The notes beneath the pieces are model-generated. The model was not told where the DNA came from and did not search any database. It saw nothing but the letters and a program-made list of their open reading frames with translations. This document shows, one piece after another, positions 1 to 64,000 of a DNA stretch of 64,000 nt (positions are counted from its first letter, which is position 1; each line of letters begins with the position of its first letter). Both the position numbers and the translations under genes were made by a program. Origin of the DNA: Paenibacillus graminis. GTDB taxonomy: Bacteria > Bacillota > Bacilli > Paenibacillales > Paenibacillaceae. The stretch lies in assembly GCF_000758705.1 (NCBI RefSeq), contig NZ_CP009287.1, positions 4,402,001 through 4,466,000 of the forward strand, read 5' to 3'.

Positions 1-413
1 TTGTCTTTCAATTCGTTGATTCCCAGTTCTCCTGCCACCTGTTCAAACTTCTGATGGGCCTCTCTCTTGGAAATACCGGTAATCGAGAGCGGAAGCAGCA
101 CATTTTCTTTGACCGTTAGGGTGTCCAGCAGGTTATATTCCTGAAAAATAAAGCCCAGATGCTTTTTGCGGAACTCTGCGAGCTCCTTCTCTTTCATCCC
201 TGTAAATTCCTTGCCTTCAATTTCAATCGTTCCCTGGCTTACCCGGTCAATGGAGGAAAGGACGTTCAGCAGGGTGGTTTTGCCCGAACCGGAAGCCCCC
301 ATGATGCCGACGAACTCGCCTTTGCTGACCTGAAGGTCGATTCCTTTCAGCACTTCCTGTCTATTGAATTTGTTGCCATACGTTTTATAAATTTTGTTCG
401 CTTCCAGAATCAT
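1..413 (-). CDS. BceA-type ABC transporter ATP-binding protein, partial
   Basis: This is the N-terminal 137 codons of an ABC ATPase, cut by the left edge of the window. The translation starts [16 protein letters not shown]. It carries a Walker A motif (GASGSGKTT, about residue 38) and the Q-loop stretch [18 protein letters not shown], which is typical of the BceA/YxdL/MacB group that powers peptide-antibiotic detoxification. Walker B and the signature motif would lie beyond the edge. The gene is on the same strand as, and downstream of, the BceR/BceS-like pair at 880-2570. That is the usual order regulator, sensor, ATPase, permease, so a BceB-type permease is expected just outside the window. 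Its upstream region holds an unusual repeat array. Confidence 0.9.
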
Positions 414-620
414 GTGGTATTCACTCCTAAAATAATTTCGATCCCTCCCAAACCCTCCCTTAGCCAAGGGAGGGCCCCAAGGGCTCTGCCCTCTGGACAC
501 CCGGTTAAGTGCAATTAGCGTAGGCATTCAGACTGGCTGGACTTGGGAATGTGGGGAGTAGGATCGCTTGCCGTCCCTGCGGGACACGCTTAACTGCAGC
601 GGTACCTGGATACGGGGTAA

Positions 621-802
621 AGAATAAGATCAAAAGAATAAGATCAAAAGAGTAAGATCAAAACCCCTTGATCATCTGATGTTGTACTATGTCTGATCTC
701 TACAAACACTAAGATCAAAACATTGTGATCAAAACACTAAGATCAAAACACCAAGAGCAAAGACCCCTTGATCATCTGATGTTGCACTATGTCTGATCTC
801 TA
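621..802. repeat. Compound repeat: 14-bp units interleaved with a 39-bp direct repeat
   Basis: Three tandem 14-bp units (agaataagatcaaa type) lie at 621-662. Four more variants (acactaagatcaaa type) lie at 706-761. Each block is followed by a 39-bp unit starting ccccttgatcatctgatg, at 664-702 and 764-802. The two 39-bp copies differ at one base. The array fills the space between the sensor kinase gene and the ABC ATPase gene (414-879), where the ATPase promoter should be. Repeat units are rich in tgatc/gatca. It could be binding sites, a slippage product or spacer; the sequence alone does not decide. Confidence 0.9.
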
Positions 803-849
803 TAGTTCTATCATAAGCGGGTTGTGATATATTATCCTGCGTTTCCCCG

Positions 850-888
850 AACAAAATGAAAAGGCATGTGACATTGTTGTCACATGCC
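850..888 (-). terminator. Rho-independent terminator at the end of the sensor kinase gene
   Basis: A perfect 10-bp stem (ggcatgtgac / gtcacatgcc, 863-888) is followed on the minus strand by a T-rich tract. The upstream arm overlaps the last codons and stop of the kinase gene. It would separate the regulator pair from the ATPase transcript. Confidence 0.75.
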
Positions 889-1884
889 CGTAATGCGCAG
901 GAAGTCATTTTTACGCGGAAAGGTCAAGGTAAATGTAGTGCCTTCTCCAGGTATGGAATCTGCATGAATGCTAATAAGCAGCGGCTCCGCCACCTGTTTC
1001 GTCAGGTAGAGCCCCATGCCTGTGGCAGCTCCCTCTTGGCGGCCGATGGTAGAAGTGAAGCCTTTATCATATATCCGCGGTAAATCTTTGGGGTCAATTC
1101 CTCTTCCATGATCTTCAATGACCAGTACGGTGTGGCCCGCCGTTTCCCTGCTCTGGATGAGAATATCGGAGTTTTCACTGTATTTTACGGCATTCGTCAG
1201 CAGCTGCCTAAGAATAAACCCAAGCCATTTGCCATCCGTGAGTACCTCTTCCGCAGTAAGGTCAACGTCAAAACCAATTCCTTTGGGGATACACCAGGAT
1301 TTCAGCGCCTGAATCTCTCTGTTCAGTACGGGTTCAAGCCGGGTCATCTCGATATACAGATCGTTGCGCATGAACGGAATCCGTTTCTGATGAAGCTGCT
1401 GGTCCAGCAAATGATGAATCCGCAGCCATTCGTACATTAATTTCAGCTTCAGCGTTTCGTCCGTCAGCCGTTCGATCATCAGCTGCATGGCAGTAAGCGG
1501 AGTTTTGACCTCATGAATCCAGGACAACAGGTCGTCCTTCTCCTGTTCAAGCCGTTGGAAATTTACGGAGGATTCCCTTTTGTAACGTTCGGTTTGGGCA
1601 TTCACCGCTTCCTGCACCATCTTCTCAAACGGACTGTCCGCTTCTTTGAAGGTGCTCGGATCATAAACCTCATCCCAGGCTTCCATCCGTTGATAGAAAC
1701 GGGTCTCTTTATGGTATCTGAGAAACACAAAAGCTGTACATACCATCACATTCAGTCCGACAATGTACAATACGGGCAGAAACGGAATGGAAGAATCCAC
1801 ATAAGCCACGAACAAAAAAATGATCTGCAGCCCGCCAAGCAGGAGGAGCCAGCTCAACTTCTCCTCTATGTATTTCCTGATCAT
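880..1884 (-). CDS. BceS-like intramembrane-sensing histidine kinase
   Basis: This 334-residue sensor kinase has two closely spaced membrane segments (about 12-30 and 34-56) and almost no extracellular loop, the hallmark of BceS/intramembrane-sensing kinases. The phosphoacceptor H124 lies in SWIHEVKTPLTAM. The N box is QLLTNAVKYS and the G boxes are DHGRGI and GMGLYL. Kinases of this family do not sense the peptide antibiotic directly but read the activity of the partner BceAB transporter. Its ATG overlaps the stop of the upstream response regulator (ATGA), so the two are translationally coupled. The nearby BceA-type ATPase supports the assignment. The inducing antibiotic cannot be predicted. 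Confidence 0.9.
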   Translation of the reverse strand: MIRKYIEEKLSWLLLLGGLQIIFLFVAYVDSSIPFLPVLYIVGLNVMVCTAFVFLRYHKETRFYQRMEAWDEVYDPSTFKEADSPFEKMVQEAVNAQTERYKRESSVNFQRLEQEKDDLLSWIHEVKTPLTAMQLMIERLTDETLKLKLMYEWLRIHHLLDQQLHQKRIPFMRNDLYIEMTRLEPVLNREIQALKSWCIPKGIGFDVDLTAEEVLTDGKWLGFILRQLLTNAVKYSENSDILIQSRETAGHTVLVIEDHGRGIDPKDLPRIYDKGFTSTIGRQEGAATGMGLYLTKQVAEPLLISIHADSIPGEGTTFTLTFPRKNDFLRITGM

Positions 1885-2570
1885 AACAGCGCCTCTTCGG
1901 TCGCCATATAGCCTTGCCCCACCCTGGTTTCAATATATGCATCCAGACCCAGCGGCTCCAGCTTTTTACGCAGCCGGTTCACATTTACGGTCAGCGTGTT
2001 GTCGCTCACAAAATGCTCATTGTCCCACAGTTTTCTAATAAGTTCTTCGCGCTCAACTATCCGGTCTTTACTCTCCACCAGTATTTTGAGGATTAACATT
2101 TCATTCTTCGTCAGCAGAGCAGATCCGCGTTCGCTTGTTATCGTGTTCTTCACATATTCAATCGTTGCTCCACGCCATGTCTTCAGCTCGATCCGCTCGG
2201 TGCTGTAGTTATACACCCGGCGGAGCGTGGCCTGGATTTTGGCGATAAGCACTTCGAAATGGAACGGCTTCTGGATAAAGTCATCTGCTCCGAACTGCAT
2301 GGACATGACCATATCACTCGGGTGGTCACGGGAAGACAGGAAAATAATCGGCACATTGGAATGGGCGCGCAATATCCGGCACCAATGGAACCCGTCAAAC
2401 TGCGGCAGCTGGATATCTATAATGACCAGTTCAGGATTGACAGCCGTAAACTCCTGAAGGACCTTCCCGAAATCGGAAATGCCGTATACCTCATACGACC
2501 ATTGGGATAATCGCTCCTTAATCTCACCGAACAGGGTAACATCGTCCTCAATGAGCATAATTTTGAACAA
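1881..2570 (-). CDS. BceR-like OmpR-family response regulator
   Basis: The receiver domain (residues 1-115) has the acidic pair EDD at 8-10, phosphoacceptor D52 in VIIDIQLP and a conserved K in QKPF. It is followed by a winged-helix DNA-binding domain ending in the typical VGQGYMA. A longer frame with a GTG start exists, but the site GAGGTGG lies 5 nt before an in-frame TTG at 2570. That gives the family-typical start MFKIMLIEDD, so I chose the TTG. The gene pairs with the overlapping BceS-like kinase and probably activates the neighbouring BceAB-type transporter. Length (229 residues) is normal for the family. Confidence 0.9.
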   Translation of the reverse strand: MFKIMLIEDDVTLFGEIKERLSQWSYEVYGISDFGKVLQEFTAVNPELVIIDIQLPQFDGFHWCRILRAHSNVPIIFLSSRDHPSDMVMSMQFGADDFIQKPFHFEVLIAKIQATLRRVYNYSTERIELKTWRGATIEYVKNTITSERGSALLTKNEMLILKILVESKDRIVEREELIRKLWDNEHFVSDNTLTVNVNRLRKKLEPLGLDAYIETRVGQGYMATEEALL

Positions 2571-2691
2571 AAAGCCCACCTCGTTTCAAATCTGTGTAAC
2601 GCAGTATGTAATCCAGGGTTATTTTATCATAGAAGCTGCAGCTTGGGTTAGGCCTCCTTGCTTCAACATGGAGGAGTGTGTCCACGAGCAC

Positions 2692-2719
2692 AAAAAAAAG
2701 GCCCTGTTGAGAGCCCTTG
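2692..2719 (-). terminator. Weak terminator downstream of small membrane protein gene
   Basis: On the minus strand an imperfect AAGG...CCTT hairpin is followed by a run of eight T. The stem is short and mismatched, so termination here is likely but weakly supported. Confidence 0.35.
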
Positions 2720-2730
2720 CTGATTCGCAC

Positions 2731-3069
2731 TTATCCAATTTGCTGCTGCGGTCCCCGTTGTTCTGCCAGGGAGTTCAGTACCTCTACGGTCATATCACGG
2801 CCCCCCTTGAAATTGGTAATCAGCGCCCCAATAGTATATATTGGCCCCCACGGTATGCCCCACCAACCGAACAAAACGCTAATTAGAGTGAATCTCAATC
2901 CTGTGCCCACTGAACCCATTCCTGGCGCTATGTAATATATTGCCGAGCTTCTCCGGAAGGTCATAATAAGGATGGAGATACAGAAAGTATATACGACAAA
3001 TTTGCCGCCTTGTCCTACTTCCTGCTCCAGCGTTTCCCATGTTAACCCTTCCAGACCCTTAATCTTCAT
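2731..3069 (-). CDS. Small membrane protein, unknown function
   Basis: A 112-residue protein starting MKIKGLEGLTWETL. The start is set by GGAGGG nine bases upstream; an upstream in-frame extension looks untranslated. A short polar N-terminus leads into one hydrophobic segment (about 25-42), a Gly-rich loop, and a second hydrophobic stretch with WWGIPWGPIYTIGAL. The polar tail ends EQRGPQQQIG. I do not recognise the family. It is a monocistronic gene divergent from the LtaS-type gene at 3260, with about 190 bp between them. Confidence 0.75.
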   Translation of the reverse strand: MKIKGLEGLTWETLEQEVGQGGKFVVYTFCISILIMTFRRSSAIYYIAPGMGSVGTGLRFTLISVLFGWWGIPWGPIYTIGALITNFKGGRDMTVEVLNSLAEQRGPQQQIG

Positions 3070-3195
3070 CCTGTAATTCCCTCCGTATGTATATGTATTG
3101 TTGCCATATGCTTGTGCAAAGTGATTGTAACATATGTTCCACATTATGTAATCGAACAATAGCACCTATTTTGCAAAATCTGGTTCTCTATCTAG

Positions 3196-3225
3196 TTGAT
3201 TTTGAGCGCTTTCATGTAATAGAAT
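3196..3225 (+). promoter_or_regulatory. Probable sigma-A promoter with cre-like site for the LtaS-type gene
   Basis: TTGATT (3196-3201) and TAGAAT (3220-3225) are 18 bp apart. On the minus strand 3201-3214 reads TGAAAGCGCTCAAA, which matches the core of the CcpA cre consensus (TGWAARCGYTWNCW) at 12 of 14 positions. The site falls inside the promoter spacer, a position that would repress. Assigned by eye only. Confidence 0.4.
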
Positions 3226-3259
3226 GAACTAATTATATAGAAAAGGATGCGCATAGGAA

Positions 3260-5134
3260 ATGCGGTTGAAGGAACCACGCACACTCAGCAAAAGATCCAT
3301 ACTTTTTTTCTCATTAATCATGCTTGCGAAAAGCTATTTTGCCTGGTATTACTTGTTCGAAGATGGTCCTACCTGGACAACATGGCTGAAAGAAATCCCA
3401 TTCGTGCTGCTGATATTCTGCCTGATTGAATGGTTTGCCACGAAACGGAAGATTGCCATCTACATGTTTGTCAATTTGTTGATTACGGTTTTGTTTTTCT
3501 CTTTGATTGTCTATCACAATCATTTTGGTATTATTGCCACTTCCCAGGTAATCGGTCAGGCCAAACAGGTTGGAGCCGTGAAGAAAAGCATTTTTTCGGT
3601 GCTCCACCCGCAGTATATGCTGATTTTTCTGGATATCATTATTATTAGCCTGGTGATGTTCAGCCGGAAGAAAGCCGTCGCCTGGAAAAAAGCCATGTCT
3701 CGCCGGAGCAACCGCAAAGCGGTCGCTGCCCTGTTCTGCATTTCCCTAATCATTTGTATGATGAATATTTTTCCGAATCAGGCTAGTATGAATGAAACGA
3801 TTCAGGCCGAGCAAATGGGAATTCTTAATTATGAAGCCTACGCCCTGCTTGCAGAGCATAAGGAAGAGCAAATTGAACTCTCCCAAATCACACAATCCGC
3901 CATCGATCAAAAAAAGGGTATCCAGGCGCAATCCAACCCGGCCCTATTCGGTGCCGCCAAGGGAAAGAATCTGATCATCATTCAGATGGAGTCTTTTCAG
4001 AATTTCCTGATTAATCTGTCCATTGACGGGCAAGAGATTACACCTAATATGAACAAGCTGGCCGCAGGAAACTTTTACTTTCCGCGTTTTTACCAGCAGG
4101 TCGGGCAAGGCAATACCTCAGATGCGGAATTTATTGTGAACACTTCCTTCTATGTTCCGCCGGATGGACCGGCTACCGATATCTATGCTACCAAGGAGCT
4201 TCCCAGCTTGCCCAAGCTGCTCCAGGCGAATGGGTACGACACGGCAACGTTTCATACCAATGAGGTTGACTTCTGGAACCGTGGAGACCTGTACAAAGCC
4301 TTGGGTTTTGACCGCTACTATGACAAGGCCTTTTTTGGTGAAGACGACACGGTATTCTACGGGGCTTCTGATGAAATTCTGTATAAGAAGACCTCCGCAG
4401 AGCTGGCGAGAATGGACCTGAGCAGCCAGCCGTTCTATTCCCATGTGATTTCGATGTCATCGCATAATCCATTCACCATCCCTGAAAATAAATACAAAAT
4501 GACTCTGCCGGAACGTTTCGAAGGAACGCTTGTCGGGAATTACATTCGCGCCCAGAATTACGCAGATTATGCGCTTGGCCAGTTTATCGATGAGCTCAAG
4601 CAGAATGGTGTATGGGATAACAGCTTAATCATGTTGTATGGCGATCACCGGGGGCTTCCTATCTTCTCGCTCAAGGAAGAGGATAAGGTCTTATTGGAGG
4701 AAATTCTGAATCATGAATATACGGAACGCGATTTGATTAATATCCCGCTGATCATCGCCTCTCCGGGAATAACGGCGTCAAGCGTGAAGGAACAACTAGG
4801 CGGACAGGTAGATATTTTACCAACAGTATCCAATCTATTAGGGGTATCCCTTGCCGGCCATATTCATTTCGGACAGGATCTCTTGAATCAATCTTCTTAT
4901 AACCTGCTTCCACAGCGCTATTATTTGCCAACAGGCTCATTTGTAAATAACGAAGAGCTCTTTCTGTCTGGCAGCGGGTTCGAGGATGGCCAGCATTATA
5001 CGTTATCCGGCGATGGCACTGGGCCCCTGCAGGCTACAGAAGATGAATTCAACCGTGCCCTGGAGCTGCTCCACCTGTCTGACAGCTATGTAACTCAATT
5101 GCCTGACAGAGAAGTTAAAGACGAAGAAAATTAA
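3260..5134 (+). CDS. LtaS-family lipoteichoic acid synthase / phosphoglycerol transferase
   Basis: A 624-residue membrane sulfatase-fold enzyme. Five hydrophobic segments (within about 12-170) are followed by an extracellular sulfatase domain from about 235. Visible catalytic elements are E244 in IIIQMESFQ, the nucleophile T286 in QGNTSDAEF (the LtaS Thr that takes the glycerol phosphate) and LYGDHRG near residue 459, which supplies further metal ligands. LtaS enzymes polymerise glycerol phosphate from phosphatidylglycerol onto a glycolipid anchor outside the cell. Bacilli often carry several paralogs (LtaS, YfnI, YqgS, YvgJ), so the exact paralog is undecided. The gene is transcribed alone with its own terminator. 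The C-terminal tail is charged. Confidence 0.92.
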   Translation: MRLKEPRTLSKRSILFFSLIMLAKSYFAWYYLFEDGPTWTTWLKEIPFVLLIFCLIEWFATKRKIAIYMFVNLLITVLFFSLIVYHNHFGIIATSQVIGQAKQVGAVKKSIFSVLHPQYMLIFLDIIIISLVMFSRKKAVAWKKAMSRRSNRKAVAALFCISLIICMMNIFPNQASMNETIQAEQMGILNYEAYALLAEHKEEQIELSQITQSAIDQKKGIQAQSNPALFGAAKGKNLIIIQMESFQNFLINLSIDGQEITPNMNKLAAGNFYFPRFYQQVGQGNTSDAEFIVNTSFYVPPDGPATDIYATKELPSLPKLLQANGYDTATFHTNEVDFWNRGDLYKALGFDRYYDKAFFGEDDTVFYGASDEILYKKTSAELARMDLSSQPFYSHVISMSSHNPFTIPENKYKMTLPERFEGTLVGNYIRAQNYADYALGQFIDELKQNGVWDNSLIMLYGDHRGLPIFSLKEEDKVLLEEILNHEYTERDLINIPLIIASPGITASSVKEQLGGQVDILPTVSNLLGVSLAGHIHFGQDLLNQSSYNLLPQRYYLPTGSFVNNEELFLSGSGFEDGQHYTLSGDGTGPLQATEDEFNRALELLHLSDSYVTQLPDREVKDEEN

Positions 5135-5176
5135 CTCTCTTTTTCAGCAAGTACCAGCATACTTAGATTTCCGAAT

Positions 5177-5204
5177 CCCACTTCGTAATCGAGGTGGGTT
5201 TTTT
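5177..5204 (+). terminator. Terminator after the LtaS-type gene
   Basis: A 9-bp stem cccacttcg/cgaggtggg with loop taat and one G-U pair is followed by six T. Confidence 0.85.
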
Positions 5205-5344
5205 ATGGCCAGAATAATACCTCTATATTTGTAAATATAACAAATAATTCAATAAATATATTCTAAGTGGTAGATTTGCCGCAAAAAAAGGAATAGAATA
5301 AGTTTGGGAATATTTTCCTAAATAAAACTTGGAGGTGTTTGGTT

Positions 5345-6676
5345 ATGCGAAAGTCCATTTCCGTTATCTCTACACTGGCCGTCACTATGCTGTTTTCGTC
5401 GCAATTAGCATTTGCAGAGGAAGCCGAGCTTCCAGCCAACAACATTCTTCCGCCAACCGAAAGTCAAGAAATTGCACAGAAAGCTGATATTACAGTTATT
5501 GATTTGTTGGACAAGTCCATTCCAGGAGATGAGGGACAAAAGTCAACACTATCCCAGCAAGCGGCGGCACTCCTGCCTCCCCAGCTGCAAGCAGCCCACA
5601 ATTACAATTTCTCGCCGCGTGATTTCGGTACTTCCGTCGTACAAACGAGCGATGGCGGTTACGTGTTTGTCGGCTCAACCACCGTTAATGGAAATGACGA
5701 TATCCTGTTTGCCAAAACGGATGCCTCCCAAACGCTTCAATGGGCCTACACATACGGAGGTACGGGAGCCGAATCCGGTGTAGAGGTGCGGGTAGCCAGC
5801 GATGGCGGTTATATGATTGCCGGGACAAGCAATGCCAGCGGCTCTTCAGATGTCATTCTGATCAAGACAGATGCAAGCGGTACAGTTCAATGGTCGAAGA
5901 CCTACGGAGGGCCAGCCAAGGAAGAGGCCCAGGCTATGGAGCTTGGCACTGACGGTGGATATATCGTTGCCGGTACCAAGGAAAGCAGCAGCAATTCCAA
6001 CGACGCTTATATGCTGAAGGTAGATGCTAACGGCGGGATCCAGTGGACCCGGACTTTCGGCAAGGATAACCTTGAGGACCGTTTTTACGGGGTGGCAGTG
6101 ACACCGGATGGCGGTTATGTAGCGGTCGGCTATAAAACGGTCTCCGAAATCATTAATCCAGGAACGGCTCAACGGATGTATGGCTTAATGGTAAAAGTAA
6201 ATGGAAGCGGTAACACCGTATTTGAATCCACGTTGGACCGCTATTCCATGCTGAACGGCGTTGCTGCAACATCAAACGGTTATGTGGCAGCCGGGGCCAT
6301 CAATAATATTGATCTACCCAATAATACTCAAGTTTACAATATCTTTGTAACCAAAGTTGGTACGTCCGGCAGTCAAAGCTGGAGCCGGCAGTTCCATGCG
6401 ACCAATGGCGATTTTGGCAACGACATCAAGCTTGCGAAGGATGGTAACTTTATAGTGACAGGGTTTACTACTCCTGCAGTGTCCAAAGAAGATCTGTTGA
6501 TGTTGAAAATTGACGGCTCTGGAAATGCGTTATGGTCCAATACCTACAGTTTTGGCGACACTGGTGAAATAGGCAGAAGCGTCGCAGCTACCAGTGATGG
6601 CGGCTATGTCGTTGCAGGTTCGTATCTATCGAACAGCGATTATGACGTCCTTCTGCTTAAGTTTGGCAGTGATTGA
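5345..6676 (+). CDS. Secreted DGGY-repeat protein, predicted beta-propeller
   Basis: A 443-residue exported protein. The N-terminus MRKSISVISTLAVTMLFSS...AFA-EEAE is a clear signal peptide. The start is the ATG ten bases after GGAGG. From about residue 95 the chain is made of repeats of roughly 45-55 residues with the pattern GxSxxxxxDGGYVxxGxT...DxxxxKxDxxGxxxWxxTxGG. At least seven are recognisable, the number expected for a bladed propeller similar to delta-60/WD40-like surface proteins. No cell-wall anchor or lipobox is visible, so it should be released. No catalytic motif is seen; binding to polysaccharide or protein is possible but not shown. Single-gene unit with terminator at 6717. 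Confidence 0.8.
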   Translation: MRKSISVISTLAVTMLFSSQLAFAEEAELPANNILPPTESQEIAQKADITVIDLLDKSIPGDEGQKSTLSQQAAALLPPQLQAAHNYNFSPRDFGTSVVQTSDGGYVFVGSTTVNGNDDILFAKTDASQTLQWAYTYGGTGAESGVEVRVASDGGYMIAGTSNASGSSDVILIKTDASGTVQWSKTYGGPAKEEAQAMELGTDGGYIVAGTKESSSNSNDAYMLKVDANGGIQWTRTFGKDNLEDRFYGVAVTPDGGYVAVGYKTVSEIINPGTAQRMYGLMVKVNGSGNTVFESTLDRYSMLNGVAATSNGYVAAGAINNIDLPNNTQVYNIFVTKVGTSGSQSWSRQFHATNGDFGNDIKLAKDGNFIVTGFTTPAVSKEDLLMLKIDGSGNALWSNTYSFGDTGEIGRSVAATSDGGYVVAGSYLSNSDYDVLLLKFGSD

Positions 6677-6716
6677 CCTTATGAAGCTTAACTGAATAGG
6701 GCAAAAGATTTTGAGG

Positions 6717-6750
6717 GTCCCTCTCACAAAAATAATAGTGAGAGGGACTC
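6717..6750. terminator. Perfect 11-bp stem-loop after the DGGY-repeat gene
   Basis: The arms gtccctctcac and gtgagagggac (6717-6748) are perfect inverted repeats with a 10-nt A-rich loop. Only a short T run follows, so this is a strong stem but a modest intrinsic terminator. Confidence 0.65.
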
Positions 6751-6887
6751 TTACTGTTATCTGATATAACATGTGAACACGAAGAACCGGAAAAGCGATC
6801 CGATACACAGTTTCTAGGCACTTAACCCTGCCAGTTGAATAGAATATCCCGATTAGACCAAATCAAGGGATAAGTGGGGATAACCTT

Positions 6888-7697
6888 ATGGAATATTGGA
6901 TTAAAGCAGAGCCGGATGTAAACGTGTATGTCAATGATATCAATCCGCTGGGCAGGAAGACCATTTTGTTCATCCATGGCTGGCCCGCTAACCATAAGAT
7001 GTTTGAATATCAGTACAATCATCTGGTGCCCCTCGGGTATCGCTGTATCGGAATGGACATGCGGGGATTCGGCAATTCGGATAAACCACTGGGCGGATAC
7101 GACTACAACCGCCTAGCTGATGACATCCGGTGTGTAATTGAAGCTATGAGACTTAGGGATATCACATTGGGAGGGCATTCTACCGGCGGTGCTGTAACGA
7201 TCCGGTATATGGCCCGCCACAACGGATATGGAGTTTCCAAGCTGGCGTTGTTTGCCTCGGCAGCTCCCAGTCTGATCCAGCGGCCGGGCTTCCCCTATGG
7301 CTCCACAAGAGAAACTGTAGAACAGATCATCCAGGCGACCTACCGGGATCGGCCCAAGATGCTCCGCGACTTCGGAGAACTGTTTTTCTATCAAAAGGTT
7401 TCGGAACCCTTCTCGGACTGGTTCTTCCAGCTGGGGCTGCAGGCGGCAAGCTGGTCCACAATAGCGGTCTCCAAAGCTTGGCTCGCCGAAGAATTATTTC
7501 ATGATCTTGCCAAAGTGCAGGTTCCCACATTGATTCTTCATGGAATCCATGATCAGGTTTGTTTATACCCTTTGGCTGTGGCACAACATCAAGGCATACG
7601 GAATTCTGTGCTTGTGCCATTTGAGAACAGCGGGCACGGATTGTTCTATGACGAACGTGAGAAATTCAACAGGGAGCTGTCCAGGTTTGTCGGGTAG
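6888..7697 (+). CDS. Alpha/beta hydrolase
   Basis: A 269-residue protein of the alpha/beta hydrolase fold, of the non-haem haloperoxidase/esterase type. The oxyanion-hole motif HGWP is at 30-33. The nucleophile elbow GHSTGG carries S98. The acid is probably D in HGIHDQVC (about 221) and the base H in NSGHGLF (about 249). There is no signal peptide, so it is cytoplasmic. The substrate cannot be told from sequence. It stands alone, and its stop lies one base from the stop of the convergent SDR gene, so there is no room for a terminator between them. Confidence 0.85.
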   Translation: MEYWIKAEPDVNVYVNDINPLGRKTILFIHGWPANHKMFEYQYNHLVPLGYRCIGMDMRGFGNSDKPLGGYDYNRLADDIRCVIEAMRLRDITLGGHSTGGAVTIRYMARHNGYGVSKLALFASAAPSLIQRPGFPYGSTRETVEQIIQATYRDRPKMLRDFGELFFYQKVSEPFSDWFFQLGLQAASWSTIAVSKAWLAEELFHDLAKVQVPTLILHGIHDQVCLYPLAVAQHQGIRNSVLVPFENSGHGLFYDEREKFNRELSRFVG

Positions 7698-7698
7698 T

Positions 7699-8439
7699 TT
7701 ACGGCTGAACCGTCGGTCTAATCACTATTTCATTGACTCCGGTATCCTCCGGCTGATTAACGGCGTAGAGAATCGCATCAGCGATCCGGGAGGACGAAAT
7801 GCTCAGCGCGCTGAAATGGCCGGCCATTGCTTGTACTTCAGGGCTTTTCACCGTATTTACCAGCTCCGACTCCGTAATCCCCGGAGAAATGATAGTGCTG
7901 CGGATACGCGAAGTCGGAGATTCCTCCTGGCGCAGCCCTTCCGATATAGCTCTGACAGCGAACTTAGTAGCACTGTAGACAGACGATGCCGGACTGACCT
8001 CATGTCCGGCCACCGAAGCGATGTTGATAATATGCCCTCCCTGCTGCTCCCTCATGGTTGGCAGAACGGCAGCAATTCCATACAGGACGCCTTTTATGTT
8101 CACGTCAATCATTTGCTCCCATTCGGCTATTCTTAATTCACTAAGCCGGGATACCGGCATGACTCCAGCATTGTTAACCAGCACATCGATCCGGCCATAC
8201 CGGGCCAGCGCATACTGGGCCAGCTTCTGTACCTCCACCGAAGAAGCCACATCCGCCTGAAAAGCTGCGGCTACGCCGCCTTCTTCCGTAATCTCCTGCA
8301 CAATCGCCTGCAGCTTTTCTGCTCTTCGGGCAGCCAATACTACTTTGGCTCCTTTTTGGGCCAATAATCTGGCAGCAGCTTCTCCGATTCCACTGGACGC
8401 ACCTGTAATAATCACTACTTTGGCATCGACGTTATTCAC
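7699..8439 (-). CDS. SDR-family NAD(P)-dependent oxidoreductase
   Basis: A 246-residue classical short-chain dehydrogenase. The cofactor motif TGASSGIG is at about 13-20, NNAGVM follows strand 4, the catalytic S is in IINIASVAG and the YSATK motif supplies Y and K. An Arg pair after beta-2 (AARRAEKL) suggests NADP preference. The start is GTG with AGGAGTGGAG upstream. It is divergent from the TetR gene at 8623 with an inverted repeat between them, so the TetR protein probably controls it. The substrate is unknown. Confidence 0.88.
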
Positions 8440-8460
8440 TGCGCTCCACTCCTCAATATA

Positions 8461-8522
8461 TAATGATAACTACGCCTGTACTCAACAGTTGTTGATTCTT
8501 TGACGTTCGTTGATTATCATTA
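8461..8522. promoter_or_regulatory. Candidate operator region between SDR and TetR genes
   Basis: TAATGATAA (8461-8469) and its exact inverse TTATCATTA (8514-8522) flank a near-palindrome caacagttgttg (8483-8494). The spacing and position between divergent SDR and TetR genes fit a TetR-family operator. Which of the two symmetries is bound is not decidable. Confidence 0.45.
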
Positions 8523-8622
8523 TAAAGAGGCCGGGAGGCAATACAATCGCTAATCCGGCGGCTAATGTGGCATACACAACAACTGGCATGAAACTGTTCA
8601 GTAACTGAGGGGGCAAGGGAGC

Positions 8623-9198
8623 ATGAACACCGAAATGAAATTAGACAGACGGGTAGCAAGAACCCGGGAAGCCATCAGCAAGGCCTTTCTGGAGCTCTTT
8701 TCCGAAAAGAAATTCAGTCAGATCACCATCCATGATATCTCCGAGCGGGCCAATGTGAACCGGGGGACCGTCTATCTGCATTACACCGATAAGTACGATC
8801 TGCTGGATCAATGCATTGAAGAGCATTTGAAGCAGCTCCTCACTTTTTGCAGCCACAATAAATCCCGCGAGGGTATTACAACGCTAGCCAGTGAGCTGAA
8901 GCCGGTTTTCGAATTCCTGGAAACGAATTTTCTGTTTTTCTCTGCCATGCTTCAGAATCAGCGGACAGAGGTTTTCCGGGAACGTCTGCTGGAGTTCGTC
9001 TCCGCGAACATCAAAGAAGAACTCGACAGCCAAAAGGCCGACACTCTCATTAATCATGAGCTAAATGCCCAGTTCATGGCCTCTGCCTTTGTTGGAATCG
9101 TGGAGTATTGGATCCGGAACAATATGCCTCACCCCCCTCAATATATGGCGGAGCAGGTGTGGAGATTGTTTGAGCGGAATGAGATTAGTCCGGGATGA
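8623..9198 (+). CDS. TetR/AcrR-family transcriptional regulator
   Basis: A 191-residue regulator with the N-terminal helix-turn-helix around residues 25-55 (ITIHDISERANVNRGTVYLHY, split here as ITIHDISERANV then NRGTVYLHY). The C-terminal ligand domain has no recognisable signature beyond the helical TetR_C type. Divergent from the SDR gene at 7699-8439, which is the likely target. The 3-prime end nearly touches the convergent gene at 9202. Confidence 0.87.
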   Translation: MNTEMKLDRRVARTREAISKAFLELFSEKKFSQITIHDISERANVNRGTVYLHYTDKYDLLDQCIEEHLKQLLTFCSHNKSREGITTLASELKPVFEFLETNFLFFSAMLQNQRTEVFRERLLEFVSANIKEELDSQKADTLINHELNAQFMASAFVGIVEYWIRNNMPHPPQYMAEQVWRLFERNEISPG

Positions 9199-9201
9199 CA
9201 C

Positions 9202-10095
9202 TTATTTTTTATCATACCTCCATGTTTTCCCATAATCATTGCTGGTCAAATAAATAGTACCCACAACGTTACTTGCGCCATCCTTGCTGAGTTGTATGGG
9301 GAACTTTCCCTTTGCCCCCTTGAATACCGGAGACAGCGGCGTCAAGCCATAATCTTCAAAGCCGGCTGGCAGTTTGATATGGAGCTTGGTCCAGCTTTTA
9401 CCTCCGTCCTGCGTCCAACAAATGGCCGGCTGGAAGTCCGTCTCATATCTGAACCCCATAAAACCGATCTTGTCATTTGCGAATCCTGCTCCGGTTAATA
9501 CTCTTGCATACACTTCATTGGCGTTTCCCTTCACTTCGCTCCACGTCTTTCCTCCATCCCTCGTTTTGTAGATATAATGGTCTTCACTGCCCATCCCCTT
9601 AAAGCTGTTAAGTACCATCCAACCGTCATTTTGGGTAATGAACCCGACATTTTTGGTAGTACCTGTGATCTCCCTGGTCACTGGGTAGGTATTCCAGGTC
9701 TTCCCCTGATCGTTGGTGATGAGCACCTGAACCGGAATTGCCCCGGAGCCTCCATACACAATGGCTGTTTTATCTGTGGAAATAAAGAAACCTGCTCCAT
9801 CTGCGGTCATACCCGACTCCTCGGCATAACCTGAATTCAAAGCCAGTGGAGCTTTTACCTTGGATTTGCCGTTGTTGTATGAAATAATGACCCGGCCCTC
9901 TTTGTCCAGCGCATACGAATGACCCGCATCATAGGCAATCACCTGCTCTCCAGCCGAGTTGCGTGTATACACAGTGCCTGGTTTGATCGTTGAGCCGCTG
10001 CCTTCGCTTGTACCGCCGGTGATAAACATACCTGCAAAAGCTATCAATACAACAGCTGCCATCCAGTGTATTTTCAAAGATAAACCTTTCTGCAT
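9202..10095 (-). CDS. Exported BNR/Ycf48-like repeat protein
   Basis: A 297-residue protein with an N-terminal signal or anchor segment (about 10-27, WMAAVVLIAFAGMFITGG). The rest contains several Asp-box-like stretches of the form TNDQGKTWN, TRDGGKTWS, TQDGGKSWT and SNDYGKTWR, each preceded by short beta strands. That pattern is seen in sialidase-type and Ycf48-like beta-propellers. No sialidase catalytic residues (Arg triad, FRIP) are visible, so it is probably not a glycosidase. The start has GGAGG nine bases upstream. It may form a unit with the downstream-strand neighbours at 10117 and 10602. Confidence 0.75.
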   Translation of the reverse strand: MQKGLSLKIHWMAAVVLIAFAGMFITGGTSEGSGSTIKPGTVYTRNSAGEQVIAYDAGHSYALDKEGRVIISYNNGKSKVKAPLALNSGYAEESGMTADGAGFFISTDKTAIVYGGSGAIPVQVLITNDQGKTWNTYPVTREITGTTKNVGFITQNDGWMVLNSFKGMGSEDHYIYKTRDGGKTWSEVKGNANEVYARVLTGAGFANDKIGFMGFRYETDFQPAICWTQDGGKSWTKLHIKLPAGFEDYGLTPLSPVFKGAKGKFPIQLSKDGASNVVGTIYLTSNDYGKTWRYDKK

Positions 10096-10116
10096 CTCTT
10101 TTCCTCCCGACCTGTT

Positions 10117-10569
10117 TTACGCATTTCGCTGATAGTCACTTAGACTGGCGGGAATATGCCCCGCTCCAAGAATAAAGCTGAAGAGAAGTAAATAGCCGGA
10201 GTGCAGAAGTACTGAAGCAGACAGAAAATAGAGAACAGGGCTTAACGCCAGAGGCACGGGAATTCCCATGAGCGGCGTGAACAACAGCCTATACGGTCTT
10301 CCATTCCTGAAATATCTGACCCAACCGTAATAGTAAATGCCCAGCGAAAACAGCATAACGGTCAGTGCAAGGACCTCAAAACCGTTCTGCAAATGCAGGG
10401 TATAAAAAAGCGGAACCATAATCACTCCCATTCGCCCGATGAATTCAGCCCCCGTAAAAAAGCGATTCCTTGTCGTCTTGTCCGGCATGTTCTGAGGTTC
10501 AAATCTAAAAAACAGCAGATTGGGCAGCAATATCAACAACGGTACCCAAAGACTCACAGGATGAAACAA
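10117..10569 (-). CDS. Small integral membrane protein, unknown
   Basis: About 150 residues with five predicted membrane segments (VSLWVPLLILLPNLLFF, IMVPLFYTLHL, VLALTVMLFSLGIYYYG, and two near the C-terminus). An ATG at 10590 is possible, but AGGGGG lies six bases before a TTG at 10569, giving MFHPVSLWVP, which starts directly at the first membrane segment. I prefer the TTG. The family is not recognised. It sits in a same-strand row with a lipoprotein (10602) upstream and the BNR-like protein (9202) downstream, with gaps of 20-30 bp, so the three may be co-transcribed. Confidence 0.72.
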   Translation of the reverse strand: MFHPVSLWVPLLILLPNLLFFRFEPQNMPDKTTRNRFFTGAEFIGRMGVIMVPLFYTLHLQNGFEVLALTVMLFSLGIYYYGWVRYFRNGRPYRLLFTPLMGIPVPLALSPVLYFLSASVLLHSGYLLLFSFILGAGHIPASLSDYQRNA

Positions 10570-10601
10570 GGTTATCCCCCTAATCCGCATTTGTTATTCT
10601 C

Positions 10602-11291
10602 TCATTCACTTATGGGAATATTAAAGAATTCACTATTTTCCCATACCAGTTCCCCTTCTTTTACTAGAGTCATTTTCTCAATATCTTTAGAAGTGGGGTA
10701 TTTACGCAATACACCGAAGCTGTTGTTATTATCCATGCCTTTAATGCGATAAACAGCTATGTGCTTATTTTCGATTTTCAGGATAAGATCTTCCTGCCGG
10801 AATTCCATAGCCTCGGGTTTATTCGAGACGATATGCCCTGTGAAATTCTGCAAGTCCAGCCACGCAATAACCGAGCGATGAATACCTGAGCCAAAGGAAT
10901 ACGCATAGACGATATCCGTTGTCCCGTCCTTGTTCACGTCGTAAGGAACAGCGCTGGTTACACCATACCCGCCGAATCCAATACCGATCTGCACTGCCTT
11001 CCCGTCAGACACGGCATAGGTATCCCGGCTTGAAGCCTCTTCTGTATTTTTAAAAAGCTGATGTCCGGTTTGCTTCCAGATATCCGGGGGTGTGATGTCG
11101 ATCAAATAAGCCGAACTCACACGGGAAACGGTTTCATTCATATTAGCAGCAATCAACTTGCCCGCCTGCTCAGAAGTCAGCTTGCGGGGCAACGCAACAG
11201 ATACAGATTCAGGTGTCCCGCCTGAGCCACAAGACGCTGCAACCCAGCATATGGCCAGCAGCGATAATACCCTGGGTAACCCGGTCCTCAT
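10602..11291 (-). CDS. Lipoprotein with DxNxDGxxD motif, unknown function
   Basis: A 229-residue exported protein with a type II signal: MRTGLPRVLSLLAICWVAAS then C21 (lipobox AASC). The mature part contains YDVNKDGTTDIVYAYS, an EF-hand-like calcium loop of the FG-GAP/VCBS type, followed by IAWLDLQN. No enzyme motif is seen. GGAGG lies ten bases before the ATG. It is the first gene of a tight minus-strand row with 10117 and 9202. Confidence 0.78.
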   Translation of the reverse strand: MRTGLPRVLSLLAICWVAASCGSGGTPESVSVALPRKLTSEQAGKLIAANMNETVSRVSSAYLIDITPPDIWKQTGHQLFKNTEEASSRDTYAVSDGKAVQIGIGFGGYGVTSAVPYDVNKDGTTDIVYAYSFGSGIHRSVIAWLDLQNFTGHIVSNKPEAMEFRQEDLILKIENKHIAVYRIKGMDNNNSFGVLRKYPTSKDIEKMTLVKEGELVWENSEFFNIPISE

Positions 11292-11349
11292 TCACCTTTC
11301 GCCTCCTGTACAGTGATTTACCTGATTATAACATTCCATTGTTCATGTT

Positions 11350-11485
11350 TAATTTTCTTATTTGGGATGCCACGCATCAGCCGGTGAAGCTTCAGATTAT
11401 CCCGGGCCGTCAGATGTTGGACAAGACCGGGATGCTCAATCATGCAGCCTGATATGGATCTTGACCGTCCAGGGTTATTTTAACA
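11350..11485 (-). pseudogene. Remnant of a BcrA-type ABC transporter ATPase
   Basis: No open frame spans this stretch, but two short frames read as neighbouring parts of one ABC ATPase. VKITLDGQDPYQAA runs into a stop, and a shifted frame continues CMIEHPGLVQHLTARDNLKL then HRLMRGIPN. This is the region between Walker A and the signature motif in BcrA-like antibiotic exporters (compare IIEYPVFYDKLTARENLQL in the intact ATPase at 21292). The rest of the gene is gone. Confidence 0.7.
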
Positions 11486-11495
11486 CATGAAAGTG

Positions 11496-11524
11496 CAAAA
11501 AGAGATGCCCTGTAAGAAGGCATC
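11496..11524 (-). terminator. Terminator downstream of the SDR gene at 11586
   Basis: On the minus strand the stem GATGCC/GGCATC is followed by TCTTTTTG. Confidence 0.65.
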
Positions 11525-11585
11525 CCCGGCTTGAACGATTAGTATATTTGCAGCTCATGCGGATTCAAAACTCACTGGCTGTACT

Positions 11586-12350
11586 TTACTGGTAGATCGG
11601 CGCCCCAAATGGAGAAGAACCTGAACCGCCATCCACACCAATATCCACTCCGTTGACATAGGAAGCTGCGTCTGATGCCAGAAATACGGCTACCTCAGCA
11701 ATTTCTTCCGGTTCACCTAAGCGCTTCAGCGGAACTGAACGTGTGAGTGCCGCTTCTTTGGCGGCCAAACCTTCAGAGTCTCCCCAGATTGGCGTCCGTG
11801 TGGCACCGGGAGAAATCGTATTCACACGAATTCCGCGCGGTGCCAGCTCTGACACCATTACTTTTGCCATACTGCTGACCGCTCCTTTGCTGGCTGCGTA
11901 GGCTGATGTGCCCGGACTGCCCCCATTCGCCAGGACAGAGCTGTTCAAGATCACGGAAGCTCCCTCCTTCAGGTGGGGAACTGCTGCCTGAATAGTGAAA
12001 AAGACCCCCGTAACATTCGTTCTCAGCACCTTCTCGAAAAGCGGGAGCTCTGTTCCCCCAACAGGAGTGTAGCCTGAAATACCGGCATTCGCAAATACTA
12101 TATCAAGCGCACCGAATCTCTCTACCGCAGCCGCAACCGCCTGTTCCAGACTTACAGGATCAGTAGTTTCTGCTTGAATCCCCATTGCGTTCGCTGCACC
12201 AAGCTCCTCTGCTGCCGCATTTAGAGTGGACTGGTTCCGGCCGGTAATCACTACCTTGGCTCCTTCTTCCACAAATAATTTTGCAGTGGCCAGCCCGATG
12301 CCGCTGTTCCCTCCAGTAATAAAAGCTACTTTCCCGTCCAATTTACCCAT
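11586..12350 (-). CDS. SDR-family oxidoreductase
   Basis: A 254-residue classical SDR. The cofactor motif is TGGNSGIG (12-19), then ANAGIS, the catalytic S in ILNSSVLANG, and YAASK. The C-terminal block YVNGVDIGVDGG is typical of the family. It resembles glucose dehydrogenase-like and FabG-like SDRs, with no substrate evidence. It is the only intact gene between several remnants. Three copies of ATGAGAACGWTC lie upstream, suggesting control by a regulator that is not encoded next to it. Confidence 0.88.
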   Translation of the reverse strand: MGKLDGKVAFITGGNSGIGLATAKLFVEEGAKVVITGRNQSTLNAAAEELGAANAMGIQAETTDPVSLEQAVAAAVERFGALDIVFANAGISGYTPVGGTELPLFEKVLRTNVTGVFFTIQAAVPHLKEGASVILNSSVLANGGSPGTSAYAASKGAVSSMAKVMVSELAPRGIRVNTISPGATRTPIWGDSEGLAAKEAALTRSVPLKRLGEPEEIAEVAVFLASDAASYVNGVDIGVDGGSGSSPFGAPIYQ

Positions 12351-12400
12351 TGCCCTTTTCTCCTTTTCCGATTCGTTCTCTTGGACCGATTGAGGCCTTT

Positions 12401-12508
12401 ATGAGAACGATCATTCTATTATTATCAAAAAAATAATCTACTGCTTTCGAAATGATCTTAACATAATGAGAACGATCAGTAAATAAATATTTTACCGAAC
12501 GTTCTCAT
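12401..12508. promoter_or_regulatory. Three copies of an ATGAGAACGWTC operator-like motif
   Basis: atgagaacgatca occurs at 12401-12413 and 12466-12478, and the inverted form gaacgttctcat at 12497-12508. They lie upstream of the SDR start (12350). The repetition of a 12-bp element in both orientations in a short promoter region points to binding sites for a TetR- or HxlR-like repressor. No such regulator is adjacent. Confidence 0.5.
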
Positions 12509-12584
12509 TTGACTTTGTTTGTCAAGCTTCCTCGTCGGCCGAGGGACCGTATAAGCCTGGTCCCGGACGCCGGGACGCAGCGTG

Positions 12585-12880
12585 TTATTTTAATAAAGCA
12601 GCTGCTTCTGCGCTCGTACGAATCCGTCCAATGCGGGAAAAGATCGTTTTGCAGACAAACTCATGCTCCTCCCGGCTGGAAGCCCCCATGGCATCTTCTG
12701 CAAAAACCTGGTCATACCCCAGCTGATAAGCTTCTCTTGCGGTGGTATCCACCCCGATGGAGGTAGATATACCACAAAGAACGATCGTGCGAATCCCGCG
12801 CCGGCGGAGCTGAAGGTCGAGATCGGTCCCGAAAAATGCTCCCCATTGATGCTTGGTAAGTGTGTACGTCCCCTGATAAA
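12585..12880 (-). pseudogene. C-terminal fragment of an isochorismatase-family hydrolase
   Basis: In the frame ending TAA at 12585-12587 the minus strand reads [20 protein letters not shown], then [20 protein letters not shown], then [14 protein letters not shown] and ends [10 protein letters not shown]. This is the last ~95 residues of a cysteine hydrolase of the isochorismatase type, including the conserved C in VLCG. The N-terminal half with the catalytic Asp and Lys is missing and replaced by MFS sequence. A hairpin gtcccgg/ccgggac follows at 12560-12576. Confidence 0.78.
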
Positions 12881-13359
12881 CACTCTGCCGGTGATAGAAG
12901 AAGGCGTAATTTTTTTGACCAAAATGTTCACGGAAGGAATAAGCCCCCCAGCTGCAAGGCCCAGCGCAAAACGGAGTCCCATCAGCTGCCAGGGATTCTG
13001 CACAAAGGCTTGCGGGATGAAGATTAACCCGGCTATGACAAGCGCAGCCCGATCAGCACATAGACATTGTGGGCAAATCCCATACTCCCCACGATTAACG
13101 CCATCCCCAGGCTTGCCCGCAGAAGCATCGGTTTCCGGCCGAACTTATCTGCTGCGAGGCCCAATACGGGTGAGAACAGCGCGGATATCACATAAGTGAT
13201 TCCAAAAGCGATCCCGGAGATCTGGGCAATGGAAGCAGCGTCTTCCACACCAAGCCTTGTAATATAGAGCGGCAATACCGGTGCGATCTGGCTCATTCCC
13301 GCGCCTGTGACAAAAATTCCGAACCAGCAGACTAGCAAATTTCTTTTCCAACCCGGCAT
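12880..13359 (-). pseudogene. Internally deleted MFS transporter remnant
   Basis: The 5-prime part (13359 to about 13035) encodes a good MFS N-terminus: three membrane segments with the loop motif GLAADKFGRKPML. It stops at a TAG after LIGLRLS. Read one frame over, the sequence continues [20 protein letters not shown] and [17 protein letters not shown], which corresponds to a much later helix pair of MdtG/YfmO-like transporters. About half the gene was lost at this joint, and it then breaks off again near 12880 into the isochorismatase fragment. It cannot make a working transporter. Confidence 0.75.
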
Positions 13360-13435
13360 GACATGCGGCCTTCCTTCTGCTTCACGATTATATCCTTATC
13401 CTAGCAGCAGGAAGGTCTTCAAACCATGTATAATC

Positions 13436-14268
13436 TTAGACTCCATGGACATTTTTGCTGTGAAATTGTGAAGGGCTGATCTCCTCTGTTTTTTTAAAAA
13501 ATCCTGCTGAAATAGAACTCATCCGCAAATCCTAGCGCTCCGGCCACCTCTTTGATTTTCAGTTCGCCTTCCAGAAGCATTTCTTTAGCGGCGTCCATTT
13601 TCAATTGATTGAAGAAACTCGATGATCGGGGTCCCTGTAATTTCTTTGAATACCCTGGATAGATAAGTGGAGGACAGCTGAACCTGCCCGGATAATTCAG
13701 TCAAGGTTATTTTGCGGTGGATATTCTCACGCATATACTGAATCAATTTTTCAACTTTTAAAGAGGTGGCGTAATTCTGATTGTGCTTCCTGGTGTTATG
13801 GTAGATGGCGATCAGAACCTGCTGAAAGGCTGTTTTGGTCACGAATTCATATCCCGGCAGTTTGGCACTCCAGCTGTCAATTACCTTCTGAAACTGCTCC
13901 TCCACCCGGTAATAATCCTTCAGTTCCTGTGCCGCCTGCAAGGGGAGATTCTCCGCTTCCGCTCTGACGAACCACTCCCCTTCCGCAAAGCCAACGTAAG
14001 AATAACTGAAATGAACGGTTTGAAAATTGCCCGGCTCCCGTTTATCTATCTCTATCACGTGGGGCAGACCGGGTGTGAGATAGAACAGCATCCCCGGTTT
14101 TAACAGGTACCTTTTGTTCTCAATGGTAATACTGCCCTTCCCAGCGCTGGCGAATATAAGCTCATGATGATCCAACGTCCGGCTGAGCCGGCTTGAAATG
14201 GGCCTTGTATCCTTCCTTGATCTGAAGTTACAGTAGTGAATATGAAAAAAAAGATGGCCCAGCTTCAT
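13436..14268 (-). pseudogene. AraC-family regulator with two frameshifts
   Basis: The first frame (to 13585) encodes an N-terminal cupin-like sensing domain and the first helix-turn-helix of an AraC protein (LTELSGQVQLSSTYLSRVFK). After GTPIIEF it shifts. The next frame continues FNQLKMDAAKEMLLEGELKI and VAGALGFADEFYFSRIF, the second helix-turn-helix, then stops. A third frame after a poly-T/A run gives FKKTEEISPSQFHSKNVHGV and a stop at 13436. Two small indels restore a normal ~277-residue protein, so this is either a recent pseudogene or contains sequencing errors. Confidence 0.75.
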
Positions 14269-14461
14269 CGTTATGCTTCCCTCCTGATTTGCCGCATGAA
14301 CCGTGTGAAGCTTAATAAGATCTTATTTTTCCAAAAAATACGCTGTATTGCAAATCGGATTCCGAAGCCCGCCATAAAAAAAGTACCCCTCAGCATTCAA
14401 TCGGAGAACCAGCGGTTTATCCAATGTGAATCTAACGGGTACACTTTATTATAGTAGGTTA

Positions 14462-15133
14462 TTATTGGTAGTATGAAGTAGTCAAGGGAATGAACACGGA
14501 TGAGCCGTCTTTCACTTCTCCTGTTACATAAAGTTTGCTTACTCCTGCAATGTTCGCTTCTATCGTTACAAGTCCTTCCTGAGCTGTAATGTTCTGTTTC
14601 TTAAGCACAGTGTCGGTATCACTGTCTATAATGGAGAAATCTTCAATATCGTCGCCGATAGCTGCAACCTGGAGATAAAGTTTCTGATATTTCTTATTAG
14701 GGTAGAGCATAAAAGAACTTCCTCGTGTTCCACTGCCGTTATCGAAATGGACATCTTTATAGTCCTTGTCTTTGTAGACTGTTTTATCCGGATCTTTGGT
14801 GTGATAGGAGGAATCGAATCCGGCAGCAATGGATACTCCCTTCGTTTGCTCACCCAACAAGATTGTGTTGGCAGCCGCATCAAAATTAACGGTAACCCCT
14901 AACACATCGGATACAGCTCTAACCGGTAAGTACGTTGTATTATTATAAGTAATCGGAGCGACAACTGCGCCGCTGCTGTTCTTAAGCTGAACGGGTTGTC
15001 CGTCCATTTTGAATTTGATACCAGGATTCAGGAAAGCCTTGATCTCCTGCAGATTGGAACCGGCATATACCCCAGTCCCCATGCCCCCAAGTACAGCAAA
15101 AACAGTTAACGCAGCTGTCATCTTCTTCTTCAC
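14462..15133 (-). CDS. Secreted stalk-domain protein with C-terminal beta domain
   Basis: A 223-residue exported protein. The start is GTG (15133) with GAGAGGGG nine bases upstream. The signal peptide ends near VYAGS (25). Residues 35-95 form a copper amine oxidase N-terminal-like stalk domain, with GIKFKMDGQPV, YNNTTYLPVRAVSDVLG and NTILLG. The C-terminal 110 residues (with GTRGSSFMLYPNKKYQKL and a final beta-rich part) resemble an NPCBM-type carbohydrate-binding module. Such proteins are common in Paenibacillus cell walls, with unknown exact roles. Transcribed alone. Confidence 0.82.
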   Translation of the reverse strand: MKKKMTAALTVFAVLGGMGTGVYAGSNLQEIKAFLNPGIKFKMDGQPVQLKNSSGAVVAPITYNNTTYLPVRAVSDVLGVTVNFDAAANTILLGEQTKGVSIAAGFDSSYHTKDPDKTVYKDKDYKDVHFDNGSGTRGSSFMLYPNKKYQKLYLQVAAIGDDIEDFSIIDSDTDTVLKKQNITAQEGLVTIEANIAGVSKLYVTGEVKDGSSVFIPLTTSYYQ

Positions 15134-15311
15134 TTCGTCAAACCCCTCTCCGCTATTTCAAATTTTAATTTCTTATATTGGAAGTATAATCAACTAGCCG
15201 CCCGTAAGCAATATTTTCCTGGGTTGCTTCATTTGAATCTGCACTCTCACGATTCTACTTCTATCAAAAATTATGACTTAGTTACATCTCCCCTACAGCA
15301 TGGACAAACGC

Positions 15312-15380
15312 AAAAAAGGCGGACCATCACTGATAACCACCACCACATTTCCTGTGAGGATGATTTCAATGAGGTCCGCC
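15312..15380 (-). terminator. Long-loop terminator of the DinB gene
   Basis: On the minus strand GGCGGACC (15373-15380) pairs exactly with GGTCCGCC (15318-15325) across a 47-nt loop, followed by TTTTTTG. The loop is long for a terminator and may fold internally. Confidence 0.6.
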
Positions 15381-15423
15381 CGATTGTAAGAAGTACTGAT
15401 TTTACGGTTTTATAGAATATCTA

Positions 15424-15903
15424 TTAACGATTCCGCTTCCAGCTCTTCTGCAGCTTGCGGATGAAGACGATCTGCCCGATATGATAGGCATTATGGGTAG
15501 TCACATTCCCGACGATTTCCCACCACTGGCTGCCGGGGAATTCCTGTACGTCTTCTGCCAGCTGCGCTTCGGTTAACAGGCTCTGCCAAGCCAAAAGCAC
15601 CTCCAGCAATCTTGTATGGAGCTGCTCGAACGGGATCCCCTGAGGTAGCTCAAATGTATGGCTGTTGCTCTCCACAGAGGGTACCGCTTGAATACTGGCT
15701 TCCCGGTACCGGGTCTGCCAGGTCTGATTCCAGTACAGCAGATGCTGGACCAGCTCGGCAATACTGTTGCTGTCTTCGTCCGCCTTCCATGCAGCCTCTT
15801 CTTCGCTTAAGCCCTGCACGGATTCTGTGAAAGTCACATACCAGCTGGGGTCATTTGCATTCGCGAGCAACTGGTTGCTCAATACTTCCCGGGCTTGAAC
15901 CAA
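15424..15903 (-). CDS. DinB-family metal-dependent protein
   Basis: About 160 residues of the DinB/YfiT four-helix fold. Three His ligands are visible: H in VQHLLYWNQTW and the pair in THNAYHIGQI near the C-terminus. The family includes thiol S-transferases (bacillithiol or mycothiol dependent) and DNA-damage induced proteins; which applies is unknown. A GTG at 15915 is possible, but TGAGGTG sits nine bases before a TTG at 15903 (MVQAREVLSNQLL), so I chose that start. Monocistronic. Confidence 0.82.
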   Translation of the reverse strand: MVQAREVLSNQLLANANDPSWYVTFTESVQGLSEEEAAWKADEDSNSIAELVQHLLYWNQTWQTRYREASIQAVPSVESNSHTFELPQGIPFEQLHTRLLEVLLAWQSLLTEAQLAEDVQEFPGSQWWEIVGNVTTHNAYHIGQIVFIRKLQKSWKRNR

Positions 15904-16072
15904 TAACCATAACACCTCACTCTTGCTGTTGATAAATACATAGTAACCATACCATATTGAACTTGGCTGCTGGGATCAGAGAACGTTTTTAGTTAAAAAA
16001 TACAGCCGCCTGCGTTGAACCTTTCAAGGCTAACCCTGCAGGATTCTCGGTTGTCCGTTCTACTGAACGGAA

Positions 16073-16948
16073 TTAATTCGACACTTGAACAGGTATCCAT
16101 ATTTCACTTCTGTACGTAGGCGAGGTGGTATCCTGGCTCTCATTCCATAACATTTCCGGCCCCTCCACTAACTCGTAGTTGGAAGAAGGAAACCATTCGG
16201 AATAAATTCTGCCCCAAATATTCTGGAGAGTATCCGGAAACGGCCCCACGGCTTCAAATACAGCCCATGTAGAAGCAGCAACCTCAAGCTGCGCAAAAGG
16301 CTCCGGACCTTCCAGTGTTGTAACAACCCCGATGTAATGATCCAGCTCCCCTTTTTCTTCCATGCGGTCCTCGGAGAAATTGACCGATGCGCTGATGATC
16401 CCCGCCGGATCGGTATTCGACAGCAGCTTCAGTTCGGTGATCATCTGCAGGTTCAGGCTTTGCGCCATGGCGGCAATCTCCGGGTTCACACCGCTGAATT
16501 GAATGGGAACCCTTTTCTTCAGCCCGACAATACGAAACGCCTCTTTTTCCTCGATACGGTAATTCATTTCACTGCCTCCTCTTATAGTCAACTGAAAGGT
16601 CATCCGGGGGAAGGACTTCAGAGAGGGACTACCCGCCCGCGCTTCAGATGGAGTCACTCCGTGAAAAAGCTGGAACGCCTTTGTGAACGCATCCGGTGAA
16701 CTGTAACCGACCTGCATCGCCACGTCGATGATCCGCAGCTGGCTTTTTTGCAGCTCAAATGCGGCAATCGTAAGTCGTCTGCGGCGGATATACTCCGAGA
16801 GCGGCACCCCGGCAAGGAATGAAAACATCCGCTTGAAATGATATTCGGAGCATAATGCCCGTCTGGCAACCTCTTTAAAATCAATCTCATCTGTGAGATG
16901 ATCTTCAATGTAGGATAATGCATCATTCATGTTCTCAAGAACGTTCAT
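16073..16948 (-). CDS. AraC regulator with GyrI-like effector domain
   Basis: A 291-residue two-domain regulator. Residues 5-105 hold two helix-turn-helix motifs of the AraC type ([20 protein letters not shown] and [20 protein letters not shown]). Residues 125-290 form a GyrI-like/BmrR-like effector-binding domain starting [20 protein letters not shown]. This is the architecture of SbmC-Rob-type multidrug-responsive activators. It is divergent from the LysE gene at 17118, with 169 bp between, and may control it, though LysE has its own AraC partner. Confidence 0.88.
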
Positions 16949-17117
16949 GCTTTTGAATCCTCCCCTCGAACCTAGAATAACAGCCTTTCAGGACCCGGTT
17001 CCGACAGTTCGTGCACAGATTTGACGGGTGCTTCTTTTATTGGACGCTGCAATAATATACTATAGCCATTTCGCAACAGGGTGTATATTCATGTGACTAC
17101 TTGTATAGGAGGTCATT

Positions 17118-17699
17118 ATGAACATCGCATCCTTCATTATTTACTGTATTGTGGTCACATTCACACCCGGGCCTACCAATATAGTTATTTTATCATCTGT
17201 GCAGCATCACGGTGCCAAAAAAACCATGGAATACGTCTGGGGAGCAACGATCGCCTTTGGTCTGCTGCTTGCCGCTTCTGCCTTGCTTAATCATGTGCTT
17301 GCCGGCATTATTCCAAATATACTGGTCATCATGCAGATTGTTGGCAGTCTTTATATGCTCTACCTGGCCTATCAAATCTATCGGATGGGGCGTGCAGAAG
17401 CCGCACCGGTGCAGACCGCCAATTTTGCCTCAGGCCTGCTTATGCAGCTAATCAACCCGAAGGTGCTGCTGTTCACCTTAACCGTTATTCCCAGCTATGT
17501 CCTGCCTTATTATAGTTCGGCTTCGGCTTCGTTTCTGTTTGTGCTGATGATTACGGTCATCGGATTTCTGGCGTTTGTAACCTGGGTGGTTTGCGGCGCT
17601 GTCTTCAAAAATTTGCTGCAGCAGCATCACCGGTTGTTCAATACCCTGATGGCACTGTTTCTCGTGTATTCCGCAGTGATGGTGTCAGGGATTCTATAA
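17118..17699 (+). CDS. LysE/RhtB-family amino acid exporter
   Basis: A 193-residue inner-membrane transporter with about six hydrophobic helices. The family signature TPGPTNIVIL is at 16-25. LysE/RhtB proteins export amino acids or derivatives using the proton gradient; the substrate is not predictable. AGGAGG lies six bases before the ATG. The AraC gene at 17719 follows after 19 bp, so the pair is probably one operon, an arrangement in which the regulator often responds to the exported compound. Confidence 0.88.
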   Translation: MNIASFIIYCIVVTFTPGPTNIVILSSVQHHGAKKTMEYVWGATIAFGLLLAASALLNHVLAGIIPNILVIMQIVGSLYMLYLAYQIYRMGRAEAAPVQTANFASGLLMQLINPKVLLFTLTVIPSYVLPYYSSASASFLFVLMITVIGFLAFVTWVVCGAVFKNLLQQHHRLFNTLMALFLVYSAVMVSGIL

Positions 17700-17718
17700 A
17701 GCCTTGGAGGTGAGTTCC

Positions 17719-18492
17719 GTGGAGAAATTCAACTATGCCAAATCGGCAGATATCCTGTCCCTGTCAGCAAGCTTTACCGATTTCACTTACAAAAAGCATT
17801 GCCATGAGGAGTATGCCGTCGGAGTAACCCTGCGCGGGATTCAGCAGTATAACCTGGAAGGCAGCTTGCAGGCTTCTCATAAAAATGGCGTCATGCTGTT
17901 CAACCGTGAACAGTATCATGACGGCAGCTCCTATGACAGGGAGGGCATTGATTATGTAATGCTGTACATCAAACCGGATTTGTTCTCTGAAATCCTCGGG
18001 GGCCAAGAATTGCGCTTCACCTCCCCTATTGTCTACGATGCAGATTTGGCTTCCTGCATCCTAAGCCTGGACCAATCGATCCGTAGCGGTGCAGATGATG
18101 CTTGGTCCAGTGAGCTGTTGTTCAAGCTGGGAGGCCTTGTGTCGAAGACGGAGATCGCCGCACCGAGGAGGAAGAACAATGCTTTTGTGCATAAAGCGAA
18201 AGAAATGATGAACTCCCACATAGATCAAGTGCTGAAGCTGGATGACCTGTGTCAAGAATTCGGCCTGTCCAAATATCAGTTTATCCGTGAGTTCAAAAGC
18301 CATGCCGGCATCTCACCCTATCAATTTTTTCTGAACTGCAAGGTGGAGCGTGCCAAACAGGCCATTGAACGTTCAAGGGATATTTATGCAGCTGTGGCGG
18401 ATTACGGCTTTGCCAATCTGACCCATCTCAACCGGCATTTCAAAAGCATGTTCGGAATTACGGCTTATGAATATATGTCGCAGCTTAGTTAG
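17719..18492 (+). CDS. AraC-family regulator linked to LysE exporter
   Basis: A 257-residue regulator. The N-terminal cupin sensing domain (about 1-140, with HCHEEYAVGVTLRGIQQY) is followed by a double helix-turn-helix (LDDLCQEFGLSKYQFIREFK and YAAVADYGFANLTHLNRHFK). The start is GTG eight bases after GGAGGTG; a TTG at 17704 in the same frame lies before that site and is rejected. It follows the LysE exporter gene in the same direction. Confidence 0.88.
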   Translation: MEKFNYAKSADILSLSASFTDFTYKKHCHEEYAVGVTLRGIQQYNLEGSLQASHKNGVMLFNREQYHDGSSYDREGIDYVMLYIKPDLFSEILGGQELRFTSPIVYDADLASCILSLDQSIRSGADDAWSSELLFKLGGLVSKTEIAAPRRKNNAFVHKAKEMMNSHIDQVLKLDDLCQEFGLSKYQFIREFKSHAGISPYQFFLNCKVERAKQAIERSRDIYAAVADYGFANLTHLNRHFKSMFGITAYEYMSQLS

Positions 18493-18612
18493 CCCCCTGG
18501 GTATCCGGCTCTTAACGTACCCAATCCTAACTCGATTTCTTTAACCAACAGGAACGTCAATTCCTGCTTCATCTGGACTGGAGAATCCTTTAATGAACCC
18601 TTAGGCAATTCC

Positions 18613-18797
18613 AAGTGGAAAAAGGCACACTAATTTATCCGAGTACCCTGTTCTCCGAGTAGTGAAGTGGAAAAAGGTTAACTAATTCGGCTCATTTCGC
18701 TCCTGAAGAGGGAATATGGACTAATTAAGTTTACTTTTTCCACTTCTTTCGCACATTTATTGATTTTGGGGAGAAATAAGTTCCCTTTTTCCACCTT
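18613..18797. repeat. Four copies of a dispersed AAGTGGAAAAAGG...AACTAATT repeat
   Basis: Two direct copies (18613-18636, 18665-18690) and two inverted copies (18720-18745, 18774-18797) share the pattern AAGTGGAAAAAGGNNAACTAATT. The block lies in the 505-bp gap after the AraC gene (18493-18997). The same motif, including its flank, recurs at 43433-43520, so it is a dispersed family rather than a local oddity. Confidence 0.85.
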
Positions 18798-18902
18798 GGT
18801 TGCTCACCCAGTTTCTTCAGATGCTTTTCTTACAACAGTGGACTGCCGCGTGTGCAGGGAAGAATCTACTTAAGGAACGGCCTCCACTATCTACAATTAT
18901 GC

Positions 18903-18959
18903 AAAAAAAAGCCTGTAGGTTTCGAACCCTGATCGGGTACGGTCTACAGGCTTTTTTTT
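18903..18959. terminator. Bidirectional terminator
   Basis: GCCTGTAG and CTACAGGC form a perfect 8-bp stem, with eight A on one side and nine T on the other. It can stop transcription from both the AraC gene (plus) and the lipoprotein gene at 18998 (minus). Confidence 0.88.
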
Positions 18960-18997
18960 AATGAAGATGAAATGATAGCTGTTTATTTGAAGCTGAA

Positions 18998-19558
18998 TTA
19001 TTTAACGGCTGTTTCGCCGGTTACTTTACCTTCGAGGACTGCACTTGTTTTCAGATCATCGCTTTTAAAGTACAGGTTGCCGTCGATTGTTGCTGTTTTG
19101 TCAAGTGTAAATCCTTTGGCTTCTACATAAACGTCACCTTTGATTGTTCCGCCCTGCACTTTGAAGTTTTCACTCTGAACAGTCACCTTAGGAGCAGTCA
19201 GTGTATAGCTGGCAGTGATCTTGTGGTCAGCGTCTTGAGCATACAGAGCCAGTTTGCGGTAAATTGCATTTTCTGCTTTGCCTTTGTCATGGAATTCACC
19301 GGCAACAACCACATCGGTGTCCACGGTCAGGTCATTCAGAATAGCTACGATCCAGTTGCCTTCTGCACTTACTGCTTTGGTGAAAGCATCCGCTTGGTTT
19401 ACGATGGACGCTGTGCTTTGTGCATCTGTAGTTTCAGCCGCTGCACTTGCAGCCGGAGATGCGCTTGCCGCCTCTTTGGCTTTATCATTATTATTTCCAC
19501 AACCCGACAGCAACGCTGCCGCCACACCTGCAACAATAAGTCCTTTTACTAGCTTCAC
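18998..19558 (-). CDS. Lipoprotein with bactofilin-like beta repeat, unknown
   Basis: A 186-residue lipoprotein. The signal is MKLVKGLIVAGVAAALLSGC with the lipobox LSGC, followed by an Ala/Ser-rich linker (about 27-55). The C-terminal half has short repeated strands such as VQGGTIKGDVYVEAKGFTL and ATIDGNLYFKSDDLK, which resemble the right-handed beta-helix rungs of bactofilins (polymer-forming proteins). Whether it polymerises is inference. The start is GTG after GGGGGAATTGTT. Monocistronic with the terminator at 18903. Confidence 0.75.
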   Translation of the reverse strand: MKLVKGLIVAGVAAALLSGCGNNNDKAKEAASASPAASAAAETTDAQSTASIVNQADAFTKAVSAEGNWIVAILNDLTVDTDVVVAGEFHDKGKAENAIYRKLALYAQDADHKITASYTLTAPKVTVQSENFKVQGGTIKGDVYVEAKGFTLDKTATIDGNLYFKSDDLKTSAVLEGKVTGETAVK

Positions 19559-19765
19559 AACAATTCCCCCTGTTTTTTGGTATATTCATAGTATATATTA
19601 AAATTTTAATAATAACAACGTGATGAATTTCACAAATTTGTGTCTATCATTTTTTGATTATACAAATTCGGACTATATGGCAGTGCAGTCGCTTTCATGC
19701 AAAAATTATGTAAGATTTACAGCAGCGACTGACAGTGTTAATCCAAACGGAGCACTTGTCTCAGG

Positions 19766-20464
19766 TTAAGCCATTTCGTCCAGCCGGACACATTTCAGGT
19801 TTCTGGTTTTCAACTGGTTCAGTACTTCCTCCAAAGCCAGCAGCATATAATGAGGGGCATTTCCGTCGGCCCCCAGCGTATCCCCGCTGTCATGCAGCAC
19901 AATGATAGACCCGTCCCTAATACGGTTTAACAGGGTTGAACGCAGGGAAGTCTGACATTTCTCCCGGCTCCAGTCATGTGCCATCAGCGACCACAGCACG
20001 ATCCGGTACTGCTTCAGGCGAAAGAAATCGAACATATTGATCAACCCCCAGGGCGGACGGTAATAATCAGGACGGGTTCCGACAATTGACTCCACAATAT
20101 CTGCAGTCCGCTCCAGATGTCCGTTCCGGATGGTGCCGGGAAGCATAAGCCAGTTGGAGGTATGAATATAATTATGGATGCCAATCTGATGGCCTTCCCG
20201 GTCCATTCGCTTAATCAGCTCGGGATATCGTTCCGCTTGCGAACCAAGGACGAAAAAGGTGGCTTTGACATTATGCAGTGCCAGAAGATCCAGCAATCTG
20301 GGGGTATACTCCGGATGCGGCCCGTCATCAAAGGTGAAAGCCACCTCCTTGGGTGACGTCCCCCGGCGCATGACGCCATACCCGGCCAGCCGCGTAATCA
20401 GACTGGGAACTACCATATATAGAATAAAGATGCTGATGATTCCAATAGTCAAATGTAATAGCAT
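19766..20464 (-). CDS. Polysaccharide deacetylase (NodB/CE4 fold)
   Basis: A 232-residue CE4 enzyme with one N-terminal membrane segment (4-22). The catalytic motifs are TFDDGPHPEYT (motif 1, general base D and metal D), HNYIHTSN (motif 2, metal His pair), YRPPWGLIN (motif 3) and VLHDSGDT (last motif). Such enzymes remove N- or O-acetyl groups from peptidoglycan or other glycans at the outer membrane face. It is 10 bp downstream of a YkoP-like gene on the same strand, an arrangement I recall from other Bacillales. Confidence 0.88.
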   Translation of the reverse strand: MLLHLTIGIISIFILYMVVPSLITRLAGYGVMRRGTSPKEVAFTFDDGPHPEYTPRLLDLLALHNVKATFFVLGSQAERYPELIKRMDREGHQIGIHNYIHTSNWLMLPGTIRNGHLERTADIVESIVGTRPDYYRPPWGLINMFDFFRLKQYRIVLWSLMAHDWSREKCQTSLRSTLLNRIRDGSIIVLHDSGDTLGADGNAPHYMLLALEEVLNQLKTRNLKCVRLDEMA

Positions 20465-20474
20465 AGCTTCTCCT

Positions 20475-21092
20475 TCAAATCGATATTTTTTCTCCTGACA
20501 GCTTCTGCCCGGGAGAAAAACGGTTTTTCAGTGAGGCGCGTGAATGAATCAGCAGCATCGGAACCAGCTTTTCGGTATGTTGACTGACTCTGTGCTTCCC
20601 TTCCGGGTGCAGTGCAGACAGCAGCAGGCGGAGATAAATCGTCGTCATCCGTCTGAAAAATCCCGGCTGCATGGCCTGCTGCTCAAAACCTAGCCCATGC
20701 GTGATCCCCCGGTGCAGCAGCGTGATCCCCAGCAGCGCCTTGACCTGCTTAAATTCTGACTGCGATTCGAAGGCTTCATTAATCTGGCGCATCGATTGAC
20801 GCAGCATTCTTGCCGTGCGCAGTGCAGCCCGGTCTGAACCTTCCGACTGAATCAGCTTCAGGATGCTGCCATTATCAAGGTGCAGCTCTCCTACCCATTC
20901 CCCGTCATGAATGACGGTAGCATCCTGGCATACGATTGCCTGGCCTCTGTGTTTTTTGAGCATTACGCTGCAAATTCCAAAGTGTGAAGTCCCCGCTCCA
21001 CGAAAATGTGAACCCAGTGCAAACACCTTTTCCCAGGCCATCCAGAGCGACTGTACGGTGTTTTTGAGTATTTTAGATTCCAAACCGTTCAC
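20475..21092 (-). CDS. YkoP-like protein
   Basis: A 205-residue cytoplasmic protein without signal or membrane segment. It resembles B. subtilis YkoP-type proteins (VCQDATVIHDGEWVGELHLDN; FESQSEFKQVKALLGITLLH); this recognition is by pattern only. Function unknown, often next to a polysaccharide deacetylase, as here (10 bp). The annotated GTG at 21092 has AGGGGAAG almost touching it; a TTG three codons later is an alternative start. The last 30 residues are basic. Confidence 0.65.
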   Translation of the reverse strand: MNGLESKILKNTVQSLWMAWEKVFALGSHFRGAGTSHFGICSVMLKKHRGQAIVCQDATVIHDGEWVGELHLDNGSILKLIQSEGSDRAALRTARMLRQSMRQINEAFESQSEFKQVKALLGITLLHRGITHGLGFEQQAMQPGFFRRMTTIYLRLLLSALHPEGKHRVSQHTEKLVPMLLIHSRASLKNRFSPGQKLSGEKISI

Positions 21093-21125
21093 CTTCCCCT
21101 AACAACGATTAATAGTTATAATCTC

Positions 21126-21299
21126 TTATCTTGTCTCCTTTGTTTGACGCTTCACGCTGATGATTCCCTGCCCGCTAATTAAAAAAATGAAAATGACCAG
21201 AATCATGAAGGCAAACATTGCAAGATTGGCAAGGGCTGCACCTCTTAGCATCCCTGCCAGCTTGTTCTTACGGATTTCCCATTGTATCAGCTTAAGATG
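21126..21299 (-). pseudogene. 58-codon stub of an ABC transporter permease
   Basis: The frame overlaps the end of the ATPase gene by 8 bp and reads LKLIQWEIRKNKLAGMLRG, one hydrophobic helix (ANLAMFAFMILVIFIFLI), then directly GIISVKRQTKETR and a stop. The first part matches the N-terminus, and the last part the extreme C-terminus, of the BcrB-like permeases that normally follow this ATPase. The central five or so helices are missing and no start codon is present in frame. Confidence 0.7.
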
Positions 21300-22206
21300 C
21301 CCTTCCCCCCATCAGTTCCACAAAATAATCTTCCAGCGAATGATTCTTTTTACTCAAGCTTTCCAGCTCCACGCCCGCTTCTATCAGTGCTTTATTCAGC
21401 TCAAGCTGCTGTACGGCATCGTAAATGCGGATCTTCCGGGAACCCAGCACCTTGAAGTTGGTGAGGCCCAGCTTGTGCTCCAGCACATACACCGCTTTGC
21501 TGCTCTCTCCGGTAATCAGTTCGATGTATTGCGTGTTCTTGCTCCGGATCCTATCCATCGCCACTTCCTCCAGCAAAATTCCGTCACGGATCATGCCGAT
21601 GGTATCGGCAACCTGTTCCATCTCCCCCAGAATGTGGCTGGAGATCAGCAGCGTCATTCCATATTCCCGGCTCAGCATGCGGAACACTTCACGCAGCTCC
21701 TTGATACCCATGGGGTCCAGTCCGTTGATCGGCTCATCCAGAATGAGCAGCTCCGGTTTAGTCATTACCGCCCGGGCAATGCCCAGCCGCTGCTTCATCC
21801 CCAGGGAGAACTGCTTGACCGGCTTTTTGTCCACACCCCTCAGCTTGACCAGCTCCAGCGCTTCTTCCATGGCCTTCGCATCGTAGTACCCCATATACTC
21901 CCCGTGCAGCTGGAGGTTTTCTCTCGCCGTCAGTTTGTCGTAGAACACCGGATATTCAATAATGCTGCCCATACGCTTCAGCATTTCATAGGAATGGTCT
22001 GTCATGCTCGCTCCAAAAAATTCGATATACCCCTCTGTCGGCTTTACCAGATTGGTGATCATTTTCAATACCGTAGTTTTGCCCGCTCCGTTTGGTCCCA
22101 GGAACCCGTAAATTTCGCCTTGCTTAATGTTCATGTTCACACCGCTAACAACCTCTTTGCCTTGATACTCCTTGGTTAACTCCCATGTCCGCAATATAGT
22201 GGTCAT
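21292..22206 (-). CDS. BcrA-type ABC transporter ATP-binding protein, orphaned
   Basis: A 304-residue ABC ATPase with Walker A GPNGAGKTT (about 37-45), the signature FSLGMKQRLGIARA, Walker B LLILDEPINGLDP and the H-loop SSHI. The long C-terminal part is typical of BcrA/YtrB-like proteins that energise antibiotic or solute export through a separate permease. Here the permease that should follow is reduced to a stub (21126-21299), so the ATPase is probably non-functional or works with a permease elsewhere. The ORF itself is intact. Confidence 0.9.
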   Translation of the reverse strand: MTTILRTWELTKEYQGKEVVSGVNMNIKQGEIYGFLGPNGAGKTTVLKMITNLVKPTEGYIEFFGASMTDHSYEMLKRMGSIIEYPVFYDKLTARENLQLHGEYMGYYDAKAMEEALELVKLRGVDKKPVKQFSLGMKQRLGIARAVMTKPELLILDEPINGLDPMGIKELREVFRMLSREYGMTLLISSHILGEMEQVADTIGMIRDGILLEEVAMDRIRSKNTQYIELITGESSKAVYVLEHKLGLTNFKVLGSRKIRIYDAVQQLELNKALIEAGVELESLSKKNHSLEDYFVELMGGRAS

Positions 22207-22431
22207 TCCGTTATCCCCTTTAGCTTCTTCGTTTTTTTCTAGTTCTTATTGTAAACAGCGGAATTTTCTTTTTTATTACCGGAATCTTACGAAATTCTTA
22301 AGCTGCAACAAACAACGGATTAGATAATTCTTCCTGAGTACACTCCGAGAAGCTGATATCCTAAATGCTGCCAAGCGGGACCTTTGCATGGAAGCTGCTT
22401 GGTTATTGCGGGAATCCCAACATTCAAATGT

Positions 22432-22472
22432 AAAAAAAGGCAACTCAGCGAGGTTCGCGGAGTTGCCTTTTT
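22432..22472. terminator. Bidirectional terminator before the DHA2 pump gene end
   Basis: GGCAACTC/GAGTTGCC with an inner GCGA/TCGC pair, flanked by seven A and five T. On the minus strand it ends the MFS gene at 22501. Confidence 0.85.
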
Positions 22473-22500
22473 GTGGAAAAACTAGAGAGATGATATGTTG

Positions 22501-23967
22501 TTACCGGACAGGCGCCAGTTCCTGATCACCTGTCTCCACGTTCCCCGTCTTCTTAATAAAGAATGAAAGAACCAGCCCGATTCCTCCGAAAATAATAACA
22601 GCCAGATAAGCATCGTTCATTCCGGAAATGGAGGCTTCCAGCAGCAAATGCCGTGGATCGCCTGAGACTCCGGCAGCTGTTATATCTGCCAGATGTAACT
22701 GGGTACGATTCGTTAAAACCGTGACCAGAAGTGACGTTCCAATTGCACCCGCTACCTGCTTCACAGTGTTGGCGATTGCCGTCCCATGCGCATTCATAGC
22801 TTCCGGGAGCTGATTCAGTCCTGCGGTTGTAACCGGCATCAGAAAGAGAGCCATTCCGAGCCGTCTTCCGGTGGACATCAGCAGAAGATATTTGTAACTC
22901 GTAGAATCTGTAAGGCGGATGAAACCAAATGTGGTCAGAATCGTTATCAGAATGCCGATTATGGACAGCCACTTGGCCCCAAAGCGGTCGAACATTCTAC
23001 CGGCGAGCGGCATCATCACGCCCATCAGCAGTGCACCCGGAAGCATCAGCAGCCCCGAATCGAGCGCGGAGTAGCCTCTCATATTCTGCAGGTACAGGGG
23101 AAGCAGCATCATATCTGCGTACATGACCACGGTTACCGCGATATTAATTAAGGTGGTCAGCGTGAACATGTTGTATTTGAAGGCTTTTAACTCCAGAAGC
23201 GGATTACTGCCGGTCAGCTGCCGCCAAGTGAACAGAATGAGCAGAACCACACCTGAAGCAAGGGTTGAAACCACTTCAGCGCTTGACCAGCCAATGCTTC
23301 CCGCCCGGCTGAAGCCGTACAGCAATGTCCCGAAGCCCAGGGTTGACAAAATGAGGCCCCAGACATCCAGTTTGGGATGGGTCCGTTCTGTCACGTTTTT
23401 TAAATAAAACCAGGCCAGAACCACCACTAATGCGGCAAAAGGAATGATGACATAGAAGAGTGACCGCCAGGAATAATGATCCAGTATATAGCCTGCATAG
23501 GTTGGCCCGATTGCCGGAGCGAAGATGATGGCAAAGCCGATCATTCCCATCGCTCCCCCACGCTTCTCTACAGGGTATATTGCCAGAACAACATTCATCA
23601 ACAGCGGCATAATAATTCCTGCCCCGGCAGCCTGGATCAGACGTCCTGCCAGCAGCATTCCGAAATTTGGGGCCGCACCGGCGAGAACTGAACCGCCCAG
23701 GAAAATTAGCATTGCCGACAGGAACAGCTCACGGGTCGTGAAGCGCTGCATAAAATAAGCGGTCACAGGAATAAAGACCCCGTTAACCAGCATATACCCG
23801 GTGGTCAGCCACTGGGCTGTAGCCGCCGATATCTGAAAATCTCCCATCAGCTCAGGTGTAGCCACACTCATAAGGGTCTGATTCAGCACAGCGATAAACG
23901 CGCCGAGAATCATGACAAACAGCAGCGGGCCTTTTTGTATTGGGGTTGGTTTGTTGCTTGTACTCAT
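22501..23967 (-). CDS. DHA2-family MFS drug efflux transporter
   Basis: A 488-residue proton-driven exporter of the EmrB/QacA family with 14 predicted helices. Family marks are VLNQTLMSVATPEL in helix 1, the loop LAGRLIQAAGAGIIMPL and motif C in helix 5 (GFAIIFAPAIGPTYAGYIL). GAGG lies about ten bases before the ATG at 23967; a GTG two codons upstream is possible. The TetR gene at 24134 lies upstream on the same strand with about 165 bp between. This neighbourhood suggests control by that repressor. Substrates unknown. Confidence 0.88.
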   Translation of the reverse strand: MSTSNKPTPIQKGPLLFVMILGAFIAVLNQTLMSVATPELMGDFQISAATAQWLTTGYMLVNGVFIPVTAYFMQRFTTRELFLSAMLIFLGGSVLAGAAPNFGMLLAGRLIQAAGAGIIMPLLMNVVLAIYPVEKRGGAMGMIGFAIIFAPAIGPTYAGYILDHYSWRSLFYVIIPFAALVVVLAWFYLKNVTERTHPKLDVWGLILSTLGFGTLLYGFSRAGSIGWSSAEVVSTLASGVVLLILFTWRQLTGSNPLLELKAFKYNMFTLTTLINIAVTVVMYADMMLLPLYLQNMRGYSALDSGLLMLPGALLMGVMMPLAGRMFDRFGAKWLSIIGILITILTTFGFIRLTDSTSYKYLLLMSTGRRLGMALFLMPVTTAGLNQLPEAMNAHGTAIANTVKQVAGAIGTSLLVTVLTNRTQLHLADITAAGVSGDPRHLLLEASISGMNDAYLAVIIFGGIGLVLSFFIKKTGNVETGDQELAPVR

Positions 23968-24133
23968 CTCCACTCATCCTCTAAACAAAAAAGTAGCACG
24001 ACGTCGTGGAATCAGTGTACTGCCATGTCCCCCAAATGACAAAACACAATATTCTGCAAACTGTCTGTTATCAGACACTCTGGGAAATAGTGCCGATTAT
24101 TCTTCAATTTTTATCCCGCAAAGACTTAATTGG

Positions 24134-24742
24134 CTATTCAGGCCGGCGGTTCAGCGCGGTCAGCAGCGGGCCGTCGCGGACAAGGCGGGTTAAGATCAGC
24201 GCCACTTGCTCCGGGGGGAGTGTTCTCCCCGATTCAAACCAGTGCCGGATGACCCCAAAATGAGCTGAACTGAAATAAGCGACAATATAATCGTCCGGGA
24301 CCGCCAAGGCGTCCGGGTTCATGGCCTGCCGGGGCAGCTTCTCATACATGCGGCTTTGAATCAGTGTTCGCAGTCTTTTTCCAAATGAGGTCCCTTCCTG
24401 GGCGAAAAAAATAGCAAAAAACCGGTGCCGCTCGTTCATAAAGCGGATAAATTCCACAATCGAGGGAAAAGGCTCTTCAACACTCCCGCTGCCGAGCAGC
24501 TGTTCAGGTATGCTCTGTGCCGGCAGAGCATCCATCTCTTCTATAATCTGATCCTCCATTTTCTCCATCAGATCATAAATATCCTGATAATGCAGATAGA
24601 AGGTGCCGCGGTTAATCCCTGCCTTGGAGGTCAGACTTCTGACATTCACACCTTCCAGCCCTTTCTCGTCAACAAGTGACAGAAAAGCTTCATCGATCAG
24701 TTTCTTAGTGCGGATCACCCGCAGATCAGCAGCTTTTTCCAT
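24134..24742 (-). CDS. TetR-family regulator
   Basis: A 202-residue regulator. The DNA-binding part (VNVRSLTSKAGINRGTFYLH) is at about 34-53, and the C-terminal domain is of the TetR_C_7/YxaF-like helical type. GGAGG sits six bases before the ATG. It is divergent from the SDR gene at 24884. The perfect inverted repeat at 24780-24796 lies between them just upstream of the SDR promoter, so self- and SDR-control are likely, and the DHA2 pump downstream may be part of the regulon. Confidence 0.87.
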   Translation of the reverse strand: MEKAADLRVIRTKKLIDEAFLSLVDEKGLEGVNVRSLTSKAGINRGTFYLHYQDIYDLMEKMEDQIIEEMDALPAQSIPEQLLGSGSVEEPFPSIVEFIRFMNERHRFFAIFFAQEGTSFGKRLRTLIQSRMYEKLPRQAMNPDALAVPDDYIVAYFSSAHFGVIRHWFESGRTLPPEQVALILTRLVRDGPLLTALNRRPE

Positions 24743-24779
24743 AAAGCTCCTCCATTTCTTCCACTTTAACCTTAATGAA

Positions 24780-24829
24780 CACTATTCAAAATAGTGATTA
24801 TTGTAAGTGTATTTTACCCTGATTATAAT
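24780..24829 (+). promoter_or_regulatory. TetR operator and sigma-A promoter for the SDR gene
   Basis: CACTATT-CAA-AATAGTG is a perfect 7-bp inverted repeat (24780-24796). Five bases on, TTGTAA (24801-24806) and TATAAT (24824-24829) form a promoter with the ideal 17-bp spacer. The arrangement, repressor site abutting the -35 element, is strong evidence for regulation by the divergent TetR protein. Confidence 0.72.
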
Positions 24830-24883
24830 AAACGCATGGTTCATAAATCAACACATTGTTCATTATACGAAGGAGGAAACAGC

Positions 24884-25711
24884 ATGTTAAATCATAAAAC
24901 AGCTGTCATTACCGGGGCATCCAGCGGCATTGGACGCGCCATCGCCACCCAGCTCGCAGCGCAAGGTGTACATGTATTCATCACTGGAAGAAGCCGGGAA
25001 CAGCTTGAAGAGGTGAAATCACAAATCGGACAGGCAGGCGGACAAGCAACCTGCAGCGCATTTGATCTCCGGGATACCGGCAGGCTGCAGGATTTCATCC
25101 GCCAGGCCCAGACGCAGACCGGTCATCTGGATATTATGGTCAACAATGCCGGTCTGCATATCCACGGGAATATTGTCGATACGAAGGTGGAGGACTGGCG
25201 GGAAATGATCGATGTCAACATCGTGGCGCTCCTGGCCGGCTCGCAGGCAGCTGTCCAGGCCATGCGGCTGAATGAAGGCGGCGCCCCAGGCCATATTATT
25301 AATATTTCCTCAGGCAACGCCTACGAACCGGGACGGGATTTCTACAGCGCCACCAAACATATGGTGAATGCGATCGGACAGGCCTTGACACGGGAGCTGG
25401 CCCAAGAACCGATTCAGATAACAACGGTTCTACCCGGCGCTGTAGCCACCAACTTTGGACGAAACCTTGAACCGGAGGCGGTCGTTCAGCTTGCCCGCAA
25501 GCTGGGGATGGAGGTCGAATACAAGCAGGGGGACCATCTGCCGGAAGAGCTGATTGCACGGATTCGCGGGGCGATGGGGCAGACCTTTTTGAGTGGCGAT
25601 GATATCGCCAGAGCCGTAGTCTACGCACTGCAGCAGCCGCAGAACGTAGTGGTCCGGGAGCTGTATCTGACTGCGCCGAATGTGTACCTCGGCAACGATT
25701 TTTCCATGTAG
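24884..25711 (+). CDS. SDR-family oxidoreductase
   Basis: A 275-residue classical [11 protein letters not shown] (11-18), NNAGLH, the catalytic S in INISSGNAYE and YSATK (the family's YxxxK). TGRSR after beta-2 suggests NADP. The start is the ATG after AAGGAGGAAACAGC; a longer frame reaches back through the promoter and is not used. Followed by a strong terminator. The neighbouring DHA2 pump and TetR suggest a detoxification module, by inference. Confidence 0.9.
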   Translation: MLNHKTAVITGASSGIGRAIATQLAAQGVHVFITGRSREQLEEVKSQIGQAGGQATCSAFDLRDTGRLQDFIRQAQTQTGHLDIMVNNAGLHIHGNIVDTKVEDWREMIDVNIVALLAGSQAAVQAMRLNEGGAPGHIINISSGNAYEPGRDFYSATKHMVNAIGQALTRELAQEPIQITTVLPGAVATNFGRNLEPEAVVQLARKLGMEVEYKQGDHLPEELIARIRGAMGQTFLSGDDIARAVVYALQQPQNVVVRELYLTAPNVYLGNDFSM

Positions 25712-25726
25712 CCTGCAGCATAAATA

Positions 25727-25770
25727 AGCCGCCTATCCCACTAAATCGCGGGTTAGGCGGCTTTGTTTTT
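25727..25770 (+). terminator. Terminator after the SDR gene
   Basis: AGCCGCCTA pairs with TAGGCGGCT and is followed by TTGTTTTT. Confidence 0.85.
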
Positions 25771-25785
25771 CCAGATGCTCAAGTC

Positions 25786-26031
25786 CTATTGATGTTTGCT
25801 CTTGATCTCAAAGCTGCGGACCTTCATCCATTTCCCGGCCACAAATTCATCGATGGTCCCGGTTTTGGTTCTGACGCAGAATTTATGCTGGGTCTTTCTG
25901 TCAAAGCCCGTAGCTTCATAGAGCAAATCATCGCCTGCCTGTCCCTTGTAATAGACCTGCTTCAGGCCAAGCCTGTTCAGCAGCTCCAGCTTTACACTCT
26001 CTATATACGTGCGCGAATACTCTTTTGACAT
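25786..26031 (-). CDS. Small cytoplasmic protein, unknown
   Basis: An 81-residue protein starting MSKEYSRTYIESVKLEL. AGGAGG seven bases upstream sets this start against an earlier ATG at 26055. It is soluble, mildly basic and without known motifs; an N-terminal helix is followed by a beta-rich part (KFCVRTKTGTIDEFVAGKW). It is convergent with the SDR gene; the terminator at 25727 lies between the two stops. Confidence 0.68.
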   Translation of the reverse strand: MSKEYSRTYIESVKLELLNRLGLKQVYYKGQAGDDLLYEATGFDRKTQHKFCVRTKTGTIDEFVAGKWMKVRSFEIKSKHQ

Positions 26032-26154
26032 CCCTGTTCCTCCTGCGGCATTCATCTACAGACCATTCTACACTTAAACTTTGCAAAATGGCAGTCCCAC
26101 TATACCATATAGAATGAACTTGAGATCACGAGTCTTCCCATTAATAATAGTGAA

Positions 26155-26353
26155 TTTTTCCATGGATGCACTTTGTGCAATAGAATACTTATTGTTCTGC
26201 GCTGAATCGCATTCTGCTGTATTTCGTGCAACAGATTTCCGGATTTTGTATCCGGAAACTACGCTAAATGCGCCGGACAATTCGGCGAACTCCGGATGGG
26301 TATAGCCCTTTGTACTCATACAAAGCTGCCCGGATTTGCTCCGGGCAGTTTTT
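26155..26353 (+). ncRNA. Candidate structured small RNA ending in a strong terminator
   Basis: Between two genes on opposite strands, four hairpins follow one another: tgcac-ttt-gtgca (26167-26179), tttccggat-tttgt-atccggaaa (26236-26258), cgccg-gacaatt-cggcg (about 26271-26287) and the terminator ctgcccgga/tccgggcag with five T (26326-26353). No plus-strand gene precedes this terminator, because the SDR gene has its own at 25727. An independent transcript is the simplest reading. It could also be a leader of the gene at 26436. No known RNA family recognised. Confidence 0.4.
26326..26353 (+). terminator. Orphan intrinsic terminator
   Basis: Perfect 9-bp GC-rich stem ctgcccgga/tccgggcag, loop ttgc-type, then TTTTT. 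No coding gene upstream in this orientation uses it. Confidence 0.85.
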
Positions 26354-26435
26354 ACTATGATGCGGATTGTCCGCAAGCCTATTGGGGTATTATATGAACC
26401 AATGGTATGATACGTCTTATGAAAGGATGAGCCGG

Positions 26436-27395
26436 ATGAATCAGATGACGTTACAACAAGCGATTGCCCCGCTGAATCTCAGAAGCTGCCTAATCAGTAC
26501 CCGCGGCGAGCTTACGTTTGAGCATTATCGGGATGACCGCACCGCCTCCGAGATTGCCAAAATCAACTCCTGTACCAAAAGCGTGCTCTCCTCGCTGATC
26601 TGCATGGCAATGGATCAAGGGCTGCTGCCGGCCCCTTCGTCCAGTGTTGCCGAATTTTTCCCGCAGCTCCGCCGGGACCCGGACACACGCAAACAGGAGA
26701 TGACCTTGGAACATCTGTTGACCCTGTCTGCCGGTTTTCGCTGGAGCGAATTCGGCGGGCTGAATTCCTTCCCCAAGATGACCCGCTCCCCCGATTGGGT
26801 GGAGTATGTGCTGGAACAACCGCTCGCGGATGCTCCGGGGATACGCATGGAGTACAACTCCGGGTTATCGCAGCTGTTATCAGCCATTCTGGTTCAAGCC
26901 TCGGGGATGACCACGGCACGGTTTGCCGAGCAATATCTGTTTGGACCGCTTGGAATTGAAGAATATCAATGGGAAGCTGATCCTCAAGGCATTCATACAG
27001 GCGGGTTCGGACTTAAGCTGCGGCCGGCAGATCTGTTGAAATTTGGACAGCTTTATTTGCAGCAAGGGCGCTGGGAAGGGGCGCAGCTGGTTTCGCGGGA
27101 AAGGCTTGCACGTTCAGTGACAACGGCAATGCATGCGGAAGCTCCCCGCCGCGGAGGGTATGGCTGGCATTGGTGGACAGATTCCTATCTTCTTGCTGCA
27201 AGTGACGGAAAGCCTCCAGCCGCCATTCCATTTTATTACGCCAGGGGATATGCCGGACAATTTATATATGTATTGCCAGAGCCTCAGACGGTCGTTGTGC
27301 TGACTCAGGATAACAAACGCGGTAAGAACAACCCGCCTGCGGATGTCTTCAGCGAACACATTGCGCCACTGTTTGTGAATCCAAACTGGCTGTAG
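26436..27395 (+). CDS. Serine hydrolase, class C beta-lactamase-like
   Basis: A 319-residue cytoplasmic S12-type serine hydrolase. The SxxK motif is SCTK (residues about 47-50) and the YxN motif is YNS in MEYNSGLSQ. Further family signatures are LTLEHLLTLSAG-like EHLLTLSAGF and HTGGFGLKLRPADLLKFG. It has no signal peptide, so it probably acts on small esters, amides or peptides inside the cell rather than on cell wall. AAAGGATGA lies before the chosen ATG; earlier in-frame ATGs at 26394 and 26427 are less well placed. Monocistronic. Confidence 0.83.
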   Translation: MNQMTLQQAIAPLNLRSCLISTRGELTFEHYRDDRTASEIAKINSCTKSVLSSLICMAMDQGLLPAPSSSVAEFFPQLRRDPDTRKQEMTLEHLLTLSAGFRWSEFGGLNSFPKMTRSPDWVEYVLEQPLADAPGIRMEYNSGLSQLLSAILVQASGMTTARFAEQYLFGPLGIEEYQWEADPQGIHTGGFGLKLRPADLLKFGQLYLQQGRWEGAQLVSRERLARSVTTAMHAEAPRRGGYGWHWWTDSYLLAASDGKPPAAIPFYYARGYAGQFIYVLPEPQTVVVLTQDNKRGKNNPPADVFSEHIAPLFVNPNWL

Positions 27396-27440
27396 ATGTC
27401 TTGTTAAACGCTGCTTCCTTTGGTTACTGTCTCCTCTATG

Positions 27441-27487
27441 TACGCAAAAATCCCCGTTAACCTTATGTATTAAGGCAACGGGGATTA
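27441..27487 (-). terminator. Minus-strand terminator with no assigned gene upstream
   Basis: ATCCCCGTT/AACGGGGAT with inner CCTT/AAGG forms a long stem. On the minus strand TTTTTGCG follows. It would end a minus-strand transcript crossing 27490-28234. Confidence 0.7.
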
Positions 27488-27489
27488 TG

Positions 27490-28234
27490 TGCTAACTCCT
27501 GTATCCAATTCTATCATTTCCTCCAAGTAACAAGCCATATCCCTGACATGGTGATTGTTCTCATATTCAACTTACCGTTTTGCCCGTACTCTCCTGTCCG
27601 GAGTATTAATCCATGTCCTGCATATGGGGGTGAATTCCCGCGTACACGATTCCACGAAAAACGTTTTCACCGGCGTTTTTCCTGCTGTGAATATCGTATT
27701 CGTACGCTTCGCTAACCTTTTTCAACGGAATCACGCTCTTTCTTCCGCAAGATTGCTCTTGCTTGAATGAATAGCTTTTTCCTTTACTAAAGATTTGCTG
27801 CCCTGGTTACCCGCATCCCCACGGTCTGCCGAAGAATGTTGTCACGTCCACCCTTCTACCCGCAGCCGATTCCGGCATGCTTCGCTAACTCAGTACATTG
27901 GATTCTCTCCTTTCCTACATTCAATTGCTAAATTTAGGAATGAGACAGTCACCCGGGTAACCCCTGCTGTTTGCTTAAGTGGTTCCTGTGGTGATGTCTA
28001 CATTCTAACGCATAGAGGATAAAATTTAAAACTTCAAAAGCCTTTATATTCCCTCCTATTCCCTGATAATTCGCCATTTCCTTGCCTGATCTTCCCAAGC
28101 CTAAGAATTGCTGAAGTTTATTCCGTTTTGGTTGCGTTTTCATTTCCAGCTTTTATGGCGGAAAGCAAACAAAGTGACAAGTCTTGGCTAGACCATAAGT
28201 CACCACCGATTGAAGAGACCGACCGTCGGCCTAT
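27490..28234 (-). other. 745-bp unassigned block, possibly a structured RNA or decayed element
   Basis: No convincing gene lies here. Short frames on both strands have no good start sites. Read on the minus strand the block sits between two intrinsic terminators (28241 and 27449) and holds many short inverted repeats (e.g. GGGTTACCCGGGTGAC, AACGCCGGTG/ACGTTTTTCGTG). The 15-mer GTTAGCGAAGCRTRC occurs twice (27702-27716, 27875-27889, minus sense). The terminal frame ENNHHVRDMACYLEEMIEL ends just before the terminator and might be the tail of a lost gene. Family not recognised. Confidence 0.4.
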
Positions 28235-28276
28235 AAAAAACGGCCAGCCCGCAGGAATACTCCCGCTTGCTGACCG
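28235..28276 (-). terminator. Terminator of the CPBP protease gene
   Basis: CGGTCAGC pairs with GCTGGCCG, an inner GCGGGA/TCCTGC extends the stem, and TTTTTT follows on the minus strand. Confidence 0.85.
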
Positions 28277-28284
28277 CTTTATTT

Positions 28285-29046
28285 TTACATAGACAAGCTC
28301 TGAGCCTTATTTCTCCGCAACAGTACGGCAATTAGATAGATTCCATACAGCAGATAGAGGATATTCAATAGAGAAACTACCAGAATCTCTTGGTCCAAAT
28401 TTTCATTGCAAACCATAGCGAGCGCATCATAAATAAAATGGAATGCAATCAAAGGAATAATGTTGTCCGTTGTTTCAATTAACAGCGCTAGAATACAGCC
28501 CAGCAGCAGCGCATTGATCACCTGAAGAACAATATGTATAAGATCGGTTCCGTTCAGCGCATTGGCCATATGCAGGATGCCAAAAAACACTGAAGAAAAA
28601 ACAATATAAAACACAGGTCCCTTGAAACGAAGCTTCTCCCGGATGATCCCCCGGAAAATCGTTTCTTCTGTAAAACCGACACAGACGGTCAGCAGAAGAA
28701 TACTCCCTACCTCTACCCAGGAAAGCTTGGTGTTAATCCCGGCCATGGCCGGCTGAAGCAGCGCGATGACCAGCAATGGAATGTAATAAAGCGCCCGCTT
28801 TTCCTTGGCCCCTTCGAACCTTTTGAATCCGTAGCTGCCACGCGGCCTGCTGCTCCTGCTCATATACACCGTAACTATCACGGCCATGAGGAAAAAGGCG
28901 CAAGCCTGGGCGAACCGGATTCCCGTGTCGTCAAGCTCCATGATGCTCGCTGCCGCTGAAGCTACCGATACCAGCAGAGTCAGTACGATGCCCAGCATGA
29001 GTGAAAATAAAACCGGATGTCCTTTTTTTGCCAAGTGCTCTTTCAT
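28285..29046 (-). CDS. CPBP-family intramembrane metalloprotease
   Basis: A 253-residue multipass protein (about eight helices) of the CAAX prenyl protease 2/bacteriocin-processing type. All three active-site motifs are visible: EETIFRG (EExxxR), FGILHMANAL (FxxxH) and HFIYDAL (HxxxN/D type). Members are glutamyl intramembrane proteases; in Firmicutes they often give self-immunity to bacteriocins or activate membrane proteins, but no bacteriocin gene is obvious nearby. Monocistronic, with AGGGAG upstream and a strong terminator. Confidence 0.88.
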   Translation of the reverse strand: MKEHLAKKGHPVLFSLMLGIVLTLLVSVASAAASIMELDDTGIRFAQACAFFLMAVIVTVYMSRSSRPRGSYGFKRFEGAKEKRALYYIPLLVIALLQPAMAGINTKLSWVEVGSILLLTVCVGFTEETIFRGIIREKLRFKGPVFYIVFSSVFFGILHMANALNGTDLIHIVLQVINALLLGCILALLIETTDNIIPLIAFHFIYDALAMVCNENLDQEILVVSLLNILYLLYGIYLIAVLLRRNKAQSLSM

Positions 29047-29439
29047 AGCTCGTCTCCCTTATAATCATTTGCTGTTTTCATTGGCCCATGAGGCCAATAA
29101 TGGATTAATTGTAATACTTCCCTTGGAATAATTCTATTAAAAAAGTCAAGAAACGGGGAGTCACCTCTACCTCAATTTCAATAGAGTTAGAGGGTTTGCT
29201 CTTTGTGTCTACTTCTCAACATTCCCTATCGCTTTATACCTCCGTTAGTGAAATGGATTTTCCCAATGCTTGTACCCATGTTTTTGAGTTGAATCCTGTA
29301 AAGTGCCAGTAAGTAGTAAGTTGTATTATTGCTACTAAAATTTCCTTAATAGCGAGAGGATGATTAGTGGTAACGAAAGTGAGGACACACTATCGTTGCT
29401 TTGTCCTTAATCCTCATTTCATATTATGGAGGGATTCAT

Positions 29440-30045
29440 ATGTCAACACCCAGACCCGAGACAACACTTCGTGTATTTGCTACAAACCCTAGCTTTATTG
29501 GCATAAAAGGCAGTATTAAGATTCCAACAACCTTGAATGTTTCAGGAGGCTATGTCGATTGGTATTTTGGACTTGGTAACGCGATCGTAGAAGCTGGCAT
29601 TTCGTATACAGGTACCAAATTCCGCACTCCCATTAAGATTACTTCTGCTGGCGGGGAACCAATAATCGGCACAAGTCAAGATGATATCACGGGTATTACC
29701 CCAGGCGCTACCGTTCCTATTCAGTTATTGCATGACCGACCGAATCATACTATTTCTGTCTGGATTAATGGTGTAAAGATATGGAATTCCATTTCTATTC
29801 TTGACTCACATGGTAATGACGTACTGGGAAGTGCCAGTACTGCCAAAATGGTTTTTGGTCTAGATGATCAAGGAGCTTCCAGCTATAGCCAAGGAAGCTT
29901 CACCTTGCTTAAACTCCAGAAGACCGATGGTACCTGGATCGATTGGAATAGCAATGTTCCTTATACTCCTTTGCCCAGCGGTTCCGCATCTAGTTTTAAT
30001 CTAAGCTCTTATGTCCCACTGAGTGCGTCATTAAATGCAAACTGA
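29440..30045 (+). CDS. Beta-rich protein without signal peptide, unknown
   Basis: A 201-residue protein with a well-placed GGAGGG seven bases before ATG (MSTPRPETTLRVFATNPS). The sequence is almost all short beta strands with many Gly, Thr and Ser, and contains ISVWINGVKIWNS. A jelly-roll, LamG-like or YrpD-like fold is possible. No catalytic motif or Cys. It lies in a visibly AT-richer patch than its neighbours, together with the stalk protein at 30175, and ends at a perfect 15-bp terminator stem. The 393-bp gap before it (29047-29439) holds no recognisable gene; I saw no firm promoter there. Confidence 0.72.
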   Translation: MSTPRPETTLRVFATNPSFIGIKGSIKIPTTLNVSGGYVDWYFGLGNAIVEAGISYTGTKFRTPIKITSAGGEPIIGTSQDDITGITPGATVPIQLLHDRPNHTISVWINGVKIWNSISILDSHGNDVLGSASTAKMVFGLDDQGASSYSQGSFTLLKLQKTDGTWIDWNSNVPYTPLPSGSASSFNLSSYVPLSASLNAN

Positions 30046-30056
30046 GTATGTATAAT

Positions 30057-30090
30057 AACAATACCTGCACAGAAATGTGCAGGTATTGTT
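30057..30090 (+). terminator. Perfect 15-bp terminator stem
   Basis: AACAATACCTGCACA-GAAA-TGTGCAGGTATTGTT, a perfect 15-bp stem with a GNRA-type loop, then ATTTAATG. Unusually stable for an AT-rich neighbourhood. Confidence 0.8.
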
Positions 30091-30174
30091 ATTTAATGAA
30101 ACTTTTTACCATAAATAAGCGTCTAATAAAGCGTCTAATAAAATGATACATTTAAAAATTAGGAGGTCCATTAA

Positions 30175-31098
30175 ATGAAAAAAAGACAAATCCTATCAGG
30201 AACTCTTGCTGCACTCTTAAGTTTAATACCTTTGACTGATGTATTTGCTGTGAACACTCCTTCAATTATCGTTAATAGTAAAGCTATGAAAACAGAGATC
30301 ATCCCAATACTTAAAAATGGGGTTACATTAGTGCCTGTAAAAACTATAGGCGTACTTCCCAATACAACAATATCCTGGAACAATGCATCAAAGACTGTTA
30401 CTGTAGTCAATCAGATAACGCTTAAGACATCAACATTCAAATTAAATAGCAAATATGTCATGATTGGTAATGAGCGCAAAGAAATTCAGGTTCCTGTTTC
30501 TATTATTAACAGCAGAGTCCTTGTTCCGCTTCGGGTTATCAGTGAAGCATCTGGAGCTGTTGTCGTTTGGGAACAACAAAAACAGACTGTGTATATTGCC
30601 AAACCAACAAATCAAACCATTCAAGATCTGGAGTCGAACGACTTGTCAGTCAGAAGAAAAGCTGCAGTTTCGGAGACACCAAAAATTGATGTACTGGCCT
30701 CTCCTTCTGCTGATCGTAAGGTAAATAACAATGACGTTTTTTATTTTCCAAAAGGTGAATCTAATCAATACTTCTATTTATACGGTGATGTAATCGAATA
30801 TCATCAAATCAAAAAAAACATCGATTACAAAACTTGGCAGGCAAAGATTGGTACCTCGAATGATTCTATTCAGCTTATAAATAACAAAGAAGGGTTAGCT
30901 TTTAAAGGTAATGTTGGTATTTTATTGGAAGAGGGAATACGGCCTAAAATTACAGGTGAGTACGTATATTATAACATGGCTATTATGGGCGGGATTGCAA
31001 GGTACGGACTAGTCAATTCGGAAGGCAAGGTTACTGAACTGGGGACTAATGATGATATCACTTCAATAGAGGACTTTTTTACAATACCTAATGAGTAA
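30175..31098 (+). CDS. Secreted copper-amine-oxidase-type stalk protein
   Basis: A 307-residue exported protein. The signal peptide MKKRQILSGTLAALLSLIP...VFA-VNTP is followed by a stalk domain (about 28-135) with the usual landmarks KNGVTLVPVKTIG, WNNASKTVTV and SRVLVPLRVISEASGA then WEQQKQTVYI. The remaining 170 residues are beta-rich and unassigned, ending in SIEDFFTIPNE. GGAGG lies eight bases before ATG. The AT-rich codon use differs from most of the window, suggesting transfer together with 29440. A short direct repeat (gcgtctaataaa) precedes it at 30119-30141. Confidence 0.8.
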   Translation: MKKRQILSGTLAALLSLIPLTDVFAVNTPSIIVNSKAMKTEIIPILKNGVTLVPVKTIGVLPNTTISWNNASKTVTVVNQITLKTSTFKLNSKYVMIGNERKEIQVPVSIINSRVLVPLRVISEASGAVVVWEQQKQTVYIAKPTNQTIQDLESNDLSVRRKAAVSETPKIDVLASPSADRKVNNNDVFYFPKGESNQYFYLYGDVIEYHQIKKNIDYKTWQAKIGTSNDSIQLINNKEGLAFKGNVGILLEEGIRPKITGEYVYYNMAIMGGIARYGLVNSEGKVTELGTNDDITSIEDFFTIPNE

Positions 31099-31206
31099 CA
31101 CTTTTAGAACTATATGACGTATGTAACAGTGATTTGCAGCAAACAACGCGCGGTGATACACCGAAGTCTGCTTTTTCACCTTAGCACTGACATCGGCGTA
31201 TATTTT

Positions 31207-31237
31207 AGGAGGACACTCTCTTTGAGAGTGTCCTCCT
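31207..31237. terminator. Perfect 14-bp palindromic stem-loop without T-tract
   Basis: AGGAGGACACTCTC-TTT-GAGAGTGTCCTCCT. The stem is perfect, but no T run follows on either strand. It might be a transcript-end stem, a protein site or an element boundary. Confidence 0.5.
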
Positions 31238-31347
31238 ATGGTTGACCAATGGGATAAATTGCATGAAGTGTAAGGTCTCATTTTCTGACTTGGTACAAGT
31301 AAAGAGTTTGAATATCATCTATAAAAAAGTAGAATTCCCCTATTGAA

Positions 31348-33339
31348 TTAATGGCTTACCAGGTAAGCGGCATCCAGGATGAGTGCAACCCGGCCATTCC
31401 CAAGAATAGTCGCTCCCGAGAGATGGTTCAGGGTTCCCAGATAAGCTCCAAGAGACTTAATGACAACCTCCTGGTTCCCGATAATCTCATCCACGGCAAA
31501 AGCGGCGATCTTATCGACAGATCTGACGATGACCAGCGGAATGGTCTTGGTGCCCCGGTCCGCCCGGGGATAATGCAGCTTGTCCCTCAGCCAGGAGAGC
31601 GGCACAATCCGCCCGTGGTTGATTATCGCCTGCTCTCCCTGAACAACCTGAATCTCTTCCGGGGCGATGCGCACAATTTCGGCGACATTGTACATCGGAA
31701 GAATCAGTACCCGGCCGGAAACCTTCACTAGCAGGCCCTTAATGATAGCCAGCGTAAGCGGGAGCCGGATTGTGAAGACGGTCCCTCTGCCGGGCTCTGT
31801 CTCAATATCGATAATACCATTCAGCCGTCCGATCTGACTGCGCACAATATCCATGCCGACCCCCCGGCCGGAGACCTCGCTGACCTCTGAAGCTGTCGAA
31901 AATCCGGGCTCAAAAATCAGGTGGACCGCCTCCTGAGCGGTCAAGTACCCGGCCTGCTCTTCGGTAATGATTCCTTTACCGAGTGCCGAAGCTTTGATTC
32001 TCCCGGCGTCGATGCCTTGCCCATCGTCTTCCAGACGGATGACCACATGATTCTCTTCATGAAAAGAAGTCAGGGTTATCCTTCCCTTAGCCGGCTTCCC
32101 TCCAGAGACGCGGACCCCGGGGCTCTCAATCCCGTGGTCCGCGCTGTTGCGGATCAAATGGATCAGGGGATCACTCAGCTCTTCGATGATCATCCGGTCC
32201 AGTTCGGTTTCACCGCCCTGGATCAGAAGCTCAATGTCCTTGTCCAGCTTCTGGGCCAGATCCCGGACAAGCCGGGGAAAACGGCTGAACAGCTGATCAA
32301 TAGGCAGCATTCGTGTCTTCATTACACCTTCCTGGAGCTCTTTGATAATACTGCCCATGTGATCCGATACGCTGCTAATGTCCGGAAGGACTCTGGCCGG
32401 ATCTGAACGCTGGCCGGCAGCGCTCAGATCGGCCAGGGAGGTCTGCTCAATCAGCAGCTCGCCGACCAGATTCATCAGATGATCCAGCCGCTCCACGTTA
32501 ACCCTCACCGTCGGATGGGTGCCTTTCCCCCGTTCCTCGGCCTTCGGGTTTGCCTGCTGGGCAGACGCCTCGGGAACATCCATCATCCTTTCCGCTTCTT
32601 TGGACAGCTTAATCTTGTATGGGGCTATGTGCAGACGCTGAATATCAGAATCGTCACCAAGCTGGTCCTGAATCGCCTGCAGTTCCTTCGTTGTGGCAGC
32701 CACTACGGTAAATTGGCCGTAACGTTCATCTTCATCTGTACCGGGAGTTACGGCCGGAAAAAGAAAGACGGAAATGACCGTTCCGCACACAGCCTCCAGC
32801 CGCTGCAGCAGGATAAAATGCCTCGCGGCCTTCATCAGACAGTCTTCTTTCAGCGTGATGCTTACAGCGATCAGCTGCTCTCCTGCGCCCACAGCCGCCT
32901 CCGCCTGAAGCGTCTCGGCTGCGTTCAGAGCCGGGAGCGTGTTCCGCTCCGGTTCGGCAGGTTTGCCGAGCAGTGCCTTGATTTCGGACACCACGCTGCT
33001 GCAGTTGGTATATTTACTGCCGCTGATGTACTCTGTCCGCAGCAGCTTCATCGCATCCAGCGCACGGAACAAGGTGTCAATCAGCATGGAGGTGATCTCC
33101 GGTTTCTTTTCCCGTACCCACTCCAGGATATATTCCACTTCGTGGGTCAAGTCACTCATTTCCTTGAAGCCCATGGTGGAGGAAGACCCTTTAATGGTAT
33201 GTGCTGCACGGAAAATGGTCTGGATCAGCTCCGGGGACGGCGATTGCTCCAGGGCCAGCAGCGACTGGTCCATCCGTTCCAGCTGATCGTTCAACTCTTC
33301 GATAAAAATATCGCGGTAGGCAGACAGCTCCATCATCAT
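31348..33339 (-). CDS. cheA: CheA chemotaxis histidine kinase
   Basis: A 663-residue CheA. P1 (1-105) carries the phosphoacceptor His in FRAAHTIKGSSSTMGF (about 47). A region at about 155-245 may be a weak P2. P3 (about 280-345) has VNVERLDHLMNLVGELLIEQ, P4 has the N box HLIRNSADHGIE, G1 DDGQGID and G2 GRGVGMDIV, and P5 is a CheW-like domain at the C-terminus. GGAAGGAG lies eight bases before the ATG at 33339. The gene is last in an mcp-cheW-cheA row with 15- and 22-bp gaps. No cheY, cheB, cheR or cheD follows, so either the cluster is accessory or the other genes are elsewhere. Confidence 0.93.
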   Translation of the reverse strand: MMMELSAYRDIFIEELNDQLERMDQSLLALEQSPSPELIQTIFRAAHTIKGSSSTMGFKEMSDLTHEVEYILEWVREKKPEITSMLIDTLFRALDAMKLLRTEYISGSKYTNCSSVVSEIKALLGKPAEPERNTLPALNAAETLQAEAAVGAGEQLIAVSITLKEDCLMKAARHFILLQRLEAVCGTVISVFLFPAVTPGTDEDERYGQFTVVAATTKELQAIQDQLGDDSDIQRLHIAPYKIKLSKEAERMMDVPEASAQQANPKAEERGKGTHPTVRVNVERLDHLMNLVGELLIEQTSLADLSAAGQRSDPARVLPDISSVSDHMGSIIKELQEGVMKTRMLPIDQLFSRFPRLVRDLAQKLDKDIELLIQGGETELDRMIIEELSDPLIHLIRNSADHGIESPGVRVSGGKPAKGRITLTSFHEENHVVIRLEDDGQGIDAGRIKASALGKGIITEEQAGYLTAQEAVHLIFEPGFSTASEVSEVSGRGVGMDIVRSQIGRLNGIIDIETEPGRGTVFTIRLPLTLAIIKGLLVKVSGRVLILPMYNVAEIVRIAPEEIQVVQGEQAIINHGRIVPLSWLRDKLHYPRADRGTKTIPLVIVRSVDKIAAFAVDEIIGNQEVVIKSLGAYLGTLNHLSGATILGNGRVALILDAAYLVSH

Positions 33340-33354
33340 CAATCGTTCTCCTTC

Positions 33355-33780
33355 CTAACCGCCCAATATTTCCTCAAGCTTCAGAATGCCGATCAGCTGG
33401 TCCTCGCGTTGGCCGATACCCATAAATACGCCTTCCCGGCCCCGGCCCTGTCCGCTGGAAGGAGGATGAATCTCTCCATAAGTGGTAACTTTATTCACCT
33501 TGTCTACAATGAGTCCCACAAATTCGTCCCGGTAACGGACCACCACAATCCGTGTGGCCCGGGTATGCGGCTCATCAGGCATGCCCAGCAAATTACGCAG
33601 GCTCATCACGCAGACTACCTTGCCGCGCAGATTGACGACTCCCTTCACTTCATTCCGGCTGAAGGGAATGTCCGTAATACTGAGCATTTTGATAATTTCA
33701 TGCACTTCCTCGATGCGGATGGCGCAAGTTTCCTGGCCTACGGCAAGCTCTATATATTGTTCCTTCTGCAGTGTTGACAT
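33355..33780 (-). CDS. cheW: CheW coupling protein
   Basis: A 141-residue single-domain CheW that links receptors to CheA. Typical segments are EEVHEIIKM, VVNLRGKVVCVMSLRNLLGM and FVGLIVDKVNKV. A longer frame starts in the mcp gene's end; AAGG lies seven bases before ATG 33780 (MSTLQKEQ), so I use that start. Middle gene of the mcp-cheW-cheA row. Confidence 0.93.
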   Translation of the reverse strand: MSTLQKEQYIELAVGQETCAIRIEEVHEIIKMLSITDIPFSRNEVKGVVNLRGKVVCVMSLRNLLGMPDEPHTRATRIVVVRYRDEFVGLIVDKVNKVTTYGEIHPPSSGQGRGREGVFMGIGQREDQLIGILKLEEILGG

Positions 33781-33802
33781 CATAACACCTTCAGTCTGTA
33801 GG

Positions 33803-35389
33803 TTAGTGGGTTTTGAACGCGGCTGCGGACTGGGCAAGCTCCTCGGCGAGTTGGGCCAGTGACTGGCAGGTTGCCGCAGTCTCTTCCGATGCGGCAGCTG
33901 ATTCTTCACTGGAGGCGGCAATGGATTCAACCGAATTCATCACTTCGGCCGCTTGAGCGGATTCCTCTTCGCAGGCCGCAGCAATTTCATTGACTTTGAG
34001 TGAAGACGTGTTCACCATGCTGATTATTTGTTCAAAAGCCTGACTGGTCATCGACGATTGCTGAACACTTTCGGCAACAGCCCGGACACTTTGTTTGGTG
34101 TTCTCCTGCATGGCTTTAATGATCTTGGTGATTTCCTTGGTGGCGTCGCTGCTTCGTTCCGCCAGTTTGCGTACCTCGTCGGCAACAACCGCGAAGCCGC
34201 GGCCCTGCTCGCCGGCACGGGCAGCTTCAATGGCTGCATTCAGTGCCAGAAGATTGGTCTGCTCGGCAATATCGTCAATAACCTCGATGATATCACCGAT
34301 TTTGCGGGAGTCTTCTTCCAGCTGTGTCATCTGGTGATTTACGGCCTGCATTCCCTGCAGCGAGGTTTCTACCACATAACCGCCTTCACGTGCTGTTCTT
34401 ACCGTGTCATTGGACAGCTCGGCAGCTTCCTCCGCGCTTACTGCCACTGAGTTGATTGCCAGAGACAGCTCTTTGAACAATTCGGTAATACTTGCGGACG
34501 CTGCGGACTGGGTTGTGCTGGTACTGGCGATTTCTTGTGTGCTCGCGGAGATTTCCTCGGAAGAAGCGGCAACACTCTGCGAGTTCATCACAATGCCGTT
34601 AATCAGGTCCTTCAAATTGTTGACCATCCGGTTCAGCGCACTGGCCAATTGTCCCACTTCATCCTTGCTTGTGATCTCTGCCTGTTGGGTCAAATTGCCG
34701 TTTGCCACCTCGGAAGCCAATCCCAGCATCACCATTAGAGGCCGTGAGATCGATCTGGCAATAACATAACCAATAAGAATGCTGATAATTACCGCCCCGA
34801 TCACTACAGAGATAGTCAAGGTCAGCGCGGAGGAATACGTGTCTTGGGAGTGTTTGTTCGTTTCGTCTGCGAGCCGCACATTCTCATCCGTTAAACCATT
34901 CATATAGACAACGACTTTTTCTCCTTGCTTCGCCAGCTGCAATCTAAATGTATTAAATTCAGTCGGGTCCTCTTTCTCTGCTAAAATCAGCCCCTGGCTA
35001 AACATTTTCATGTAAACCTCATACTCTTTATCAAAATTACCCAACAGTTCCTGTTCTTTCGGCGTAGTAGCAAGCGGCCGGTAATTGTTAATGTGCTTCT
35101 CAATTTCCCCGATTGCTTTTTCAATCTGCTCCTTGTATCCGGATATTTCTTCAGCCGTTGTGGCAATGCTCATATCCCGCAGGAATACTCTAATGGCCTG
35201 GTACTTGATTTGGGCTGCCGATAAATCCCGGACTGAAATCAGATTGTTGTTGTACATTTCTTTCATATTCCCGTTCGAACTGCGCAGCGTAAAGATCGAG
35301 AACACGCCAAGTCCTGCAAGAATCAAGGATACAATCAAAAACGCGGAAATGATTTTTGTTGCTGTTTTCAAATTACCGAACCATTTCAT
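33803..35389 (-). CDS. Methyl-accepting chemotaxis protein (4HB sensor)
   Basis: A 528-residue membrane receptor. TM1 (about 13-33), then an extracellular four-helix-bundle sensing domain to about 190, TM2 (about 191-211), HAMP (212-265), and a long signalling coiled coil with the conserved hairpin tip [20 protein letters not shown] and EVRKLAERS. Potential methylation Gln/Glu stretches flank the tip. The ligand is unknown. First gene of the mcp-cheW-cheA operon. The cytoplasmic tail ends with an Ala/Ser/Glu-rich helix. Confidence 0.93.
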
Positions 35390-35479
35390 GTAAACTCCCC
35401 CTAAGATTAACTTCGTTGCTTCAGCTGATGGACACGCCTGCTTGCTTCCCCCGGCATGCCACCAAGACTTCTTAGCTAT

Positions 35480-35506
35480 CTTTCGACATTTTTCGCAAAA
35501 ATTTTA
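35480..35506 (-). promoter_or_regulatory. Candidate sigma-D (motility) promoter of the mcp-cheW-cheA operon
   Basis: On the minus strand TAAA, 15 bases, then GTCGAAAG. The Bacillus sigma-D consensus is TAAA-N15-GCCGATAT, so the -35 and spacing fit and the -10 matches at 5 of 8. Located about 90 bp before the mcp start. Confidence 0.4.
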
Positions 35507-35611
35507 ATAGTTAATTTTCACTATGGTAAAATTCAATCTATTCCTCCGTTTACCCTATTGCGGATCCGGCCCGCCAATTGTAATCGCTCTCATAATTACG
35601 GGATATTTTTC

Positions 35612-35639
35612 TTGACAATAAATGCGAATAAGTTATAAA
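35612..35639 (+). promoter_or_regulatory. Sigma-A promoter of the sugar symporter gene
   Basis: TTGACA (35612-35617), 16 bases, TATAAA (35634-35639). The gap 35390-35698 otherwise shows only this and the opposing candidate motility promoter. Confidence 0.6.
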
Positions 35640-35698
35640 TAAACATAATTACAAAGAAACGGATTCTCTGAATCTGTCTACAGAAAGGGGGCTGCCGA

Positions 35699-37036
35699 TT
35701 GACCACCAAAGTATCATTGGCCGAAAAAATGGTGTTCTCCGGCGGATTGCTGGGCCAAAATATGCTCTACAGCTTCATGTCGATGTACATCCTGTTCTTC
35801 TATACGGATCTGCTGGGCATATCCACAACGACAGCCAGTGCCATTCTGGTTACCGCAAGTGTTGTTGACGCGTGCCTGGACCCGGTGATGGGGATGATCA
35901 CGGATAAAACGCGGTCCAGGTGGGGGAAGTTTAGGCCTTATCTGCTGTTTTCCCCTTTCCTGATCGCTGCCGCAACCGTCCTATGCTTCATGGATTTTGG
36001 CATTTCTTCTACTCTTACCGTAACTATTGCAGCCCTCTCTTACCTGCTGTGGGGTATGCTTTATACCGTCTGCGACACTCCCCTCTGGGCGTTATCCTCT
36101 GTAATCTCCAAAGATCCGGCGGAACGGACACTGGTTGTCACTTTGGGCAAAATCGGCGGAACCATCGGTGCAGTAGTCATCACTATTGGAGGCATTCAGC
36201 TTCTGCTTGCGTTTGGCGGCGAGAGAAGTACTACGGCTTACCTGTATTCTGCGGTGATCGTGGCGGTTATTGCTGCGTTGTCCATATTTCTGACGGGAAT
36301 CCTCTCCCGGGAAAGAGTAGTCCCCTCTGCAGAACGGATTTCTTTCCGGAAGAATCTGCAAACTGTTTACAGAAACAAGCCTCTGCTCACCCTGCTGGCC
36401 TCTTTGCTGATTATCAATTTGGTCAACGGCATCAGGCAGAGCATTCAGCTCTACTATGTCGTTTATGTCTGGGGAGATGCCGGTTATGGAACCCAGGTGG
36501 GAATCAGCCTGGTAGCGGGCATGCTGCTCGGCATGATTGCAGCACCCAGACTGCTTGCTTTCTTTTCCAAGAAAAGCGTGTTCATCTGGTCCTGCATTCT
36601 GGGCAGTCTCTCCTGCCTTGTGCCTTATCTCATTGGGGACCAGAATGTTCTGTTTACGCTCGTGTTCTTTGGGATCAGCTTCTTTTTCTCGGGGATGACC
36701 ATCATTGTCAGCACATCGATGCTGCTGGATACGATTGACTATTCAGAGTGGAAGCTGGGCTTCCGGGGGGAAGGGATTGTGTTCTCAACGAACACCTTTA
36801 TCACCAAATTCAGCGGGGCTGTATCCAGATTGATCATTGGGGCAAGTCTGGGAGTGCTGAACTACGTGGAGAACCAGCCGGTTACACCGCGGCTCCAGCA
36901 TGGTCTGAGCCTGGTGATGTTTTTACTGCCCGCACTCTGTTTCCTGGCTGCCATTATTCCAATTCTGTTCTATAATATTAGCGACAAGCAGCGGATACAG
37001 GTATTGATGGATTTGGAGAAGCACCGTGCTATGTAA
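35699..37036 (+). CDS. GPH-family glycoside/cation symporter
   Basis: A 445-residue MFS-type transporter with 12 helices of the glycoside-pentoside-hexuronide:cation symporter family (MelB, XynB-type). Family marks are the loop DPVMGMITDKTRSRWGKFRP and the later SMLLDTIDYSEWKLGFRGEG. The start is TTG, seven bases after AAAGGGGG. It probably imports a sugar or glycoside with Na+ or H+. The PIG-L-type deacetylase gene follows after 51 bp in the same direction, so the imported compound may be an N-acetylated sugar, as inference. Confidence 0.88.
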   Translation: MTTKVSLAEKMVFSGGLLGQNMLYSFMSMYILFFYTDLLGISTTTASAILVTASVVDACLDPVMGMITDKTRSRWGKFRPYLLFSPFLIAAATVLCFMDFGISSTLTVTIAALSYLLWGMLYTVCDTPLWALSSVISKDPAERTLVVTLGKIGGTIGAVVITIGGIQLLLAFGGERSTTAYLYSAVIVAVIAALSIFLTGILSRERVVPSAERISFRKNLQTVYRNKPLLTLLASLLIINLVNGIRQSIQLYYVVYVWGDAGYGTQVGISLVAGMLLGMIAAPRLLAFFSKKSVFIWSCILGSLSCLVPYLIGDQNVLFTLVFFGISFFFSGMTIIVSTSMLLDTIDYSEWKLGFRGEGIVFSTNTFITKFSGAVSRLIIGASLGVLNYVENQPVTPRLQHGLSLVMFLLPALCFLAAIIPILFYNISDKQRIQVLMDLEKHRAM

Positions 37037-37087
37037 GCCACAACAGTATAATCTCTCAAACATTCATTAACGAAGGAGTGATTTAAC

Positions 37088-37852
37088 ATGGATTCATCCA
37101 TCCTGTACAGCCTTATGTCTCCTCCCGATCTCGCGGAATGCCGCAGAATATTGTGCATTCAGCCCCACCCCGACGACAATGAAGTGGGGATGGGCGGAAC
37201 GGTTGCCGCTTTTGCCGCAAAGGGCTGCGAGATTCATTACTTAACGGTGACCAATGGGGATTTAGGCAGCAGCGACGGGAAGCACTCTCCCGCCGAGATC
37301 GCTGTGATCCGTTCCAGGGAGCTGGAAACAGCGGGACGCTCGCTTGGCGCCACCGTATTCCATCAGCTTCCACACAGTGACGGCACACTTGAGCATATTC
37401 CGGCGCTGGCTGCGGAAATAGCCGAGATCATCCGCACCGTCCAGCCTGATGCGGTATTCTGCCCTGATCCATGGCTTCCCTATGAAGCCCACTACGATCA
37501 TATTGTGACCGGGCGGGCGGCAGCACAAGCATTCCTCTCCTCGGGTCTCCCGCTGTATCCCCGCGGGACAAGCACCCGGCCCTGGCAGCCGAAAGCGCTG
37601 GGATTCTACCTGACCTCGGAACCGAATACGGTGATTGATATTACCGGCTGCTTCGATCAGAAGCTGGCTGCTATGGCGCTGCACAGCAGCCAGTTCAGCG
37701 GGGAAATGCTGGCACTATACCGGCTGTACTTCAAGGAGAAAGGACACCAGCTGGCAGAGGGGAAGGATTTTGAAATCGGGGAAGGGTTCAAGGTCCTGTC
37801 GCCGCTGCACCTGCATTGCTTTGTGGATGCCGGACTGGTGCAGAGGGTTTGA
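37088..37852 (+). CDS. PIG-L/LmbE-family deacetylase
   Basis: A 254-residue zinc deacetylase. The metal and catalytic motif PHPDDNEVGMGG is near residue 23 (AHPDDxE type; here PHPDD), and the second metal His lies in EAHYDHIVTGRAA (about 138). The family removes N-acetyl groups from GlcNAc-type sugars (for example GlcNAc-malate in bacillithiol synthesis); B. subtilis BshB proteins are about this size. It follows the GPH symporter gene and is likely co-transcribed, which speaks more for sugar catabolism than for bacillithiol. Confidence 0.88.
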   Translation: MDSSILYSLMSPPDLAECRRILCIQPHPDDNEVGMGGTVAAFAAKGCEIHYLTVTNGDLGSSDGKHSPAEIAVIRSRELETAGRSLGATVFHQLPHSDGTLEHIPALAAEIAEIIRTVQPDAVFCPDPWLPYEAHYDHIVTGRAAAQAFLSSGLPLYPRGTSTRPWQPKALGFYLTSEPNTVIDITGCFDQKLAAMALHSSQFSGEMLALYRLYFKEKGHQLAEGKDFEIGEGFKVLSPLHLHCFVDAGLVQRV

Positions 37853-37941
37853 ACCAAACAGGGGCTGTGACAGGTAGAAGTTCTTCCGAAGCAGCCTTCC
37901 CCGGAACAGCATCCGGTCAGATCAAAACACGGCTCTGCTTC

Positions 37942-38787
37942 TTACCTGTGCACCAGCCGGTAATACGGCAGCGTCAGCGACGGCCGAAAGCCCAGCTTCT
38001 GCGCCAAATGATAAGACCCCTGATTCTCCAGGCGGCAGGCCCATACCGGCTCCAGATGATGGTCAAAGCAATAATCGATCAAGGCTGCGCATACGGTAAA
38101 TGCGTACCCCTTCCCCCGTGAGGCTTCCCCTGTCTCAATCCCGATTTCGAGCTGATCCGCCGTGGAGCAGGATGAAAACGCAGTAGAAACAACCCGGCCA
38201 TCCTCCAGTATACTGTAGCCGATGCCTTCAGCCAGAAAATGCTCCTCATCCCGCCAAAAAAAGCGCGGAACCACAGAACCGGCCTGGGCAGAGAAATGCT
38301 CTTTTCCTGTTCGTACCAGGTCTGCATCCTGCTTGAAGAACTGTGCGCGGGCTGCAAAATAGGCTTCATGGTCTAAACGGAAGTTCACTCTGGTATTTCT
38401 CTGTATGGCCCGCTGATCGTCCTGTTGAGACACCCCGCCGCTCCCCGGTAATACGCTGTTATGCGCAGCTGCTACAGCATCGATCCGTTCACTCCATGCT
38501 CCGGCGGGATCACCCTGCAGCCACTCCGCGTGTACGCGGATTTCCGCTTTGTCTGTTATGTAATCCGACAACCAGCGCTGAATGTCTGGGTTCGTTGCAT
38601 TTCCATAGACCAATGACATTCCATAAGGATGGACGACATAGAACGCATCCGGCTTTTCTTTGCTGTCGGCATACACTTTCCCCGGAATACGCTGCTCCAG
38701 CACAGCTCTGGCAAAAAGTGTGTTTATTTTCACTTGATCCAGCGCGGGCAGCCCTTTGTAATAGTCTTGAACCTCCAGTTCAATCAT
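37942..38787 (-). CDS. GNAT-family N-acetyltransferase
   Basis: A 281-residue protein. The C-terminal half holds a GNAT acetyl-CoA fold with GIETGEASRGKGYAFTVCAA (the R/QxxGxG/A cofactor loop is EASRGKGYA) and the final Asn/Tyr-rich strand LENQGSYHLAQKLGF. The N-terminal half is a divergent domain, as in the GNAT_acetyltr_2 group. The substrate is unknown. AAAGGAG lies eight bases before ATG. Convergent with the PIG-L gene. Confidence 0.82.
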   Translation of the reverse strand: MIELEVQDYYKGLPALDQVKINTLFARAVLEQRIPGKVYADSKEKPDAFYVVHPYGMSLVYGNATNPDIQRWLSDYITDKAEIRVHAEWLQGDPAGAWSERIDAVAAAHNSVLPGSGGVSQQDDQRAIQRNTRVNFRLDHEAYFAARAQFFKQDADLVRTGKEHFSAQAGSVVPRFFWRDEEHFLAEGIGYSILEDGRVVSTAFSSCSTADQLEIGIETGEASRGKGYAFTVCAALIDYCFDHHLEPVWACRLENQGSYHLAQKLGFRPSLTLPYYRLVHR

Positions 38788-39003
38788 CTTCTAACTCCTT
38801 TCAAGAGATTAATAATTTTCCTCAGTATACTATAATCTGATTTGCACTATGCGTTGGAAAGTTTGGCAGAATGCGTCTCATATCTTGCAATAATGGGATT
38901 AAAAAACAACCTTATGTCCGTTAATCGTATGTTATAATACATTCAGCCTATTTCTATTAACTGCTTCTATTGAAATATGATCTGACTTGAAAGGATATAA
39001 GCG

Positions 39004-40041
39004 ATGATTATTCCAGTTCCGGAAGTGAACTTTACAGCCTCCCCTTTTTATAATCGCAGCCTCAGAAATGTGGTCATTCTCGCCACCGGCGGCACCATTG
39101 CCGGCAGCGGCGAAGCGCATAAAACCTTGAATTACGAGCCCGGTGCCCTGCCGATACAGGATTTGCTGGACAGCGTCCCCCATCTTGAACGTGTTGCTAA
39201 TTGTGCGGGAGTACAGGTCAGCAATCTGTGCAGCGCCGATATAACCAGTGAGCACTGGCTGACCCTGGCGGCCCTGATCAACACCCTGGCACTCCGCGAA
39301 GATGTGCATGGTTTTGTGATCACGCACGGCACGGATACCCTGGACGAAACGTCGTACTTTCTTAATCTCGTGATCAAAACGGACAAACCGGTTATCATCA
39401 CCGGCTCCATGCGTCCGGCTACGGCAATCAGTGCAGATGGGCCGCTGAATCTGTACCAGTCGGTAGCTCTGGCGGCCAACCCGGAAGCTTCCGGCCAAGG
39501 AGTCATGGTGGTGTTTGCCGAAGGGATCTACAGCGGCCGGGATGTGCAGAAGGTCAACACCTTTAAGGCCAATGCCTTTGATGAACGGGATTTTGGATGT
39601 CTCGGCTATATGCGGGACAGCGAGGCTTTTTTCTACACCAGATCGCTCAAAAAGCATACCACCGCCGCCCAGTTTGACATTTCCGCCCTGGAACAGTTGC
39701 CGCAGGTGTCCGTAGCCTACTTCCATGTCGATGCCGATCCGGGAATCCTGGATTATCTGGCTACCCTATCCAAAGGCATTGTCATTGCCGGAGCAGGCGG
39801 GGGCATCTACAGCAAACCCTGGATCGATAAAGTCGGCGAGCTCAAAAATAACGATATCCCCGTTGTCCGCTGCTCGCGGATTTCCAGCGGGATTACGCTG
39901 AAGGATTCCTATATCGACCTTTCTGCCAATTCGATTCCCTGCAACAGCCTGGTGCCGCAGAAGGCACGGATCCTGCTCTCGCTGGCGCTGACCCAAACAA
40001 CGGGATATGAGGAAATCGCTGCAATGTTTAACGAATACTAA
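39004..40041 (+). CDS. L-asparaginase, type II-like
   Basis: A 345-residue asparaginase. Both catalytic motifs are present: ATGGTIAG with the nucleophile T31 and HGTDTLDET with T and D of the second site. The chain resembles the secreted type II enzymes, but no signal peptide is visible, so it is probably cytoplasmic. It hydrolyses asparagine to aspartate and ammonia. AAAGGATAT lies ahead of ATG, and the gene ends at a stem-loop (40056-40083). No ansR or ansB neighbour is seen. Confidence 0.92.
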   Translation: MIIPVPEVNFTASPFYNRSLRNVVILATGGTIAGSGEAHKTLNYEPGALPIQDLLDSVPHLERVANCAGVQVSNLCSADITSEHWLTLAALINTLALREDVHGFVITHGTDTLDETSYFLNLVIKTDKPVIITGSMRPATAISADGPLNLYQSVALAANPEASGQGVMVVFAEGIYSGRDVQKVNTFKANAFDERDFGCLGYMRDSEAFFYTRSLKKHTTAAQFDISALEQLPQVSVAYFHVDADPGILDYLATLSKGIVIAGAGGGIYSKPWIDKVGELKNNDIPVVRCSRISSGITLKDSYIDLSANSIPCNSLVPQKARILLSLALTQTTGYEEIAAMFNEY

Positions 40042-40055
40042 GCTCTACAATAGTA

Positions 40056-40083
40056 AACCGCCCGTGAACGCTCACGGGCGGTT
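40056..40083. terminator. Stem-loop after the asparaginase gene
   Basis: AACCGCCCGTGA/TCACGGGCGGTT is a perfect 12-bp stem with a four-base loop. It lacks a clear T run, but the strong stem at the gene end makes a terminator likely. Confidence 0.65.
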
Positions 40084-40089
40084 TGCTGT

Positions 40090-40757
40090 ATATTCACGCA
40101 GAAGCCCTGCTGCTGTCTGCAGTAGCCAGCCCGGTATTTGCAGATTCGGGTAACGGAACCCCAACAGACGGATGAAAGAGCACGGAAACCCCTGTTACAG
40201 CGAGCGCGGTTAAACCTGTCGATTCGATTTTCATCGCAGCTGCATTTCCGGGATTGCTGGATCTTGTGGCAACTTATTCCCCGGATACAGCGCAAGACTG
40301 GAAAGAGGTTCTGGACAAATATGAAAAGATATCCGGGCTCACCGCGTTGGTTATAAACAACCCGCAGGTTGTGAAAGCCATTCCGCTGCCCGATGGAGAT
40401 GCTTCATCATATCCGCAGGCAAAAGCTATAGGTATAGGTCAGGCAGTTGCTGCGACTCCTGGAGTGAACCCGGATCATCTGATCCCTGCCCCTATTGCCG
40501 TAGAACGTACTGAGAATGGTAAGCTTAAAGCCGTGTCTTCCAAAGGAGAAGGGCACGAAGGGGTCGCTGTCACATTAACCGAGGCTGCCGCGCCTTCCGT
40601 TGCAGATATTGCCTTCATTACCGCACAGACTGAGCTGTCCAAAGCCGTGGAGTCCAAGGATGCCGCTGCGATTAAGCAATCCCTGAACGAGCTGCTGAAA
40701 CAGTACAAAATACTGGTCAGCCAGCTTGAAGGTATCGAGCCGACAAGCAAGAGCTAA
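40090..40757 (+). pseudogene. Interrupted secreted protein gene, N-terminus truncated
   Basis: The frame reads LLLSAVASPVFA-DSGNGTPT like the end of a signal peptide and mature start. It then hits a TGA at 40173-40175 and continues KSTETPVTASAVKPVDSIFI and on for about 190 residues to 40757. The start of the signal peptide is missing. The remainder (40254-40757) is open and could be translated from TTG/ATG, but no ribosome site is near. The long helical C-terminus (ESKDAAAIKQSLNELLKQYK) and acidic middle match no family I know. Confidence 0.6.
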
Positions 40758-40790
40758 ACTATTGGCCGCTTTCTTAAATGATTAAAAACA

Positions 40791-40829
40791 AAAAAGCAGA
40801 TTAAGGCTGGATACCTTGATCTGCTTTTT
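40791..40829. terminator. Bidirectional terminator
   Basis: AAAAAGCAGAT pairs with ATCTGCTTTTT, with a further inner AAGG/CCTT pair. It serves the plus-strand remnant and the minus-strand OYE gene at 40846. Confidence 0.85.
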
Positions 40830-40845
40830 GTGAGCAGCGTACAAA

Positions 40846-41958
40846 TTAGAACAGAACAGCCGTTGCTTCCGGTGTAAAGGCTTTAATCTCGTCAAACCGC
40901 CCTTCGCGTATTTTCTTGGCCCAAGCCGGATCGCCGAGCAGTGCACGGCCGACGGCAATAAGATCAAATTCTTGACGCTCCAGCCGTCTCAGTAATTCCT
41001 CCAGTCCCGGATGACTGGCATCCCCGTCCTCCGCTGAATTATCTTCCATCCCGACGGAGCCAACTGTAATCGTTGTTTTCCCGCTAAGTTTCTTAACCCA
41101 TCCGGCCAAGCTAAGCTCCGAACCTTCGAATTCCGGGTCCCAGAACCGCCGCGTCGAGATATGGAATATATCCACCCCTGCCTGGACCAGCACATTCAGG
41201 AATTGCTCCAGCTGTTCCGGGGTATCCACCAGCTTCGCAGCGTAATCTCCCATTTTCCATTGGGACAGCCGCATAGAGATCGGATAATCCGGCCCCACAG
41301 CTGCGCGGACCGCCTGCACAACCTGTACAGCAAATTGGGTACGCTGGAGGAAATCACCGCCATAGCGGTCCGTCCGCTGATTGGTTTTTTTCCAGAAAAA
41401 CTGGTCGATCAGAAAACCGTGTGCACCATGAAGCTCAACACCGTCAAAACCAATCTGCTTGGCATTCGCTGCCGCATTGGCAAAAGCCTGAATAACGTCC
41501 GCAATTTCTTCTTCTGTCATAGGCACAGTCACTTGATTTCCTTCCATATCCAGCCCTGAAGGGCCCATAGAAGGTGCTTCCGGGAAGGGCTCAGCTCCCA
41601 TTGGACGAATCATTCCCATATGCACAAGCTGCGGAACTATAGTCCCTCCAGCTTGATGCACCTGCCGGACGACTTCCCTCCAGCCGTTCATAGCAGCTTC
41701 CCCATTAATTCCCGGCAGTCTCGGTTCACTGCTGGCAGCCGGGTGGCCAATAACCACACCTTCCGTGATAATAAGCCCCACCTCATTCTCCGCACGGCGG
41801 CGGTAATACGCGGCGACGTCCTCTCCGGGAACACCTCCAGGTGAAAAAGCCCGCGCCATTGGCGACATTACGATGCGGGTAGGTATAATTAATTTATGAA
41901 CCTTATACGGTTCAAACAAGGATTTCAGTGAATGAATGTGCTGCTGCTGGTTGCTCAA
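40846..41958 (-). CDS. Old Yellow Enzyme-family NADH:flavin oxidoreductase
   Basis: A 370-residue FMN-dependent TIM-barrel enzyme. FMN and substrate landmarks are PTRIVMSPMARAFS, QLVHMGM, and ELHGAHGFLIDQFFWKKTNQ plus RTDRYGG. OYEs reduce activated alkenes, such as unsaturated carbonyls, and xenobiotics. AGGAGG lies eight bases before the TTG at 41958 (MSNQQQHIHS); an earlier TTG (41964) is too close to the site. It is divergent from a TetR gene, with two palindromes in between, so control by that regulator is likely. Confidence 0.9.
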   Translation of the reverse strand: MSNQQQHIHSLKSLFEPYKVHKLIIPTRIVMSPMARAFSPGGVPGEDVAAYYRRRAENEVGLIITEGVVIGHPAASSEPRLPGINGEAAMNGWREVVRQVHQAGGTIVPQLVHMGMIRPMGAEPFPEAPSMGPSGLDMEGNQVTVPMTEEEIADVIQAFANAAANAKQIGFDGVELHGAHGFLIDQFFWKKTNQRTDRYGGDFLQRTQFAVQVVQAVRAAVGPDYPISMRLSQWKMGDYAAKLVDTPEQLEQFLNVLVQAGVDIFHISTRRFWDPEFEGSELSLAGWVKKLSGKTTITVGSVGMEDNSAEDGDASHPGLEELLRRLERQEFDLIAVGRALLGDPAWAKKIREGRFDEIKAFTPEATAVLF

Positions 41959-41983
41959 GGACAACGCCTCCTAAATGTTTTGT

Positions 41984-42143
41984 ATGCCTAGGCATCAATG
42001 TAAAAATTGATTCCCGGCGGGATATGAAAGCAAGTGTAACAAGCAGCTGACCGCCCTTCAACCAACAATCCGCCGGATTTGTTGTTTAAGCAAAAGCTGA
42101 AAGAAACTGTCGCACATAAAAAATCAATTGTTGTCCAAACAAC
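41984..42143. promoter_or_regulatory. Two operator-like palindromes between OYE and TetR genes
   Basis: ATGCCTAGGCAT (41984-41995) is a perfect 12-bp palindrome about 25 bp before the OYE start. TTGTT-gtcca-AACAA (42128-42142) lies about 55 bp before the TetR start. Either fits a TetR-family operator; the first overlaps where the OYE promoter should be. Confidence 0.5.
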
Positions 42144-42196
42144 AGATGTTTATAATAAGGAGGGATATTTTCTTGTATGAAAGGAGGGTTCAGAAG

Positions 42197-42817
42197 ATGG
42201 CCAGTGTGCTTCCTCCCAACCCCAAAGATCCGCGTGTCATCCGGACACGGCAATTAATTCTGGACGCCTTCATCCGGCAGTTAAACCGCAAGGACTTCAA
42301 CTCCATAACGATCAGTGATATAACTAGCAGCGCTACTATTAACCGTGCTACGTTTTATGCGCATTTTCCGGATAAATATGCACTGCTTGAAGCCATGCTC
42401 TCAGAAGCATTCAGCCGGCTTGTGCTTGACAAAATTGATGCAGAGGCACCTTTGACAGAGGAGTCGCTTCAGAAGCTTATTATTGCCTTGTGTGATTATC
42501 ATGAATCAAGCCGCCATTGCGTTAAGAAATACGATTCAGTAGCCCTGATGATTGAAGAAAATATTAAGCTCCAGTTGGAGAAACTCTTGCTTCAATTACT
42601 CTCTAGAGCAGCAGCAGACACTGCGGATCTGAAAGAGATAACAACGGCAGCAATCATGTTAAGCTGCTCGGTCTATGGCTTAACCTACCGCTGGAATAGG
42701 GAAGGAAGAATAGAATCCCCGGCAGTCTTGGCCCAAAGAATAGTGCCGCTGATTTCAGGTGGAATCCCCTTCCTGTATCCCCCGGGCAATCATGCGGGAA
42801 TGCAGAGGTACGAATGA
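42197..42817 (+). CDS. TetR-family regulator
   Basis: A 206-residue regulator with a DNA-binding domain at about 15-60 (SITISDITSSATINRATFYA; HFPDKYALLEAM). The start is ATG 42197 after GGAGGG; an earlier frame extension from 42128 overlaps the operator. It probably represses the divergent OYE gene, a common pair for xenobiotic response. The stop overlaps the ATG of the P-loop gene (ATGA), so the two are translationally coupled. Confidence 0.87.
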   Translation: MASVLPPNPKDPRVIRTRQLILDAFIRQLNRKDFNSITISDITSSATINRATFYAHFPDKYALLEAMLSEAFSRLVLDKIDAEAPLTEESLQKLIIALCDYHESSRHCVKKYDSVALMIEENIKLQLEKLLLQLLSRAAADTADLKEITTAAIMLSCSVYGLTYRWNREGRIESPAVLAQRIVPLISGGIPFLYPPGNHAGMQRYE

Positions 42818-43374
42818 AGAGATTAGTGATGATTACCGTCGGGAAAACACATAGCGGGAAAACTACTTTTGCCCAAAAATTAGAGCAGCACTTGTACAAC
42901 TCAGTCGTAATTGACCGGGATACCCATGCTGAATTTATCAACACCTATTATAAAAGCATGCTGCCCATACAAGGTGCCAACACCCTCAAAAACGCCATCT
43001 CCCGGACCATTATTGATTATGCAGTCCATGAAACCAATTTGCATCTCATCTTATGCAACGCTAATCGCGGCCGCAGAGGCCGTTTGGATTTGCTTGAATA
43101 TTTTCAACTCAAAGGTTTTGTGCGCATACTTGTTCATTTTGATATTCCCGATCAGGTTCTTGAAGCCCGGATAGCCGGCAGTCAGCGAAGTACAGCGATT
43201 TTCAGGAGTGCTTCTACTTTTGAAGAAGTTCTTCTCCGCCAGCAAGCCGAGACAGATCATGGCGATGTTATTGCACCGGCAGAAGATGAAGCGGACTATT
43301 TGTTCGTGATTAGACATAGTAATGAGGTCCCGGCTACTTTGCAAAAAATCTTGGATATTGCTCAAAGCTTGTGA
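42814..43374 (+). CDS. P-loop kinase-like ATP-binding protein
   Basis: A 186-residue protein of the AAA_33/zeta-toxin kinase type. The Walker A motif GKTHSGKTT is at 10-18. It is followed by VIDRDTHAEFI, LILCNANRGRRGR (probable Walker B/lid region with Arg pairs) and PDQVLEARIAG. Phosphotransfer to a small molecule or nucleotide sugar is likely for this family; the substrate is unknown. It is coupled by overlap to the TetR gene, an unusual pairing worth noting. No antitoxin-like gene is present. Confidence 0.78.
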   Translation: MKRLVMITVGKTHSGKTTFAQKLEQHLYNSVVIDRDTHAEFINTYYKSMLPIQGANTLKNAISRTIIDYAVHETNLHLILCNANRGRRGRLDLLEYFQLKGFVRILVHFDIPDQVLEARIAGSQRSTAIFRSASTFEEVLLRQQAETDHGDVIAPAEDEADYLFVIRHSNEVPATLQKILDIAQSL

Positions 43375-43432
43375 GTGAGGGGCGGCGGACGCCTCCCCAT
43401 TCCAGACCTCCTTGGCGCCTCTGCGGCAAGGC

Positions 43433-43520
43433 AAAATGGAAAAAGGGAACTTCATTCTTCCCCATCCCGTTTCCGGCAAGCTTTAGTGGGAAAAAGGACA
43501 ACTAATCCGGCCGATTTCTC
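43433..43520. repeat. Two copies of the dispersed GTGGAAAAAGG repeat
   Basis: aaatggaaaaagggaacttcatt (43433-43455, written here as two parts: aaatggaaaaaggg then aacttcatt) and agtgggaaaaaggacaac followed by taatccggccgatttctc (43485-43520). The second copy shares flank with 18665-18702 (actaattcggctcatttc against actaatccggccgatttc). The gap 43375-43731 holds no gene besides these. Confidence 0.75.
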
Positions 43521-43731
43521 ACCAAGGCCCTCTGCGAATCACAGGTTAAGCACGATAACAGCACGATTGGATTGCAATCCAATTCGACCCCTTTAAATTT
43601 TCCCGCACTGGCAGCAAATCATGAGTTCCTGATCACCACAAAAAGGCACGCACATTTGTACGCACCTCCTACGCTGACCCTGCCCCTTACCCTGTACCTT
43701 TTTACTTTCAGTTGCTTTTTCCCCGCTCCTT

Positions 43732-45165
43732 CTACTGCTCCCGCTCCCTCTTCCCTTCCAGCTCTTCCGCGGCCTCCATCTGCACCCTTACTGCAGGCAC
43801 CTGCAAGGGCCGTTTCTGCAACCTGCCGGATTCCCTGGCCTTCCGCAAGGCTGCGAGCGCATATATTCCTGAAAAAAACAGAACAAACATCACCCCCGCA
43901 GCGAGTCCTCCGCCCTGTCCGGGGATCAGCGGCATGCTGGCCAGAATCGCCACCAGGCTTAATATGGCAATCCATGAGGTGTAGGGATATCCGCGCAGCC
44001 CATGCTGCCTGATCAGCGGACCGCCATAGCGCTTGCGCAGCCGGTAGTGGCTGGCCATGATAATGACATAAGAGAACAGCAGCGAGAAGCCGCCTGAGCT
44101 GACCAGGAAGAGATATACGCCCTGCGGCAGCAGCATGCCAAGCCAGAGACCCGCCAGCATCGCACCGCCGGAGATCAGGATTCCCCGGTAGGGAATGTCT
44201 GTATGGTCCCGCATCCAGGCGGGAGTATGCCCTTCTTCCGCCAAGGAGCGGAGCATCCGGCCCAGGCCGAATACCGAAGCCAGCATGGTGGACAGGATAG
44301 CGGATACCAGGACAATATTCATGACCGTCCCGGTCCAGCCAAGCCCGTACAGGCTTAGCGCGGACACGAATGGACTTACCTGCTCGGATACCTGTGCCGG
44401 GGGCAGCAGGAGGAACAGCGCAATGATGGCCGCCAGATACAATCCGACCAAGAGCATAATGGTATACCGGATCGCCCTGGGAATCGTTACGCCCGGATTC
44501 TCTGTCTCCGATGCTGCCAGTCCAAGCACCTCGAACCCTGCGTAGGTAAACATGACCATCAGCATGCTTCCGGCGATTCCGGCAATCCCGCCCGGAAATA
44601 AGCTCTGCCCGCGCACAACATCAAGGCCTACCGCGCCAGCACCTCCCGTGCCGAAGCCTGCGATCAGAGCCGCAGCAATCAGCACAAAAGCGGCAATGGC
44701 GAGCAGCTTGAACGCAGCAAGTCCGCTCTCCAGCCTGCTCAGCCGTTTGGCGCCCAGCAGGTTGAGCAGCGTCACCCCCGCGATGATCCCCGATCCAAGC
44801 AGCGCAAGCGGCAAAGCGGGAAACCAGCCGCGCAGCAGGATGGACACCGCCGTAGCTTCACTGGACATCGCCAGTACAAGGCCTGTCCAGTAGACCCATC
44901 CGACCGTGAAGCCCGCTCCCCGGCCGAAAGCCTGCTCGGTATAGGTCCGGAAAGACCCCGACACCGGATTCGATACCGTCATCTCCGACAGCGCGGACAA
45001 GATGAAATAAACGAGTATGCCTCCAATCACATAGGACAGCAGCACAGACGGTCCTGCCGCACGGATCGCCACTGACGAGCCCAGAAAAAATGAGCCGCCA
45101 ACCACCGTTCCCAGCGCAAGCATCGTCAGCCCCCACACCGATAGTCCTTTTTCCTCTTTCCCCAT
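43732..45165 (-). CDS. APC-superfamily amino acid permease
   Basis: A 477-residue transporter with 12 predicted helices. The first helix signature is LALGTVVGGSFFLGSSVAI, followed by SALSEMTVSNPVSGSFRTYT, both typical of APC amino acid:cation symporters or exchangers. The substrate cannot be called; it lacks the extended tail of cationic amino acid carriers. The C-terminus is a charged tail of about 35 residues (EAAEELEGKREREQ). GGGGAGG lies before the ATG. The gene is monocistronic and follows the gap with the dispersed repeats. Confidence 0.88.
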   Translation of the reverse strand: MGKEEKGLSVWGLTMLALGTVVGGSFFLGSSVAIRAAGPSVLLSYVIGGILVYFILSALSEMTVSNPVSGSFRTYTEQAFGRGAGFTVGWVYWTGLVLAMSSEATAVSILLRGWFPALPLALLGSGIIAGVTLLNLLGAKRLSRLESGLAAFKLLAIAAFVLIAAALIAGFGTGGAGAVGLDVVRGQSLFPGGIAGIAGSMLMVMFTYAGFEVLGLAASETENPGVTIPRAIRYTIMLLVGLYLAAIIALFLLLPPAQVSEQVSPFVSALSLYGLGWTGTVMNIVLVSAILSTMLASVFGLGRMLRSLAEEGHTPAWMRDHTDIPYRGILISGGAMLAGLWLGMLLPQGVYLFLVSSGGFSLLFSYVIIMASHYRLRKRYGGPLIRQHGLRGYPYTSWIAILSLVAILASMPLIPGQGGGLAAGVMFVLFFSGIYALAALRKARESGRLQKRPLQVPAVRVQMEAAEELEGKREREQ

Positions 45166-45285
45166 ACCGCTGCCTCCCCGCTCTTTTTATGGAGAGTATC
45201 TGCAATAAGCGGGGAAATTACCCATGGAAATTTAGCAGCTGCCGGCTGAAGAGGTTAGATCCATAAGAAGTTTGGCTGCTTCAGG

Positions 45286-48200
45286 CTATTGAAACATCGT
45301 TACACAGTTCCTGCCTTGAGCTTTGGATTGGTACAGCGCATCATCGCCAAGCTTATAAATATCCTCTTCACGGACATTGTCCACATAGACCGCAGCGACA
45401 CCAATCGATACCGTGATGATTCCATAATCCGTGCTAAGCGCATGCTCTATCCGCTGATCGGCAATGCTTCTGCGGATGCTCTCGGCATATTCACGCGACT
45501 GCCGGGGGGTGAAGCCGCTGACGATGATCCCGAATTCTTCACCGCCGAGCCGGAAGGCATACCCATTGGCACGCGCTGCCAGCTCCTGGAGCAGGGTTCC
45601 GACCCGCCGCAATACCGAATCGCCTTCATAATGGCCATAGGTATCATTGTATTTTTTGAAATAGTCAATATCGAGCATCAGATAGGTCAGGTGCCGCTTG
45701 TTCGCTGCAGCCTTCTCCACTTCCTCCAGGAACAGCTTGTTGAAATATCTGCGGTTATACAGGCCAGTCAGCTCATCGGTGATGGATATCTGTTCGATCA
45801 GCTCAATGTACTTATTCAATTCCTCATTGTTCAGCTCCAGCTCCCTGGTGCGCTCTGCGACCAGCTCCTCCAGATGCTCTTTATGCCGCAGCAGCTCCTG
45901 CTCCGCCTTTTTCCGTTCCGTGATATCCTTAACAGTTCCCTGTATGGCCGGCTGGTTCATATAATTGATCCGTGTGACCTTATGGATGACAATCACCTCA
46001 CGGGTCTGATCCTTGTGGAGTAATTTCGTTTCATATTCAAAAGGGGCCTGCTTCCCCTCCACCCGGCGGTTATAATAATGTGTCACCTTCTCCCGCTCCG
46101 GAAGACTGACGAACTGCTGAAAAGGCTGCCCCACCATTTCTTCAGTCGCATAGCCAAGCATCTGCGCCAATGCTTCATTGACATATCTGCAGATGTTATC
46201 CTGGGTTATAAAAATGCCGTCCTGCATGTTATTGACCAGCTCGCGGTATTTCTCCTCCGAACGCTCCAGCTCGGAATACAGCGTCGCATTTTCCAGCGAG
46301 AAGACCATTTCCCGGGACAGCAGATTGATAATCTTCATCCGCTCCTTGGTGAACACGCCCGTCACCAGGTTGTTTTCCAGATAAATGACGGCAATGGTCT
46401 TGTTTTGGTTGATCAGCGGCATGCAGACCATCGATTTAGGCCGGTGTTTGACAATATAAGGTTCATTGACGAATGGAGTTTCAGAGAACGCATCGTTATA
46501 GATCACACTCTCACGGCTCTCTTCCACCTGCTTCAGAATAGAATATGGCAGATGATCGTACCTGGTCCGGTCATGCACCGCTACGGTTATTCTGTCCTCC
46601 TTCGGACAGTATTCGCCTTCCACAAGCAGGTTCGTCTTGGAGGTCATGAGGATGCAGCCTCTTTGCGCTCCGGCATTTTTGATGACGATTTCCATCAAGG
46701 CTTCCAGCAGATTGCTCAGCTCGATTTCCTTGGAGATGGCTTGCGAAGCCAGCAGCATGGAGTTAATATCCAGACTTTCCGTATAGTCCGTAACGGTCCG
46801 GCCATGCAGGAACTCCTTGGTGCTGATTCTTCTGACCAGATCCGGATAGCGTTCATGAATAAAGGCAATTTTCCCTTTTGCCCCCCAGACCGAATAATAA
46901 TATTCTGACTGTCTCAGCAGATAGCCGGCGAATTCCTTGAAGTCTTTCCGGTAATAAAACCGGGCTGCCAGCTCACTGGCCAGTGCCTTGTACCGCACGA
47001 AGCTGCCCTGCTCGCTGGCCTCAATGGCCAAATCGTAATATTGCCCCGCTTCATCGTCCCTGCCTGCGATCCTGGCCCATTCCGCCTTCATCAGCATCTC
47101 GTGCTGGCGGAAGGTATCCGGGGCGTGTCTGGCCCATTTACGGACCCGGCGGTATTCCTTGCGCATTCGGGCCTTGGCCTGCCTCCTCCGGCTGGCGCCT
47201 AAATCCTTATAGGCATACGCCAGGTTCAAAAAGGTGTACAGGGCGAACTCCTCCATAAAAGCGGACCCGGCAAGCGTGCCGATGATCGGGTAAGCTTTGT
47301 CGATGCAGGCCAGCGCCCCGCTATAGTTTTCATAGGTGAAAAGAAGCTTCATTTTATATATATAATAAATGGCAATTCCTGAATAATATTTAGCGGCTTC
47401 CAGCTCCCTCAGATAGGACGCTTCACTAAAATCTGCGCTGTCAAAGGAAAGGCGGTTGTCCAGCTCCCCTGCCAGATTCAGCAGATATTGCCGGGACAGC
47501 TGCGCGGTCGCCAGGGACTCTTTGTATTTGGTATTTTCGATCATGGCGATCATTCTGGAGCTTTCCTGCAGGTTCGCCGCAATATCCATCCCCGGATTCC
47601 AGAGGTTCACATAGAAGCAGGAATGGGCCAGATAGAGCAGATCTCCAGTCCGCAGGCTGGCATCTATAGAGGCGGTAAACCACTCCTGCAGGGTATCCCA
47701 AGGCTCGGTCCACGTATGGCAGAACAAGGTGTATAATACATACGCTGCCCCTTTCCATTGCAGATCGTTAAACTTGTCATTGATGCGGATCCCCAAACGG
47801 CCGTAGTCAAAGGCTCCCTTGGAATCTCCAAAACCGGACAGCAGCATCCCATAGCCGATAAACGCAAGAGCCGACTCAGGAGCATTCCCATACTTTAGGG
47901 TCAGCCCCACCTTCTTCAGGACAACCAGCCCGAACAGAGAGGTTTCCCCGGAAATAAAGGCCGGCGGAATAAAGTTGATCAGCAGCCGCATCACCAGCTT
48001 CATCTCCGGATCTTCCATCTCACCCGCTTCGAATATGCTCTCGGCAGTTCTTCCCCGCAGCGCAGTTTTGATCTTCACAAGCTCCCCCAGGACAGCCATC
48101 ATCCCCACACGGGCAGGAATGGGAACGCCCATTACAGCTAACCCCAGCCGGCCCGACGCTATAGATTCTTTCATCATTCCCAGGTACATATAGTGATTAG

Positions 48201-50709
48201 CCTGCATTTCGTAGATTTGGGCGAGGGCAAGCCGGTCCCGCGTATGCCGGATCAGCATCGCACATGCCGAATCGGCCGCCTCCACCTGATGGGTCAGATA
48301 TCCGCATTCTGCATACAACTGATAAATCTCCATCGTTAGCGGCCCATTCTCTTCCCAGGCTTCCTCCTTAAGGAGGCTGATATTCACTTCCAGCAGCTTA
48401 AAAGCCGAGTCATAACCAAAAGCTGCCTTGGCTTTCCGCGCGGCTCTTAGATTGATTCCGATGACTTGATCGAAATCCTCCTTTGAGACCAGTCTGTCCA
48501 GTCCTTTATTCAGATGTGCTGCGATATCGACGAGAATACCGTCCGCTTCCCCGGGAGCCAGCCGTTCCAGCAGCAGCCGGCCTATAGCCAGATGCAGAGC
48601 ACCGCTTTCGCCGTTATCCAGCATTTGGTAAAAGGCCTGCTGAATCTTGTCATGGGCAAATTTAAACCGGAGATCCAGATTCTGCAGGGCTTCCTCCTCC
48701 GGCTCTGCCAGGAAGCTGGAAATCAGAACATAGCGGTGTTCTTCGGGTACAATGAATTCCTCCTCAACCGCTCTTGCAATGGCCTGGGCAACCACCTCAA
48801 GGGGTTCATCTGCAATCAGCGCCAATAGACCAAAATCAAATACATTTCCTACAGCAGCGCACAGCATCAGAATTCTCCGCACATTCCCCGGCAGCTCCTG
48901 CTGCTTCAGCATCAGGAAATCCACAACGCTGTCGTTGACCGGCAAGCTGATGATCTGCTGCAGCTGCCAGTTCCAGCCCCCTGTAAGCTCATCGAAATAT
49001 AAATATCCGTTCTTATATAAATCCTTCATAATTTCATTTACAAAAAAGGCGTTGCCTTTGGTCCGCTTAACAATCACTTCTGTAAGCTCCTGCACGCGCA
49101 GGGGCGTAGTGTAGAGGGTTTCAGCTATAAGACAGCCTACTTTTTCTGCGCTCAAAGGATCTAAGACAATTCTGGCAACCCCGTAATTTTTCTCAACAGC
49201 AGCGATGACCCCGAACAGCGGATGACCCTCATGGATTTCATGCTGGCGGTATGAGCAGACGATAAGCACTTTGTGCAGCTGGGACCCAAGCACCAGCTTC
49301 CCGACAAGCTGCAGACTTGAATAATCGGCCCACTGCACATCATCCAGAAATAGAACCAGCGGCCTCTCGTTATGAGTGATCCCTTCGATGAACTTGGCAA
49401 AAGTAAGATAGAACCGGTTGGTCTCCTCGGCCGGATTCAGCGGCTCCATCTCCGGCTGAACGCCAATCCAGCCAGCCAGCTCAGGGATAAGAGTGGTAAT
49501 CAGATTGCCATTTCCGTCCAGCGCTTTGGTTAAGGAACGCTGGATATACGCCTTATGTTCCTCATCCGGACTATCCATCAACTGGCTGATCATCCGCCGG
49601 AAAGCCTGGATCAGCGCGCTATAGGGAATATTTTGGTTGTACTGGTCAAATTTCCCTTCTGCAAACAGGCCCTTCTCCTGGCTTATATACTTGTGCAGCT
49701 CATGCACCAATGCGGTTTTGCCCACACCGGCCTCACCTGTCACCAGCATCAGCTGCGAGCTGCCCCGGACAGTCCGGCGAAAAGCTTCCACGAGGCGTCC
49801 AAGCTCCTCCTCACGCCCGTATAATTTCTGCGGAATCCGGAAGATATTCATCCGGTCTTCTGCGCCAACCACAAAGCTCTCCCTCCCAGCCAGACATTTC
49901 ATCAGATCCGCCTTAATGCCATAAGCGCTTCGGTACCGGTCCTCTGAGGACTTTTCCATCAGCTTCATAATCACTGCTGAAAGACTCTTAGAGACCCTGC
50001 CTCCGCTTGTCTTATAAGGCGGTACCGCTTCTTTGGCAATAATGGAGTAGATCTGCTCCAGCATCTCACCGGCATCATAAGGCTTCGTTCCCGTCATCAT
50101 CTCATAAAGAACGACTCCGAGGGAGTAATAATCGCTGCGGTAATCGATATTGCGGTTCATTCTGCCCGTCTGTTCAGGTGAAATATACAGCAGGCTTCCC
50201 TCCAGCACACCGCTGTTCTGGTAATCCCGTTTTTCCCTGGACAGCTTCACGGCAAGATCAAAATCAATGATCTGTACAATATTTTCTTCCCTGTTCCAAA
50301 TGATATTGGAAGGCTTGATATCCTTATGAATGACATTCCGTTCATGGATTGCCCCAAGAATATCTACGATTTTCACTGCAAGCTGCAGCAGCGCCACCTG
50401 ATCCGGGGACTCTTCCGCCATAATCCGTTTCAGCGACCGGCCGCGGATATCCTCCAGCACCATTACATAAGAGCCGTTTTGCTCCTCCAGTCTGCAGGGT
50501 CTGATGACACCCGGTATACTTTCACTAAGCTCCTTAAGGAGCTTGTATTCCTGCTTAAAACGCATCACTGCTTCAGTTCCGCTAAACTCTGACTTAAGAA
50601 CTTTCAGGATTACCGATTCACCGGTTAAGGGGTCGATGCTTCTGTAAATGGATTTTATATATTGATCGGAAATCGTCTCCACTATCTCATAATGGCCCAA
50701 CGCAACCAT
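45286..50709 (-). CDS. Giant Ser/Thr kinase-ATPase-GAF-PAS-GGDEF signalling protein
   Basis: An 1807-residue cytoplasmic protein with five parts. A Hanks-type kinase (about 5-270) has VILKVL, the catalytic loop HKDIKPSN (HRD read as HKD) and DFD where DFG is usual. An AAA/predicted-ATPase domain (about 290-600) has Walker A GEAGVGKTAL (326) and Walker B LVLFLDDVQWAD. A long helical, TPR-like region follows to about 1330. A GAF domain (about 1335-1480) precedes a PAS domain (about 1490-1600) with its C-terminal PAC. A coiled coil leads to a GGDEF domain with an active GGEEF (about 1724-1728). The output is probably cyclic di-GMP. ATG 50709 is preferred because AAGGTGG lies eight bases upstream. 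Only 13 bp separate it from the membrane protein gene. Confidence 0.9.
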   Translation of the reverse strand: MVALGHYEIVETISDQYIKSIYRSIDPLTGESVILKVLKSEFSGTEAVMRFKQEYKLLKELSESIPGVIRPCRLEEQNGSYVMVLEDIRGRSLKRIMAEESPDQVALLQLAVKIVDILGAIHERNVIHKDIKPSNIIWNREENIVQIIDFDLAVKLSREKRDYQNSGVLEGSLLYISPEQTGRMNRNIDYRSDYYSLGVVLYEMMTGTKPYDAGEMLEQIYSIIAKEAVPPYKTSGGRVSKSLSAVIMKLMEKSSEDRYRSAYGIKADLMKCLAGRESFVVGAEDRMNIFRIPQKLYGREEELGRLVEAFRRTVRGSSQLMLVTGEAGVGKTALVHELHKYISQEKGLFAEGKFDQYNQNIPYSALIQAFRRMISQLMDSPDEEHKAYIQRSLTKALDGNGNLITTLIPELAGWIGVQPEMEPLNPAEETNRFYLTFAKFIEGITHNERPLVLFLDDVQWADYSSLQLVGKLVLGSQLHKVLIVCSYRQHEIHEGHPLFGVIAAVEKNYGVARIVLDPLSAEKVGCLIAETLYTTPLRVQELTEVIVKRTKGNAFFVNEIMKDLYKNGYLYFDELTGGWNWQLQQIISLPVNDSVVDFLMLKQQELPGNVRRILMLCAAVGNVFDFGLLALIADEPLEVVAQAIARAVEEEFIVPEEHRYVLISSFLAEPEEEALQNLDLRFKFAHDKIQQAFYQMLDNGESGALHLAIGRLLLERLAPGEADGILVDIAAHLNKGLDRLVSKEDFDQVIGINLRAARKAKAAFGYDSAFKLLEVNISLLKEEAWEENGPLTMEIYQLYAECGYLTHQVEAADSACAMLIRHTRDRLALAQIYEMQANHYMYLGMMKESIASGRLGLAVMGVPIPARVGMMAVLGELVKIKTALRGRTAESIFEAGEMEDPEMKLVMRLLINFIPPAFISGETSLFGLVVLKKVGLTLKYGNAPESALAFIGYGMLLSGFGDSKGAFDYGRLGIRINDKFNDLQWKGAAYVLYTLFCHTWTEPWDTLQEWFTASIDASLRTGDLLYLAHSCFYVNLWNPGMDIAANLQESSRMIAMIENTKYKESLATAQLSRQYLLNLAGELDNRLSFDSADFSEASYLRELEAAKYYSGIAIYYIYKMKLLFTYENYSGALACIDKAYPIIGTLAGSAFMEEFALYTFLNLAYAYKDLGASRRRQAKARMRKEYRRVRKWARHAPDTFRQHEMLMKAEWARIAGRDDEAGQYYDLAIEASEQGSFVRYKALASELAARFYYRKDFKEFAGYLLRQSEYYYSVWGAKGKIAFIHERYPDLVRRISTKEFLHGRTVTDYTESLDINSMLLASQAISKEIELSNLLEALMEIVIKNAGAQRGCILMTSKTNLLVEGEYCPKEDRITVAVHDRTRYDHLPYSILKQVEESRESVIYNDAFSETPFVNEPYIVKHRPKSMVCMPLINQNKTIAVIYLENNLVTGVFTKERMKIINLLSREMVFSLENATLYSELERSEEKYRELVNNMQDGIFITQDNICRYVNEALAQMLGYATEEMVGQPFQQFVSLPEREKVTHYYNRRVEGKQAPFEYETKLLHKDQTREVIVIHKVTRINYMNQPAIQGTVKDITERKKAEQELLRHKEHLEELVAERTRELELNNEELNKYIELIEQISITDELTGLYNRRYFNKLFLEEVEKAAANKRHLTYLMLDIDYFKKYNDTYGHYEGDSVLRRVGTLLQELAARANGYAFRLGGEEFGIIVSGFTPRQSREYAESIRRSIADQRIEHALSTDYGIITVSIGVAAVYVDNVREEDIYKLGDDALYQSKAQGRNCVTMFQ

Positions 50710-50722
50710 ACCCACTCCACCT

Positions 50723-51889
50723 TTAGCTCTGATCTCCCGTCACATCAATATCCGCATTGAATTTAAAAATATAGGCGGCAATCAGCCAGATAATCCAGCA
50801 GTTCAATCCAAAAAAGAGATACCCGAAATATCCCAGAACCGGCATCTCGGAGAAAATATGAAATTTGTCCAGATAAGGGACAGAATATTTCCAGTAGTTA
50901 GGATTGGTCGGCAGGGAATCATGGAACCACTCGCTTCCGAAATTCCACAACTCCCAGAAAAATCCGTTAAACAGTGTGGCAAGTCCAATCAGAATGACAC
51001 TGGACCAGTCCCCGTTCTTGACGGGAGTAAAGGGTGTCCAGAAACCGGCAAGCGCCATGGCGGCAGAAAGCATGGGGACCAGCGCTACCCACAGCACCCA
51101 GAACAGCACATAAGGATAATACCCCATACCAAAAGCCAAAATCAGCCCCAGCACATAATAAAGGATCAGAAACGCCCGGGAGACGTTAAATTTCGGTCCG
51201 TTTTTGTAGCGGTTCCTGAATGCGCTGAAGGTCTTGAGCAGCAGGTACCACTCAAAGATTGCAGGGAGCACCGTTGTATAAGAGAGGGAAAACCAGAACA
51301 CATTGCCGAAGTTCGAGAACACTTTATCGTTTGGGTAATACCAGTTTTCGATCACAAAAAAATTCAGGAATTCAAAAGCAAACCAGCTGAAGCAGGACAC
51401 CACAGCCAGCAGCTGCATGACATGAGGCTTGCGTGAAATGATCGACGCACCTTTATTTCTTTTGTATACCAGCCCGTCCAGAATTAAAATAAATGACCAC
51501 CATAAGGGGACAAAGGTGTAATATTCGAGGGAAATGACCAGCTTGACCCGTGCCCACATCAGGAACCAGCTCACTGCAAACACCGGCAGGCTCCACCAGA
51601 ACCAGACCGGGAATGGGGTTGCACCGTCTGTCGGGGCAGCTTCCTCTTTGATCTTTTTAAAGCCAAACCAGCGGGGAAAAACCAGAACCAGCGTAATGAC
51701 CAGCGCGACAATACACGCCAGGGAAAAGTACAGCAGGCTGAAGCCAGGGTCGGCCTCCGCTTTTTGTGCGGGAAATTCGCCATAGCCGGGCGGAAGTCCC
51801 TTCCACTTGGACAAGCTGCCAATCAAGGGGAGCAGAAAAATCAAAGCAAACGTCACAATCAGGAACAAGATCTTGTTTTTTCTCAGCAT
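50723..51889 (-). CDS. Multipass membrane protein, unknown, next to the giant kinase
   Basis: A 388-residue protein with about ten to eleven hydrophobic helices, rich in aromatics (Trp, Tyr, Phe). Conserved-looking patches are WFWWSLPVFAVSWFLMWARV, WFAFEFLNFFVIENWYYPND, and GFFWELWNFGSEWFHDSLPT. No family is recognised; the aromatic-rich helices might recall carotenoid- or polyprenol-related enzymes, but no motif proves it. ATG 51889 has GAGGGG eight bases upstream. Its stop is 13 bp from the giant kinase start, so the two are translated from one message and may form a sensor-effector pair. Confidence 0.78.
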   Translation of the reverse strand: MLRKNKILFLIVTFALIFLLPLIGSLSKWKGLPPGYGEFPAQKAEADPGFSLLYFSLACIVALVITLVLVFPRWFGFKKIKEEAAPTDGATPFPVWFWWSLPVFAVSWFLMWARVKLVISLEYYTFVPLWWSFILILDGLVYKRNKGASIISRKPHVMQLLAVVSCFSWFAFEFLNFFVIENWYYPNDKVFSNFGNVFWFSLSYTTVLPAIFEWYLLLKTFSAFRNRYKNGPKFNVSRAFLILYYVLGLILAFGMGYYPYVLFWVLWVALVPMLSAAMALAGFWTPFTPVKNGDWSSVILIGLATLFNGFFWELWNFGSEWFHDSLPTNPNYWKYSVPYLDKFHIFSEMPVLGYFGYLFFGLNCWIIWLIAAYIFKFNADIDVTGDQS

Positions 51890-52231
51890 GGCCATAACCC
51901 CTCTTATGTAGAAAAAGTTGAGTTTGTTGATAACCGGAACTATTCGATGTCTGTCCAGATTATTCCTGCCTGGTTAGTTTGCCTTTCTACCTTTTTTCGG
52001 GGGGACCTGGCAGCAAACAAGCAAAAGACGTTCCAGATGCCAGATATGGCTGCGGAACGCCGGTTGTATATGGGGTAGGTCCGATATTCACCCAGGGCTG
52101 GCGCCATGAAACACTTCAGGATTAGCAGTATTTTCGGGTGCCCGAAGCAGCTTCACAGCATCGTCCCGGCCGGATGACCGCAGATGGCAGCTTCCACTGA
52201 ATTGGCCCGGCGTTACACCTCCATCACAGGA

Positions 52232-53332
52232 TCATCGGGCTGTGTGCGCTTCTTCACATTCAGTCTTTAACACCGGGAGTCCTAAAAAGGCGGCATACCG
52301 TTCAGCAGCCTGCATAAGCTTCTCTCTCCATTTGTGTTCCAGAGGTTCAAACGGGCTGAACTTTAACTCAATGCCCTTTGTCTTGACGGTCCGTTTCCAG
52401 GTGCCGAGGATCTGGCCGTCCGCAGCAATCGCCGGCAGAAATACACCGTTATTGCTAGGAACAATGCGCGGTGCCGTCTCCGGTTCAAGCACAGCACTGC
52501 GGTCATTGTAGCCGAGAATATATTCATCAAAACCCGGCAGCAACTGAACTTCTTTGGAGGGGAGTTGTGTCTCGGCAGGTGTTGCTGGCATCCAGTACTC
52601 AGCACCTGTAATGATTTCAGATATGAGTTTAGGCTTTACTGCCTCAAGCCCTGCCCTGGCCTCCGTTAGTGTGATTCCGGCCCACCATGCCAAATCCTTG
52701 ACAGTCGCCGGTCCATGGGCTGTAAAATAGCGCAAGGCCAGCTCCGATAGTGATTCCTCGAAGGACAGCTGCCGGGAATGCTCCACCCACTTGTCGAGCA
52801 GGACAAAGGTCTGCTGTTTACCGTTCCGGGGGCCGAAGCAGATCAGACCGCTGTACGCACTATGCCACAAAATATGATAGCCCCGCTGCCCTTCGGTGCG
52901 GATGCCTTCGCCTTCAAGCAGGGCAAGCAAATCGGGCCGCCGTATGCTTCCGCCGCTCTTGAGTGCGTTATAGATGATTTTTCTCGACCGTTCCAGCGTT
53001 CCTTCATCCAGCTCCAATTGCGCCATTCTTCGCACAGCTTGCTTGAGCAGACGGGGCCCGCTCAGCCGAAGCAGCCATTTCACATCCTCCGGCGGCACAC
53101 AATGAATCGTTCCGCGGAGTGTCCAGGTCAGCACAATCTTTCCTTCCGCGATCGCCCGTTCAACCGCGGCCAGCGTTGCTGAAGGCGTGCGCAGGCCAAC
53201 CGCCCATACTGCCTGCAGATAATCCTGTGCCTGAAGCGCACCCAGTCTCCGGACAACTTCCTCCGGCTCAAGAGAGATCGGGCTGTTGATCAGCTGGTTA
53301 GCCAGCCTGCGGTATGCGATGTTAGTATTCAT
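52232..53332 (-). CDS. AlkZ-like winged-helix DNA glycosylase family protein
   Basis: A 366-residue protein of the HTH_42 (AlkZ/YcaQ) family. Near the N-terminus RLGALQAQDYLQAVWAVGLR carries the QxQ motif that is catalytic in AlkZ glycosylases for interstrand crosslinks. Three winged-helix modules follow in the family, of which LLRLSGPRLLKQAVRRMAQL and SIRRPDLLALLEGEG are visible. The C-terminal part contains LLPGFDEYILGYNDRSAVL. GGGG nine bases before ATG 53332 sets the start; an upstream frame extension is discarded. Monocistronic. The role in crosslink repair is inference from the family. The gap 51890-52231 before the next gene holds nothing I recognise. Confidence 0.83.
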   Translation of the reverse strand: MNTNIAYRRLANQLINSPISLEPEEVVRRLGALQAQDYLQAVWAVGLRTPSATLAAVERAIAEGKIVLTWTLRGTIHCVPPEDVKWLLRLSGPRLLKQAVRRMAQLELDEGTLERSRKIIYNALKSGGSIRRPDLLALLEGEGIRTEGQRGYHILWHSAYSGLICFGPRNGKQQTFVLLDKWVEHSRQLSFEESLSELALRYFTAHGPATVKDLAWWAGITLTEARAGLEAVKPKLISEIITGAEYWMPATPAETQLPSKEVQLLPGFDEYILGYNDRSAVLEPETAPRIVPSNNGVFLPAIAADGQILGTWKRTVKTKGIELKFSPFEPLEHKWREKLMQAAERYAAFLGLPVLKTECEEAHTAR

Positions 53333-53624
53333 CCTTTTTATCCCCTTTACCGGATACAACCTAAGCTGAATGGCCGCTTTTCGTACCCATCCAATACTTT
53401 CCTCAAGTATATTGAAACCATCCGCAGCTTGTCCATCGGAAATCCGGCTGAAACTGCTATAAAGGTACAGCCAGGAACAGTTATACAATTTAGAAGAAAA
53501 AGGTGCATGATATAGAGTTGTACTTGTAATTTTTCTATTTTGGGATGGGCCGGGACTACAAAGAATATTCTAAGCGGACTCTCAGCGACCGCTCGGCTCA
53601 ACCGCAGTATGTTTAGGGAAGCCT

Positions 53625-53827
53625 GTGCCGGTATCAGAGGTATTTCTACCTCTCATTCCGCCAGTTTCCCGGTTGTGCCGGTATCAGAGGTATTTTTACC
53701 TCTCATTCCGCCAGTTTCCCCGTTAGTGCCGGTATCAGAGGTATTTTTACCTCTCCTTCCGCCAGTTTCCCCGTTAGCGCCAGTATCAGAGGTATTTTTA
53801 CCTCTCATTCCGCCAGTTTCCCCGTTA
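53625..53827. repeat. Four tandem 51-bp repeats with internal palindrome
   Basis: Copies at 53625-53674 (50 bp), 53675-53725, 53726-53776 and 53777-53827. Each holds AGAGGTA-tttt-TACCTCT, a perfect 7-bp stem, then cattccgccagtttccccg. A few single-base differences separate them. The array sits in the gap between the AlkZ-like gene and the heparinase gene (53333-53887). Confidence 0.92.
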
Positions 53828-53843
53828 GCATGAAATGCAAACA

Positions 53844-53870
53844 ACACCCATTCCTGAGCGGAATGGGTGT
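53844..53870 (-). terminator. Terminator of the heparinase/importer operon
   Basis: ACACCCATTCC/GGAATGGGTGT is a perfect 11-bp stem, with TTGTTTG following on the minus strand. Confidence 0.7.
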
Positions 53871-53887
53871 CTCGGAAATAACCTCAA

Positions 53888-56098
53888 CTATACTCTCCGG
53901 TTCGATAAAACAATAACATCCCGGCTGTGAGTGGCTCCGGCAAACTCCAATGCTTCCGGCTCGTTCTTGCGGGGCAGCAGCGCTTCCGCAATGATATTGC
54001 CGGTATGATTGAGGTACCCCTCAACGTTGAAGCTGTTATGGAATAAGCAGATTTCATCCACTCTGTCTTCCATTACAATACGCAGGGCGGTAGCCTCTAC
54101 GGCGGATAGTTCTACCCCGTTTCTCCGGGCAGGCAGGCGTTCGACCTTCACCTTGGGTCTTGCGGTTCCGAACGGAACGGCAAGCGTTTCAATGACCGTT
54201 CTTCCCGCAGCAGTCCAAGAACGCTTCACCACCGGGTTATCATAATAATTGCCCTGTTTGAAGATCCGTCCCGGTTCCACGGACAGCTGATCCACCTGCT
54301 GCCCGGCAGACGGATGCACAAGCAGCAGATTAGCAGCCTCCAGTTGCGTGGATATCTCCCCTGTGCGGCAATCGTACGCTACTTCTCCAGGCGGCAGATG
54401 AAAGTACTGTTCATAACGGTGCTGCTCCTTAGCTTCGAACAGATCCGCGATCAGCCAATAGCTGTTTTTGATGAACAGAACTTTCCGGGTATGGACCACC
54501 GGATCATCATAGCGGGTATAGCCGTAATGGCTGGCACAGGTGTAGTCATATTGTCCATTCGTCTGAAAATCCCAGATCCGGCAGGCAGCGGTAGTCGGCG
54601 TATTCCAGTGAAAGCTGCGGACATGCTGATCTTGTCCATCTACAACTACTGTATTGTGAGCACGGGTAGATACCGCATATTTACGCTCCTTATTCCATTC
54701 AAACAGCCCCATTCCAGAATCCGCCAGCAGTTCACGCCCGCCGGCATAGAGCACCAGGCTGAGCGCATCGGAATGGGCATGTCCGCCTACTCCAACGCCC
54801 GCCCGCATCGCCATGTACATGTCGCTATGCTTCCAGCCCTGCCGGGAGGTTAAATATCCCCCGGTTGGAAAGCAGGCTGCCGTTTCAGTTGGTTCTACAG
54901 CCTTCAGCTGATTATAGTTCTCCACAGCTTCCGGTCCCACTCTCCAGATTAGCGAGAACGGCAGCCGCTCATGTCCCAGGGCCTTGAAATCGCTGCGCTG
55001 ATACAGATATGCCCCCAGGCTCATGATATCACGCAGTTCACTGGCTACCTGCAGGTCGGTATCGCCGAATTTGACCAATTGTCCGTCCGGTGCCAGCAGA
55101 TGCATCATGACGACATACATTTTCTCCAGGATTTCCTGATATTCACCGGCGGCGATGCCGAGCTTGTGGAACAGCGCCACCAGCTCATATACATCGCGCA
55201 TCACCACCAGATGATAGTTAGGGCTGCCTTCAAACTGCACGCCATCCGGGTATACATTCTGCCGGATATACCCCGGCATTTCACGCATGCCGTAATCCAG
55301 CCATTCTGCGGAATCCTTCAGCTCCGGCAGGAGCAGTGCCGTCTGGATTAATCCGCGAAGCTGCATGCAGACATGATTTCCATGGCTGGCATGATATTTG
55401 CGTACATATTGGCCGTGTTCATGGAAGGATTTGATCAGCTTCAGTTGGACTTCAGGCTCAAACGAAGGAGAGCTGAAGAACGTGATGAAGGCTTCCGGCA
55501 GCATAAACAGCCGCACCCCGGCAGAAAGCGGGTCCCAGGTGGAATGCTCGGCCCGGAAAGTATCGTCCACCGGCATCGGGTTATCGTCAATGAAGTGGCT
55601 CATCATGTCATTGAAGCATTTGGCGTATTTCTCATCGCCGGTCAGCGCGTACGCTCTGGACAGGCGTTTGACATAAACAAACCGCGTCAGATGCAGCTGA
55701 TACTGCGAGCTGTCGTACAGCCAGCTGTTCCAATCATAGGCTCCCTTCGGGAAAACCACTCTTTTATTCTTGAACAGCGGGATATCGCCCTCTACAATCC
55801 GGTCGGCCTCGGCAATGTCCTGCTTGGCTTCCTCCTCTTGGCTGTAACTGTTCAACGCATATGCCATGAGGCTGGGAACATCCTTCACTTCGAAGTAATA
55901 TCTTCCGTTGTTACCGGATGCAATAACCTCCAGATAGGCATCTCTTGCCCCAGGGACATTGCCCTCCTGCAGCTTGGCGGCTACCTCTGCAAGCTCCGGT
56001 CTGTTCAGGTCAAGCTTCGTTTTTAGGAATTTTTCATCAGACATCTGCGGTCTTGTGTACGCGGGATTGTGCCGCAAATCTTTATAACCAACAGTCAT
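53888..56098 (-). CDS. Heparinase II/III-family polysaccharide lyase
   Basis: A 736-residue enzyme. The N-terminal ~380 residues form an alpha/alpha toroid, with SHGNHVCMQLRGLIQTALLL and PNYHLVVMRDVYELVALFH. The C-terminal half is the heparinase II/III-like beta-sandwich with GVGGHAHSDALSLVLYAGGR and STRAHNTVVVDGQDQ, which carry the conserved His pair and catalytic Tyr neighbourhood. No signal peptide, so it cleaves imported oligosaccharides inside the cell, most likely uronic-acid containing. The start is ATG 56098, eleven bases after AAAAAGG. Last gene of the importer operon; substrate (glycosaminoglycan, alginate-like or exopolysaccharide) not decidable. Confidence 0.87.
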   Translation of the reverse strand: MTVGYKDLRHNPAYTRPQMSDEKFLKTKLDLNRPELAEVAAKLQEGNVPGARDAYLEVIASGNNGRYYFEVKDVPSLMAYALNSYSQEEEAKQDIAEADRIVEGDIPLFKNKRVVFPKGAYDWNSWLYDSSQYQLHLTRFVYVKRLSRAYALTGDEKYAKCFNDMMSHFIDDNPMPVDDTFRAEHSTWDPLSAGVRLFMLPEAFITFFSSPSFEPEVQLKLIKSFHEHGQYVRKYHASHGNHVCMQLRGLIQTALLLPELKDSAEWLDYGMREMPGYIRQNVYPDGVQFEGSPNYHLVVMRDVYELVALFHKLGIAAGEYQEILEKMYVVMMHLLAPDGQLVKFGDTDLQVASELRDIMSLGAYLYQRSDFKALGHERLPFSLIWRVGPEAVENYNQLKAVEPTETAACFPTGGYLTSRQGWKHSDMYMAMRAGVGVGGHAHSDALSLVLYAGGRELLADSGMGLFEWNKERKYAVSTRAHNTVVVDGQDQHVRSFHWNTPTTAACRIWDFQTNGQYDYTCASHYGYTRYDDPVVHTRKVLFIKNSYWLIADLFEAKEQHRYEQYFHLPPGEVAYDCRTGEISTQLEAANLLLVHPSAGQQVDQLSVEPGRIFKQGNYYDNPVVKRSWTAAGRTVIETLAVPFGTARPKVKVERLPARRNGVELSAVEATALRIVMEDRVDEICLFHNSFNVEGYLNHTGNIIAEALLPRKNEPEALEFAGATHSRDVIVLSNRRV

Positions 56099-56138
56099 GG
56101 GGATCATCACCTTTTTGTCCAGCGGAGCTTATCCGCAT

Positions 56139-57008
56139 TTATTCCTTAATGGAGCCCAGCATGGCCCCCTTGGCAAAATATTTCTGCAGGAACGGGTACA
56201 CGATAACAATAGGCAGCATAGCCAGCAGGATTGCAGCATTTTGCACATTGGGTCCGAGATTCGCGGCCATCTGTGCATCCACTGCGGCTTCTGCCGAAAT
56301 ATTGGAGGCACTGATCGCCACCATCTGCCGGAGAAGCGGTTGAATCGGCCAGCGCGACGTATCATTTAAGTAGATTACGGCGGAAAAGAACTCGTTCCAG
56401 AACTGCACCATAAAGAACAGTGTAAAGGTGGCGATAATCGGTTTGGACAGCGGAAGCACAACCGAATACAAAATTCTGAACTCACCTGCACCGTCAATTC
56501 TGGCCGCTTCATCCAGGCTTTCAGGAAGGCTCTGAAAGAAAGAGCGGATAACCATGATATTAAAAGCACTGGAAGCCGCCGGAAGCACCACAGCCCAGTA
56601 GGAGTCAATCAAACCCAGATTTTTAACCACCAGATAGCTGGGAATCATGCCGCCGTGAAAGATCATGGTGAAGAAAATGAACAGCAGCATGATCCGCCGG
56701 CCGGGCAAAAACTTTTTGGACAATGCATACGCCAGTGTAACGGATACAAACAGACTTAAGAGGGTTCCCATCGCTGTAATCACCACAGAGTTTCTGACCG
56801 AAGTCAGGAAGGTATCCGCATTCAGCAGATAGGAGTAAGCATCCAGCGTCCAATGCTTGGGCCAGATGAAGAAATTCCCTGCAAGTGAGTCACCGGGCGG
56901 ACTAAAGGATACAGCGATAATATACAGAAAAGGCAATATCACCAGCAAGCTGATTAAGCAGATAATCACTACAATCAGGCTGTCAAACCATGTTACCCGC
57001 AACTTCAT
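56139..57008 (-). CDS. LplC-type sugar ABC transporter permease
   Basis: A 289-residue membrane subunit with six helices. The EAA loop is at about 179-198 (SLPESLDEAARIDGAGEFRI), which docks the ATPase. The N-terminus has PFLYIIAVSFSPPGDSLAG, and the C-terminal tail PFLQKYFAKGAMLGSIKE is diagnostic of the carbohydrate importer LplC/YtcP branch. GGAGTGGAG lies before ATG. 40 bp separate it from the heparinase gene and 24 bp from LplB-type gene upstream. No ATPase gene is in the cluster, as is usual when a shared MsmX/MsiK-type ATPase is used. Confidence 0.93.
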   Translation of the reverse strand: MKLRVTWFDSLIVVIICLISLLVILPFLYIIAVSFSPPGDSLAGNFFIWPKHWTLDAYSYLLNADTFLTSVRNSVVITAMGTLLSLFVSVTLAYALSKKFLPGRRIMLLFIFFTMIFHGGMIPSYLVVKNLGLIDSYWAVVLPAASSAFNIMVIRSFFQSLPESLDEAARIDGAGEFRILYSVVLPLSKPIIATFTLFFMVQFWNEFFSAVIYLNDTSRWPIQPLLRQMVAISASNISAEAAVDAQMAANLGPNVQNAAILLAMLPIVIVYPFLQKYFAKGAMLGSIKE

Positions 57009-57032
57009 AACGTCTCCACTCCTGTTCTAGTT

Positions 57033-57941
57033 CTAGAATATGCCTTCTTCTCCAAGAAGCTTTGCCGCATAATTGGCCCCGAGTACAAGGATCAGACTGG
57101 CAACGGATTTGAACATGCCTACGGTGATCGCGAAGCTGTAGTTGAATTGCTCCAGACCGATATGGTAGACGAACAGATCGAACACATTGGAGACATCGAG
57201 GTTGAGGCTGTTGGTCATCAGGAAAATTTGCATGAAGTTGGAGTCCATGGACGAGCCGAGACGGAGCAGCAGGAGAATGACGATGGTGCTTTTGATGCCG
57301 GGCAGTGTAATATGCCAGATATTCTGAAACCGGTTCGCTCCATCCACTTTGGCCGCTTCATACTGTTCAGGGTTGATCCCGGCTAGTGCCGCCAGAAAAA
57401 TAATTGTCCCCCAGCCCGCATCCTTCCAAATGGACTGGAAAATAACCAGCGGCCGGAACCACTCGTTGCTGACCAGGAAATTGGCGCTGCCGCCAAACCA
57501 TTCGGTGAAATAGTGATTAATCACTCCTGATGGACCGAAGAAGGAGATGGTAATCCCGTAAATAACCACCCAGGACAGAAAGTGGGGCAGGTACACTATG
57601 GTCTGCGAGACCCGCTTGAACACCTTAAGCCGCAGTTCGTTCAGCAGCAGGGATAGAATAATCGTAAAGGGAAAATAAATGACCAGGTTCAGCAAGCTGA
57701 TCAGCAGCGTATTTTTCAGCAAAATATAGAAATCGGAAGTTCCGAAAAACTGTCTGAAATTATCCAGCCCGACCCAAGAGCTGTTTATAAGGCCTTTAAA
57801 CGGGCTGTACTCCTTGAAAGCCAGCATCAATCCCGACATCGGAATGTAATGAAAAATCACAAAATAGAGAATTCCCGGTGCCGCCAGTAAGTAAAAGGGC
57901 CACAGCTGATTAAATCGTTTAGGGCGTAAAATTCTCTGCAC
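57033..57941 (-). CDS. LplB-type sugar ABC transporter permease
   Basis: A 302-residue membrane subunit with six helices, starting GTG (57941) eight bases after AAGGAGG. The EAA loop is INPEQYEAAKVDGANRFQNI, and GYTIVYLPHFLSW-like IVYLPHFLSWVVIYG marks the YtcP/LplB group. It partners the LplC-type permease that follows at 57008. Confidence 0.93.
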   Translation of the reverse strand: MQRILRPKRFNQLWPFYLLAAPGILYFVIFHYIPMSGLMLAFKEYSPFKGLINSSWVGLDNFRQFFGTSDFYILLKNTLLISLLNLVIYFPFTIILSLLLNELRLKVFKRVSQTIVYLPHFLSWVVIYGITISFFGPSGVINHYFTEWFGGSANFLVSNEWFRPLVIFQSIWKDAGWGTIIFLAALAGINPEQYEAAKVDGANRFQNIWHITLPGIKSTIVILLLLRLGSSMDSNFMQIFLMTNSLNLDVSNVFDLFVYHIGLEQFNYSFAITVGMFKSVASLILVLGANYAAKLLGEEGIF

Positions 57942-57966
57942 AGGTCAAACCTCCTTATCCATGGGC

Positions 57967-57993
57967 AAAAGAAAGGGGAGAACCCCCTTCTTT
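57967..57993 (-). terminator. Intercistronic stem-loop between binding protein and permease genes
   Basis: On the minus strand AGAAGGGG...CCCCTTTCT forms a stem with a one-base bulge between the binding protein stop and the LplB-type start. In sugar importer operons such stems often keep the binding-protein message in excess of the permeases. Confidence 0.55.
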
Positions 57994-58018
57994 GCCTCCG
58001 TGTCTCTTTTAGTTTTAC

Positions 58019-59584
58019 TTATTTATGCTCTGCATTGTACTGGTCCAGCAGGTCCTTGGCAATCTGCGCACCTGTGCCGTTCGTCCAGGCATCAATCTCT
58101 TTCTGGACATCATCCCAAGTCCCTTCACCCAGCACATACTTCGTCATCACGGCACTCATTTTTTTGTAGCTGTCCGGATTTTTGCTCGCGGTTGCCGAGT
58201 TGTAGCTGAGGAACGGATTTTCAATTCCAACCTTGCTGATGGCATCCAGAGTAGCCCTTTGAGCCTTCAGAATCTCCGGATCCTTGGAGCCGGCATATAC
58301 GTAAGGGTCGACTCTGTTTTCCAGCACAAATTGGCTCGGTTTATCTAAATCGTACTGTTTTTTCTGTTCTTCTGTCTGTACAGCGATGCCATCTTTGAAA
58401 TCACTGGAATGGATTCCGGCCACTCCCGCTTTGGAGAACGCTACATTCTCCTCGGAGGCTGAGAAATCGAGGAAATCGACAATTTGCTGAACCTTGTCCT
58501 CCTTCACTGAACTTGGAATGGCCCACAGTCCGTAGTATCCGCCAAGTAAAGCTACGCCTTTTTGCCCGTTTGCACCTTCCAGGACATCGACAATGGCGAT
58601 TTCGGCGTTCGGATCAGTCTGCTTCAGCTTTTCAATATTGGTCTCAGCCATATCGCTCACATTCCCCACAAAGGCGCCTGCTGTCCCGGCCAAAAACTTG
58701 CTGCGCGCCTGCCCCTGATTTTTGAGCACCGGTGCATCTTTATCGATCAGCCCTTTGCTCCATGAATCCTTGAGCCATTCCAGAAATGCCTTGTATTCAG
58801 GCGTCTGAAAGTCGCGGACGGCATTCCCGTTATCCAGCTTCCAGATATTCGGGACGCCGAAGGCGAATTGAATCGGCGCCACACCGGCAAAAGGTCCAGG
58901 GCTGTTGATGCCATCTACACCGTAGATCGAGAACGGTATGGTTTTACCTCCGCCTGCCGGGTCCTTTTCCTTGAATACAGCCAGAGCATTCGTCAGCTCA
59001 TCCACTGTCTTCGGTACAGCCAGGTTGTATTTGTCGAGCCAGTCCTTGCGGATCAGGATATTGGCTTCCCCTCCGCCATACAGGCCCCGCGGCCGGGGAA
59101 TTCCGTACACCTTGCCATCGACCTTGATTCCATTCCAGACTGTATCGTCGATCTTGCTGATGTTCTTAGTTTTCTCAATATAAGGAGTCAAGTCATGGAA
59201 GGCCCCCATCTTCACAAGGTTGCTAAACTTGTCGTCCTTTCCGCCATCCATCAACAGCAAATCATAGGAGTTGCCTGCCGATACAGCTACGGAGAGCTTG
59301 TCCGTGTAAGCCTCGGATGGCACGAAGGTCACGTCCAGGTCCACATTCCCCCGCTTCTCCAGGTCCTCCAGGGCTTTGTTGTTTTCCGTTGCAGGCGGGT
59401 TGCCAAAGAGAATGGTCATCGCCTTGATGCTGGCCGTTTTGCTGCCCGTTTCTGTCTTAGCGGCCCCTTCCGGTGAAGCGGAGCTTTCCGCTGCGGAATT
59501 ATTGCTGCCGGAGCAGCCTGCGAGTGTGGTTACCATCAATGCCGCTGTTGCCACAAGCGGTACAAGCTTTCTTTTGAAATTCAT
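58019..59584 (-). CDS. LplA-type extracellular solute-binding lipoprotein
   Basis: A 521-residue substrate-binding lipoprotein. The signal is MNFKRKLVPLVATAALMVTT then LAGC (lipobox, Cys24). It is a large-size carbohydrate-binding protein of the LplA/YtcQ group, with the periplasmic-binding-like stretches LLLMDGGKDDKFSNLVKMGA and PRPRGLYGGGEANILIRKDW. The ATG at 59584 is set by GGGGG seven bases upstream (the earlier frame from 59731 has no site). First gene of the importer operon and divergent from the sensor kinase gene. Confidence 0.93.
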   Translation of the reverse strand: MNFKRKLVPLVATAALMVTTLAGCSGSNNSAAESSASPEGAAKTETGSKTASIKAMTILFGNPPATENNKALEDLEKRGNVDLDVTFVPSEAYTDKLSVAVSAGNSYDLLLMDGGKDDKFSNLVKMGAFHDLTPYIEKTKNISKIDDTVWNGIKVDGKVYGIPRPRGLYGGGEANILIRKDWLDKYNLAVPKTVDELTNALAVFKEKDPAGGGKTIPFSIYGVDGINSPGPFAGVAPIQFAFGVPNIWKLDNGNAVRDFQTPEYKAFLEWLKDSWSKGLIDKDAPVLKNQGQARSKFLAGTAGAFVGNVSDMAETNIEKLKQTDPNAEIAIVDVLEGANGQKGVALLGGYYGLWAIPSSVKEDKVQQIVDFLDFSASEENVAFSKAGVAGIHSSDFKDGIAVQTEEQKKQYDLDKPSQFVLENRVDPYVYAGSKDPEILKAQRATLDAISKVGIENPFLSYNSATASKNPDSYKKMSAVMTKYVLGEGTWDDVQKEIDAWTNGTGAQIAKDLLDQYNAEHK

Positions 59585-59607
59585 TGTCATCCCCCGTTTG
59601 CTTGTAT

Positions 59608-59621
59608 TGATTGCGTTTACA
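59608..59621 (-). promoter_or_regulatory. Candidate cre site in front of the importer operon
   Basis: TGTAAACGCAATCA on the minus strand matches the cre consensus (TGWAARCGYTWNCW) at 13 of 14 positions. It lies 24-37 bp before the binding-protein ATG, so it could act as a CcpA roadblock in the leader. Confidence 0.55.
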
Positions 59622-59809
59622 TCGTCTTTACACTTTGGATTATAGAAGACAGCGTATCTTGTGAACATGCCGGATTCGCGCCAATGTGTAACCGTTTTTA
59701 AGATCCGCCGGAATCTGTGTTCCATAGCCATCCTTCAATGTACTATAATAATTATAGGATAGCTTATCCGCCATCCCCAGCCTAAAACCAAGTAACGGAA
59801 GTGGTTCCT

Positions 59810-61615
59810 ATGAGTTCAACCTTCTTAAGCTTTCTGCGCCGGAGCTTTTATTTCAAAATGATTCTGGTGATGTTCGCCATTTCCGTAATTCCTCTGATTG
59901 TTTTGTCCTTTATTTCTGTAAGCGTCTCCAGTACTACTGTTGAAAAACAGGTGAACCGCTTGAACGCCCAGCTCGTCAACCAGGTCGTCGACCGGATTGA
60001 ATTAACCATGACCAGGCTGCGGGAGCTGAGCGAGCAGTATTCACGCATTTCTTCCATTCAGAGCGCATTGGTATCACCATCGGCGCAATATTTCGAGGAG
60101 GTTGTCCGTAAAAAGGATCTGATCGCCGTGCTCAGCAATGCCTCGGCGATTATCGGGAACGTGGAGGGGCTTCAGGTATATTCAGCCATTACGGGGGAAG
60201 TCCTCTCTTCTGCGGAAGCCCCGGCCATGCTTGAGATTTCTCCCTACCGGCCGCTGATCGAAGCCTATTTATCCTCAGGCAAGGCCAATCTGTTCCTGGA
60301 CAAGCACGCTCTGCCGGACCTGGCGATTCTGGATTCTTCAACCTACTATATTTCACGCGTCCCCTTTGACCTGTATGAAGACCTGAAAGGGGTTCTGCTG
60401 ATCTCAATGAACAATGACCAATACCAGCGGCAGATTGAGAACATTCAGCTGGGTAATCAAGGGTCTATCTCTCTTTTGACCGGAGACGGGATGACGATTG
60501 CCACGACCAGCAGGCTGGAGCCGAAAGAAGATACCCAGCGGGTGCAGAATATCCTCAAGCACTGGAAGGAATTGGACCGGCCGAATCAATTCGCGGTCGG
60601 CTCTTCCATCGTCTCCGTCAAGCAGACCTCTACCTATGATAACTGGATCGTGGTTTCGGAGATACCGTCCAAGGAGCTTACCGCCAGCGCAGACATCATC
60701 CGCAGAACCGTAGCTTACTTTCTGGGGATTCTGGTTTTTCTCGGTGCACTGTGCGTTGTCGGATTCGGGTATCAGCTATACCGGCCGCTGCAGGCGGTGA
60801 AACGGCAGGTCGATGCGATCAAAAAAGGCCATTTCGATGCCCGGGTCACTCATTTTGCCAACAATGAAATCGGCGACCTGGGCCGGATGCTCAACACCAT
60901 GGCTGTACGCATTCAGGACCTGCTGGCAGATCTCCATGATTCGGAGGATCTGAAGCGCAAGCTGGAAATCCGGGCGCTGCAATCGCAGATCAACCCGCAT
61001 TTCATGTACAATACACTCAACACAATCCGCATGTTCGCCATGATGAAGGATTATGAAAAGATCAATACGCTGATGGGCCGGCTGGTTGCACTTCTCCGGT
61101 ATTCCATGGAAAATTATGAGCAGACGGTACAGCTGCAGCAAGAGCTTGATTATCTCGCGGATTACGTGGGGCTGCTTAATATGCGTTACAAGTGCCAAGT
61201 CCATCTGGAGGCCGAAATTGAGGAGCCGCTGCGGAGCATGCAGATTCCGAAGCTCAGCCTTCAGCCGCTGATTGAAAACTCCGTCTTTCACGGTATTCTT
61301 CCGAACAAAACGCCTGAAGGGCATATTAAGGTTCATGTTTATGCCGATTCCCCAAAAAACCATATCGTCATTGAAGTGAGCGACGATGGTGTTGGACTAG
61401 GGAAGGCCGAGCTGGGGACCCTGCAGCTCCACTTGCTCCGGGAAGAGTCCACAGAGAATATCGGGCTGCAGAATGTATGGATGCGGATGAAGCTGCTGTT
61501 CGGAAATGCCGCGCAGATCCTGCTCCTCAGCCCCCCCGGAGAAGGTCTGACCATCCGTATCACGCTGCCGTTTGAGTCTGTTCTTGTGAAGGAGGAGCAT
61601 CATGAACCACTATAG
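59810..61615 (+). CDS. YesM-type sensor histidine kinase
   Basis: A 601-residue membrane kinase of the HisKA_7TM-free, LytS/YesM (His_kinase) type. TM1 (about 13-35), an extracellular domain to about 290, TM2 (about 300-320), then HAMP with DEIGDLGRMLNTM-like NNEIGDLGRMLNTM. The H-box is LQSQINPHFMYNTLNTIRMF, and the ATPase has LIENSVFHGI and SDDGVGLG. GGAAG precedes ATG 59810 by eight bases. Overlaps the response regulator gene by 14 bp. Divergent from the importer operon that it probably senses for. Confidence 0.92.
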   Translation: MSSTFLSFLRRSFYFKMILVMFAISVIPLIVLSFISVSVSSTTVEKQVNRLNAQLVNQVVDRIELTMTRLRELSEQYSRISSIQSALVSPSAQYFEEVVRKKDLIAVLSNASAIIGNVEGLQVYSAITGEVLSSAEAPAMLEISPYRPLIEAYLSSGKANLFLDKHALPDLAILDSSTYYISRVPFDLYEDLKGVLLISMNNDQYQRQIENIQLGNQGSISLLTGDGMTIATTSRLEPKEDTQRVQNILKHWKELDRPNQFAVGSSIVSVKQTSTYDNWIVVSEIPSKELTASADIIRRTVAYFLGILVFLGALCVVGFGYQLYRPLQAVKRQVDAIKKGHFDARVTHFANNEIGDLGRMLNTMAVRIQDLLADLHDSEDLKRKLEIRALQSQINPHFMYNTLNTIRMFAMMKDYEKINTLMGRLVALLRYSMENYEQTVQLQQELDYLADYVGLLNMRYKCQVHLEAEIEEPLRSMQIPKLSLQPLIENSVFHGILPNKTPEGHIKVHVYADSPKNHIVIEVSDDGVGLGKAELGTLQLHLLREESTENIGLQNVWMRMKLLFGNAAQILLLSPPGEGLTIRITLPFESVLVKEEHHEPL

Positions 61616-63221
61616 GGTAGTACTCGTGGAAGACGAGATTCCGGCAAGAACCGTATTCCGCCATTTTATTGAAGAGCGGGGCGATCTGTTCACTCTTGTC
61701 GGCGAAGCGGAAGACGGGCAAGACGGACTGGAGCTGTTCCTGGAGCACAAACCGGAGTTAATCGTAACCGATATCACGATGCCGGGAATGAACGGTCTGG
61801 AGATGCTCCGTGAAATTGAAAAAAGCGGGGAACGCCCGCCGCAAATCATCATTCTTACCTGTCATCAGGACTTCCATTACGCCCAGCAGGCCATTCATCT
61901 GAAAGCAGCCTCCTACCTGATCAAGGATGACTGTCTTTCTGATCCTGGCCTGTTGACCAGGACGATGGAGCAACTGGCTTCTCAGGTCCATTCGATTGAT
62001 GAAACGCGGGAAAAGCAGTTCCAGCTGGAACAGCAGGTCCGGCTCAGTGAAATTGAGATTGAGCAGAGCCTGTTTCTGGACATGCTGCTGAATCCCGCCG
62101 CTGAAGCTAAATGGCTGCGCACTCTGGAGGAATCGCAGCTCCCGCTACAGGAAGCCCGATTCAAGGTGCTGTTGCTGGAGCTGGACCGGGGCTCTCTGCG
62201 TTTCCCGATCGAACAGATTGAAGAGCTGAAGCTGTGGCAGTTTGCCGGAGTCAACGTGCTGAAAGAACTGCTGGGCAGCATAGGCGCAAACAAGGTAATC
62301 GCGCTAGACAAAGGGCGTTTTCTTGCCGTCTATACCGGTGCCCTGAAGCTGGAGCGCCCCGGATTTCTGGATCAGGTGCTGGAGTCCTTTGCCGCGAATC
62401 TCAAAATGAAATGCTTTTTCCTCGAGTGCAGGTTCGGGCAAGGACTGCAGGGACGGCCTGAGGCACTCAAACGATTAGCGTCTGCCCCCTACCCTTTCTT
62501 TTACCGCTCCGATGAGAGCATCGGCATTGAGGAATGGGAACGGTTCGCTTTCTTTCAGCGCATACCGGAACCGATGAGCCGATTCTGGAGCAAGGTGCTC
62601 AAGAAAGCGCTGCTGGAGCCGCATCTCAGCACCGCTGCGCTGGAACAGGAACGCAGTTCTTTATTCCGCCAGGCCACAGAGCATGGCTGGGACCCGGAAC
62701 AGATCAAATCCCTGTATCTGAGAGTTTTTCTGGATATGAGCCATACCGCCATCGGAGCCGAAGGGGGTGCGGAGCTGGAAGCGGCCTTGCGGAAAAAGCT
62801 GGAGCTATGCCAAACCTTTGACTCTGTACACGAAACGACTTGCGCCTACTTCCACAAGCTTCAGCAGCTGCAGGAGGGCGGCAAAAAGATTGACTCATCC
62901 ATCTCAAGGATTATTCAGCACATGCGGGAAGATCTCAGCTACCCTTACAAGCTGGAGGAACTGGCTGCTTCGATTAATTACAGCGTGCCCTATTTCAGCT
63001 CCATGTTCAAAAAAGCCGTCGGCGAAAGCTTCGTTCAATATCTGACCCGCCTGCGCATTGAGAAGGCGAAGCTGCTGCTGCTCACCACCGATTACAAGAC
63101 ATTCGAAATTTCCGAATCCATCGGATTCGAGAATTACAGATCGTTTAACCGGATTTTCAAAAAAGAGACTGGCGTCTCCCCTTCCGGTTACCGCCGGAAG
63201 GGGGCGGCGATGTCCGGATGA
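61602..63221 (+). CDS. YesN-type AraC-family response regulator
   Basis: A 539-residue regulator. The receiver (1-120) has VEDE and phosphoacceptor D57 in LIVTDITMPGMNG. A long helical linker leads to the AraC-type double helix-turn-helix at the C-terminus (about 435-535): YKLEELAASINYSVPYFSSM and FEISESIGFENYRSFNRIFK. The middle about 150-420 is the variable YesN linker. It very probably activates the divergent importer/heparinase operon in response to the oligosaccharide, as known for YesMN and similar pairs. Confidence 0.92.
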   Translation: MNHYRVVLVEDEIPARTVFRHFIEERGDLFTLVGEAEDGQDGLELFLEHKPELIVTDITMPGMNGLEMLREIEKSGERPPQIIILTCHQDFHYAQQAIHLKAASYLIKDDCLSDPGLLTRTMEQLASQVHSIDETREKQFQLEQQVRLSEIEIEQSLFLDMLLNPAAEAKWLRTLEESQLPLQEARFKVLLLELDRGSLRFPIEQIEELKLWQFAGVNVLKELLGSIGANKVIALDKGRFLAVYTGALKLERPGFLDQVLESFAANLKMKCFFLECRFGQGLQGRPEALKRLASAPYPFFYRSDESIGIEEWERFAFFQRIPEPMSRFWSKVLKKALLEPHLSTAALEQERSSLFRQATEHGWDPEQIKSLYLRVFLDMSHTAIGAEGGAELEAALRKKLELCQTFDSVHETTCAYFHKLQQLQEGGKKIDSSISRIIQHMREDLSYPYKLEELAASINYSVPYFSSMFKKAVGESFVQYLTRLRIEKAKLLLLTTDYKTFEISESIGFENYRSFNRIFKKETGVSPSGYRRKGAAMSG

Positions 63222-63286
63222 ACCAAGCCGGGGCGTATGGTGCGCTTCGGCTTGGATTTTATTAACTTTATGCGAGGTGGATGTAG

Positions 63287-64000
63287 TTGCACCAGTTCAT
63301 GATTGGGCAATACGGAGGATTTGACTTCAACAAATACCATCGGGATTTCAAGCCTGCATTCTACGGCATTGAAGCCTGCTCCTTCCCGGGAGATGAAGAC
63401 TGCCGCCATTTAATGAAGGAATCAAGAACCAAAGGCTTTCGGGTAGGCGTTCATTATCCGTTCCGGGCGAATGGTTCAACCATACGGGATGCGCTGTTCC
63501 TCTCTCCTGACCAGGACGAACGCGAGGCTGCCTTTGAGCATATACGGGCTGAGCTTGAATATTTGACTTCGCTGAAGCCGGAATATGTATTGTTTCATTA
63601 TCCGAAGCCGGTCATTCTGGATGACCGCGTAGACTGGAAGCTGTGGAGGTTCGGGGACCGCCGCGAGTACGTATTTGAAAGTGAGTGCACCTTAGGCGGG
63701 TTGATTGAACGCAGTGAATTCTTGTTTGAGTGGCTGGACCTCAGGAGCAGGGAGTATCATTTCACCCCTATTCTTGAATTCGACGCTTTGAACAGCTATG
63801 TTTACGAACATGAATTTTTTGAAAATCTATTGCTGAAGTACCCGCAGATTCAACTGTGCCTGGACACCGCTAGACTGTATCTGCAGGACAAGCTTGATCC
63901 CCGGTTTGACGCAAAAGCCGTCTTACGGAAGTATGCCAAATATGCCGGTCTGCTCCATCTCTCCACGGTTCAAGTCAATCACACGGTCCAGAACAGCCAT
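63287..64000 (+). CDS. Sugar phosphate isomerase/epimerase-like TIM-barrel protein, partial
   Basis: A frame open to the right edge (238 codons, no stop). TTG 63287 has GAGGTGG six bases upstream. The chain reads HQFMIGQYGGFDFNKYHRDF and later KGFRVGVHYPFRAN, LKPEYVLFHYPKPV, YHFTPILEFDALN, LCLDTARLYLQDKLDP. The strand-wise placement of metal-like residues (H in VHYP, E in LEFD, D in LDTA, H in LLHLST) is the pattern of AP-endonuclease-2-type TIM barrels (sugar isomerases/epimerases). It follows the response regulator by 65 bp on the same strand and probably belongs to the same pathway, acting on sugar released by the lyase. C-terminus outside the window. Confidence 0.7.
   Translation, partial: MHQFMIGQYGGFDFNKYHRDFKPAFYGIEACSFPGDEDCRHLMKESRTKGFRVGVHYPFRANGSTIRDALFLSPDQDEREAAFEHIRAELEYLTSLKPEYVLFHYPKPVILDDRVDWKLWRFGDRREYVFESECTLGGLIERSEFLFEWLDLRSREYHFTPILEFDALNSYVYEHEFFENLLLKYPQIQLCLDTARLYLQDKLDPRFDAKAVLRKYAKYAGLLHLSTVQVNHTVQNSH

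Follow-up and report, generated by a model that had tools for sequence, protein, structure and literature searches.

Multi-helix membrane protein encoded beside kinase-STAND-GAF giants of varying output: a putative receptor/transducer pair of Paenibacillus and distant bacteria

Several groups of proteins that join a protein kinase to further signalling domains have been described. The cyanobacterial HstK/cbSTKIII proteins are 'KD' kinases with an altered DFG motif, its glycine being replaced by Ser in 30 members; according to the part of PMC2176072 consulted here they combine an N-terminal 'KD' Hanks kinase and a GAF domain with a C-terminal histidine kinase, and that part mentions no membrane partner. 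Clostridium thermocellum has a protein of 1826 amino acids with a kinase domain, 6 TPRs and a GGDEF domain, which the consulted section of PMC1262709 gives as a single protein with no mention of a partner. The fungal proteins Mak2 and Mak3 likewise start with a Ser/Thr kinase domain, followed by GAF and a C-terminal signalling output, but they are eukaryotic and have a histidine kinase plus receiver (PMC5383687, in the excerpt used). In the 7TMR-DISM receptors a multi-helix membrane module is fused to a GGDEF, guanylate cyclase or SpoIIE output. Some bacteria carry more than ten kinase-STAND-GAF giants, and to our knowledge the way in which these receive signals is largely unknown.

The window, a stretch of 64,000 nucleotides of the Paenibacillus graminis genome, harbors a gene for such a giant directly downstream of a gene for a membrane protein, here called MP. 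A first-pass annotation had placed this pair side by side and read the giant as a kinase-ATPase-GAF-PAS-GGDEF protein; both ORFs, on the minus strand, and the order of the domains were confirmed, and the 7.17 Mb single-contig genome gave one MP match. The longest giant ORF (45286-50715, GTG start) encodes 1809 amino acids. A gene at 45286-50709 is likelier, since the purine-rich, ribosome-binding type sequence AAAGGTGGAG lies five bases 5' of the ATG at 50709; the resulting 1807 amino acids are the size of many giant homologues. The MP ORF opens at 51895, but the purine-rich ribosome-binding sequence AGAGGGG is at a better distance from the ATG at 51889, and a start there gives a protein of 388 amino acids. 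With these most likely start codons, the MP stop lies 13 bp upstream of the giant ATG, the spacing that had been claimed. The nearest named homologues are from Paenibacillus, the P. riograndensis giant being 95% identical. The features are as follows, with giant residues counted from the GTG of the 1809-residue ORF.

50723..51889, minus strand: MP, 388 aa, about ten predicted TM helices, no known family (ORF, family searches, hydropathy, AF2 model)
45286..50709, minus strand: giant kinase-STAND-GAF-PAS-GGDEF protein, 1807 aa (ORF reaches the GTG at 50715)
49933..50649, minus strand: Hanks-type kinase domain, residues 23-261 (Pfam PF00069, E 2.8e-33)
50320..50328, minus strand: HKD catalytic loop, residues 130-132 (motif reading)
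50257..50265, minus strand: DFD replacing DFG, residues 151-153 (motif reading)
49258..49827, minus strand: AAA_16 P-loop NTPase, residues 297-486 (Pfam PF13191, E 9.5e-40; Walker A GEAGVGKT, Walker B LVLFLDD)
46741..48753, minus strand: predicted helical TPR-like solenoid, residues 655-1325 (AlphaFold model)
46312..46719, minus strand: GAF domain, residues 1333-1468 (Pfam PF01590)
45916..46254, minus strand: PAS domain, residues 1488-1600 (Pfam PF13426/PF00989)
45307..45783, minus strand: GGDEF diguanylate cyclase domain, residues 1645-1803 (Pfam PF00990, E 1.9e-42; GGEEF intact, RxxD I-site apparently absent)

The Pfam matches of the giant, in the order Pkinase, AAA_16, GAF, PAS and GGDEF, together with the motif readings bear out the Hanks-type kinase with HKD loop and DFD, the AAA ATPase, GAF and PAS domains and the GGEEF motif called from the letters in the first-pass annotation. 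The TPR-like helices called there correspond to no TPR family among the best 25 of 31 Pfam matches, but when modelled with AlphaFold residues 655-1325 (pLDDT 88.4) form an all-helical solenoid resembling known TPR solenoids, including MalT domain III and Rap; the likeness to MalT is shared by other TPR solenoids, which score equally high. Alignment showed that the kinase residues Lys38, Asp132, Asn137 and Asp151 are all in place, the last within the motif IIDFDLA (149-155), as expected of a Hanks-type kinase. The Walker residues Lys333/Thr334 and Asp458 are present as well, and with the modelled helical domain behind the NTPase, a putative sensor, the protein has these two traits of the STAND ATPases. 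GGEEF and DELTGLYNRR are intact, the signature of a diguanylate cyclase, and c-di-GMP synthesis is predicted. Gly (RANG) occupies the position that we take to be the Asp of the RxxD I-site, so that this site looks absent. The highest hydropathy window of the giant is 2.08, near residue 615; from this profile, rather than from a TM predictor, we read the protein as cytoplasmic.

Similar to HstK/cbSTKIII, the giant has an N-terminal Ser/Thr kinase with a KD loop and a GAF domain, whereas it ends in PAS-GGDEF and has DFD; a C-terminal histidine kinase is present in several of its MP-paired relatives. The C. thermocellum protein, set beside the giant by its description, shares the kinase, a TPR-like middle, the GGDEF end and a similar size. 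Compared with STAND ATPases such as MalT, as portrayed in the consulted part of PMC4381067, the giant adds the N-terminal kinase and the C-terminal GAF-PAS-GGDEF. Judged by its domains, the giant alone is an ordinary protein, kinase-ATPase-GAF-output proteins being known already. The earlier idea of a signalling pair is supported, whereas the architecture of the giant, with its HKD loop and altered DFG, has the traits of a known broad class.

The window MP gave no match in Pfam, NCBIfam or PDB and the profile of its family matched no PDB chain; 26 relatives gave only weak matches (four DUF families in Pfam, E up to 1; AmaP in NCBIfam in four of the 26). The profile search that had been proposed for this protein thus left it without a known family in these three collections. 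Assignment to DUF1361 (PF07099) was rejected (hhalign probability 0.3, E 0.22, no Pfam match), as was assignment to the 7TMR-DISM receptors, from which MP differs in being a separate polypeptide and whose family PF07695 was unmatched in 26 members. An alignment was made of the window MP and 34 homologues, taken from 120 listed of 705. The aromatic share (W/F/Y) of 23% agrees with the earlier description of MP as aromatic-rich, and there are ten hydropathy peaks. The AlphaFold (AF2) model is helical (pLDDT 84.9, pTM 0.88), with no convincing relative among PDB structures. Ten TM helices were placed by hand from this model, and alternation and charge suggest an inside N-terminus. In this predicted topology conservation is higher in the loops outside than in those inside (mean entropy 1.35 vs 1.80 bits, p 0.004, 26 sequences). 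The motifs NWYYPN and TNPNYWKYSVPYLDK...SEMPxLGYFGY would face outward and likely form a binding or catalytic face. Invariant polar and aromatic residues in the 26 sequences are E175, E315, E350, D140, R146, N184, W185 and Y187.

Within the genus Paenibacillus, 52 of 100 genomes have MP and 52 have the giant (match at E 1e-150): both genes occur in 50, MP only in two (G064, G099), giant only in two (G018, G088) and neither in 46. Fisher's test gives p 1.6e-23 for this co-occurrence when the genomes are treated as independent and their kinship is ignored. In all 50 genomes the two genes have the same orientation, and 10-34 bp separate their aligned ends; G075, counted here as having both, has an MP matched only in pieces. 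In G099 an N-terminal MP remnant (aa 7-61) runs into a C-terminal giant remnant (aa 1719-1807), and a single deletion appears to have removed both genes together. A family sample of 295 genomes, genus members included, gave 37 with both, two with MP only (G064, G136), five with a close giant only and 251 with neither, where a close giant has 39% identity or more and, with two candidates scored per genome, paralogues may be missed. The five (G165, G174, G183, G198, G219) all belong to genus g8; with G018 and G088 they bring to seven the genomes in which a close giant was found but MP was not matched.

GTDB species genomes were scanned with the MP alignment and two peptide patterns, which yielded at least 59 loci. 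At 42 of these 59, MP is followed by a giant in the same orientation; 16 have no giant downstream and one is cut off by a contig end. The paired loci comprise 29 of 30 in Paenibacillus, nine of 13 judgeable ones in Bacteroidota (a 14th contig ends inside MP), three of four in Spirochaetota and the one in Caldalkalibacillus. No giant follows MP in Nannocystis (0/6), a record titled Clostridium yunnanense, Herpetosiphonaceae of the Chloroflexota, Colwellia or Sideroxydans (0/1 each); the pairing is not obligate. Outside the Bacteroidota the distance between the genes ranges from overlap to 30 bp, with ORFs overlapping by 4 bp in L060, L073 and L075; other overlaps depend on the start codon chosen. 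In the Bacteroidota 221-1236 bp separate MP and giant, usually with one small gene between them, which is of the DUF1361 family in seven, a different ORF in L074 and missing in L067. The MP match of L075 contains an internal stop, for which reason this locus was omitted from one alignment (A4), and MP is partly missing in L090; a long giant ORF adjoins both. The MP gene is rare: of 395 genomes sampled from the class to which the Spirosoma genome G361 belongs, three have it, G361 itself being one of the three, and two were Spirosoma genomes already known to be positive; abundance therefore does not explain the neighbourhood. Lack of co-conservation had been named beforehand as the result that would speak against the pair. 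The scan showed MP to be co-conserved with giants of the kinase-AAA type among the Firmicutes, the Bacteroidota and the Spirochaetota, and it is because of this recurrence across phyla that we take the pair to exceed chance; these comparisons support a conserved signalling pair.

The output domain of the giants varies. Of ten distant MP-paired giants scanned, eight (L063, L064, L067, L068, L070, L074, L075, L080) have a HATPase_c C-terminus, with or without a HisKA match, while L076 ends in SpoIIE and L077 in GGDEF. Of the 29 paired giants of Paenibacillus, 26 contain GG(D/E)EF; those of L060 and L062 stop at 1335 and 1296 amino acids, about where GAF would start, and that of L042 is truncated by a contig end. 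The outputs found with MP are thus GGDEF, histidine kinase, SpoIIE or none. The homologue P0187, which perhaps shares a contig with the MP homologue P0052, both contigs having a length of 12127, also ends in SpoIIE. The earlier proposal that a signal is turned into c-di-GMP fits the window giant with its intact GGEEF, but not most of the distant paired relatives, which end in a histidine kinase, or the one that ends in SpoIIE. Gating by phosphorylation, proposed along with it, is doubtful as a general rule: in an alignment of 23 MP-paired giants the four kinase residues (K/D/N/D) are intact in 17 and altered in six, whereas the Walker residues are conserved in 21. The occurrence of MP and giant in very different bacteria, with varying output, suggests an undescribed receptor/transducer pair. 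That MP has stayed with one giant lineage as outputs were exchanged directs attention to the input end of the system. The open-access literature searched held nothing on the MP family or its association with giants; these are the new element.

A quick tree (LG+G4) was calculated for 56 of the 68 giants of a first tree, the 12 omitted being mostly close relatives of rows that were kept; the group of giants tested was chosen with the first tree already in view. Of the 17 MP-paired giants, 16 fall together on one side of a branch with support 100, along with four of 21 rows of unknown pairing and six of 18 unpaired rows (two giants of the genus Paenibacillus without MP, two of genus g8, one with DUF1361 only and a second Spirosoma giant). 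The giants of firmicutes and Bacteroidota form one side of a branch together with those of the Spirochaetales L073 and L075; without these two the best tree does not show the group as a clade, though the group is not rejected (AU p 0.38). L073 and L075 are long branches. The Leptospiraceae giant L080 falls outside, and forcing it into the firmicute and Bacteroidota group was rejected (AU p 0.0007), so MP has apparently been paired with giants at least twice; the L080 genome has 17 giant matches, which makes a chance giant neighbour somewhat likelier there. Changes between paired and unpaired number 7 on 35 rows, as a raw count without a shuffle control. In our reading there was one main pairing, MP was lost several times, and it was paired anew at least once.

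The reading we favor, with a confidence that stays a little short of an even chance, is that MP and giant form one membrane-to-cytoplasm signalling unit, a receptor with a STAND-type transducer of exchangeable output. MP would be a ten-helix receptor with both termini inside, its conserved outward loops serving as sensing face, and would signal by contact to the cytoplasmic giant. There the TPR-like solenoid would receive the signal together with the AAA_16 switch and the kinase domain, whether the latter is active or decayed; ATP-dependent opening and assembly would then join the C-terminal domains, upon which the output domain fires. In the Paenibacillus of the window the output would be c-di-GMP made by the GGEEF domain, presumably without the usual RxxD feedback site, and in relatives a histidine kinase or SpoIIE phosphatase would take its place.

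The chief rival, possible though rather doubtful in our estimate, is that MP is an enzyme or transporter which makes, modifies or admits a small molecule, such as a lipid, a quinone or a fragment of the wall, sensed by the solenoid, GAF or PAS domain of the giant, a linked function for which contact is not required. The invariant residues of MP resemble an active or binding site, giants were unmatched (E 1e-80) in the genomes of four giant-less MP loci (L059, L078, L081, L084), and MalT and Rap, which bind small ligands or peptides, are among the nearest folds of the solenoid; however, MP matches no enzyme or transporter family in Pfam, NCBIfam or PDB, and its recurring neighbour is a signal transducer and not a metabolic pathway. 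The data do not separate this from the receptor reading. MP could instead be a target, controlled by the kinase or c-di-GMP of the giant, since its gene directly precedes that of the giant at a distance that would allow a single transcript, and the kinase residues of the window giant are intact; as a target should need one output, its persistence through GGDEF, histidine kinase, SpoIIE or none makes this improbable, as do the altered kinase residues in six of 23 paired giants.

That the two genes merely travelled together, adjacent without shared function, we consider very improbable. Most paired giants belong to one lineage, so the adjacency may largely be a single inherited event, and either gene can be lost alone, but the rarity of MP, its short or overlapping distances to the giant in distant groups and the apparent second pairing at L080, for all the giants of that genome, argue otherwise. 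An accidental neighbourhood of MP is disfavoured by the data alongside MP as target of one output. Public records name MP 'small-conductance mechanosensitive channel' or 'MscS', which would have the giant answer membrane tension. These names are what speaks for such a channel; the family models used do not support the label, as 26 members matched no MscS family in either Pfam or NCBIfam, searched to E 1 and E 0.1 respectively, and no PDB sequence matched, and we regard this as the least probable reading.

Where MP occurs apart from giants its neighbours are mostly not signalling genes, in a scan that covered part of the giant-less loci, among them three of the six of Nannocystis. Such neighbours are GroEL and TatC (L059), peptidase M15 (L065), DNA ligase (L072), a lamin-tail and a DUF1552 protein (L082), an ABC transporter and GreA (L054), a solute-binding protein (L078) and a prenyltransferase and HAD hydrolase (L081). 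A signalling gene, for a Hanks kinase, lies two genes upstream at L069. Three of the 16 giant-less loci adjoin 7TMR-DISM signalling genes: one with GGDEF precedes MP by 54 bp in the same orientation at L084, and ones with SpoIIE are divergent from MP at L061 and L071. L197, a locus not among the 59, has a 7TMR-DISM-guanylate cyclase gene 18 bp downstream. Counted without a random-gene control, this association with other signalling genes is a tendency at most. It is conceivable, if somewhat unlikely, that MP founds a new modular class of membrane receptors with outward NWYYPN and EMPxLG-GY motifs, which would plug into STAND kinase giants, stand elsewhere beside 7TMR-DISM outputs and drive one of several exchangeable outputs, be it c-di-GMP, cyclic GMP/AMP, a phosphorelay or signalling of the PP2C type, forming with the giant a membrane-docked, ATP-assembled platform comparable in principle to other STAND platforms. 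The Bacteroidales giant L193 has an adjoining DUF1361-family gene and no MP. At L063 and L064, where giants are present, the opposite flank of MP carries a divergent gene for a receiver-guanylate cyclase.

The GGDEF part of the giant, the 1807-residue kinase-AAA_16-GAF-PAS-GGDEF protein, has 22 additional matches within the Paenibacillus graminis genome, so that the strain has many likely diguanylate cyclases, of which the giant is one. A divergent paralogue of the giant itself (30% identical; L003, 6356802-6360965, plus strand) lies elsewhere in the same genome with no gene for the 388-residue membrane protein (MP) adjoining, and its match to the giant stops within the GAF part. At an E-value threshold of 1e-80, and with at most 20 candidates scored per genome, G374 (the genome of locus L080), G366 (that of L072) and the Nannocystis genomes G376, G377 and G379-G382 each have between 11 and 17 matches to the giant; some of those in G374 are in tandem.

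At L201:9280-9712, in genome G099, a deletion scar leads directly from an N-terminal remnant of MP to a C-terminal remnant of the giant. The scar is flanked by an AsnC/Lrp-like and a TetR-like gene (named by eye), and in G018 a long giant reading frame lies between what, by eye, are apparently the same neighbours. Locus L054, in a record titled Clostridium yunnanense, encodes an MP that is 69% identical to the Paenibacillus protein, and the sole giant of that genome is distant; either transfer or a mislabelled record would account for this MP.

In a Bacteroidales genome, a giant is found directly downstream of a DUF1361-family gene with no MP adjoining (L193:3367-9401), and MP is present on a separate contig (L065). 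Two Cytophagales loci (L061:7392-11807 and L071:7590-11752) carry MP and a DUF1361-family gene divergent from a 7TMR-DISM-SpoIIE gene, and the giant is absent there. At L197:326-3496 (G655, from the class of the Spirosoma genome), a 7TMR-DISM guanylate cyclase gene lies 18 bp downstream of an MP relative of 34% identity; a search with this relative as query found 378 proteins.
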